Assembly (NCBI GenBank): GCA_022450595.1 | Contig: JAKUPT010000030.1 | Span: 1 to 33,489 of the forward strand | Origin: Bdellovibrionales bacterium | GTDB taxonomy: Bacteria; Bdellovibrionota; Bdellovibrionia; Bdellovibrionales; UBA1609 | Length of the DNA stretch: 33,489 nt | Direction of reading: 5' to 3' | Shown here: positions 1 through 33,489 of the stretch, in pieces | How positions within the stretch are numbered: the first letter of the stretch is position 1 | How the letters are laid out: each line of letters starts with the position of its first letter | The notes under the pieces: generated by a model | Told to the model about the DNA's origin: nothing | The model's database searches: none | Seen by the model: the letters and a program-made list of their open reading frames with translations, nothing else | Translations under genes and position numbers: made by a program

Positions 1-316
1 GGGAAGAGAGTTCGCCTTGGACCAATTCTCTTTTTATTTCTAGTCCCACAACAAAAAAGAATATAACCATAAGGCCGTCATTCACCCAGTGCTGAATGCT
101 ATGAGACACCTCTGTGGAGCCAAGCTTTACCCCAAGATCAAAATGAATAATGGCATTGTATAGGTTATATAAAGGCGAATTGGCTAAAATCATGGCAATT
201 ACAGCAACTAACAATAGAATAATACCACTGCTGGATTCCATTCTGAGGAAGTTTTCCATAGGAGAAAGAATTTTACGTACAGCTTTTATGGCTTTTGGAG
301 CTTTTTTCGCATTCAT
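1..316 (-). CDS. nhaA: Na+/H+ antiporter NhaA, N-terminal part (cut by window edge)
   Basis: Inner-membrane antiporter that exports Na+ in exchange for H+, for pH and sodium homeostasis. Only about 105 N-terminal residues lie in the window; the rest continues beyond base 1. Visible are a basic N-terminus, a first membrane segment (SGIILLLVAVIAMILANSPL), and the family signature HWVNDGLMVIFFFVVGLEIK followed by REL, which is characteristic of NhaA. The ATG at 314-316 is preceded on the reverse strand by AAAAGGA (325-331) at good spacing, which supports this start. No nearby gene on the same strand is close enough to suggest co-transcription; korB ends about 70 bases upstream. Identification rests on the signature and is firm; the state of the missing C-terminal part is unknown. 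Confidence 0.93.
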   Translation of the reverse strand, partial: MNAKKAPKAIKAVRKILSPMENFLRMESSSGIILLLVAVIAMILANSPLYNLYNAIIHFDLGVKLGSTEVSHSIQHWVNDGLMVIFFFVVGLEIKRELVQGELSS

Positions 317-361
317 ATTCAACGTCCTTTTACTAAAGATGTTAAATTAGAATATGACACA

Positions 362-382
362 CGAAATCATCAAGATGATTCG
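362..382 (-). other. Short hairpin just downstream of korB
   Basis: Inverted repeat starting 4 bases past the korB stop: arm CGAAATCATC, a 2-base loop (AA), then GATGATTCG, pairing with one bulged base. There is no U-rich run after it on the reverse strand, so it is at best a weak terminator or an mRNA 3'-end structure. Confidence 0.3.
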
Positions 383-385
383 AGT

Positions 386-1393
386 TTACCGATACTTGTT
401 AAGAACTTGAAAAAACTCCTCCTCTGAGATTCGAGCTGTTTTTTCATCCAATTGTGTTAATGGTTGGTCTGACAGGTTCATAAGTTTTTGCAAGTTTGGC
501 TTTTTTGAATCTAGGTAAAACAGCCCGGTCAAAATTTCACCCTTACTGCTGCTTTCTTGAAGGCTTTGAAGAGCCACTTCTCTGTTAGAGATGTCATGAT
601 TTTTTGAATCAATTTTTTTAAGAAGAAGCTTGGAACCATCAGCCATTTCTACCTCTTTGTATTCTCCTTCTTCATACTCGACTTTTATTTCTTCTTGGCT
701 GTGGATATAACCTAGCTCTTGAAGTTGAACCAAGTGCTCTTTGACGGACTTAAAGCTTTTTGTTGAACCCTCGTGATTTGCAAAAGTAATACAGGGTGAA
801 ATAACATCAATCACACTGGTTCCAGGATGTTGAAAGGCGGCCTCAAGCAAAGGCACTAACTGTTTTGCATCTCCAGAAAATGATCTAGCCACAAAACTGC
901 ATCCCAGTTGTAAGGCCATACTGCATAGATCTATGCTATCAAAAGGATTTACTTCACCAGACTTTTGAGTGCTTCCTTCATCTGCGGTTGCAGAAAACTG
1001 TCCTTTAGTGAGGCCGTAAACCCCGTTATTTTCAATAATGTAGACCATGGGAATATTTCTACGGATCAAGTGTGCAAATCCACCAAGTCCAATACTGGCT
1101 GTGTCACCATCCCCAGATATCCCAAGGGTTGTGAGCTCTGGGTTGACGAGCTTTGCTCCTGTGGCTGTTGGAGCCATACGACCATGAATAGAGTTAAACC
1201 CATGGGAAAGACTTAAAAAATAGGCCGGTGTTTTTGATGAACATCCAATGCCGGACATTTTTGCCACTTTGAAGGGGTTCACCTTGGATTTGAACAAGGA
1301 AGTGATTATGTGATTGGTCACACTGTCATGTCCACAGCCTGTGCAAAGAGTGGACTTTAAACCTTGGTAGTCTTTTTTGCTGAACTCTCTCAT
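386..1393 (-). CDS. korB: 2-oxoacid:acceptor oxidoreductase, beta subunit (probable 2-oxoglutarate type)
   Basis: Thiamine-diphosphate subunit of a CoA-dependent 2-oxoacid oxidoreductase, which decarboxylates a 2-oxoacid (probably 2-oxoglutarate) to the acyl-CoA and passes electrons to ferredoxin or a similar acceptor. The 335-residue length fits the family. Visible are the N-terminal CTGCGH motif (Cys17, Cys20), the SGIGCSSKTPAYF segment, HGRMAPTATGAKL, and the ThDP/Mg motif GDGDTASIG followed about 25 residues later by ENNGVYGLTKGQ. It overlaps korA by four bases (ATGA), so the two are translationally coupled. No separate ferredoxin (delta) subunit is present in this window. Choosing 2-oxoglutarate over pyruvate is inference from similarity of the two-subunit architecture, not proven by a diagnostic residue. 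Confidence 0.9.
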   Translation of the reverse strand: MREFSKKDYQGLKSTLCTGCGHDSVTNHIITSLFKSKVNPFKVAKMSGIGCSSKTPAYFLSLSHGFNSIHGRMAPTATGAKLVNPELTTLGISGDGDTASIGLGGFAHLIRRNIPMVYIIENNGVYGLTKGQFSATADEGSTQKSGEVNPFDSIDLCSMALQLGCSFVARSFSGDAKQLVPLLEAAFQHPGTSVIDVISPCITFANHEGSTKSFKSVKEHLVQLQELGYIHSQEEIKVEYEEGEYKEVEMADGSKLLLKKIDSKNHDISNREVALQSLQESSSKGEILTGLFYLDSKKPNLQKLMNLSDQPLTQLDEKTARISEEEFFQVLNKYR

Positions 1394-3171
1394 GAGGAAA
1401 TCTCCTTATTAAGAGATTGTAAAATAAAGTCGGCAGTCATGGGAAGGCCATCATACTGACAAACAGAAACAAGTTTTGTATTTGTTTCCCATTCTTTTTT
1501 AATAATTTCTAAAAGCTGGCCATCTCGATTTTGTTCAACTACATAGATTAATTTTTTTGATTTTATAAAATCAAGCACTTCATCACTTAAGGGAAGTGCC
1601 CGCACTCTCATGTAACTTATATCTAAGTTGCAAATGCTTTCTGTTAAAGCTTCATGAGTTGAGCCAAATGATAATATTCCCAACTCAGATTGAGAGTCTT
1701 TGTGAAGTACTGGCTTGGGCACTAAAGCTTTTGCGGTTTGATGTTTTTTATCTAAGCGGTCCATTAAGGCTTTATAAACTTCTGGGCTTTCAGTGTAATT
1801 TGATTTTTCATCATGACCTGTACCACGTGTAAAATAGGCCGCCTTTTCGTGTTCCGTTCCAGGCAATGTTCTATAGCCAATTCCATCACCATCAATATCT
1901 TTATAGCGAGCAAAACTTTGCACTTTTTCAAGCTCTTCGGCGTCTAAAACTTTGCCTCTATCAAAAGCTGTTTTAGGATACTCAAACTCTTCAGATTGAT
2001 GAAGGTTCATTCCTAGATCTAAATCACTCAAGCCAATGACTAAGGTTTGCAATCGTTCGGCTAAGTCTAAACTCATTTGTGAAAACTCAAAACACTCTTT
2101 GATGTTTCCAGGCATTAAAACCACATGTTTTGTGTCTCCGTGGGACAAGTGATAAGCAGCTAAAAGGTCGGCCTGCGATGTTCTGGTTGGCAGTCCGGTT
2201 GAAGGGCCCACTCTTTGTACGTTCCAAATTACCGCCGGGATCTCCGCAAAATAAGAAAGTCCCGCAGCCTCTGCCATCAGAGAAAGTCCAGGGCCTGAGG
2301 TGCAAGTAAAAGATCTTGCTCCTGCCCAACCGGCACCAATCACCATTGAGATGGCAGACAGTTCATCTTCTGCTTGTACAATGGCAAAATGATTTTTGTT
2401 CTCTTTTATACGATATTTTTCACAAAAGCTTTGAAAACTCTCAGCTACAGAACTTGAAGGCGTGATTGGGTACCATGACATAAAGCCCGCACCCCCCATT
2501 AAAAAGCCAAGGGCTGCGGCGGTGTTGCCATCCATCAATAGCTTTGAGCTTGTCTGTTGTGTAGCTTTCACTTTGATTGGAAAATCAATCTCAGAGAGCT
2601 TATTCTGAGCGTATTCAATGCCAGCTTCAATAGCCTTTTGATTGATTGAAATCACTTTTGGCTTGTCTTCAAAAAAATCTTCAATGACTTTATTTAAAAT
2701 AGATTTGTCTAAATTTAACAGCTCAGCAAGAACTCCCACGTAAGCCATATTCACGAGTAATTTTTTAAGTTTTACAGAGTCGGTCACACCCTTGATAATT
2801 TCTTTAAAGGGGATGGGGATGGACAAAATATCATCTCGCAATAGCTCAGGATTTACTTTTAAATCTGAGTTATAAATAAAAACCCCACTTGGTTTTAAAG
2901 AGTTTTGATCTTTTAATAAAGTGTCGGGATTCATTGCCACAACAATGTCATTTTGTGCTTTTCGTGCCGTATACCCCTCAGGATGCACTCGAATCGTGAA
3001 CCAAGTTGGAAGCCCTTGAATGTTAGAGGGGAAAAGGTTTTTTCCACCCACAGGTAGACCCATACGAAACAGCGTTTTAACTAAAATACTATTAGAAGAT
3101 TGAGAGCCGCTTCCATTTATTGTTGCCACATTGAGTACAAAATCATTTTCTTTAAACATACATCCAACCAT
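1390..3171 (-). CDS. korA: 2-oxoacid:acceptor oxidoreductase, fused gamma-alpha subunit
   Basis: Partner of the beta subunit encoded immediately downstream. The 593-residue protein joins a gamma-type domain (about residues 1-190, with the early GSGSQSSNSILVKTLFRMGL motif and NDIVVAMNPDTL) to the alpha pyrimidine-binding domain, which begins near GNTAAALGFLMGGAGFMSWY and carries the YPITPSSSVAE motif, QAEDELSAISMVIGAGWAGA and TSGPGLSLMAEA. This gamma-alpha fusion is common in two-subunit 2-oxoglutarate:ferredoxin oxidoreductases. A second in-frame ATG at 3157-3159 (MFKEND) follows a GGTTGGA sequence and may be the real start, shortening the protein by four residues. The ATGA overlap with korB indicates one operon. 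Function in reductive or oxidative TCA metabolism fits the aconitase gene elsewhere in the window. Confidence 0.9.
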   Translation of the reverse strand: MVGCMFKENDFVLNVATINGSGSQSSNSILVKTLFRMGLPVGGKNLFPSNIQGLPTWFTIRVHPEGYTARKAQNDIVVAMNPDTLLKDQNSLKPSGVFIYNSDLKVNPELLRDDILSIPIPFKEIIKGVTDSVKLKKLLVNMAYVGVLAELLNLDKSILNKVIEDFFEDKPKVISINQKAIEAGIEYAQNKLSEIDFPIKVKATQQTSSKLLMDGNTAAALGFLMGGAGFMSWYPITPSSSVAESFQSFCEKYRIKENKNHFAIVQAEDELSAISMVIGAGWAGARSFTCTSGPGLSLMAEAAGLSYFAEIPAVIWNVQRVGPSTGLPTRTSQADLLAAYHLSHGDTKHVVLMPGNIKECFEFSQMSLDLAERLQTLVIGLSDLDLGMNLHQSEEFEYPKTAFDRGKVLDAEELEKVQSFARYKDIDGDGIGYRTLPGTEHEKAAYFTRGTGHDEKSNYTESPEVYKALMDRLDKKHQTAKALVPKPVLHKDSQSELGILSFGSTHEALTESICNLDISYMRVRALPLSDEVLDFIKSKKLIYVVEQNRDGQLLEIIKKEWETNTKLVSVCQYDGLPMTADFILQSLNKEISS

Positions 3172-3277
3172 GAATTAAATCTTAAGCCTATACATAGTAC
3201 ATTCAGCCAAATTACCCAATATTTTTTTGGTGGATATGGACAAATCCTACGCATTCATCTGATGATTGAGCGAAAGT

Positions 3278-4024
3278 CTAATTAGAGGAACTCTCATCTT
3301 GTTTCATCAGTGGTGGGTAGGCATTGGGATTGATTGATTCCACCCATGCCCTGTAGTTTTTATCTACCACATCTATGGGAGCAGGGGGTTGGATAGGACC
3401 TATGTGAATGGTTAGATTTCCAGGCCGCGGTAGGCTTCCTTTAGGCATAAGTTCCGCGTTGCCTTCTAGATATAAGAATAAAATAGGGGTGTTGGTTTTT
3501 TCACTAAAAATACTCACACCACGTTTAAAGCGTTGAATGTATCCATCTTTTGATCTTGAGCCTTCTGGAAATAGAATCATCCATATACGGTCTAGGTCAG
3601 AAAGCAAAGAAGTGCATAGTTTGACGGCCTCACCTGTTCTATCTTTGCGGTCAATGGGGACTGCTCCTAAGCAGTGCTTAGAAAAAAAGGTAAAAAGTGG
3701 GTTTTTAAACCAATAGTCTTTGGCCGCTGCAATATATAAATCTTTCCAGTACTGAAACGGAATAGAGGCCGCAATACTCACAGCATCTAAGTGGCTAGCA
3801 TGGTTAGAAATTACTAAGAGTTTTGGATAGTTTTTATAGATTTCATGAAAATCACCAACCACTTTCAGTTTGATATAAAATTTGAAGGTTAATTTTAAAT
3901 AAATGGCCCAAAGCACTCTAAAGATAAAACTCGTAAAATCAAACTGACGTGTGAAAAGCGGCAAATGCTTTAAGTGAGAAGGCAGATCTACCCATTGATC
4001 ATTTTCATAGTCCCATTTACGCAT
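3278..4024 (-). CDS. 1-acyl-glycerol-3-phosphate acyltransferase-like protein (PlsC family)
   Basis: Membrane-associated acyltransferase of 248 residues, expected to acylate lysophosphatidic acid to phosphatidic acid, although related family members act on other lipids. The catalytic HX4D block NHASHLD and the substrate-binding block FPEGSRSKDG are both present in the usual order, with a hydrophobic N-terminal stretch (FTSFIFRVLWAIYLKLTFKF). Its start overlaps the end of the upstream cytidylyltransferase gene by eight bases, so the two are coupled. The pair would make CDP-diacylglycerol in two successive steps. I avoid the symbol plsC because bacteria often carry several paralogues and this one may not be the main enzyme. 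Confidence 0.87.
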   Translation of the reverse strand: MRKWDYENDQWVDLPSHLKHLPLFTRQFDFTSFIFRVLWAIYLKLTFKFYIKLKVVGDFHEIYKNYPKLLVISNHASHLDAVSIAASIPFQYWKDLYIAAAKDYWFKNPLFTFFSKHCLGAVPIDRKDRTGEAVKLCTSLLSDLDRIWMILFPEGSRSKDGYIQRFKRGVSIFSEKTNTPILFLYLEGNAELMPKGSLPRPGNLTIHIGPIQPPAPIDVVDKNYRAWVESINPNAYPPLMKQDESSSN

Positions 4025-4943
4025 TCATGATCCTTTCCATAAAAATATAAAGGTAATAAAACACAGGGCCTACAAAAATCAATTTATCCATTCGGTCAAT
4101 AATATCACCACGACCAATAATAAAAACTCCCGTAGCCTTAATACCAAGGTCTCTACGAATAGTAGATAATAATAAAGCTCCTAATTGCCCTGCAAAGGTT
4201 ACAACCAGCCCAGACATAATCCAATAGGGCTCAGTTCTAACGGGGAGTAAATGCCTGATGGCCCAAGCAAATAACAAAGACATCACTGTGGCCGCCAATA
4301 TTCCCTCAAGGCTAAACCGGCTAGTGACATTTTGAAAAAGTTTATTTTTTCCAAAAAAGCGTGAAACACCCAAGCAGGTGTTTTCAGATATTTCGGATAG
4401 GATATATATATACAAAACAATAAAGGGGCCTTTTTCAAACTCAAAGATGCGACCAAGATGCATAAAGGACCAACCAAAGAAGATAAAAGCCATTAAGCTT
4501 AAAGCCATGTACTGAACCATGTGTTTTGAAGAGTTGCGAAGCAGTGGAATCAGAGATATGGTCCCTAAAAAAATCATTGGCGAAATATTAAATAGTGTTT
4601 CACTGCCGGTGTGAATGGCCCACCCAAGAAAACCAATAAATAAATAGCAGGTTACAACAAACCAACTACGATGATACATGCCAATCATTTGAAAGAACTT
4701 TTTACTGGCATAAATACCGACAAGGCATAAGCAAATAAGTGGTGCAGGCCACTTAATACCAAAGGCAATAAGTAAAAGTGGGCCCACAAATAGCCAGCTT
4801 TTTAAACTGGCCCAAGCAGCCAAGGTGTGTTTGTTTTTATTGCGAAATGAGAACAGAAAAATACAAATTAAAAAAATAAATGCTAAAACAAGCGCCGATG
4901 TCTCTAAGTACATGGGGTCTTGCCAAAGGGCCTTGTTTCTCAT
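4017..4943 (-). CDS. Phosphatidate cytidylyltransferase family protein (CDP-diglyceride synthase)
   Basis: Polytopic inner-membrane protein of 308 residues, with eight or so hydrophobic segments. Expected reaction: phosphatidic acid + CTP to CDP-diacylglycerol + diphosphate. The C-terminal part shows the family signature in a variant form: STIRRDLGIKATG, then FIIGRGDIIDRMDKLIFVGP, matching the CdsA consensus of R-D-x-G-x-K followed by G-x-GGxxDRxDS. The GR-GD-DRMD version places it nearer the YnbB-type CdsA-like branch. A ribosome-binding GGAG is formed by the last codons and stop of the upstream regulator gene, one base away, and the downstream acyltransferase overlaps by eight bases. The whole is a three-gene unit. 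Confidence 0.85.
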   Translation of the reverse strand: MRNKALWQDPMYLETSALVLAFIFLICIFLFSFRNKNKHTLAAWASLKSWLFVGPLLLIAFGIKWPAPLICLCLVGIYASKKFFQMIGMYHRSWFVVTCYLFIGFLGWAIHTGSETLFNISPMIFLGTISLIPLLRNSSKHMVQYMALSLMAFIFFGWSFMHLGRIFEFEKGPFIVLYIYILSEISENTCLGVSRFFGKNKLFQNVTSRFSLEGILAATVMSLLFAWAIRHLLPVRTEPYWIMSGLVVTFAGQLGALLLSTIRRDLGIKATGVFIIGRGDIIDRMDKLIFVGPVFYYLYIFMERIMNA

Positions 4944-4944
4944 T

Positions 4945-6276
4945 TTAACTCCATTCTAGGCTGTAAGCTTTAATCTTTTTATATAAGTTTGAACGGGATA
5001 TTCTAAGCTGTTTTGCCGCCTCGTCAATATCCCTGTTTTTATCTAAGATTTTTTGAATAATTAAAGCTTCATACTCTTTGACTAGAGTCTCTAAACCCCT
5101 TGATAAATCAGTGGTTTCAAGGGGTGCTTCGTCTTGACTGTAGGTCAATAGGGATTTTACATCTGTGTCACGAATGATGGGTAGCGGTGATGTTAGGCTT
5201 AATTGCTCACAAACGCGTTTTAATTCTCTAATGTTTCCTGGCCAGCTGTATTGGCTCATTAACTGTTTTGCTTCTTCAGAAAGAGTTTTAGCGCGTGAAG
5301 CATTTTGTTTTAAAAAATGTTGCGCTAACGTTTGAATGTCTTCACGGCGTTCTTTTAAAGAGGGAAGGTTCAGCTTTACTCCGTTAATTCGCCATAAAAG
5401 GTCCTCACGGAACTCTTTGTTTTGAACCATCTCCTCTAGGTTTTTATTTGTGGCAAGAACAGTTCTTACTTTTACATGATTGACTTTGTGATCGCCAAGT
5501 TTTTTGACCTCGCCACTCTCTAAAAAACGCAAAAGCTTCACTTGCATGTTTAAACTCAAAGCTTCCACTTCGTCTAAAAATAAGTCTCCACCATGAGCTG
5601 CTTCTATAAGTCCCACTCTGTTGCTGTCAGCCCCGGTAAAGGCCCCTTTTACATAGCCAAACAGTTCTGCTTCAAAAAGATTTTCAGGAATAGCTGCAAT
5701 ATTCACTACAATCATAGGGCGGCCTTCGCCCTCTTGTTGGTGCAAAAGAGTAGCAACCACTTCTTTGCCTGTGCCTGAGGCGCCTTCAATTAGTATGGGG
5801 CCCGGTTCAGATTTTAATTGAGCAATTTGTTTTAGTAAATTGGTCCAGCTCTTTGATGTGCCGATAAAGTTTTGATCTCTATTTCTGGGATGAGAGTTTT
5901 TTAATAGCTGCAGCTGTGAGTGAAGTTTATGGAATGTGTTTGTCACCTCATTGGGGTTTAACGGTTTTGCTAAAAACCGAGAGGCGCCATGCTCTAGAGA
6001 GGCCTCCATCACTTCCCGGTTAATATGACCTGACATTGCGATGATTTCAATTTGTGAATTGTGGTTGATCAAATTTTGCATCACCTCAAGGCCATCAAAT
6101 TCGTTGTTTTTGCCGGAAAGGTTTAGGTCCACCAAGGCCACATGATAGAGATTTTCAGGATTAACTTCTGGTGCCGAATTGGCAACTTCTATATCCCATT
6201 GGTCATTTAAAAGCTCATAAAGAGCATCTGAGACCAAATTATCATCTTCTACTATTAAAAGCTTAAAATTTTTCAT
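4945..6276 (-). CDS. Sigma-54-dependent response regulator (NtrC family)
   Basis: Transcription activator with all three NtrC modules in 443 residues. The receiver domain (1-120) has acidic residues Asp11/Asp12, phospho-acceptor Asp50 in LVDLNL, and Lys in AKPL. The AAA+ domain has Walker A GASGTGKE (about 165-172), an intact GAFTGA sigma-54 contact loop (211-216) and Walker B DLFLDE (231-236). The C-terminal Fis-type helix-turn-helix is RDIDEAAKQLRISRSNLYKK. I start at the ATG at 6274-6276 because the receiver fold begins there (MKNFKLLIVEDD); an open extension to 6411 adds 45 residues unlike any known domain and overlaps serA. No cognate kinase is adjacent. It is immediately followed (1-base gap) by cdsA-like and plsC-like genes, an unusual partnership. 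Confidence 0.9.
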   Translation of the reverse strand: MKNFKLLIVEDDNLVSDALYELLNDQWDIEVANSAPEVNPENLYHVALVDLNLSGKNNEFDGLEVMQNLINHNSQIEIIAMSGHINREVMEASLEHGASRFLAKPLNPNEVTNTFHKLHSQLQLLKNSHPRNRDQNFIGTSKSWTNLLKQIAQLKSEPGPILIEGASGTGKEVVATLLHQQEGEGRPMIVVNIAAIPENLFEAELFGYVKGAFTGADSNRVGLIEAAHGGDLFLDEVEALSLNMQVKLLRFLESGEVKKLGDHKVNHVKVRTVLATNKNLEEMVQNKEFREDLLWRINGVKLNLPSLKERREDIQTLAQHFLKQNASRAKTLSEEAKQLMSQYSWPGNIRELKRVCEQLSLTSPLPIIRDTDVKSLLTYSQDEAPLETTDLSRGLETLVKEYEALIIQKILDKNRDIDEAAKQLRISRSNLYKKIKAYSLEWS

Positions 6277-6319
6277 AAATAAAGAATCCCATTCCCAATT
6301 TCTGGTGATTGATTTATGA

Positions 6320-6347
6320 TTGCCCTCTGCTAAACTTTTTTTATATT
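6320..6347 (+). promoter_or_regulatory. Putative sigma-70-type promoter of serA
   Basis: TTGCCC (6320-6325) and TATATT (6342-6347) are separated by 16 bases, and the -10 lies about 44 bases before the serA ATG. A TAAGGA ribosome-binding site follows near 6379-6384. It falls in the divergent region shared with the reverse-strand regulator gene. Assigned by eye only. Confidence 0.4.
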
Positions 6348-6390
6348 GTGATTTGTATTTACTCAAAAGTAAAGAACCTAAGGAATTGCT

Positions 6391-7614
6391 ATGAGCGCTC
6401 ATATTGATCAAAGCCCAAAAAACATACTTTTACTTGAAGGCATTCATTCTATTGCTAAAGAACAATTAGATAGAGCCGGATTTAACGTCGATCTTATTTC
6501 CCATGCTTTAGCTGAAGATGAATTGATTGAAAAGATCAAAGATTATGATGTGGTTGGTATTCGCTCCAAAACACAAATTACTGAAAAAGTAGTAAAATCT
6601 TATCCGCAGTTAAGTGCAATAGGTTGTTTTTGTATTGGAACAAATCAAGTTGATTTAAAATCTACAAATCTTTACGGCGTACCTGTATTTAACGCCCCTT
6701 ACAGTAACACTCGTAGTGTCGCCGAGCTTGTGATCGCTGAGTGCGTGGCTCTGGCAAGAAAACTTGGAGACATCAACACCAATGCCCACAAAGGTGTATG
6801 GCAAAAGTCGGCTAAAGGCTCTTTTGAGATTCGCGGTAAAACTTTAGGAATTGTGGGCTATGGTCATATCGGCTCACAAGTAAGTGTCTTGGCCGAGAGC
6901 ATGGGTATGAATGTGATTTATTATGACATTATAAAAAAACTACCTCTTGGTAACGCCACGCCAATGAACTCTTTTGAAGAGCTTTTAAGGGCTTCTGACT
7001 TTGTAACCTTTCATGTGCCAGCCACCAATGAAACCAAAGATATGGTAGGTAAAACTCAATTAGATATGATGAAAAAGGACAGCTACTTAATCAACGCCAG
7101 CAGAGGTAGCGTGGTAGTTATTGAAGACTTAGCTCAAGCTTTAAAGTCTGAACACATTGCAGGGGCTGCCATTGATGTGTTTCCTAAAGAGCCAAAAAGC
7201 AATCAAGAGACTTTTCACAGTGAACTTCAAGAACTTAGCAATGTCATTCTTACTCCTCACATTGGTGGAAGCACGGAAGAAGCTCAACGTGCCATTGGTG
7301 AAGAAGTGGCCGAAAGCTTTATTCGCTTTATTCAAGTGGGATCTACTTCTGGTGCCGTGAACTTTCCAAATGTGGAGCTTCCAAGAAACGACAGTGCTAG
7401 ACGAATTATTAATGTGCACAAAAACGTCCCAGGTGTGTTAAGCCAAATTAACGGCATTGTTTCAAAAGTCGGGGCTAACATCGAAGGTCAGTACCTAAGT
7501 ACAGATCAAAATATTGGTTACCTAGTTATGGATATCAAAGGTGCTACAGCCAATGAAGTGGCCAGCCAAGTGGGTGCACTGGATTCATCTATTAAAACCA
7601 GAATGGTTTACTAA
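6391..7614 (+). CDS. serA: D-3-phosphoglycerate dehydrogenase (ACT-domain type)
   Basis: First enzyme of serine synthesis: oxidises 3-phosphoglycerate to 3-phosphohydroxypyruvate with NAD+. The 407 residues match the E. coli-type enzyme with one ACT domain. Visible are the N-terminal substrate domain with GIRSKTQIT, the NAD-binding GIVGYGHIGSQV fingerprint followed by an acidic residue (YYDI), the catalytic Arg in INASRGSVV, Glu in DVFPKEP, and the catalytic His in TPHIGGSTEEAQ. A C-terminal ACT regulatory domain begins near RIINVHKNVPGVLSQING, so serine feedback is likely. The ATG is preceded by TAAGGA. It stands alone between the divergent sigma-54 regulator and a secreted protein. E. coli SerA also reduces 2-oxoglutarate to D-2-hydroxyglutarate, relevant to the broken dehydrogenase at 9016-10392. 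Confidence 0.95.
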   Translation: MSAHIDQSPKNILLLEGIHSIAKEQLDRAGFNVDLISHALAEDELIEKIKDYDVVGIRSKTQITEKVVKSYPQLSAIGCFCIGTNQVDLKSTNLYGVPVFNAPYSNTRSVAELVIAECVALARKLGDINTNAHKGVWQKSAKGSFEIRGKTLGIVGYGHIGSQVSVLAESMGMNVIYYDIIKKLPLGNATPMNSFEELLRASDFVTFHVPATNETKDMVGKTQLDMMKKDSYLINASRGSVVVIEDLAQALKSEHIAGAAIDVFPKEPKSNQETFHSELQELSNVILTPHIGGSTEEAQRAIGEEVAESFIRFIQVGSTSGAVNFPNVELPRNDSARRIINVHKNVPGVLSQINGIVSKVGANIEGQYLSTDQNIGYLVMDIKGATANEVASQVGALDSSIKTRMVY

Positions 7615-7678
7615 TACATTGGTCGCGTGCCAAATTGATTTAATAGATATAAAGTCTATTTTTATATAAAATAAAAGT

Positions 7679-9010
7679 ATGCCTCTTTTACTTTTACTAC
7701 TTATTAATAATTTTTTGGGTGCATCAGCTTTTGATTCTAAAGTTAAGTGTTTAAAAAAAATTATTTGTTCAAATTATTATATCAATGAACAAGGCCAACC
7801 TGTACCAACAAATCAAGTAAGATTAGACAATCATTTGCTATCAAATTGTGAAGCCTTTTCTAACAGTTTTAAAGTTAAAGTTTTTAAAAATAACCTTACT
7901 CTGTCTTTGCCTGATCGGCCTTCAATTTTGCTAAATTGTAATAGGGATGAGGAGCCAGAAAAGATTGACTGTGATACTAAAAAAACTTCTGTAGAAACTA
8001 TTGTTAAGACTTCATCAGAACTGTATGTTCCATATTATCAAAAAAAAGAAAATGGTGTCATAAATCATAAATGTTCAAATCGTGATGAAATATATATTGA
8101 TGTTAAATATATTAAAAAAAACCGAAGAGAATCACTAATAAATAATCTAGCAGGATTTCAACTTCGAGAAATTAAAGAGGAAACACATTCTTGTATAAGT
8201 TGTAACGACTATCATAAAATTATCGGTGTTGAAGCCTCAGATGAGAATTATTTTGTTCGTAATGGAGACGAAAACATGTGCATTAATATGCATGGGGGAT
8301 GTTTGGAAGGTCAGCACCGAGTGAGAATAAAGAAAGATAAAACTAACGATTCACAAGATAAATACGTTGGATTTGTTGGAGGACCTATTTCAAATAATGT
8401 TGGATCAACAGTTTCATATTCACCTGAAACAAGATGTGTAGAAAAATGTCCTAGTGGACAAATAAATAACGCTATTGGAGGCTGCGTGTTTGAAAGTTGT
8501 CAAAAAATTTATGACAGCGCAATGAGCCAGATAGAAAAAAATAAAGCTCTGCCGAGTAAAATAGGAAAATGTGATTCAATGACAATACAAAGTTTATGGG
8601 CAGACTATAAAAGAAAATATCAAAAAATGGCTCAAAAAAACAAAGAAGCATGTCTAAGCTATAGTGATGAGACTTTTATCCCTATGCATTATTCAATGAT
8701 AAACTTTGCTACTGTAGTGCTTCCAGTATGTGAGGTTTCAAAAGAGACACTTATCAATGATTTACCAGAAGATGTAATAGAAAATATTAGTTTTATGCCG
8801 GATGGATTTCATCAAGATAATCAACCTGAAACACTCATAGATTATTATGGTCAAAACTTACTTGAAATTTACGATGATATCTCAGGTCCCAGCTTAAAAA
8901 ATAATAATAACATACCACTACTAGAATCAAGCAAATCCTCACCAGGCAAAATAGAAGGGGGAGGTGGATTTGGCTGGCCAAGTCCGTCAAATAATCAAAA
9001 TGCAGATTGA
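7679..9010 (+). CDS. Secreted cysteine-rich protein of unknown function
   Basis: I do not recognise this 443-residue protein. It starts with a short hydrophobic signal peptide (PLLLLLLINNFLGASA) with a likely signal peptidase I site after ASA, so it should be exported. The mature part holds roughly twenty cysteines, several in close pairs (CISC; CVEKCPSGQINN then GGCVFESC), which suggests a disulphide-stabilised extracytoplasmic protein. The end is low in complexity, with a Gly-rich stretch (GGGGFGWPSPSNNQNAD). The coding sequence looks noticeably more AT-rich than the flanking serA, with many AAA, AAT and ATA codons. The ATG has only a poor ribosome-binding site (AAATAAAAGT). It ends five bases before the convergent FAD-dehydrogenase pseudogene, with no terminator visible between them. 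Confidence 0.75.
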   Translation: MPLLLLLLINNFLGASAFDSKVKCLKKIICSNYYINEQGQPVPTNQVRLDNHLLSNCEAFSNSFKVKVFKNNLTLSLPDRPSILLNCNRDEEPEKIDCDTKKTSVETIVKTSSELYVPYYQKKENGVINHKCSNRDEIYIDVKYIKKNRRESLINNLAGFQLREIKEETHSCISCNDYHKIIGVEASDENYFVRNGDENMCINMHGGCLEGQHRVRIKKDKTNDSQDKYVGFVGGPISNNVGSTVSYSPETRCVEKCPSGQINNAIGGCVFESCQKIYDSAMSQIEKNKALPSKIGKCDSMTIQSLWADYKRKYQKMAQKNKEACLSYSDETFIPMHYSMINFATVVLPVCEVSKETLINDLPEDVIENISFMPDGFHQDNQPETLIDYYGQNLLEIYDDISGPSLKNNNNIPLLESSKSSPGKIEGGGGFGWPSPSNNQNAD

Positions 9011-9015
9011 AAGAA

Positions 9016-10392
9016 TTAATTAAAAACTTTACCTGGATTTAATATCCCATCCGGATCAAAAACCTGCTTTATAGATTTCATGATCAGTATTTCTTGCTCC
9101 GAGCGAGTGAACTGTAAGTATGGTTTTTTGGTTAAGCCCACACCGTGCTCAGCGGACACACTGCCTTCATGCTTTTGAATGGTTTGAAATAAAATGTCAT
9201 TGGCTTTTTGGCACTTGGATAAAAACTCGTCTTTGTCCATATCTTTGGGCTTAAGCATATTGATATGTAAATTTCCATCACCAATGTGACCAAACCAAAC
9301 CACTTCAATGTCTGGGTATTGCTTTTTTAATATTTCATCCATTTCAGTTAAAAACTCGGGCACTTTTGAAATGCGCACTGAAACATCGTTTTTATAGGGC
9401 TGAAAAGCACTGGTGGCTTCAGAAATATCTTCTCTTAAACGCCACAGGTCTTTTGCCTGTTGAGCATTTTGGCTAACAGTTCCATCTTCCACCCAGCCTT
9501 GTTCCATGCAGTGTTCAAAAATATTCATCGACTCTTCAAGGCTTTGTTCAGAGTCGTTTTCTACTTCAACCAACACATAATAAGGGCTCTCGGTTTCAAA
9601 AGGACGAGACAGGCCTGTAGAGTCAGTCACATACTTTAAGGCAATGTCTGTGAACATTTCAAAGGCTGTAAGGCTCACTTTGCTTTTGTAGGCCTCAAAG
9701 ATATTCATCACGGCATCTAATGTGGGCACTCCAAATACAAACACAGAAAGCTCTATAGGGGGCCTAGGCACTTTCATTTCAAGCTCTGTGATAAAGCCCA
9801 GGGTTCATTCGCTTCCAATAAACAAATGTCTTAAATCATAGCCAGAGGCATTTTTAACTAAAGCATTGTTAAGTTTTAAAATCTCACCACTGCCTGTAAC
9901 CACAGTCATTCCAGCCACCCAGTCGCGAGTCAGCCCGTAACGTACAACCTTTATACCGCCGGCATTGGTGGCCACATTTCCACCAATTTGGCTGGAGCCA
10001 CGAGCTGCAAAGTCCACAGGGTAGAATTTGCCTTGCTCTTGAGCGTACTCCTGAAGTTGCTCTGTAATCACACCAGCCTCACAATGAACGGTTTCATCAA
10101 TAGAGTTATAAGAGTTGATTTTATTCATTTTTTCAAAAGAAACCACAACTTCGCCATTCGTAGCTATGGCAGCACCACTTAAGCCAGTTCTACCTCCAGA
10201 GGGGACAAGCGCAATCTTATTTTCTCTGGCCCACATAACAAGCTTTTGAGTCTCTTCTGTGGACTTAGGAAACACAATAGCCAAAGGCTTGGCTTCAATA
10301 TGCTTGGTCCAGTCTTTTCCATAAGTTTCAAGACTGTCTTTGTCGGTTTTGATTTGTTCTTTAGATAAAAAATTAATTTTGTCTAAGGCCAT
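9016..10392 (-). pseudogene. FAD-linked 2-hydroxyacid dehydrogenase (D-2-hydroxyglutarate / D-lactate / glycolate type), interrupted by in-frame TGA
   Basis: The gene reads as one frame of 458 codons except for TGA at 9805-9807 (codon 196). The N-terminal piece (9808-10392) carries the FAD-binding PCMH domain: PSGGRTGLSGAA, GSSQIGGNVATNAGG, then RHLFIGSE followed by the stop. Reading resumes without frame change as TLGFITELEM, and the family expects Gly between these (GSEGTLG), so a single GGA-to-TGA change explains it. The C-terminal piece (9016-9777 from an internal ATG) has the FAD-oxidase C domain with FGHIGDGNLHIN and GSVSAEHGVGLTKKPY, signatures of the D-2-hydroxyglutarate/D-lactate dehydrogenase group. 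The break splits the FAD domain, so the fragments are unlikely to work alone. Start ATG at 10392 has a GGGAG site. The rest of the gene looks intact, so the lesion is recent, or a sequencing error. Confidence 0.88.
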
Positions 10393-10516
10393 TTTTATGC
10401 TCCCGTTAAAGCTAAATTCTAACTCCTATAAAAAGCCCGTCAACATAAGTCTTTAAAACTAAAAAAAGCACTTTGATTTGTTGAATAATTTACTGTTTAG
10501 ACCCCACTTTGGTCAC

Positions 10517-10546
10517 AAAAAAAGCCACCCATTATAGGTGGCTTTT
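10517..10546 (-). terminator. Rho-independent terminator of the secreted-protein gene at 10572-11030
   Basis: Perfect 10-base-pair stem, AAAAGCCACC (10520-10529) and GGTGGCTTTT (10537-10546), with a 7-base loop. On the reverse strand the stem is followed by T residues (10517-10523 as A on the forward strand). It sits 26 bases past the stop of the reverse-strand gene. Confidence 0.85.
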
Positions 10547-10571
10547 AATAAATCAGTTTTAATTGAATAAA

Positions 10572-11030
10572 TTATTTTAAACGCTCCATCTTGGCCATTT
10601 TATCAAGAATCGTTTTGGCCTTAGATGAGTTTCTGATGTAAAAACCGGCCTCAATAACTTCGTCCATGCCTGGCATTGGTCCCTCTGGGATCTCAATCAC
10701 AATTTGGTGCCATCCATTTTCACAAGCAACATCAGCAAAAATTCTGGAGACATTATTGCTTCGGATTTTTGTAAGTGGCTCATTGTCTGAAGCTATTACA
10801 GCAAAGCCATACTTGCTAGAAGCAGGCTTTTTATTATTACAAACACCTAATTCTTCAGATTTAATTTCAATATCTCCATATGAGCCTTGCTGGAGTTCTC
10901 CAAGTGTCACCTCAATGCTTTTCATTTGTGTAAAAAGTGCGGTCTCATAACTTAATTTATAGGTTCCTTGAAATGCAGCAAAGCTAGACGTCGTAAATAA
11001 AAAAAGAAATAGTCCTGAAAGTATTTTCAT
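10572..11030 (-). CDS. Small exported protein of unknown function
   Basis: A 152-residue protein not recognised by me. The N-terminus MKILSGLFLFLFTTSSFAAF is a clear signal peptide with probable cleavage after SFA, so the mature protein of about 134 residues is periplasmic or secreted. The mature part looks beta-rich (FQGTYKLSYETALF, QGSYGDIEIKSEEL) and has two cysteines (GVCNN, DVACENGW) that could form a disulphide. A proline-glycine segment (PEGPMPGMDEV) lies near the C-terminus. The ATG is preceded by AAAGGAG at ideal spacing and the gene ends in a strong hairpin terminator, so it is very probably a real single-gene transcription unit. The 186-base gap between it and the histidine kinase gene upstream is AT-rich and would carry its promoter; no hexamers stood out. 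Confidence 0.78.
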   Translation of the reverse strand: MKILSGLFLFLFTTSSFAAFQGTYKLSYETALFTQMKSIEVTLGELQQGSYGDIEIKSEELGVCNNKKPASSKYGFAVIASDNEPLTKIRSNNVSRIFADVACENGWHQIVIEIPEGPMPGMDEVIEAGFYIRNSSKAKTILDKMAKMERLK

Positions 11031-11216
11031 TTAAACTCCTTTGTAGAAATTAAAAATTGTTTAAAAACTTAACACAATTTAAACTCCAAGCTTTGGCAAA
11101 AAGATGTTTATGTAATTTATATAAGTTATAAAAATAAGAGAATTAGAATTTCCTCGTGTATTTAGTAACTTATGATTTTTTGAAATAAAATAAAGCCCGG
11201 ATAGTTAAAGGGAAAG

Positions 11217-12524
11217 TTAAGCGACCTTATTGTTTTGATAGACCTCTGTCAGTCGAAATTCAGTGATGGTAAAGTAGAATTCTGTGCCTTCCCCTGGAAC
11301 GGAGTGGATACCAATACGGCCACCATGCTCCTCAATAATAGCTTTTGTGATGGCAAGGCCAAGTCCGGTACCTTGTTTGGCCGAGTGGGCATCACCTAGT
11401 TGAGTGAATTTGTCAAAAATTCGGCTTTGATCTTCAATAGAAATTCCTTGTCCTTGATCGATCACGCTTATATATAAGTTTTTATTTTCTAAGGCCACTT
11501 TAATTGTAACCGTAGAGTTTTCTGGAGCAAATTTTATAGCATTAGAAGTTAAGTTGGTGATCACTTGTTGAAGTCTGTCTGGGTCTACGTGCACATCATA
11601 GTCTTCTTCACATTGCAGCTCAAAGTTTAAAGACTTTTTTTGAGCGCTTTCAATGTTAGATATGCAATTTTGTATAATAGGTTTTAAACTTTGCCATGAC
11701 TTTTCAAGAGGAAGCTGGTGAGATTCAATTTTTGCTAAGTCTAAAAAGTCATTCACAAGTCGAATCAACCGAAAGGTCTCAAGCTCTGCCATGTTGATAA
11801 ATTTTTGTTGCTTTTCGGTGTCAGTGGCAGGGATTTTTTTTAATAAACTCAGTGAGCCGCTAATGGCTGTGAGTGGAGTTCTTAATTCATGGCTTGTAAT
11901 GCTGATGAATTCACTTTTAGCATTATCAAGAGTTCTTAGTCGTTTAAATTGATGTAAAACTGTTTGTGCCATCTCGTTGAATTTTTTTTCAACCAGACCC
12001 ACTTCATTATTTTTAGGCACTGCAAATTGGAAGCTGTAGTTGTTGTTTAAAAATCCATGCATTTTATCTGTAAGATTTTTTAATGGCACAAACACCTGAG
12101 TTTTAATTCTAAGCATGAGCACTATGCAGCTTAAAGTGATTAAAAGTAAAAGGCCTGTGATAGACATAACCGTTTTATCTGCATAAGTTTTTTTGTTTGT
12201 GTTTAAATAATCCTGATAAGCCTTTTCGTTTTTAATAAATTCTACGAGGGCTTTTTTTGAGGGGCGACCATGACTAATAAGCGTGTTTAAGTTTTTCTGC
12301 CTCATTTCAGGTTGAAGCTCTTTAAATTCTTTGAGGTTATTTTTGTTTTTAAAACCACTGCTTTGCCATTCAAGCATAGCAACTGATAAGTTTTGACTTT
12401 TGGTTAAAAGTTGATCTGTGAGTTGAATTTTTTGATGCTGCGAAAAAACAAAATATGCCATTGCGTAACAACAGCAAAGAGTTATAAATATTAAAAATAA
12501 ATTTTGTTTTTGTAGGCTCTTCAT
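11217..12524 (-). CDS. Membrane sensor histidine kinase
   Basis: A 435-residue two-component kinase. Two membrane segments (about 9-28 and 118-138) enclose an extracytoplasmic sensor region of about 90 residues, predominantly helical and Lys/Glu/Asn-rich, of no recognised type. A HAMP linker (about 140-195) leads to the HisKA domain with phospho-acceptor His212 in SHELRTPLTA. The HATPase domain has the N box TNLTSNAIKFAP, the G1 box DQGQGIS, the F box IFDKFTQLG and the G2 box GTGLGLAI. All catalytic boxes are intact. AAGGAAG precedes the ATG. It lies 24 bases after a DUF2892 gene and probably belongs to the bolA-grx-DUF2892 transcript. No response regulator is adjacent, so its partner is elsewhere. 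Confidence 0.9.
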   Translation of the reverse strand: MKSLQKQNLFLIFITLCCCYAMAYFVFSQHQKIQLTDQLLTKSQNLSVAMLEWQSSGFKNKNNLKEFKELQPEMRQKNLNTLISHGRPSKKALVEFIKNEKAYQDYLNTNKKTYADKTVMSITGLLLLITLSCIVLMLRIKTQVFVPLKNLTDKMHGFLNNNYSFQFAVPKNNEVGLVEKKFNEMAQTVLHQFKRLRTLDNAKSEFISITSHELRTPLTAISGSLSLLKKIPATDTEKQQKFINMAELETFRLIRLVNDFLDLAKIESHQLPLEKSWQSLKPIIQNCISNIESAQKKSLNFELQCEEDYDVHVDPDRLQQVITNLTSNAIKFAPENSTVTIKVALENKNLYISVIDQGQGISIEDQSRIFDKFTQLGDAHSAKQGTGLGLAITKAIIEEHGGRIGIHSVPGEGTEFYFTITEFRLTEVYQNNKVA

Positions 12525-12548
12525 GTCTTCCTTAAAAAGTTAAAAAAA

Positions 12549-12749
12549 CTACTTAGTCTTTTTATCGGAAGATTGAGATGGATCTTTGATTTTTAATATT
12601 GAATAGACTGGACAAAAGCCCCAAGAACCTGTGGCAAGAAAGTATAAACCAATATATCCCCATGTAGGGCCTCCACTAAAGGCCCACATAAGTAAAATTA
12701 TACCTAAAGACCAGCGCCAGATGCGCTCAAATCTTGAGAGGTTTCTCAT
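12549..12749 (-). CDS. DUF2892 family small inner-membrane protein
   Basis: A 66-residue protein fitting the DUF2892 (YgaP-like membrane domain) pattern: an N-terminal Arg-rich region MRNLSRFERIWRWSLG, one hydrophobic segment, a Gly-rich turn, and a second segment ending ATGSWGFCPVYSIL, which carries the typical G-x-CP-x-Y motif with its single cysteine. The family's function is unsettled; in YgaP it is fused to a rhodanese. The start overlaps the glutaredoxin stop by four bases (ATGA), so it is translationally coupled to it. Placement between a glutaredoxin and a sensor kinase suggests a redox or sulfur context, which is inference. Confidence 0.82.
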   Translation of the reverse strand: MRNLSRFERIWRWSLGIILLMWAFSGGPTWGYIGLYFLATGSWGFCPVYSILKIKDPSQSSDKKTK

Positions 12750-13060
12750 AGTTTGCTGATCATCTCTTTGAGTTCGCCGTTTTCGTACATTTCCATCATG
12801 ATGTCGCTGCCACCAATAAGTTCTTTATTAATATATAACTGAGGAATTGTTGGCCATTGTCCGTATAGTTTAATGCCTTCACGGATGCTGTTGTCTTCAA
12901 GAACATTCACAGCTTCAAACTCGGCGCCGACTTCATTTAAAATGGCAACAGATCTTGCAGAAAACCCACATTGTGGAAATTCTTTTGTGCCCTTCATAAA
13001 AAGGATCACTTTATTGCCTTCAACCATTTCTCCAATTTTTTTTAAAACTTCTTCGCTCAC
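12746..13060 (-). CDS. grxD: Monothiol glutaredoxin (Grx4/GrxD type, CGFS)
   Basis: A 104-residue single-domain CGFS glutaredoxin. Motifs in order: the Lys in LFMKGTKEFPQ, active-site CGFS (Cys31), WPTIPQLYI with the cis-Pro region, and the GGSDI glutathione-binding motif. Members of this family carry a glutathione-ligated [2Fe-2S] cluster, often shared with a BolA partner, and pass clusters to acceptor proteins. The bolA-like gene lies just upstream (16 bases), giving the well-known Grx-BolA pairing. The start is GTG (13058-13060), justified by an AAGGAG ribosome-binding site at proper spacing. The stop overlaps the DUF2892 start. Confidence 0.94.
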   Translation of the reverse strand: MSEEVLKKIGEMVEGNKVILFMKGTKEFPQCGFSARSVAILNEVGAEFEAVNVLEDNSIREGIKLYGQWPTIPQLYINKELIGGSDIMMEMYENGELKEMISKL

Positions 13061-13076
13061 AATCTTTCTCCTTATT

Positions 13077-13298
13077 TTACAGTGTTCTAATACTTAATGC
13101 GTGCACTTCGCCAGAGGCCAGTTCTTCACTAAAAAGCCCCATAATGGCCTTATGCCTTTTAATGCGTGGTAACTCATTGAGCGTTTTATCTGAAATACGA
13201 ACTTCCCAATGATCTTGAGTGCCGGTAAGGTCCATCACCACAAGGTCTGCTTCAGGGTAGGCCTCACTAATTCTTTGTTGCATCTGCTCTTGAGTCAT
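13077..13298 (-). CDS. BolA/IbaG family protein
   Basis: A 73-residue BolA-fold protein. Recognisable are the acidic N-terminal helix MTQEQMQQRISEAYPEADL, the central DHWEVRISD strand-turn-strand, the helix-turn-helix-like PRIKRHKAIMGLF with the conserved RH pair, and the C-terminal EVHALSIRTL, whose His is a candidate cluster ligand in heterodimers with CGFS glutaredoxins. I start at the ATG at 13296-13298, which follows GGAGAG closely; an in-frame TTG at 13317-13319 would add seven residues (SKEWRV) and lacks a comparable ribosome-binding site. First gene of the probable bolA-grxD-DUF2892-kinase unit, with its promoter in the 13299-13399 gap shared with the divergent HNH gene. Confidence 0.88.
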   Translation of the reverse strand: MTQEQMQQRISEAYPEADLVVMDLTGTQDHWEVRISDKTLNELPRIKRHKAIMGLFSEELASGEVHALSIRTL

Positions 13299-13399
13299 AA
13301 CTCTCCACTCTTTGCTCAATGTTTAAGCTTATTGAAAATGTGTTTTACTCTGATTAAAAAACATTTGCGATCTGCGACACATGGTGTTATCAGCTTTTC

Positions 13400-13687
13400 A
13401 TGGACTGGTATGAATCTGCATCTGAAAAACATAAGAAAAAAGAACGAGAAAAAGCACGAGTGCTAAGAAAGTCCCAATGGTGGAAAGCACAGTTAGCCTC
13501 AGGGGTGTGCTACTATTGTGCGCAGATTTTCTCACCAGAAGAGCTGACCATGGATCATAAAATCCCCGTAGCTCGAGGCGGGCGCAGCAATAAAGGCAAC
13601 GTGGTCCCTTGTTGTAAGCAATGTAATACAGAAAAAAGGCACAAAACCCCAGCAGAACTAGCTTTGGAAGAGCTGAAAAAATCGTAA
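13400..13687 (+). CDS. Small HNH endonuclease domain protein
   Basis: A 95-residue protein consisting almost wholly of an HNH (beta-beta-alpha metal) domain. The first Cys pair GVCYYC (Cys37, Cys40), then MDHKIPVARGG (His53), NKGNVVPCC (Asn67) and CKQCNTEKR (Cys72, Cys75) give the zinc-stabilised McrA-type HNH layout, with a predicted metal-dependent nuclease site. The N-terminus is very basic and charged (EKHKKKEREKARVLRK). The upstream region shows no good ribosome-binding site, so expression may be low or the start different. It precedes the topoisomerase VI operon by about 215 bases with its own probable promoter region in between. Whether it acts with the topoisomerase is unknown; stand-alone HNH proteins of this size are common and functionally varied. 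Confidence 0.82.
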   Translation: MDWYESASEKHKKKEREKARVLRKSQWWKAQLASGVCYYCAQIFSPEELTMDHKIPVARGGRSNKGNVVPCCKQCNTEKRHKTPAELALEELKKS

Positions 13688-13831
13688 CACAGGCTCATAG
13701 CCGCAGGCATAAGTCAAAGCTGCGTTGCTGCAGTTCATCTCAAGCTTGTGAATTCCGCTTGTATGTATTTAAAATAATGAAGGATTTTTAATCCTACTAA
13801 GAAAATTAATCTCTATTGCAGGATATTTTGA

Positions 13832-13848
13832 CTTGAGTTCAACTCGAG
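13832..13848. promoter_or_regulatory. Near-perfect 17-base dyad upstream of topoisomerase VI genes
   Basis: CTTGAGTT-C-AACTCGAG: 7 of 8 base pairs match around a single central base. It lies about 55 bases before the GTG start of the topoisomerase B subunit, a position suited to an operator. It does not resemble a recognised LexA or Fur box to me. The rest of the 214-base gap (13688-13901) contains a small AGGATT-TTT-AATCCT hairpin at about 13781-13795 and nothing else I can name. Confidence 0.4.
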
Positions 13849-13901
13849 TTACAGCTTAACATAATTTCGACTTAACGAATGCAACAAAGGACAAGAACAC
13901 A

Positions 13902-15839
13902 GTGGCCAATCAGATAAAGTCCAGCAGTACTGCCGAATATTTTGCTAAAAACTTACAACAAGTTGGGTTTTCCTCTCCTTTAAAGGCGGTTTTAACCACC
14001 TTAAAAGAAGCTGTAGATAACTCTCTTGATGCTTGTGAAGAGCATGACATTCTTCCGGAACTCATTATTGAAATCAATAAAAAGGGCAAAGGCTCTAGTC
14101 GTTCTTCAGACCTAGTAGAAATTATTGTTGAGGACAACGGTCCCGGGCTTGAAGTGGATATGGTCGGAAAAGTTTTTGGTGAGTACTTAGCCTCATCAAA
14201 ATTTGGCCGTGGTCAATGTTCTAGAGGGCAGCAAGGTATTGGTATATCAGCTGCCACCACATGGGCCCAGCTCACCAACGCCAGTGGTGTGGTTGTCACC
14301 ACCAAAACAAAAAAAATGCGAAAAGCCGTTCGAGCCAAGGTGGATGTGGACATTAAAAGCAACAGAGGTGTGATCAAACAAAAAGAAACCTTTGATTGGC
14401 ACAAAGACCACGGTGTTCGTTGCGAGTTTATTATCGATGGACGTATTCAATTAAATGGAGACGGTGGGATTTTAACTTACTTAGAGGGAACAACACTTGT
14501 GAACCCTCATTTAACTTTAAAATATAAACTACTTGAAAACGACTGGGTTGAAATCCCACGAGTGAGTGATGAAGTGCCAAAGGTACCAAAGCCCACACTT
14601 CCTCATCCGCACACAATGAAACTGGGCGAGTTTATGACCCATGCCCATATATACGGAAAGATCTCTTTAGACAAATTTCTTAAAAAGGGTTTTTCAAGAG
14701 TTACAGACAACTCCATTAAAGACTTTGTAAAGCGTGGAATGCCGCAGGCTTATTTGAAAAAGAATTTAAATAAAATGAGCGAAAAAGAGTTTAAAAATGT
14801 CTTCTCAGCCATTCAAGACTCGGAACTGCCCAACCCATCTACCAAGTCCGTATTAACTGTTGGAGAAGAGGCTTTATCGAAAAGTGTGCTTCGTATTGGT
14901 GTGGTGGACTTTTTTAGTGTGGTGACAAGAAAACCTAAAATTTGTGACTACAAGCCCATTGTTGTTGAGGTGGCTATCGCCAGATTTTTAGACCGCGGAA
15001 GAGACGCTGAAGATAAGCAAATCCAGCTATTACGTTTTGCCAATCGTGTGCCTCTACAGTTTGATAAAGCCGGTTGTGCTATCACAAAAGCCGTAGAGTC
15101 CATCAACTGGCGCAGTTACGGTTTGGCACAGTCAAAAAACTCACTTCCTATTGGCCCATATATTATAGCGGTGGCTGTCACTTCTCCGTTTATTAAATTT
15201 AAAAACGCATCTAAAGAGACCATTGATGCTAGTGATGAGTTAGTAGAAGAGCTAAGACGTGCTTTAATGCAGGCCGGGCAAAAGCTAGGTCGTCACATTA
15301 AGCGAGAAGAAAAGGCTGCAGACCTTGAAAGAAAGCTTGCTCATATTGAAAAGTTTGGCCCCATACTGGTGGAAGGCTTAGCTAAAATCATCGGAGCTGG
15401 TGAGCAAAGAAAAAAGCGTGCTGAAGAAGGTTTAAAAAAGCTTCTGGGGCGTGACACTTCCGCGGCAGAAGATGATCTTGCTGCCGCAGAGCAGAGACTG
15501 AAAAAACAACGTGAGATGCAAAGGCAGAGACTTGGCTTTGATGCACGTCAGTTGATTGAAGAAAGCAGTGTGAATGAAGAAGTCAGTGTGAATGCTGGTG
15601 ATGAGCCCGAAGAGGCTCCAACTAGTAAAAAAGCCACTTCTAAAAAGGCAACCAGTAAAAAAACAACTGCTAAGAAAAGCACAAAAAAAGCGACTAAAAA
15701 AGTAGCCAAAAAAGCCACTAAGAAAAAGACAGTGGCCAAAAAGGCCACAAAAAAGTCGGCAGCAAAAGCTAAGAAAAAATCGAATAAAAAAGTAACTAAG
15801 AAAAAAGCGACCAAAAAAGCTGCAAGAGCCAAAAAATAA
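13902..15839 (+). CDS. top6B: DNA topoisomerase VI subunit B with lysine-rich C-terminal tail
   Basis: ATPase subunit of a type IIB topoisomerase, which passes one duplex through another with ATP. The GHKL ATPase domain has the N box KEAVDNSLDA (36-45), DNGPG (78-82) and the topo VI-typical RGQQGIGIS (108-116). An H2TH-like region (FSRVTDNSIKDFVKR) and a transducer domain with the family pattern LLRFANRVPLQFDKAG follow. Residues about 574-645 form an acid-free tail, nearly half lysine, with K-K-A-T/S repeats like histone H1 C-termini. Start is GTG at 13902; AAAGGA lies about 10 bases ahead and the only near ATG is out of frame. The A subunit follows after 12 bases. Topoisomerase VI is chiefly archaeal and plant; bacterial copies are sporadic. 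Confidence 0.93.
   Translation: MANQIKSSSTAEYFAKNLQQVGFSSPLKAVLTTLKEAVDNSLDACEEHDILPELIIEINKKGKGSSRSSDLVEIIVEDNGPGLEVDMVGKVFGEYLASSKFGRGQCSRGQQGIGISAATTWAQLTNASGVVVTTKTKKMRKAVRAKVDVDIKSNRGVIKQKETFDWHKDHGVRCEFIIDGRIQLNGDGGILTYLEGTTLVNPHLTLKYKLLENDWVEIPRVSDEVPKVPKPTLPHPHTMKLGEFMTHAHIYGKISLDKFLKKGFSRVTDNSIKDFVKRGMPQAYLKKNLNKMSEKEFKNVFSAIQDSELPNPSTKSVLTVGEEALSKSVLRIGVVDFFSVVTRKPKICDYKPIVVEVAIARFLDRGRDAEDKQIQLLRFANRVPLQFDKAGCAITKAVESINWRSYGLAQSKNSLPIGPYIIAVAVTSPFIKFKNASKETIDASDELVEELRRALMQAGQKLGRHIKREEKAADLERKLAHIEKFGPILVEGLAKIIGAGEQRKKRAEEGLKKLLGRDTSAAEDDLAAAEQRLKKQREMQRQRLGFDARQLIEESSVNEEVSVNAGDEPEEAPTSKKATSKKATSKKTTAKKSTKKATKKVAKKATKKKTVAKKATKKSAAKAKKKSNKKVTKKKATKKAARAKK
15621..15836 (+). repeat. 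Imperfect repeats encoding the lysine/alanine/threonine tail of topoisomerase VI B
   Basis: This 216-base stretch encodes 72 residues of short degenerate units such as TSKKA, TSKKA, TSKKT, TAKKS, TKKAT and KKVAK. I count 34 lysines and no acidic residue. It gives A-rich DNA (AAAAAAGC/AAAAAGGC repeats) and a spurious long hydrophobic frame on the other strand. Such a sequence is prone to slippage and length variation. Confidence 0.8.
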
Positions 15840-15851
15840 AGGGTAGTAACT

Positions 15852-17018
15852 ATGGCATTGATGAAAGTTCGAAAACTGAAAAAAGACATACCTAAAGAAG
15901 CAAAAGCTCTTTGTGAGCAGATGCTAAAAGATCTTGAAAGAGCAAAGCGTCCCACGCTAGAAGCGATAAAATGCTCTTTGGACAATTCATTTTATAATCC
16001 AAAAGTGGGCTACTTAACTCCGGGTGATAAAAGAGTTAGAACAGAGCTTAATGTGTCTTCTGTTCAAAAGCTCTCACGTACTATTTTTATGCTCGATATT
16101 CTTTTAGAGAACATTTACAACGGTTCAGTAAATACCAAGCGTGAGCTTTACTATATGGCAAAAGGTTTAGTGAAATCCACTAGGGGGATAAACTTAAAAC
16201 CTCTTGATTTTGATGATCAGCCTGAAAGTGATGCCATTATTGATTTTATTTGCGATATGTTGATGGTTTACCGTGAAGAAGTGAACTGTTTTGCCAACGA
16301 TCGTGGTGGTCAAACTTACTCTCAGTGTTTAAGTGTGACAGAAACTTTGCCGGATGGCTCTAAAACCACTGTGGATTTAAAAAACTTAGGTACCGCTCCT
16401 TTTCAACCAAAAAACCGTCCACAAGCCTTAAAGCTTAAGGCTACTAAAAAGATTGAATTTTGCTTAGTTGTGGAATCAGAAGGTACCGCCAACACATTGG
16501 TATCAAATGGCTTTACTAGAAGAAACAACTGCATCGTTATGGGTGCTCAAGGGGTGCCTTCAAACGCTGTAAGAGCTTGGTGTAAAACCATTCAAGATCA
16601 ACTTAAAGTGCCTATATTCTTTTTTGGTGACCTGGATGCTTACACCTTACAAAACATTTACAGAACCTTGAAAGCCGGATCTGCAGCCAGTCTTGTCAGA
16701 AACTCCGACTTCTCAGCTCCTGAGGTAAGATTTTTAGGAGTGCTCCCTGAAGATGTGAAAAAATATGATCTTCACTGTTATACTGTGTCTGAGAAAAACG
16801 CCAGTGATGCAAGATCCCTTAAAAAAGCCCGTGATGTTTTACAAAACGATCCATTTTTTAAAGACAAAAAAAATAAAGACGTGGCAAAGATTCTCAACTG
16901 GTTGATTAAACATAAAGTCCGTTGCGAACAGCAGGCTTTTTTCTCAGTGAATCCTAAAGATCCACTTATGACAGAAAAAATTATTTTAGATAAAATTAGA
17001 TCTGGTTCTTATGTTTAA
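15852..17018 (+). CDS. top6A: DNA topoisomerase VI subunit A (Spo11-like)
   Basis: DNA-cleaving subunit of the type IIB topoisomerase, a homologue of the meiotic nuclease Spo11. The 388 residues hold a winged-helix domain with the catalytic tyrosine motif TKRELYYMAKG (Tyr101 most likely nucleophile) and a Toprim domain with VVESEG (Glu208) and FFFGDLDAYTLQNIY (Asp260, Asp262). The usual family text after the Toprim aspartates is D-x-DPYG, here DLDAYT, so the segment following the metal ligands has diverged although both aspartates remain. PSNAVRAW matches the family P-S-x-x-x-R motif. It lies 12 bases after the B subunit gene with GGGTAG ahead of ATG, so the two are co-translated. The stop overlaps that of the convergent lipoprotein gene by four bases. 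Confidence 0.92.
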   Translation: MALMKVRKLKKDIPKEAKALCEQMLKDLERAKRPTLEAIKCSLDNSFYNPKVGYLTPGDKRVRTELNVSSVQKLSRTIFMLDILLENIYNGSVNTKRELYYMAKGLVKSTRGINLKPLDFDDQPESDAIIDFICDMLMVYREEVNCFANDRGGQTYSQCLSVTETLPDGSKTTVDLKNLGTAPFQPKNRPQALKLKATKKIEFCLVVESEGTANTLVSNGFTRRNNCIVMGAQGVPSNAVRAWCKTIQDQLKVPIFFFGDLDAYTLQNIYRTLKAGSAASLVRNSDFSAPEVRFLGVLPEDVKKYDLHCYTVSEKNASDARSLKKARDVLQNDPFFKDKKNKDVAKILNWLIKHKVRCEQQAFFSVNPKDPLMTEKIILDKIRSGSYV

Positions 17019-20000
17019 AGCTTCCCATTATAAGGGTGAGCATAAACTTCTACATTAATTACATTTGTAGATGAGCTAAAGTTACATTTTTTATAATCAT
17101 TGTCTGTTCCCATATGTCCTTGGTAGGCTCCAAGGTTAGGCGACAGTATACATGTTTCATTAGATTCACATAGACCATTATTGTTTCCAATAAAGTCAGT
17201 ATTTATTTCGGCGGCATTAGACAGATAATATTCACTAACACCAACTGAGTTTTTGTATATTGCTTCTTTATTTAGAGCGCTACTACAATCTGGATTATTA
17301 AATTTCCCAGTACTTGGGGCGTAGTTATTATTTGAGTGGGCAACTCCTGAAAAACTATAAGATGAATCAAGGATATTAGAGTTACTTCTATTTAAAGTAA
17401 TACTATACAGAGTACATGTTTGGCTTGTAGAGCAACTAGATGTACTATATAGCCAATAATCATAAATGCTTGTATTAATCCAGTCAGAGGTAGTTACAGT
17501 TGTTGTTGTTGATGGCGAATAGAAATCTCCAAAGGTAAAAGTATTTGTTTTTCTAGGATAAGAGTCGCAGGTGTCATAGTCTCCGCCACTATTTTGTAAG
17601 TTACAAACAGGATTTGTGTCACTATCTAAATAACTATTGTAAAACTCTGGATTGGGACGCACTTCGCTACCAGACGTAACATTATGTTTTAAGTATATAT
17701 TATTTAAGTGATTACTAAACCCTAATTGAGAAAAACTAAAATGAGAGTTTGAGTCTTCATAAGAAACAAATACAGCATCATTATCAGGAATGCCATCTAC
17801 AGTTAAATCTGATCCTGTGGAGTATATTTGGTTAACTGTCAAATTCTGAAGCGTTGAATTTAAATAAATAGACTCAAGTGAGTTGTTACTAAAACTAACA
17901 TGGTTGACATTTGTTGAAGCCAAATTAATATTTGAGTTTGTTACCCTTATAGGAGAGGATAATTCTCTAATACCTACAATAATTGATTGAGAAATGGAAA
18001 TTTTTGGGGCGATATTGATGTTGGTAGTGTCAAAGCTCACACCACCATATGAGTTAGAAAACTTTGAATTTGTTATATATAAATTTTTAGTATCTGAAGC
18101 CAATAAAGCCCCTGAGCTTTGAATATTCATTATTTTAGTGTTGCTTATGTTTATATAATTGGAATTTGAGATTAATAACCCCTTTGATGAACTGTGAATA
18201 TTCGAGTTAGATAGAGTAATATTTTTTGAGTTACTAATATTTAAAGGAGTGTATGTTGAGTTGGAATTGCTAACATTCACCTCTAAAAATAAATTTCTAC
18301 TATTGTTGACTGTTATATTTGAACCTCTCGAGGATGTGTCAAAATTAAAACGATTCTGAATAATACTTGCATTTGAAATACCATCTAATATTAAAGGCCC
18401 AGTATGTGATCCTCCAATGATTATTATGTTTTGGTCTTTTTCAGATCCTAAGGTGGTTTGAGAAGTGCTATTTAATACATTTACTGGATTTGTCCATAGT
18501 GTTTGTGCATTTAGGCTATTACTTTTAACCGTTCCATAATTTTTATCTTTTAACAATACATTAAAACCAACAAAAGATGATAAGTTTATTAGGCTATTAA
18601 GTTTAAAATTATTTTTTACACCTACGATTTGAAAGTCAGCAAAATTTGCTCTTTGCACACACTTCCATAAAAATGGAACAACATTGTTATCACTAGATTT
18701 TTCAATCTCAACTTTATAATCATTACAACTAGTGGCGCCAGGTATTTCGATATGCCACAACAGCCCAGCGTTTACACATTCGTTAGGGGAGTTTATTGAG
18801 TTAATAATTGTGTCCGTGCATTCATTTGTAAAATTAGTTAAGTCATGAGGGTTAGCCATTGTATTAGAAATGTAATATCCCCATTTTTTACTATTCTCAT
18901 CTCGTTTTAATAGTTGAATGTAAGACCATTGATCATAGTCAACAGGTGTTGAGCTGTTTGGAAAGGCCTGAGAATCATAACTCCATACTCTAACATAGTA
19001 TTTTTTGTTTTTTGCTGTAGAAAATTGAATTTGGTTTTGACTATTGATGTTTGTAAGTGCGGCATTATTAAAATCATTCTTAAGGTTGGCAGAGTTATCA
19101 CTATAATCTACGTAGTAAGTTATAGCAGGATTAAGCCCTGAAAGAGTTAATGTGTCACTCCCAGATATTCGGTTTAAAGTTAAGCCTGCAGGTGGAGTGG
19201 GTTGATCTTTCATCGTAAAAACATCATTAATTACATATCTATTCCATTGCGCTGGAGAATTATTGTTATAAGCACATACTACAATATTATATCCAGTGTC
19301 TGAGGGTAAGCCAGGGATGGTATAGTCAGGCCCTGTAAGAGATCCTGTCCCACTACAAATTGGTAAAGGATCTGTTGTCAGAGCATGAAGAACTTCAAAG
19401 TTAGTCGCACCATCAGCTGATATACCAGATACTAAAATACTAGTGTTGTTGGGGCTTGATGCCATCGCTGTTAAAGAAAGCGGTTTTTTGTAGTAAACCA
19501 TAGAAGCTGGGCTACTTTGGTTTCCTGAATTTTTTCCACAAATAGAAATAGTAATGTCATTGCTGTTTAAATCAAATGAGGTGGTGCCATTTCCAGAAGA
19601 AATATTAGTTGTGGCATTTGACTGTGCAGGCACTTCAAAACCAGAGCTACAGTCAGGAGTGACGTTGCCATTTTTGATGCTAATCACTACCTCATCATTT
19701 CCATGATCATCGGGTAGAGCCCATTTAATATCAATTTCTGTGTTGCTAATATAATTGATTGAAGAAATAGTTGGCACAGTGGCCTGAGGAGTCGTTGGGG
19801 GCGGTGAAGTGTTGTTGTATATAACATCAATCTGTTGGGGCTGTGATTCGCCAGTTAGAGACACCGCTCTTAACCAAATTGATTTAGTTTTATAATCATT
19901 AAGAGCAAAGCCGAGCTCTTCGAGCTTAAAACTGATTTTAAAGTTTTCATCACTGCAATCACCATCACTGTTAGATAGTAGAGTTGTCAGTGTGTTCCAG

Positions 20001-20230
20001 TCTTGACCTTCAAGTTTAACTTGTAAGTTTTTAATGTCCGAAGAGCACTGGCCGGAGATTTCATAGGGTGTTGAAAAATGTGAGTCGTTCACCTCATAAG
20101 GGCCTTGGCCAGATAACTTTGGGCTCAAGGATGAGAACCCAATAAGGCTGATCACAGGATCTTGCTTTGAGCAGCCAAGTGTGAATGTTAAGGCCAAAAC
20201 TGTTAGCCACAGTTTGTGTACGTACGACAT
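17015..20230 (-). CDS. Large lipoprotein with Fn3-like and right-handed beta-helix regions
   Basis: A 1071-residue predicted surface or periplasmic lipoprotein. The N-terminus MSYVHKLWLTVLALTFTLGC is a signal peptide ending in a lipobox, with acylated Cys20. Several Fn3-like beta-sandwich segments follow (for example PTISSINYISNTEIDIKWAL and PTPPAGLTLNRISG). About 600-750 form Asn/Ser-rich parallel beta-helix (PbH1) turns such as LNISNSKNITLSNSNIHSSS and ISNTKIMNIQSS. The C-terminus includes LGAYQGHMG, like the D-I-G-A-Y-E element found at the end of beta-helix surface proteins. Several cysteines are paired in the C-terminal third. Function is unknown; adhesion or polysaccharide binding are typical of the fold, but no catalytic site is evident. 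Codon use is AT-rich. It is a single-gene unit, convergent with top6A. Confidence 0.85.
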   Translation of the reverse strand: MSYVHKLWLTVLALTFTLGCSKQDPVISLIGFSSLSPKLSGQGPYEVNDSHFSTPYEISGQCSSDIKNLQVKLEGQDWNTLTTLLSNSDGDCSDENFKISFKLEELGFALNDYKTKSIWLRAVSLTGESQPQQIDVIYNNTSPPPTTPQATVPTISSINYISNTEIDIKWALPDDHGNDEVVISIKNGNVTPDCSSGFEVPAQSNATTNISSGNGTTSFDLNSNDITISICGKNSGNQSSPASMVYYKKPLSLTAMASSPNNTSILVSGISADGATNFEVLHALTTDPLPICSGTGSLTGPDYTIPGLPSDTGYNIVVCAYNNNSPAQWNRYVINDVFTMKDQPTPPAGLTLNRISGSDTLTLSGLNPAITYYVDYSDNSANLKNDFNNAALTNINSQNQIQFSTAKNKKYYVRVWSYDSQAFPNSSTPVDYDQWSYIQLLKRDENSKKWGYYISNTMANPHDLTNFTNECTDTIINSINSPNECVNAGLLWHIEIPGATSCNDYKVEIEKSSDNNVVPFLWKCVQRANFADFQIVGVKNNFKLNSLINLSSFVGFNVLLKDKNYGTVKSNSLNAQTLWTNPVNVLNSTSQTTLGSEKDQNIIIIGGSHTGPLILDGISNASIIQNRFNFDTSSRGSNITVNNSRNLFLEVNVSNSNSTYTPLNISNSKNITLSNSNIHSSSKGLLISNSNYINISNTKIMNIQSSGALLASDTKNLYITNSKFSNSYGGVSFDTTNINIAPKISISQSIIVGIRELSSPIRVTNSNINLASTNVNHVSFSNNSLESIYLNSTLQNLTVNQIYSTGSDLTVDGIPDNDAVFVSYEDSNSHFSFSQLGFSNHLNNIYLKHNVTSGSEVRPNPEFYNSYLDSDTNPVCNLQNSGGDYDTCDSYPRKTNTFTFGDFYSPSTTTTVTTSDWINTSIYDYWLYSTSSCSTSQTCTLYSITLNRSNSNILDSSYSFSGVAHSNNNYAPSTGKFNNPDCSSALNKEAIYKNSVGVSEYYLSNAAEINTDFIGNNNGLCESNETCILSPNLGAYQGHMGTDNDYKKCNFSSSTNVINVEVYAHPYNGKL

Positions 20231-20387
20231 AAGTCTTTATCGACAAAAGTAGAGTCTAGCTTGAGGTGAAAATTGTTTAAATTGCCTAAATTTCTGACAA
20301 ACAGGGCTTCATATAGATGTTTCAATATAAGCCATTTCTTTGCAGCATGTTAGTTTTAACAAAATCAGGCTCTTGTCTCGGTGCCGA

Positions 20388-20416
20388 TTGCCTAAAGATG
20401 AGTTAATCACTAAGAT
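20388..20416 (+). promoter_or_regulatory. Putative promoter of aconitase
   Basis: TTGCCT (20388-20393), a 17-base spacer and TAAGAT (20411-20416), 41 bases before the chosen ATG. A GGGAG ribosome-binding site follows. Assigned by eye; the spacing is ideal but the -10 is imperfect. Confidence 0.4.
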
Positions 20417-20456
20417 AATGAAACCCAATTGAATATTGAACAGGGAGAAACCAATT

Positions 20457-22721
20457 ATGGCTCAAATCGAAACAACGCCGGATATGGTGAAGTCTGTATA
20501 CAAGACCACCAGAGATAAACTCGAAATTATTAAAAAACGTTTAAATAGACCTTTAACTTTGGCTGAAAAGATTGTCTACGGACACTTGTCAGACCCAGAA
20601 GGCCAAGATCTGACTCGCGGAAAAAGCTTTTTGCTTTTAAACCCAGACCGTGTGGCCATGCAGGATGCCACCGCTCAAATGGCACTGCTTCAGTTTATGT
20701 TGTCAGGAAAAGAAGAAAGTGCCGTTCCTGCCACAGTTCATTGCGATCACTTGATCCGTGCTTATGAGGGCTTAGAGCCTGACATGAAAACGGCCATGGA
20801 TGAAAACAAAGAGGTTTTTGACTTTTTGGAATCAGTATCTAGCCGCTACAACATCGGCTTTTGGAACCCAGGCGCGGGGATCATTCACCAAGTCGTACTT
20901 GAAAACTATGCCTTCCCTGGTGGATTAATGATTGGAACCGACTCTCACACTCCAAACGCCGGAGGCCTTGGTATGGTCGCCGTTGGTGTTGGGGGCGCTG
21001 ACGCCTCAGACGTGATGGCAGGTATGAACTGGGAAGTAAAAAACCCTAAACTTGTCGGTGTGCACCTTAAAGGCGAAATGAAAGGTTGGACGTCACCAAA
21101 AGATGTGATTTTAAAACTTCTTGGAATTATGACCGTTAAAGGTGGAACCAATAAAATCATTGAGTACTTCGGCCCAGGCTGTGAATCCATTAGCTGTACT
21201 GGTAAAGGTACAATCACGAACATGGGGGCTGAGCTTGGTGCCACTTGTTCTGTATTTCCATATGACAAGCGCATGAAGTCTTACCTAGAAATCACAGACA
21301 GAGCTGAGCTTGCTAAAATTGCAGACGAAAACAAAGATCTACTTGAAGTAGATCCAGAAGTTTTAAACTCACCTGAAAAGTTCTACGATGAGATCATTGA
21401 AATTGATCTTTCCACACTTGAACCACATGTTGTGGGACCTCACTCTCCAGATGCGGCTCGTCCTATCAGTGAAATGAAAAAAGCTGTGGCAGACAACAAA
21501 TGGCCAAACAACTTATCAGCAGCACTTATTGGCTCTTGCACCAACTCTTCTTATGAAGACATTGGGCGTGCGGCAAATGTTGCCAATCAAGCTTTAGAGC
21601 ATGGCGTAAAAATGCCACAACAGTTTATGGTCACCCCTGGGTCTTCACAGATTAAAAAGACCATTGAGCGTGATAGTTACATGAAAACTTTAAATGATGT
21701 GGGTGGAACCGTTCTTGCCAACGCCTGTGGCCCTTGTATCGGTCAGTGGAAGCGTGATGATTATAAAAAAGGCGAGCCTAACTCCATTATTAACAGTTTT
21801 AACCGAAACTTTAGAGGCCGTAACGACGCCAACCCAGAAACTCTTTCTTTTATAGGAAGCCCTGAGATCACAGTTGCTATGGGCCTTTCTGGTCGTTTAG
21901 ATTTTAACCCATTGACCGATGAGTTAAAGGGCAGTGATGGAAAGCCATTTAAACTTAGAGCACCAAAAGCTGAAGAGTTACCGGAAAAAGGCTTTGTCAG
22001 TGATCCTGAAGCCTATCAAGCGCCTAAAGGAAAAGACGCCGAGGTGCAAGTGTCTCCTACTTCTAATCGTTTACAGCTGCTTGAGCCTTTTAATGCTTGG
22101 AAGCCTGAAGACTTTCAAGATATGCTTTTACTTTGTAAAGCAGAAGGCAAGTGCACAACTGATCATATTTCTCCAGCAGGCCCTTGGCTTAAATACCGTG
22201 GCCATTTAGACAACATCTCGGACAACATGCTTATTGGTGCCACTAACGCCTTTAGTGGTGAGATCGGAAAAGGTAAAAACGTACTAACTGGTGACACAGG
22301 CGTTGAGTATTCAAAAGTCGCTCGTGATTACAAAGCCAAAAACAAAGGCTGGATCATTGTTGGTGACGACAACTACGGCGAAGGCTCCAGTCGTGAGCAT
22401 GCCGCCATGAGCCCGAGATTTTTAGGGGCACAAGTGGTTGTGGTCAAAAGCTTTGCCCGTATTCACGAAACAAACCTTAAAAAGCAAGGTGTCCTGGCTT
22501 TAACATTTGTTGATCCAAGTGATTACGACAAAATTAAAGAAATGGACACTTTCAAAATTGAAGGTTTACAAGACTTTGCCCCAGGTAAAAACCTGCAAAT
22601 GGTTGTAAAACATGAAGATGGTTCAGAGGACAAAATTGAACTCACTCACTCTTTCAACTCTGAGCAAGTAAAATGGTTTTGGGCAGGCTCTGCTTTAAAC
22701 CTTTTACGTAAAAACGCTTAA
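20457..22721 (+). CDS. acn: Aconitate hydratase, mitochondrial type
   Basis: TCA cycle enzyme converting citrate to isocitrate through cis-aconitate; cytoplasmic, [4Fe-4S]-dependent. The 754 residues and the sequence style ([53 protein letters not shown]) match the mitochondrial ACO2 type rather than the longer AcnA or the AcnB form. Cluster ligands are Cys361 ([10 protein letters not shown]) and Cys424/Cys427 ([10 protein letters not shown]). The swivel domain has [14 protein letters not shown] and [14 protein letters not shown] with the catalytic Ser-Arg. I start at the ATG at 20457, preceded by GGGAG; an in-frame TTG at 20436 adds seven residues with no matching site. It is monocistronic, ending in a strong terminator. 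The exact symbol within the aconitase family is a matter of nomenclature. Confidence 0.96.
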
Positions 22722-22746
22722 TAAATTTAAAGCAAATTATAACTTT

Positions 22747-22777
22747 AAAGCCTCACCAACATGGTGAGGCTTTTTTT
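22747..22777 (+). terminator. Rho-independent terminator of aconitase
   Basis: Perfect 11-base-pair stem AAAGCCTCACC (22747-22757) / GGTGAGGCTTT (22763-22773) with a 5-base loop, followed by further T residues. It begins 26 bases past the aconitase stop. The rest of the gap to 22926 is AT-rich with no recognised feature. Confidence 0.92.
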
Positions 22778-22926
22778 ATTCAGAAGTCAGTTAGGTGAAT
22801 TATTGAAATGAGAAACGTCTTTGATCTCTAATTATCGGTACACTTAAATCTACAATGAAAAGGTTGATAAAATAAAAAAGGATTTAATTTTATAAAATAA
22901 TTTATTTCTCAGGATTAATAACCATA

Positions 22927-23898
22927 TTAGTGTTCAACAATGAAGTTTAACTTTCTAAGTTGATCTTGAAAACTTCTTGAAACTCCATTGTTATAAAAAT
23001 AAAAATGCATTCTAATATTGTAGTTGTTTTCATTTAAGATTTTTAATGCTTTTGAAATCAGTTCCGCTTTAAAGAGTAGTTTTTCAGTGGGAGACTTTTG
23101 CCCTCTGTTTTTCTTACTGGTTTTAAAAGGCATGTTTTCTTTAAAGGTAAAGGCATAGTTTTTGACTTCACCCCAAGAATGACCATTGTTAAAAACCACA
23201 TCTATTTCAAAAGATTTGAGTTTATCAATCTCCTCTTTTGTCATACCTTTTTCGTACAAAACTGAGATCATATGATTAGACAGTAGTTTTTCAACATGTA
23301 TTCCTTGTCCAACAACATTGGGAACATGCAGACTTGTCACCAGTTCTGTTAGATAGCCTCTAGTACTTCTTGAAAGATAGGTGAGTTTTCTTTGTAAAAA
23401 GGGACGAAACTCATAACTTACATGGCCGTCTTGAGTTCTTTGTTTTTGTGAAAACTCATGATGTTGAGCGGCTTTTTTACCTCTTTTAGTATTTAAAAAG
23501 CCCATGATGTCATATTCATATATTTCAATAGTTTTAAGAGTGTCTTTAAAGGCTTGATTAAGTGGGTGTCTAGGGTGTTGTTGTTTAAATTCTCTATGCA
23601 GCTCTAAAAGTTGAGAGTGTTGCTGCTTTCGGATGTCAGCTAATTTATAAACAATTTCATCGTATCTATGTGACTTATCTGTTGTGGCAATATCTTTGAA
23701 GTTTTCAGGCATCATGGCTTCAATGCGCTCAACTTCTTTTTGATAATATAAAAATGGATTCTTTTCACTGTGCTTAGATGTGTAGACATGAACTGTGGAT
23801 TGACTGAAAATCTGCAGGCAGGCTCTCGTGGCCGAATATGATGTAACTGACAATAGAAGAAGTAGTGATACAGTAGATGCAAGCCTCAAGATCCCCAA
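22927..23898 (-). CDS. Exported protein with a PD-(D/E)XK-like nuclease motif, function unknown
   Basis: I do not recognise the full protein. Its N-terminus is a signal peptide (LASTVSLLLLLSVTSYSA, cleavage likely after YSA), so it should leave the cytoplasm. The central part is long, charged and helical (residues about 30-150). Near the C-terminus, FEIDVVFNNGHSWGEVKNYA has Asp233-x10-Glu244-x-Lys246, the spacing of a PD-(D/E)XK endonuclease core (D...E-x-K), preceded by a helix and followed by a Lys-rich segment. I start at TTG 23896-23898 because AAGGGGGGA lies just ahead; an upstream TTG at 23923-23925 would add nine residues and disturb the signal peptide. The nuclease assignment is inference from one motif. 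It is preceded by about 220 bases without a gene. Confidence 0.65.
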   Translation of the reverse strand: MGILRLASTVSLLLLLSVTSYSATRACLQIFSQSTVHVYTSKHSEKNPFLYYQKEVERIEAMMPENFKDIATTDKSHRYDEIVYKLADIRKQQHSQLLELHREFKQQHPRHPLNQAFKDTLKTIEIYEYDIMGFLNTKRGKKAAQHHEFSQKQRTQDGHVSYEFRPFLQRKLTYLSRSTRGYLTELVTSLHVPNVVGQGIHVEKLLSNHMISVLYEKGMTKEEIDKLKSFEIDVVFNNGHSWGEVKNYAFTFKENMPFKTSKKNRGQKSPTEKLLFKAELISKALKILNENNYNIRMHFYFYNNGVSRSFQDQLRKLNFIVEH

Positions 23899-24121
23899 AA
23901 ATCCCCCCTTAGGACGTCGTAACAAAGACGTTACATGAGGCCTGGTGTGGTTCCAAATAGAGACTTAATTGTGTGTAAAACTTACTTTTTATTTTTTAGA
24001 ATTCAATTTTTTTTGTGAAACAAAGTCAGAGAGTGCGTCTAAATTGAGCACAGAGGTGCTTGTTAATAAAGTGCTGTTTTAATAAGAAGACCATTTTAAA
24101 CAACAGCCCAAATTTTGAAAT

Positions 24122-24664
24122 TTATTTTTTTAAAGGCACTAAGTACTCTGTCTTCATGCCGTTTCCGTAAACTGTGTAGGTTTCAATAATGGCGCCATTT
24201 TGTTGCTCGGTGTTTTTAAACAACCAGTCTTGAATAGCCGGATAAACTTTCATGGGACCGATGGCTGGAGAGCCTTCAAACTCTGCCTTTAAATAAAGCT
24301 TCGGCTCAATGTACTTATAACTAATGTGCGCAGGCAGGCTTTTAGGTTCTGCGTTTACAATGCATCCTCCGTGGCTTTTAAGTCGGTCAGGATCAATACG
24401 GGAAGGATCGTCAAAGTACTCACCAAAAGTTTGTGGGCAGTCTATTTTTTCAATCTCAGCCCACTCTTCCACCTCAGAGATGACTTTATTGATTTCATGA
24501 TAGGCACCTCGGTGCTCTTTATAGATCAAGTGTAGCTCAAGAGGGTTTTCCATTTTCTTGAGGCTGACGTCTTTGTAAAACCCAAGTCTGAAATAAAAAA
24601 AGATGGCGGTGATTAGAAAAAAAGAGGCAAAGCTAATGGCGGCCCATTTAAAAATTTTTGGCAT
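24122..24664 (-). CDS. Membrane-anchored GyrI-like / TEX264-like domain protein
   Basis: A 180-residue protein with one N-terminal membrane anchor (about 7-25, AAISFASFFLITAIFFYF) and a GyrI/AraC effector-binding-like domain. Family-like features are the beta strand ending in a H-R-G-x-Y motif (KEHRGAYHEI, residues 49-58), FGEYFDDP (81-88), the LKSHGGCIV strand (96-104), and the two-fold repeat AEFEGSPAIGPMKVYPAIQD corresponding to a second G-x-x-x/W unit. A single transmembrane anchor plus GyrI-like domain is the layout of TEX264-type proteins, which in bacteria have no firmly assigned role. Such domains bind small hydrophobic or cationic molecules. AAGGAA precedes the ATG. It is the last gene of the run after the peroxiredoxin-like gene (12-base gap). 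Confidence 0.75.
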   Translation of the reverse strand: MPKIFKWAAISFASFFLITAIFFYFRLGFYKDVSLKKMENPLELHLIYKEHRGAYHEINKVISEVEEWAEIEKIDCPQTFGEYFDDPSRIDPDRLKSHGGCIVNAEPKSLPAHISYKYIEPKLYLKAEFEGSPAIGPMKVYPAIQDWLFKNTEQQNGAIIETYTVYGNGMKTEYLVPLKK

Positions 24665-24676
24665 TTTAGTTTCCTT

Positions 24677-25225
24677 TTATTTCCACTTAATAGAGCATCC
24701 CATGGAAGGCACTTGATCTTCAGGGGCTGGCTTGTTTTCTAATAAACTTGCAATGGCATTTTTAAGTTCTGGCACTTCTACTTTTGATTCATCTTTCCAA
24801 GAGTCATCAAAGCGCCCACGATAGTATAGTTTACGGTCTTGATCGAAGACAAAAATATCGGGTGTGCAGACGGCCTTAAAATCTTTGGCCACTTGTTGAG
24901 ACTCATCAATCAAATAAGGAAAGCTGTAGCCTTTGTCTTTTGTTCTTTGAAGAAGAGCCTCTGGAGTGTCTTCAGGGTAGTCTTTGGCGTCATTTGAGCA
25001 AATTCCAACAAATTGCACTGAGCTGTTTTCAAACTCTTTAGCAAGATTTATATAGCGCTCTTCAATGGCTTGCACATAGGGGCAGTGGCCACAAATAAAC
25101 ATCACCACAAGGGCTTTTTTGTCTTTAAAATCGTTCAAATTATAGGTTTTGCCTTCCACAGAGGGGAGTTCAAATGCTGGACAGGATTCTCCAAGTTTTG
25201 CCTGTGGAGTGTAAGTAAGTGCCAT
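24677..25225 (-). CDS. Thioredoxin-fold peroxiredoxin-like protein (PRX_like1 type)
   Basis: A 182-residue cytoplasmic thioredoxin-superfamily protein (no signal peptide). The redox centre is the CGHCPYV motif (Cys45, Cys48) after a predicted beta strand LVVMFI. Then follow FVGICSNDAKDYPED, FPYLIDESQQVAKDFKAVCTPD with the cis-Pro (CTPD), LYYRGRFDDSW and the conserved end GCSIKWK. These are the hallmarks of the AhpC/TSA-like PRX_like1 group, whose substrate is not settled; it may be a disulphide reductase or peroxidase. A TGGAGG site precedes the ATG. It follows birA by 20 bases and precedes the GyrI-like gene by 12, so it is part of one transcript with nadC and birA. Confidence 0.9.
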   Translation of the reverse strand: MALTYTPQAKLGESCPAFELPSVEGKTYNLNDFKDKKALVVMFICGHCPYVQAIEERYINLAKEFENSSVQFVGICSNDAKDYPEDTPEALLQRTKDKGYSFPYLIDESQQVAKDFKAVCTPDIFVFDQDRKLYYRGRFDDSWKDESKVEVPELKNAIASLLENKPAPEDQVPSMGCSIKWK

Positions 25226-25245
25226 AATATAGCCTCCAGAGAGGT

Positions 25246-25956
25246 TTAGATTTCAGACCAATGATAGGTCTTATCTTTAGTCTTTAAACTGCCATCTGGC
25301 AAGACTTGCTCAATGGGGCCAATTTTTTGTGAGCACTGTGACAGAGCCTCCTGCAAATCATCGGTGTTGTCTTTGCTCAAACTGTCTTTGCAGGCCTCAG
25401 TGAGTCTAGATTTTAATTGACCATAGAGTTGAGTTAAAAAGTGATCCCAATGATCAGTGATTTTTTGAGGGGCAATAAAGTCTTTTAAGCAACAGGCTTC
25501 TACGTCTACCTGAGGGGTTTTAAAAACATTGAGTCCCAATCCAATGATCACTTTGTGTTCAGAGCCTTGAGAAACCACTTCTGTTAAAAGGCCAGCTACT
25601 TTTTTGTTTTTAATCATAATGTCATTTGGAGCTTTTAGACCAAACTCAATATCCGGCCAAATAGTTTTTAAAGCTTGAAACACGCCAAGGCCCATTAATG
25701 GGGCAGTGAACTGTTGTGGGGCCTCATTAGATTTAAATGTCCATGAGCTTAAAAGTTGACTGCCGTCTTCGGTATCAGTCCATGTGCGCCCGTCTCTGCC
25801 GCGGCCATGATGTTGATGCTCAGATAAAAAAAGCGTGTAGTCTTTGTCACCAAATTTGGCGATGTCGTTAGTGCTCGAAACTTTGTTTTGATACCAAAAA
25901 GAAATGTTATGTTCTTGGGCCCATTTCTTGGATTCTGTATATATGTTTTCGCTCAT
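25246..25956 (-). CDS. birA: Biotin--[acetyl-CoA-carboxylase] ligase (catalytic form without HTH)
   Basis: Attaches biotin to the carboxyl carrier protein through biotinyl-AMP. The 236 residues contain the BPL catalytic domain: SSTNDIAK, the biotinyl-AMP loop GRGRDGRTW, the KAPNDIMIKNKKVAGLLTEV core with the key Lys, and GLGLNV, followed by a short C-terminal SH3-like domain (LPDGSLKTKDKTYHW). The N-terminal helix-turn-helix of E. coli BirA is missing, so this is a non-regulatory class I ligase. Start overlaps the nadC stop by four bases (ATGA); a GGAG site lies in the end of nadC. Confidence 0.93.
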   Translation of the reverse strand: MSENIYTESKKWAQEHNISFWYQNKVSSTNDIAKFGDKDYTLFLSEHQHHGRGRDGRTWTDTEDGSQLLSSWTFKSNEAPQQFTAPLMGLGVFQALKTIWPDIEFGLKAPNDIMIKNKKVAGLLTEVVSQGSEHKVIIGLGLNVFKTPQVDVEACCLKDFIAPQKITDHWDHFLTQLYGQLKSRLTEACKDSLSKDNTDDLQEALSQCSQKIGPIEQVLPDGSLKTKDKTYHWSEI

Positions 25957-26780
25957 GATTCACTCCATTCAAATTGTAGGCTGATATCGGCACAAGGTGC
26001 TGAGTGAGTCAGGGCTCCAACACTAATAAAATCAACTCCAACTTCGGCAACGGATTTCACTCGCTTAAGTGACATATTACCACTGGCCTCTACTTCAATA
26101 TGATTTGGAATAAAGGTCAGGGCCTCAGCCATTAGCTCATTAGGCATATTGTCTAACATAATTCTTTGTATGGGAAGAGAAGATGCGGTTTTTACCTCTT
26201 CTAAATTGGTCACCTCCACCTCAATAAAGCCCTCAGTCTGCTCACGAAGCTTTTTGACCGCAGCCTCTATACCGCCTGAGATTCTAAGGTGATTTTCTTT
26301 CAGCATAATTTGATCAGAGAGATTTTTACGGTGATTGTGCCCGCCGCCATCTTTAACCGCTTTTTTTTCAAGGTCTCGCCAAAGGGGAGTGGTTTTTCTG
26401 GTGTCCAGAATTTTACACTTGGTGTGCTCCACCTCTTTAACAAAACACTTAGTTAGAGTAGCAATGCCGCTCATTTTGCCCAGCAGATTTAATCCCGTGC
26501 GCTCAGCTTTTAAAAGTGAGAGCATATTGCCCTCAATGGTGGCAATGATTTGATCTTTTAAAACAAAATGTGAGCTTGGAAAAGACCAGTGAAGTTTTAA
26601 GTCTTCATCTACAAGCTGACACACCTGATGAAACACCTCAGTGGCAGAGAGCACAAGGTCTTCTTTAGCCACCAAATAGGCTAAACCTTTGTAATCAGTC
26701 AATCCCAATTGATCAGTGGTGATATCCCCCTGAGGGAGGTCTTCTTTGAGGGCCCATTTTAGACGTTCTGTTAAGTCCAT
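25953..26780 (-). CDS. nadC: Nicotinate-nucleotide pyrophosphorylase (carboxylating)
   Basis: Quinolinate phosphoribosyltransferase, which makes nicotinate mononucleotide from quinolinate and PRPP in de novo NAD synthesis. The 275 residues are of normal length. Motifs: KEDLPQGDITTDQL near the N-terminus, GLNLLGKMSGIAT, the TRKTTPLWRDLEKKAVKDGG block with the active-site Arg/Lys, HNHRKNLSDQIMLKENHL, and the C-terminal VEASGNMSL and VDFISVGALTHSAP strands of the barrel. It starts two bases after the stop of the response-regulator gene and overlaps birA, so it is in the middle of a tight operon. nadA and nadB are not in this window. Confidence 0.95.
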   Translation of the reverse strand: MDLTERLKWALKEDLPQGDITTDQLGLTDYKGLAYLVAKEDLVLSATEVFHQVCQLVDEDLKLHWSFPSSHFVLKDQIIATIEGNMLSLLKAERTGLNLLGKMSGIATLTKCFVKEVEHTKCKILDTRKTTPLWRDLEKKAVKDGGGHNHRKNLSDQIMLKENHLRISGGIEAAVKKLREQTEGFIEVEVTNLEEVKTASSLPIQRIMLDNMPNELMAEALTFIPNHIEVEASGNMSLKRVKSVAEVGVDFISVGALTHSAPCADISLQFEWSES

Positions 26781-26782
26781 AT

Positions 26783-27811
26783 TTATTGAAAGTTTTCTTT
26801 TTCACGAATAAGTTTTTGAATTTCTTTTTCTAAAACTTGTTTGGCAAGTTCAGGAACCACTTTCCAAACAATATCCTCAATGGTGGATTGGCATTGAGCT
26901 TTGATATACTCTTCAATCTGCTGAGCGCTCACAGCTCCAGCAGCAGGGGAGTTTGTGGTAGGCTCGGACTGTAAAGAGATCTCTTCCACTTCAAGCTCGT
27001 CGGCCACGGGAGCTGGCTTTGTTGGCACTTCAGGCAGTGGTCTGTTGAGCTTTTCTGGATCTACTTGGAACTGAGAAATGCTTTCTTGCACCCAATCGGA
27101 GTCCATCTCTTCCACATCTAGCTCTTCAGATTCAGAAGGTGGCTGTTGAGAGCTGGAAGATAGTGGCACTTCTTGAAAAGAATCAAAATCAGCACCAGTG
27201 ACTTCTTCCACTTGCGGATCTTCTTGTTTTAATACTTTTTGAGAAAACTCGTCGATGGATTCAAAATTGTCCATATCCCAAATCGCCGAGTCTTCTGTTG
27301 GGGGAGCCGGTGGCTCGTCCGCAGAGGAAGATGGTGTTGGGCTAGGTGCTGGTTGGGTTTTTATAGCCTCAGGAGATGGCTTTTGAGCTTCAATCTCAGG
27401 CATTTTAGGAAATGACAAGTAAGAAGATAAGTCTTGCTTTTGAGTTTTAGGCACAAGCTTTTGAATCAACTCTCTTAATTGATCTGGCTCAAAGGGCTTT
27501 TCAAGCTGAGCATTTGCGCCCACTTCTCGAAATTTATTTTTATCCACCGACATAAACCCACTCCACATTAATACGACTGGGAGGTTTTGAGTGTCTGGTG
27601 TGGCTTTGATCTTTTGGCAAACATCATAGCCGTTCATTTTTTGTAAAATCACATCAGCAAAAACAATATCTGGCTTAAAATCAGCCACAATTTCAGGAAC
27701 ATCTGTGCCTACATTTACAGAGCGAACATCTACAGCATAATCTTGTAGTGCCAATTGAAATACTTTTTTTATCGTGCTGCTCTCGTCAGCAAGTAAGACG
27801 CGTAAAGCCAT
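26783..27811 (-). CDS. Single-receiver response regulator with Pro/Glu-rich linker and conserved C-terminal helix
   Basis: A 342-residue protein with an N-terminal receiver domain (1-120): acidic Asp9/Glu10, phospho-acceptor Asp53 in FADVILQKMNGYDV, and Lys in LEKPFEPDQ. A long disordered region rich in Pro, Ser and Glu follows (about 130-290), with acidic blocks such as SEELDVEEMDSD. The C-terminus is a well-formed amphipathic helix (TIEDIVWKVVPELAKQVLEK and onward) typical of deltaproteobacterial non-DNA-binding regulators; it recalls RomR-like polarity proteins, but I cannot prove orthology. No DNA-binding output is visible. I choose the ATG at 27809-27811 because the receiver fold starts there; the open extension to 27940 is unlikely. 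First gene of the nadC-birA run. Confidence 0.78.
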   Translation of the reverse strand: MALRVLLADESSTIKKVFQLALQDYAVDVRSVNVGTDVPEIVADFKPDIVFADVILQKMNGYDVCQKIKATPDTQNLPVVLMWSGFMSVDKNKFREVGANAQLEKPFEPDQLRELIQKLVPKTQKQDLSSYLSFPKMPEIEAQKPSPEAIKTQPAPSPTPSSSADEPPAPPTEDSAIWDMDNFESIDEFSQKVLKQEDPQVEEVTGADFDSFQEVPLSSSSQQPPSESEELDVEEMDSDWVQESISQFQVDPEKLNRPLPEVPTKPAPVADELEVEEISLQSEPTTNSPAAGAVSAQQIEEYIKAQCQSTIEDIVWKVVPELAKQVLEKEIQKLIREKENFQ

Positions 27812-27836
27812 ACAGTAAGTAAACGACGAATCTATT

Positions 27837-27885
27837 TGACCGTCAAGGGTCAAGTGACCGTCACCATATGGTATTGCAATGCATT
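27837..27885. promoter_or_regulatory. Cluster of palindromes and direct repeats in the divergent regulator/lpt intergenic region
   Basis: TGACCGTCA, itself palindromic around a central C, occurs at 27837-27845 and 27855-27863, 18 bases apart. Between them GGTCA-AG-TGACC forms another exact dyad. Perfect palindromes ACCATATGGT (27863-27872), ATTGCAAT (27873-27880) and AATGCATT (27878-27885) follow directly. The cluster lies 26 bases from the response-regulator ATG and about 150 bases from the lpt gene, so it is a candidate operator region. The rest of the 220-base gap is AT-rich and unassigned. Confidence 0.5.
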
Positions 27886-28032
27886 TAAAGACGAGTGCCC
27901 TCACGGGGAGAAATTTGAAATCAAAAAAAACATAATTCAAAAATTATTATGACTGTCGCCCCAAGACTGGCCTTGTAGTTAAAATTTCAACAAGCAGTGG
28001 TCAATTGGCTTAAAACATGTCACTTTATAGAT

Positions 28033-29112
28033 ATGATTAACATCATTGATCGCTATATAATTAAGCAGTTTATTATCAATTTCCTCAGCGGGCTGGCAGT
28101 ATTTGTTACTATCTTTTTAGCTGTGGATTTTATGTCCAGCTTTTTAACCAGTGAAACATCCACCGCTACCGTAATTCGCTATTACACTTATATGCTGCCT
28201 TCCATTGTTTATCAAATGACTCCAGTGGCCTGTTTGCTGGCGACGGTATTTACTTTATCAGGCTTAAATAAAAGCAGTGAATTGGTCGCACTTTTTAGTT
28301 TAGGTTTGAGTTTGGCCAGAGTCAGTGCTCCTATTTTAATTTTAGTGGGCCTTATTTCGGCCCTTTCTTTTTGGTTAGGAGATCGAATATTACCAAGAGC
28401 TAACCAACAAAAAAACTATGTCTATTACGTGGACATTAAAAATCGACCGGGACTCTATTCTACAGTTAAAACCAATAAAATTTGGTACCGCTCTGAAAAT
28501 CAACTTTTCAATATTAAGTCTTTAGACATTCAAAACAAAAAAGCCCAAGGCCTCACACTTTATCATTTTGACCAGCAGTGGAACCTTATACAGCTGATCA
28601 ACGCCAAGACAGTCAACATGATGAACGGTTACTGGGCTTTACAAAATGGAAGCGTAACTTTTTTTACTGAGGAAACAAGCTTCCCTCTGACTCAAGCTTT
28701 TGAGGAGAAAAATATCTCCATGGACGAAAACCTCACGGACATTCAAAAAGCCTCGAACTCTTCTGATGTGATGAGCTTAAATGAGCTTGACCGTTTTATT
28801 GATAAAAATAAAGAGTCGGGCTTGGATACCCTACACTACGAAGTAGATTACCACAGCAAATTTAGTTTCGCCTTTGCAGCCTTTGTGATGTCTTTAATGG
28901 GCATTCCCTTCAGTGTGGCCGGCCAAAGAAGTGGCGGCATGATGGTCAACGCCGGTAAATGTATAGGACTTGCCTTTTTATATTGGACCACCTATAGCGC
29001 ATTTTTAACCGTGGGAAAGCACGGAGTACTTATGCCTTTCTTTGCGGCTTGGGTGCCTAATATCTTAACTGTGTTAGTGTCCTTGTACCTGCTCGCTCGT
29101 CTAAAAAAATAA
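28033..29112 (+). CDS. LPS transport permease of the LptF/LptG (YjgP/YjgQ) family
   Basis: A 359-residue polytopic inner-membrane protein, with hydrophobic segments near residues 10-30, 45-75, 90-115 and three at the C-terminus (from about 275), which surround a beta-rich periplasmic domain (about 130-265). This N-terminal triple, periplasmic jellyroll, C-terminal triple layout is that of LptF/LptG, which with LptB extract lipopolysaccharide from the inner membrane. The N-terminal IIDRYIIKQFIINFLSGLAV and the SELVALFSLGLSLARV segment match the family; it is closer to LptG than LptF, but I leave the symbol blank. I start at the ATG at 28033; the in-frame GTG at 27997 adds twelve residues. Neither shows a ribosome-binding site. 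The partner permease gene is not in the window. Confidence 0.88.
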   Translation: MINIIDRYIIKQFIINFLSGLAVFVTIFLAVDFMSSFLTSETSTATVIRYYTYMLPSIVYQMTPVACLLATVFTLSGLNKSSELVALFSLGLSLARVSAPILILVGLISALSFWLGDRILPRANQQKNYVYYVDIKNRPGLYSTVKTNKIWYRSENQLFNIKSLDIQNKKAQGLTLYHFDQQWNLIQLINAKTVNMMNGYWALQNGSVTFFTEETSFPLTQAFEEKNISMDENLTDIQKASNSSDVMSLNELDRFIDKNKESGLDTLHYEVDYHSKFSFAFAAFVMSLMGIPFSVAGQRSGGMMVNAGKCIGLAFLYWTTYSAFLTVGKHGVLMPFFAAWVPNILTVLVSLYLLARLKK

Positions 29113-29114
29113 TC

Positions 29115-29143
29115 TGCATTTTGTAGCCTGGCTACTAAATGCA
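29115..29143. other. Long near-perfect hairpin after the LPS permease stop
   Basis: Arms TGCATTTTGTAGCC (29115-29128) and GGCTACTAAATGCA (29130-29143) match at 13 of 14 positions around one central base. It starts two bases past the stop codon. No U-run follows on the forward strand, so it is an atypical terminator, an mRNA 3'-end stabiliser, or a binding site. Confidence 0.55.
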
Positions 29144-29235
29144 CATCCAATGTGTTAAGAAATTTGACAGACAATGTAAGCTTTATAAAAAGCATTTTAT
29201 TAATCTGTTGAGTGTGTCTGTTGCGCTACAATAGG

Positions 29236-29250
29236 CCCAATTCAATTGGG
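29236..29250 (+). promoter_or_regulatory. Perfect 15-base palindrome covering the ribosome-binding site of the next gene
   Basis: CCCAATT-C-AATTGGG (29236-29250). The right arm runs into GGGAG (29248-29252), the ribosome-binding site of the ATG at 29258. In RNA, pairing of the arms would tend to hide part of that site; as DNA it could be an operator just after a possible promoter (TACAAT at about 29227). Confidence 0.45.
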
Positions 29251-29257
29251 AGATTCT

Positions 29258-29719
29258 ATGGCACATTTAATTTCTATCCTACTATTTTTTATCTCAGCTT
29301 CGGCTTATGCCTGTCCTGATTTGACTGGCACTTATATTTGCAATCAAGGTGATCCGAAGTGGGAACACCAAGTTCAATTTACTAAACTTAATAAAAATAG
29401 TTTTGACCTTATTAGGGAGCTTAATTCTGGGGGAGTATGGAAAAATAAGATTATTGCAGATGGTGTAGAAAAAAAGGACTATATACGTTCAAATTATTAT
29501 ACCGATATTTACACTACGGCCTCTTGCGACAGTACCGCTTTGATTCGAACAACAAGAAGTGAGAACATTGAGGAGGTGCTTAAGGTTGGTATGCTTAATG
29601 TCACAACTCATAAAATATACTCTTTAGATCATGAAGGAAATTTGCGTTATGCAAGTTACAATTTGTTTTCAGACGGGAAGTCCAACAGTTTTATAAAGAC
29701 CTGTAAAAGAATAAACTAA
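29258..29719 (+). CDS. Small exported protein of unknown function
   Basis: A 153-residue protein with a clear signal peptide (MAHLISILLFFISASAYA, cleavage before CPDLTG), so it is periplasmic or secreted. The mature part begins CPDLTGTYIC and contains further cysteines (ASCDS, KTCKRIN), allowing two disulphides. Alternating hydrophobic stretches (HQVQFTKLNKNSFDLI, KIIADGVEK) suggest a small beta-barrel or lipocalin-like fold; the opening LTGTY pattern is common in such folds, but this is a guess. The ATG at 29258 has GGGAG within a palindrome; an in-frame TTG at 29246 adds four residues. The stop overlaps the convergent hydrolase stop by four bases. Confidence 0.75.
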   Translation: MAHLISILLFFISASAYACPDLTGTYICNQGDPKWEHQVQFTKLNKNSFDLIRELNSGGVWKNKIIADGVEKKDYIRSNYYTDIYTTASCDSTALIRTTRSENIEEVLKVGMLNVTTHKIYSLDHEGNLRYASYNLFSDGKSNSFIKTCKRIN

Positions 29720-30594
29720 ATCGATTGCTGAAAGTGTTCTTGTAAATCTTTTGGCTTCACTTTGTGGCCGTCTTGTTCTAAACGGGCGCAAGCGTACTGA
29801 TCATCGTGAGTGAAGAAGTACCAAGTGTCTTTACCTAAATTTTCTTCATACAGTTTTTGTTTTTCATCAATGAGTTTTTCAGGAAAGCGATCATAGCCCA
29901 TGGTGATAGGCAAGTGCACCCAGTGCCGGCCAGGAATTAAATCACCGCAAAATATCACTTGTGAATTTTCGCCTTGCACAAGGCTGAGCATTTGGCCTGG
30001 GGTGTGACCGTCGCTGATAAAAAACTTAATTTTTACTCCATCAATTAAAATGTCTGTAGTTTCTGGCTCTAAAATGCGTTTTTTTGGATGTGCTTGAATG
30101 GCATTGACTAAAACTTCAGGAAACGAGGCCTTGTCTCTTGGGTGCGGATTCAGCGCACGCTCGTAGGCTTCTTTGCCCATAATGAGCTCGGCATTTGGAA
30201 ACACTAATGAGTTATCTTTTTCTTTTAAATCTTTGTACAGAGGCATTAAGCCGCCTGCGTGGTCAAAGTGTAAGTGTGAGAGCACAACATGAGTAATATC
30301 TTCGGGCTTTAATCCTTGAGCTTTTAAGTTTTCCAAAAGTAAGTGTTTATCTGGAGACTGCACACCAAAGCGGTCAGAGAGTTTGGGCTCAAAAAAAGCG
30401 CCGATGCCGGTTTCAAATAAAATATTGGCATTTTCAGTGCGCACTAAAAGGCTCCTGCAGGCCAGAGGAATGCGGCCTCTGTCATCGACTGAGATCCACT
30501 TTTCCCACAGAGCTCGTGGTGCGTTTCCAAACATAGAGCCGCCATCAAGCATTTGACGGTTTCCCTCAATGGAATAAGCTGTAATTTTCGACAT
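29716..30594 (-). CDS. Metallo-beta-lactamase-fold hydrolase
   Basis: A 292-residue cytoplasmic protein of the MBL superfamily. Metal ligands in order are HLHFDH (His107, His109, Asp111, His112), a further His in DGHTPGQM, Asp in FCGDLIP and the final His in FFTHDDQYA. The start DGGSMFGNAPRALWEKW and the LLVRTENANILFETGIG strand resemble the lactonase-like and related metal hydrolases of this fold. No signal peptide is present. The substrate cannot be stated: lactonase, phosphodiesterase and thiolesterase members share these ligands. AAAGGAG precedes the ATG. It stands alone, convergent with the small exported protein and divergent from def. Confidence 0.88.
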   Translation of the reverse strand: MSKITAYSIEGNRQMLDGGSMFGNAPRALWEKWISVDDRGRIPLACRSLLVRTENANILFETGIGAFFEPKLSDRFGVQSPDKHLLLENLKAQGLKPEDITHVVLSHLHFDHAGGLMPLYKDLKEKDNSLVFPNAELIMGKEAYERALNPHPRDKASFPEVLVNAIQAHPKKRILEPETTDILIDGVKIKFFISDGHTPGQMLSLVQGENSQVIFCGDLIPGRHWVHLPITMGYDRFPEKLIDEKQKLYEENLGKDTWYFFTHDDQYACARLEQDGHKVKPKDLQEHFQQSI

Positions 30595-30719
30595 ATAGAG
30601 CTCCTTTTTGTTGAATATATATTACATGAAACCCCATATCCAAACAATGGACTTCACATTTTGGCCTCAAAGCCTTAGTATGGGCCGGGTTTAAGATAAA
30701 AACTGTTTTGAGGTGCGTT

Positions 30720-31310
30720 ATGGCCATTTTAGAAGTATTAACATTTCCAAATCCGATTTTAAGAAGAAAGTCTCAGCCGGTGGAAAAGGTGGGTGAGGAT
30801 CTTAAAAAATTCACTCAAGATATGCTTGATACAATGTACAATCAACGAGGCATAGGCCTTGCCGCTCCTCAGGTCGGACGCCTTGAGCGCGTGATCGTGA
30901 TCGACACTCGTCCAAGAGATGAGTCTCGCTACGAAGATGAGGCCCAAACTGAACTTGAAAAAAACATTTCTCAACCACTAATTTTAATCAATCCAGAAGT
31001 GATTGAAAAAGACGGTGAAACCACTTACCCCGAGGGCTGCTTAAGTGTGCCGAGTTATTTTGAAGAGGTGAAACGTGCTGAGCACATAAAAGTGCGCATG
31101 CTCAACCTTGAAGGTGAAACGGTAGAATTTGAAGCTGATGGTTTATTAGCCATTTGCATTCAACATGAGATCGATCACTTGGATGGAAAACTGTTCATCG
31201 ATAGGCTCAGCCCTATTAAAGCTAACAGAATTAAAAGCAAAATTAAAAAGTATGGCTATCCTGAGCCCGAAAAAGAAACTGAAGACGAGCTAGAGTCAGA
31301 AAGAATCTAA
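30720..31310 (+). CDS. def: Peptide deformylase
   Basis: Removes the N-formyl group from new proteins; a metalloenzyme. The 196 residues hold all three family motifs: GIGLAAPQVG (about 44-53), EGCLSVPS with the metal-binding Cys107, and QHEIDHLDG with His149 and His153 and catalytic Glu150. A short acidic insertion (RDESRYEDEAQTELEK) lies between motifs one and two. I start at ATG 30720, preceded by GAGG; an in-frame TTG at 30708 adds four residues. Its stop overlaps the fmt start by one base (TAATG), so deformylase and formyltransferase are translationally coupled, a common arrangement. Confidence 0.96.
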   Translation: MAILEVLTFPNPILRRKSQPVEKVGEDLKKFTQDMLDTMYNQRGIGLAAPQVGRLERVIVIDTRPRDESRYEDEAQTELEKNISQPLILINPEVIEKDGETTYPEGCLSVPSYFEEVKRAEHIKVRMLNLEGETVEFEADGLLAICIQHEIDHLDGKLFIDRLSPIKANRIKSKIKKYGYPEPEKETEDELESERI

Positions 31311-32251
31311 TGAGTGTTGTTCGCGTAGTTTTTTTAGGAACACCAGATATTGCAGCTCATCAGCTAGAAGCATTGATTACTGACGATCACTTTGAAGTGG
31401 TAGGTGTAGTGACTCAACCCGACCGCCCAGCGGGGAGAAAAATGAAGCTGATGCCCAGTGCGGTCAAACAATTAGCCCTTGAGAAAAACCTTGAGGTAAT
31501 AACACCTGATAATATCAACACCTCAGAGTCCATTGAAAAAATTAAATCATGGGGAGCTGAGGCCGCTGTGGTGATTGCTTATGGACAGATTTTAAAACAA
31601 GAGTTTTTAGACTTATATCCTCAAAAAATTGTAAACCTTCATGCAAGCCTTCTTCCTCGCTGGCGAGGAGCCGCTCCCATTCAAAGAGCCATTATGGCTG
31701 GAGATGATAAAACCGGAATGAGTCTGCAAATTGTAACTAAAGCCTTAGACGCAGGCGACGTGATTGGCACTAGAAGTTTTTCCATCCATGACAAAATGGA
31801 CGCTCTGGATGTTTATGAACGAATGAAAAGCTTAGGTGCTGAGCTTTTACATGTAGAGTTTATGGACTACCTGCGTGGCAACTTGGCTCCTGTGCCGCAA
31901 AACAAAAAATATGTGACCTATGCCAAAAAACTTGAAAAGTCTGAAGCTAAAATTCAGTGGCATATGACAGCTCGTCAGATTTTTAATAACATTCGAGGCC
32001 TAAAAATGGGCCCGGGCTCTTATTGTCTGCGCCATGGGAAAAAGCTTAAAATTCACAAAGCCTTTCCCGTTCAGTATGACCATAAGAGCACACCAGGCAC
32101 AATCTTGTATGCTGATAAGTCTATCTTTAAAGTGGCATGCAAACAAAACGCTCTTGAAGTGGTTGAAGTGCAACCTGAGTCCAAACCTAAAATGTTAGTC
32201 AGTGAATATATTAAAGGTCATCCTGTCGAGCTGGGAGAACTGCTCGAATAG
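31310..32251 (+). CDS. fmt: Methionyl-tRNA formyltransferase
   Basis: Formylates initiator Met-tRNA with 10-formyl-tetrahydrofolate. The 313 residues are of normal length. The N-terminal formyltransferase domain shows VVFLGTPDIAAHQLEAL, VTQPDRPAGRKMKLMPSAVK (the tRNA-contacting basic loop), and the signature NLHASLLPRWRGAAPIQRAI with the catalytic Asn/His, plus TGMSLQIVTKALDAGDVI with the active-site Asp. The smaller C-terminal OB-like domain begins near KSEAKIQWHMTARQIFNNIR. It overlaps def by one base and is followed 20 bases later by rpe; all three read the same way. Confidence 0.96.
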   Translation: MSVVRVVFLGTPDIAAHQLEALITDDHFEVVGVVTQPDRPAGRKMKLMPSAVKQLALEKNLEVITPDNINTSESIEKIKSWGAEAAVVIAYGQILKQEFLDLYPQKIVNLHASLLPRWRGAAPIQRAIMAGDDKTGMSLQIVTKALDAGDVIGTRSFSIHDKMDALDVYERMKSLGAELLHVEFMDYLRGNLAPVPQNKKYVTYAKKLEKSEAKIQWHMTARQIFNNIRGLKMGPGSYCLRHGKKLKIHKAFPVQYDHKSTPGTILYADKSIFKVACKQNALEVVEVQPESKPKMLVSEYIKGHPVELGELLE

Positions 32252-32271
32252 CATTACTTGAGGGGGTCATT

Positions 32272-32928
32272 TTGAGTAAAGATCAATTTTTGGTAGCACC
32301 AAGTATTTTGTCTGCGGACTTTGCAAAACTTGGTGAAGAGATCAAAGCCATTGAAGCCGCCGGAGCTGATTGGATCCATGTGGATGTGATGGATGGCCAC
32401 TTTGTGCCAAACCTCACGATTGGAGCCCCCGTGGTGAAAGCTTTAAAGCCCGTTAGCACCAAACCTTTAGATGTGCACCTAATGATTGAAAAGCCCGAGC
32501 GGTATGTGGAAGATTTTGTGAAAGCCGGAGCCGACTACTTAACCATTCATGTTGAAGCCACAGATGAGGTGGAAAGCACATTAAAAAAGATTAAAGACTT
32601 AGGAGCAAAGCCCGGCATCACTCTTCGACCTAAAACTCCTTTAAAAGACATTGTGAGATACTTAGATCAAGTTAATCTAGTTTTGGTTATGACCGTAGAG
32701 CCTGGTTTTGGCGGGCAAAGTTTTATGAGTGATCAGGTGGAAAAAATCAATGAGCTTTCAAAATATATAAAAGAGAACGATTTAGATGTACTAATTGAAG
32801 TTGATGGTGGCATCAATGATCAAACAGCCAGAGAGTGTAAAAACGCTGATGTTTTAGTGGCTGGCAGTTACGTTTTTAAAAATGATTATAAAGTTGCAAT
32901 TGAAAAATTAAAACAAGCTAAGGGATAA
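32272..32928 (+). CDS. rpe: Ribulose-phosphate 3-epimerase
   Basis: Interconverts ribulose 5-phosphate and xylulose 5-phosphate in the pentose-phosphate pathway. A 218-residue TIM barrel with LVAPSILSADFAKLGEE, the metal-binding and catalytic WIHVDVMDGHFVPNLTIG, LDVHLMIEKPE, the MTVEPGFGGQSF loop, and EVDGGIND with the second catalytic Asp. The start codon is TTG (32272-32274), supported by the strong GAGGGGG site seven bases ahead and by agreement with the usual N-terminus; no ATG is near. It lies between fmt and hutH with short gaps (20 and 5 bases), so one transcript is likely. Confidence 0.96.
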   Translation: MSKDQFLVAPSILSADFAKLGEEIKAIEAAGADWIHVDVMDGHFVPNLTIGAPVVKALKPVSTKPLDVHLMIEKPERYVEDFVKAGADYLTIHVEATDEVESTLKKIKDLGAKPGITLRPKTPLKDIVRYLDQVNLVLVMTVEPGFGGQSFMSDQVEKINELSKYIKENDLDVLIEVDGGINDQTARECKNADVLVAGSYVFKNDYKVAIEKLKQAKG

Positions 32929-32933
32929 AGAAT

Positions 32934-33489
32934 ATGCTTAAGATTAATGGTTACGACATTACTATGAACTGCGTTTGGGATGTGGCTTATAAAAACCAAA
33001 AAGTAGAAATTGCCGACAGTGCTAAAGAAAAAATTATTGAATCAAGAGAATACATCGAAGGCCGAGTAAAAAACGGGGATGTGATTTATGGTGTGAACAC
33101 AGGCTTTGGAGCCTTTAGTGATGTTAAAATCAGTGAAGAAGAATTAATTCAACTGCAAAAAAACTTAATACGCTCTCACTGTGTGGGTGTGGGTGAGCCT
33201 TTTACCAAAGAGCAAACCAGAGCCATTATGCTTTTAAGAGCCAATGCTTTAGTGAGAGGCCATAGTGGAATTCGCGTAGAAGTGATCGAAAAGATTTTAG
33301 AATTTTTAAACAATGACCTTATCCCAGTGATTCCACAACAGGGCAGTGTGGGGGCCAGTGGAGACTTAGCGCCGCTATCTCATTTAGCTCTAGCTTTAAT
33401 TGGTGAAGGCAAAGTATGGGGCTCTGATGACAAACCTGTACATGTGAGCGAAGTTTTAAAACAAAAAAATATAGAACATTTAGAACTGA
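32934..33489 (+). CDS. hutH: Histidine ammonia-lyase, N-terminal part (cut by window edge)
   Basis: First step of histidine breakdown: non-oxidative deamination of histidine to urocanate. About 185 residues are visible from ATG 32934, five bases after rpe, with AAGGG in the rpe stop region. Seen are YGVNTGFGAFSDV, containing the catalytic Tyr52, and GSVGASGDLAPLSHLALALI, whose Ala-Ser-Gly cyclises to the MIO prosthetic group. Between them lies LIRSHCVGVGEPF and the RANALVRGHSGIR segment, all typical. The C-terminal two thirds are outside the window. The same fold includes phenylalanine and tyrosine ammonia-lyases; the SHCVGVG motif points to histidine. Its pairing with rpe rather than other hut genes is unusual. 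Confidence 0.93.
   Translation, partial: MLKINGYDITMNCVWDVAYKNQKVEIADSAKEKIIESREYIEGRVKNGDVIYGVNTGFGAFSDVKISEEELIQLQKNLIRSHCVGVGEPFTKEQTRAIMLLRANALVRGHSGIRVEVIEKILEFLNNDLIPVIPQQGSVGASGDLAPLSHLALALIGEGKVWGSDDKPVHVSEVLKQKNIEHLEL

Follow-up and report, generated by a model that had tools for sequence, protein, structure and literature searches.

What does a lone stop codon signify when it interrupts a gene that is otherwise intact, and does the organism in fact possess this stop? The question arises in the window considered here, i.e. in the whole analysed stretch of 33,489 nucleotides from contig JAKUPT010000030.1 of a Bdellovibrionales bacterium. The initial annotation, made from the letters alone, described an FAD-linked 2-hydroxyacid dehydrogenase whose frame is unbroken from 10392 to 9016 except for one TGA. 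Translation of the complementary strand confirmed this: the only internal stop is at codon 196 (9807–9805), and its surroundings, LFIGSE-stop-TLGFITE, agree with the earlier reading. The open stretches between stops comprise 206 and 262 codons on the two sides of the TGA. Since both are long and coding-like, and the whole translation matches FAD_binding_4 together with FAD-oxidase_C, the locus is one gene with one stop rather than a chance pairing of two open reading frames. The site lies in the middle of the 33.5 kb contig and not at its end. Coordinates of the relevant features are collected in Table 1.

Table 1. Features of the window discussed in the text (positions of the whole stretch)
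Feature	Position	Strand	Basis or remark
D2HGDH-like FAD-linked dehydrogenase gene with one internal stop	9016..10392	-	458 codons plus TAA; translation, domains, residues
In-frame TGA (codon 196) in place of the second Gly of GSEGTLG; followed by A	9805..9807	-	translation, alignment
195-aa product if TGA terminates; contains the FAD_binding_4 match (36-174)	9805..10392	-	
3' remnant ORF from its first ATG, 253 aa; contains the FAD-oxidase_C match (217-456)	9016..9777	-	
serA, phosphoglycerate dehydrogenase	6391..7614	+	PRK11790, 610 bits, cut-off 404; convergent neighbour, one ORF between
443-aa ORF of no known family (without Pfam match)	7679..9010	+	located between the gene and serA; its end and the gene end are five bases apart
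Promoter-like TTGACG-16-TAGAAT, 5' of the gene	10416..10443	-	weak: 4 found in the region vs 5.2 expected by chance

With the stop read as glycine, the two domains scored 133.9 bits (FAD_binding_4) and 195.8 bits (FAD-oxidase_C). The closest solved structures were human D-2-hydroxyglutarate dehydrogenase (D2HGDH, PDB 6lpn) and the putative oxidoreductase 3pm9, which, listed in that order, aligned with residues 14–456 and 16–456 of the gene product at E values of 6.2e-82 and 1.8e-91. Seven of the nine active-site residues listed for the human enzyme are identical here. They include the zinc ligands and catalytic histidine (H434, H441, E475 and H476, kept as H369, H376, E415 and H416), as well as the equivalents of Lys401 (K334, lysine in 30/30 relatives) and Asn443 (N378, asparagine in 27/30). 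According to the available part of PMC7801405, Lys401 and Asn443 set D2HGDH apart from GlcD and D-lactate dehydrogenases, where these residues differ, and their role is to bind the substrate's second carboxylate. The two departures, Phe for human Tyr432 and Ser for Thr390, are common to most relatives (Phe in 30/30, Ser in 19/30). Assignment to the GlcD subunit of glycolate oxidase (TIGR00387) was rejected, because the score of 310.1 bits falls far under the curated cut-off of 567.9. In the accessible text of PMC9504171, SerA makes D-2-hydroxyglutarate, D2HGDH turns this product back, and the electron transfer flavoprotein (ETF) serves as electron carrier; two ETF subunit matches were found in the genome. 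The family call of the initial annotation is right. Since the substrate-binding residues are kept, the GlcD score is far below its cut-off, serA is a neighbour and ETF is available, we infer that it can be narrowed: judging from sequence, the gene looks like an FAD-dependent D2HGDH working with SerA.

A serA gene was found in 16 of the 33 records searched around D2HGDH homologues, which neither counts independent cases nor tells how often serA is absent (most flanks were only 1.5 kb long, L003 and L031 seem to be the same locus, and genome G007 contributes L051 as its second contig). A similar arrangement occurs on a contig of Methylobacillus arboreus (L032, 4491–7356), where a D2HGDH gene 57% identical to ours is accompanied by a convergent serA (53%). 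In the tree this D2HGDH adjoins two genes that belong to the window's order (family f10), and horizontal transfer is possible in its case. Elsewhere the window contains a complete gene pair for DNA topoisomerase VI (13902–17018, plus strand; subunit B identified by PRK04184 of NCBIfam with 517 bits, subunit A by TOP6A-Spo11 Toprim). Topoisomerase VI is more familiar from archaea than from bacteria. An open reading frame of 1071 aa without Pfam match occupies positions 17015–20230 of the minus strand.

How isolated the stop is can be judged from an alignment with 31 homologue rows. Glycine, which the initial annotation expected at codon 196, is present in all of them, encoded by GGA (14), GGC (11), GGT (4) or GGG (2). 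Among the other rows 92 columns are invariant, and the gene keeps 91 of them with codon 196 as the sole exception. One row (L031) resembles a second copy of L003, and without this likely duplicate the other invariant columns were again kept in 91 of 91 cases. Both halves are as well conserved as had been claimed. With no further stops, no indels and no lost conserved residues, an old pseudogene, the outcome that further decay would have indicated, was rejected. In a simple neutral model visible damage has a probability of 50% once divergence reaches 0.28% and of 95% at 1.2%, so that the gene is unlikely to have drifted without selection for more than about 1.2% of divergence. At 0.19 the end branch of the gene is shorter than the median for the 31 rows (0.23), which gives no indication of fast evolution. 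From the kept invariant columns, the neutral model and the ordinary end branch, we conclude that selection maintained the gene until very recently, or continues to do so. Ka/Ks ratios were estimated for the two halves, with synonymous sites saturated in most comparisons, and the halves are therefore not datable apart.

TGA is an ordinary stop in this organism. Its genome has a release factor 2 match over the cut-off with an unbroken reading frame; in a weaker release-factor match the flagged TAG precedes the likely start of the gene. The autoregulatory frameshift site of prfB is well known, but it seems to be absent here, since no internal TGA was seen near the start of the RF2 frame (L073, G000:C67). 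Long sampled frames, 218 in total, end with TAA (161), TGA (29) or TAG (28). None of the 33 tRNAs found by Rfam has the anticodon UCA, and selB gave no match over the cut-off in the genome. tRNA-Trp(CCA) looks normal, having a 5-bp anticodon stem, A9 and G24 (positions counted by hand), the features that the available part of PMC13092985 sets against UGA-reading variants of this tRNA. A survey of 528,593 bases in 39 sampled stretches, the window among them, was directed at in-frame stops with 60 or more open codons on each side and registered 79 such stops between two open frames. In 24 cases both sides passed the coding score. Judged by eye from a start codon closely after the stop, 23 of the 24 resemble gene boundaries (full inspection covered the window site and four more of the 24), and the TGA of the window is the one that falls inside a gene; no other coding frame split in its middle was found in these stretches. 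Given the intact RF2, the tRNAs found, the outcome for selB and the survey of frames, reassignment of UGA to glycine or tryptophan and its use for selenocysteine were rejected. So was a structured read-through element: the window has no match to Rfam families, and the 100 bases 3' of the stop fold no better than shuffled sequences (z = -0.14).

The genome itself is a draft, MAG-like assembly of 3,063,175 bases in 156 contigs, 97.19% complete with 2.19% contamination. A search for the second intact paralogue suggested by the initial annotation returned a single match, which is the gene with TGA. A scan of genome contigs gave only two loci, with no second strain among them. Relatives were searched in a set of 58 genomes and then in 140 genomes of the order; the sets overlap and both include the genome under study. 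D2HGDH matches at E<=1e-60 were obtained in 133 of the 140 and were absent from 7; among the 102 genomes with completeness of 90% or more and contamination of no more than 5%, two had no match. Even family members with genomes of 1.2–1.3 Mb (G016 and G030) retain the gene. Only one other genome of the 140, G007, also shows a stop in D2HGDH, and its gene is the most similar one found (73% identity). There the single in-frame TGA replaces a Trp codon (VV-stop-FGHIGDG; G007:C8:42-44, locus L052), 42–44 bases from the contig end, the remainder of the gene is at the end of another contig, and GSEGTLG is retained. Since the codons differ and the G007 site is at a contig end, a TGA common to the two genomes was rejected: these are different events, and for G007 the simplest reading, given this position, is an assembly fault. 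An in-frame TGA in the most similar gene as well would nevertheless be an odd coincidence if both were random. A sample of 306,015 bases from G007 yielded nine high-scoring same-frame pairs among those listed, all separated by TAA and resembling gene boundaries.

Taken together, these data are best accounted for by an ordinary D2HGDH gene with either a very recent nonsense mutation or a consensus error, a reading to which we assign a probability of about 90%. Both of these readings from the initial annotation fit everything found, while its third one, a stop that is read through, obtained no positive support. In that case a near-cognate tRNA would decode UGA at some frequency and full-length enzyme would be made. 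The strong conservation seen before and after the stop favours this, and purifying selection with full conservation would be expected of a read-through gene just as much as of a recent mutation or an error. Belinky et al. 2021 (PMC7918605), in its available part, argues that read-through is frequent where an isolated in-frame stop interrupts an otherwise conserved bacterial gene, and the different TGA of G007, at a Trp codon of the same gene, points the same way. However, near-cognate reading of UGA inserts tryptophan according to the same text, and it would land where every aligned row has glycine. Moreover, tRNA-Trp is unlike the UGA-reading variants, neither an Rfam element nor a downstream fold was detected, and codon 196 is never TGA in the aligned relatives. 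Read-through is therefore improbable, and more improbable still is its extended version, where a small bacterial group including this genome and G007 would make D2HGDH at a low level through UGA read-through at different codons, the rest of the gene being under selection. Gene fission, with chains of 195 aa and 253 aa jointly forming the enzyme, might be suggested by the location of the stop between two Pfam domains and by an ATG nine codons 3' of it. Restart at this ATG, however, loses the nine residues after the stop, including TLG of the motif; a strong ribosome-binding site before it was not found by eye; and splits in relatives are all explained by contig ends (the D2HGDH pieces of G087 end there, and the second piece of G110 comes within seven bases of one), so that a split gene is not common to relatives. 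We consider fission very unlikely. As for a changed genetic code (UGA read as glycine, as in table 25, or in another sense meaning) or selenocysteine, the glycine position of the TGA speaks in its favour, while the intact RF2, the long frames ended by TGA, the lack of a UCA tRNA among the 33 found and of a selB match over the cut-off, the absence of any other sense-like TGA in the sample and, for selenocysteine, homologues with Gly rather than Cys at codon 196 make it hardly credible at all.

Between mutation and error the balance is about equal, each falling somewhat short of an even chance. An error of consensus, assembly or sequencing, or a minority variant picked by the metagenome assembly, would mean that the cells carry the glycine codon. 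The fragmented, slightly contaminated draft is compatible with it, the affected gene is a sole copy whose remainder is fully intact, and an error or a minority variant is favoured by the wide retention of the gene, in small genomes too. A random single substitution in this gene creates a stop in about 4% of cases, and a few dozen base errors per genome would then give about one such case. On the other hand, the site is mid-contig, away from ends, and the sampled bases contain no other mid-gene stop, which argues that such errors are not common in this assembly. A true and very recent nonsense mutation would mean that the strain has lost D2HGDH and that D-2-hydroxyglutarate made by SerA accumulates or leaves the cell. 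The isolated, recent appearance of the stop agrees with this, and absence of the gene from a few relatives, good genomes among them, suggests that its loss is tolerable. Yet its retention at 1.2–1.3 Mb implies that loss should usually be selected against, and the TGA of G007 weighs as a coincidence against mutation and error alike.

According to the mutation-or-error reading, the gene would thus be an ordinary FAD-dependent D2HGDH with a single glycine codon that reads TGA in the assembly. Enzymes of this kind oxidise D-2-hydroxyglutarate, which phosphoglycerate dehydrogenases of the SerA type produce from 2-oxoglutarate. Because TGA is an ordinary stop here, the deposited message would give only the 195-residue N-terminal piece; lacking the substrate- and zinc-binding half, this piece would presumably form no enzyme, and the change would be so recent that nothing else has decayed. 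Most likely the locus is a caution: in a draft assembly a single base can be enough to make a conserved metabolic gene with no second copy look like a pseudogene, and D-2-hydroxyglutarate recycling would then be missing, perhaps wrongly, from the annotation or the metabolic model. Should the stop be read through, it would represent a natural tuning of the serine pathway by stop-codon leakage. A literature search on stops in assembled genomes in general found nothing.

The D2HGDH family, its link with SerA and isolated nonsense codons are all already known. With the isolated in-frame stops described in the available part of PMC7918605, the locus differs in that a single genome has the stop, so that the comparison over related genomes is not repeatable here, but it shares one stop, conserved flanks and no further decay. 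It also resembles the SerA-coupled D2HGDH of the Pseudomonas stutzeri type, as presented in the available part of PMC9504171, in its similar size, FAD dependence as judged by domain, neighbouring serA and the presence of ETF subunits. The likeness is one of size, domains and neighbours rather than of direct sequence comparison, and what distinguishes the gene described here from the Pseudomonas stutzeri enzyme is TGA at codon 196.

Follow-up and report, generated by a model that had tools for sequence, protein, structure and literature searches.

A topoisomerase VI gene pair of Bdellovibrionales, probably a chromosome decatenase in place of topoisomerase IV

Background

The literature has yet to settle what topoisomerase VI does in bacteria (PMC11302465). 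Two adjacent genes for it lie in a metagenome-assembled genome (MAG) of the Bdellovibrionales (3.06 Mb, 97% complete), 33.5 kb of which (part of contig C81) were analysed and are called the window below. Topoisomerase VI without topoisomerase IV is known from one species of this order, Bdellovibrio bacteriovorus, to which Allen and Maxwell ascribe topoisomerase VI and gyrase but no topoisomerase IV (PMC11302465). New here are the phylum-wide scale of this arrangement, a sister family with topoisomerase IV as a contrast, exceptions among the Oligoflexia, and a phage that carries the enzyme.

Results and discussion

Identity of the gene pair

The features of the window discussed first are the following:

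13400..13687, + strand: small HNH endonuclease gene (95 aa), just upstream of top6B
13902..15839, + strand: top6B (GTG start, 645 aa), encoding a GHKL ATPase domain, H2TH-region helices, a transducer domain, two long C-terminal helices and a disordered tail
15456..15836, + strand: C-terminal extension of Top6B (residues 519-645), a coil and an acidic stretch followed by a Lys/Ala/Thr-rich tail
15852..17018, + strand: top6A (388 aa), encoding a winged-helix domain with the YY motif (Y100-Y101) and a Toprim domain (E208, D260, D262)

Both genes are open reading frames, spaced 12 nucleotides apart, and B precedes A on a single strand in all 65 named loci where both were seen. Top6B matches the NCBIfam model "DNA topoisomerase VI subunit B" over residues 2-540 (E = 4e-155) and the Pfam transducer model (E = 1e-45), and Top6A matches the NCBIfam model "subunit A" over its whole length (E = 4e-119, with a score of 398 that lies below the model cut-off of 424) as well as the Pfam models Top6A/Spo11 Toprim (2.5e-38) and TP6A_N (6e-13). 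Neither protein matches the type IIA ParC/ParE families (PF00521, PF00986). Their only sequence relatives in the PDB are archaeal topoisomerase VI subunits (of Methanosarcina mazei, S. shibatae and M. jannaschii), and topoisomerase VI chains are also the best Foldseek matches of both AlphaFold models (Top6A, mean pLDDT 90, E = 1e-23; Top6B, mean pLDDT 78 with its tail disordered, E = 9e-44). Between its GHKL and transducer domains Top6B has the helices of the H2TH region (residues 241-306), and Top6B of both M. mazei and S. shibatae can be aligned along the model.

The GHKL motifs of Top6B are present (N box, DxGxG, and a G-rich lid, R108-GQQGIGISA); in an alignment of 26-28 sequences, N40, D78-N79-G80-P81-G82 and R108-G109-Q110-Q111-G112-I113-G114 are invariant or nearly so, and K438, the switch lysine of the transducer, is invariant. 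Y101, E208, D260 and D262 of Top6A are invariant in 26 sequences and are also aligned with archaeal Top6A. Family models, solved structures and AlphaFold models all point the same way, and the residues of the ATPase, tyrosine and Toprim sites are conserved; top6B and top6A are therefore an intact topoisomerase VI gene pair, with chance excluded, and the first-pass annotation of a complete two-gene enzyme with intact catalytic boxes is borne out. Identity and intact motifs are direct observations here; judged from sequence, the pair apparently encodes a functional, chromosomal A2B2 topoisomerase VI.

The closest named relatives are from other Bdellovibrionales MAGs (Top6A 82% identical to that of UBA1609). 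Compared with two relatives, Top6A is at least as well conserved (74% and 83% identity) as GyrA (71% and 77%). A Bdellovibrio-like genome of family f8 encodes proteins 74% (A) and 67% (B) identical to those of the window, from which the window proteins differ only in a longer and more lysine-rich tail of Top6B. The archaeal enzymes share domain order, fold, catalytic residues and two-gene make-up with the window pair, at 22-33% identity, but the Ig-like C-terminal domain of M. mazei Top6B is replaced in the window protein by long helices and a disordered tail.

Conversion of the complex into a recombination or DNA-cleaving enzyme, either Spo11-like or nuclease-like as in Wadjet JetD/MksG, is very improbable. 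Top6A is related to Spo11 and gives one very weak JetD match (E = 0.0066, 78 residues only), but it is always paired with a full Top6B that possesses both ATPase and transducer, and the NCBIfam models matched are those of topoisomerase VI. No SMC-type Wadjet genes were recognised among the window genes scanned, Top6B has no PADLOC match, and the combination of JetD family match and SMC-like operon that marks Wadjet JetD/MksG was not found.

Topoisomerases of the order and phylum

The genome from which the window comes encodes a single member each of PF00521 (GyrA/ParC), PF00986 (GyrB/ParE) and PF01131 (type IA). The PF00521 protein carries the GyrA box (QKRGGKG), identifying it as a gyrase subunit, and searches for the GyrA/ParC and GyrB/ParE families revealed no topoisomerase IV in this genome, its type IIA genes being those of gyrase only. 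Topoisomerase VI had at first been considered superfluous in a bacterium with normal gyrase and topoisomerase IV; this premise fails here, as it does in all 121 genomes with topoisomerase VI that were sampled in the phylum.

Of 59 relatives within the order, 58 have Top6B, and so do all 48 genomes of the order whose completeness is 90% or more and whose contamination does not exceed 5%. Among 192 genomes sampled evenly across the phylum, each searched for both topoisomerase VI and PF00521, 121 have topoisomerase VI; thus the description of bacterial copies as patchy does not apply within this lineage, where they are core genes. The 121 genomes are related and perhaps amount to only two or three independent events. 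A single PF00521 match was obtained in 116 of them and several matches in five, and no topoisomerase IV was seen among the tabulated matches. The five were considered as candidates for topoisomerase IV and rejected: the matches in G032, G055, G059 and G089 are fragments of one gyrA, and the second gene in G072, a bin with 5% contamination, is GyrA-like.

Family f15 accounts for 65 of the 71 genomes that lack topoisomerase VI. None of its 65 members has the enzyme, and in 61 of them PF00521 is matched at least twice; the extra gene, where it was read (G063, G082, G142, G145 and G210), encodes a ParC-like protein of about 480 aa with no GyrA box, and in G063 a ParE-like gene lies beside it. The first-pass annotation speculated about a link between topoisomerase VI and division after the growth of many chromosomes at once; family f15, probably the predatory Bacteriovoracaceae, has gyrase and topoisomerase IV instead, and such a life cycle by itself therefore does not require topoisomerase VI. 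In families f12 (three genomes) and f18 (one genome), gyrase occurs without topoisomerase IV or topoisomerase VI. In the GyrA tree, f12, f15 and f18 are separated from the families with topoisomerase VI (SH-aLRT 94), which is the pattern expected from one exchange.

A review lists "Top IV (Bd0005)" and "Top II (Bd2865)" for B. bacteriovorus (PMC11318664). The Bdellovibrio-like genomes studied here, such as G048 (probably Bdellovibrio; locus L146), contain a single PF00521 gene, which lies close to the start of its contig and encodes a GyrA with a GyrA box, and Bd0005 and Bd2865 are therefore probably gyrase and a topoisomerase VI subunit. The topoisomerase VI of B. bacteriovorus (PMC11302465; Bd2864 in PMC11318664) and that of the window belong to the same order, with gyrase and without topoisomerase IV in both.

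Oligoflexia

The neighbouring Oligoflexia were represented by 40 genomes of unreported completeness, reached through named Oligoflexia loci. Topoisomerase VI is present in 22. Four of these (G236, G250, G251 and G252) additionally carry a second gene, which is ParC-like; five other genomes have a ParC-like gene without topoisomerase VI, and 13 have gyrase alone. The large genomes G250 (L202) and G252 (L203/L204) encode ParE of about 615 aa and ParC of about 842 aa beside topoisomerase VI, with parE-parC about 8-15 kb upstream of top6B-top6A on the same contig. Since four of the 22 combine both, topoisomerases IV and VI are not incompatible, and the exclusion of one by the other is strict only in the phylum sample to which the window belongs.

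Proposed cellular role

Gyrase is present and the absence of topoisomerase IV leaves decatenation open, and it is for this reason that decatenation is assigned to topoisomerase VI. We estimate a probability of roughly 0.7 that topoisomerase VI acts as the chromosome decatenase in place of topoisomerase IV in this lineage; conservation in the core genome and absence of topoisomerase IV are direct observations, whereas activity and role in vivo are what we infer from genome sequences. If the enzyme works as its archaeal counterpart does, ATP would drive the dimerisation of Top6B through its GHKL domains and one duplex would be trapped; Top6A, with its tyrosine and the metal site of its Toprim domain, would cut the other duplex, leaving the 2-nt overhangs typical of topoisomerase VI, and let the trapped one pass. 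Gyrase would supply negative supercoiling, and topoisomerase VI would be the main enzyme unlinking replicated chromosomes. In the majority of bacteria that place belongs to topoisomerase IV (ParC/ParE), which is of type IIA, whereas topoisomerase VI is of type IIB; topoisomerase IV occurs instead of topoisomerase VI in f15, and in some Oligoflexia either beside it or in its absence. The specialised decatenation role suggested by the first-pass annotation is likely as far as decatenation is concerned, but not as an addition to topoisomerase IV, which is absent. M. mazei topoisomerase VI relaxes DNA poorly and prefers decatenation (PMC8837201); Allen and Maxwell mention unpublished data in which it complements an E. 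coli parE-ts mutant (PMC11302465). A literature search found no paper on the essentiality of topoisomerase VI in Bdellovibrio.

Bacteria with gyrase as their only type II enzyme exist, and gyrase might perform the bulk of decatenation here as well, with topoisomerase VI as an accessory enzyme reserved for particular entanglements, for instance late catenanes, knots or compact nucleoids. The gyrase-only relatives (f12, f18 and 13/40 Oligoflexia) speak for this division of labour because, having neither of the other two enzymes, they indicate that gyrase alone can suffice. Near-universal retention of topoisomerase VI in the order, strong constraint on its sequence, and the possession of topoisomerase IV by the family without it (f15) make an accessory function unlikely, and decatenation chiefly by topoisomerase VI is preferred. 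If topoisomerase VI is the decatenase, a function that is essential to bacteria, and elsewhere one of the main targets of antibiotics, has passed to an enzyme of archaeal type, and gyrase should be the only target through which quinolones act here. A phylum in which topoisomerases VI and IV replace each other by family, with some culturable members, makes the question testable.

C-terminal tail of Top6B

Beyond the transducer, the model of Top6B consists of two long helices (residues 445-497 and 501-544), then a disordered acidic part and a lysine-rich end; pLDDT is below 50 from residue 549 onwards, and 34 of the last 85 residues are lysine. The median extension of Top6B beyond residue 518 is 75 residues. 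The tail is strongly basic in only 27 of the 94 sequences, which are dispersed over the clade, and at this frequency the lysine-rich tail was rejected as a clade-wide feature. C-terminal extensions of Top6B in gyrase-bearing archaea have been read by others as an adaptation to gyrase (PMC9348778). The Top6B of family f16, likewise found beside gyrase, has almost no tail. One guess is that the tail tethers the enzyme, holding or guiding it on DNA.

Phylogeny and a second type of topoisomerase VI

In the trees of both subunits, which cover the phylum and the available archaea, the main bacterial type forms one clade far from the archaeal sequences included. A published anomaly places Bdellovibrio Top6B outside the bacterial clusters. 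Genomes of family f16 (G064, G069 and G075; loci L039, L040 and L041) encode a second, archaeal-like topoisomerase VI whose Top6A is 27-29% identical to that of the window, and they too lack topoisomerase IV. The order archaea, f16, main clade was recovered in the tree, on saturated branches, and a plasmid search with the f16 locus gave no match.

Plasmids and phage

Topoisomerase VIII, a type IIB enzyme like topoisomerase VI, is a fusion of the two subunits. In the literature it occurs on free and integrated plasmids, whereas the window has two separate open reading frames in a core chromosomal locus with recurring neighbours. Grouping with decayed plasmid-borne forms, which the first-pass annotation had named as grounds for rejecting its reading, was not seen: close plasmid relatives are lacking, and the only plasmid matches are distant ones to haloarchaeal megaplasmids (about 22-28% identity).

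One contig of IMG/VR (IMGVR_UViG_3300028558_000016, 482,156 bp; L210/L211/L212) encodes both subunits of a topoisomerase VI of the window type (Top6B of 556 aa and Top6A of 383 aa, 59% and 67% identical to those of the window, respectively), near part of a T4-type DNA polymerase with best matches in huge phages, a UvsX-like recombinase and an SprT-like gene. About 23 kb of this contig were read, and its status as phage rests on the IMG/VR listing and on these genes; a search of GenBank phages gave no topoisomerase VI match. Both proteins group within the bacterial clade, where their closest neighbours are MAG sequences labelled Deltaproteobacteria or Oligoflexia, a position that would fit capture from a host.

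The occurrence of such genes on this 482-kb contig would suit a recently acquired mobile or plasmid gene, similar to topoisomerase VIII and without a core role, but this origin is the least probable of all those considered for the window pair, given the clade-wide presence of topoisomerase VI, subunit trees that both broadly follow the named groups, and the chromosomal neighbours, separate genes and plasmid searches described above. A wider reading that joins dependence on topoisomerase VI as the only dedicated decatenase after an exchange with topoisomerase IV, the lysine-rich Top6B tail as an adaptation to gyrase, and a large phage of the lineage with its own topoisomerase VI in its replication region is tentative, at slightly less than even odds.

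Neighbouring genes

An HNH open reading frame related to that at 13400-13687 was found in 35 of 69 named loci, upstream of top6B in most of those, which makes this endonuclease gene a syntenic neighbour of top6B. A glutaredoxin open reading frame is present in 30 of the 69, again mostly upstream of top6B. On the opposite strand (17015-20230, - strand), a gene for a protein of 1071 aa with an N-terminal lipoprotein-like signal overlaps the end of top6A by 4 nucleotides; the flanks of the 69 named loci contained no relative of this protein. Farther upstream (9016-10392, - strand), one in-frame TGA near 9805-9808 interrupts a gene for a GlcD-like FAD oxidase, whose relatives in L056 and L120 continue across this point in the same frame; the TGA is either a nonsense mutation or an assembly error.
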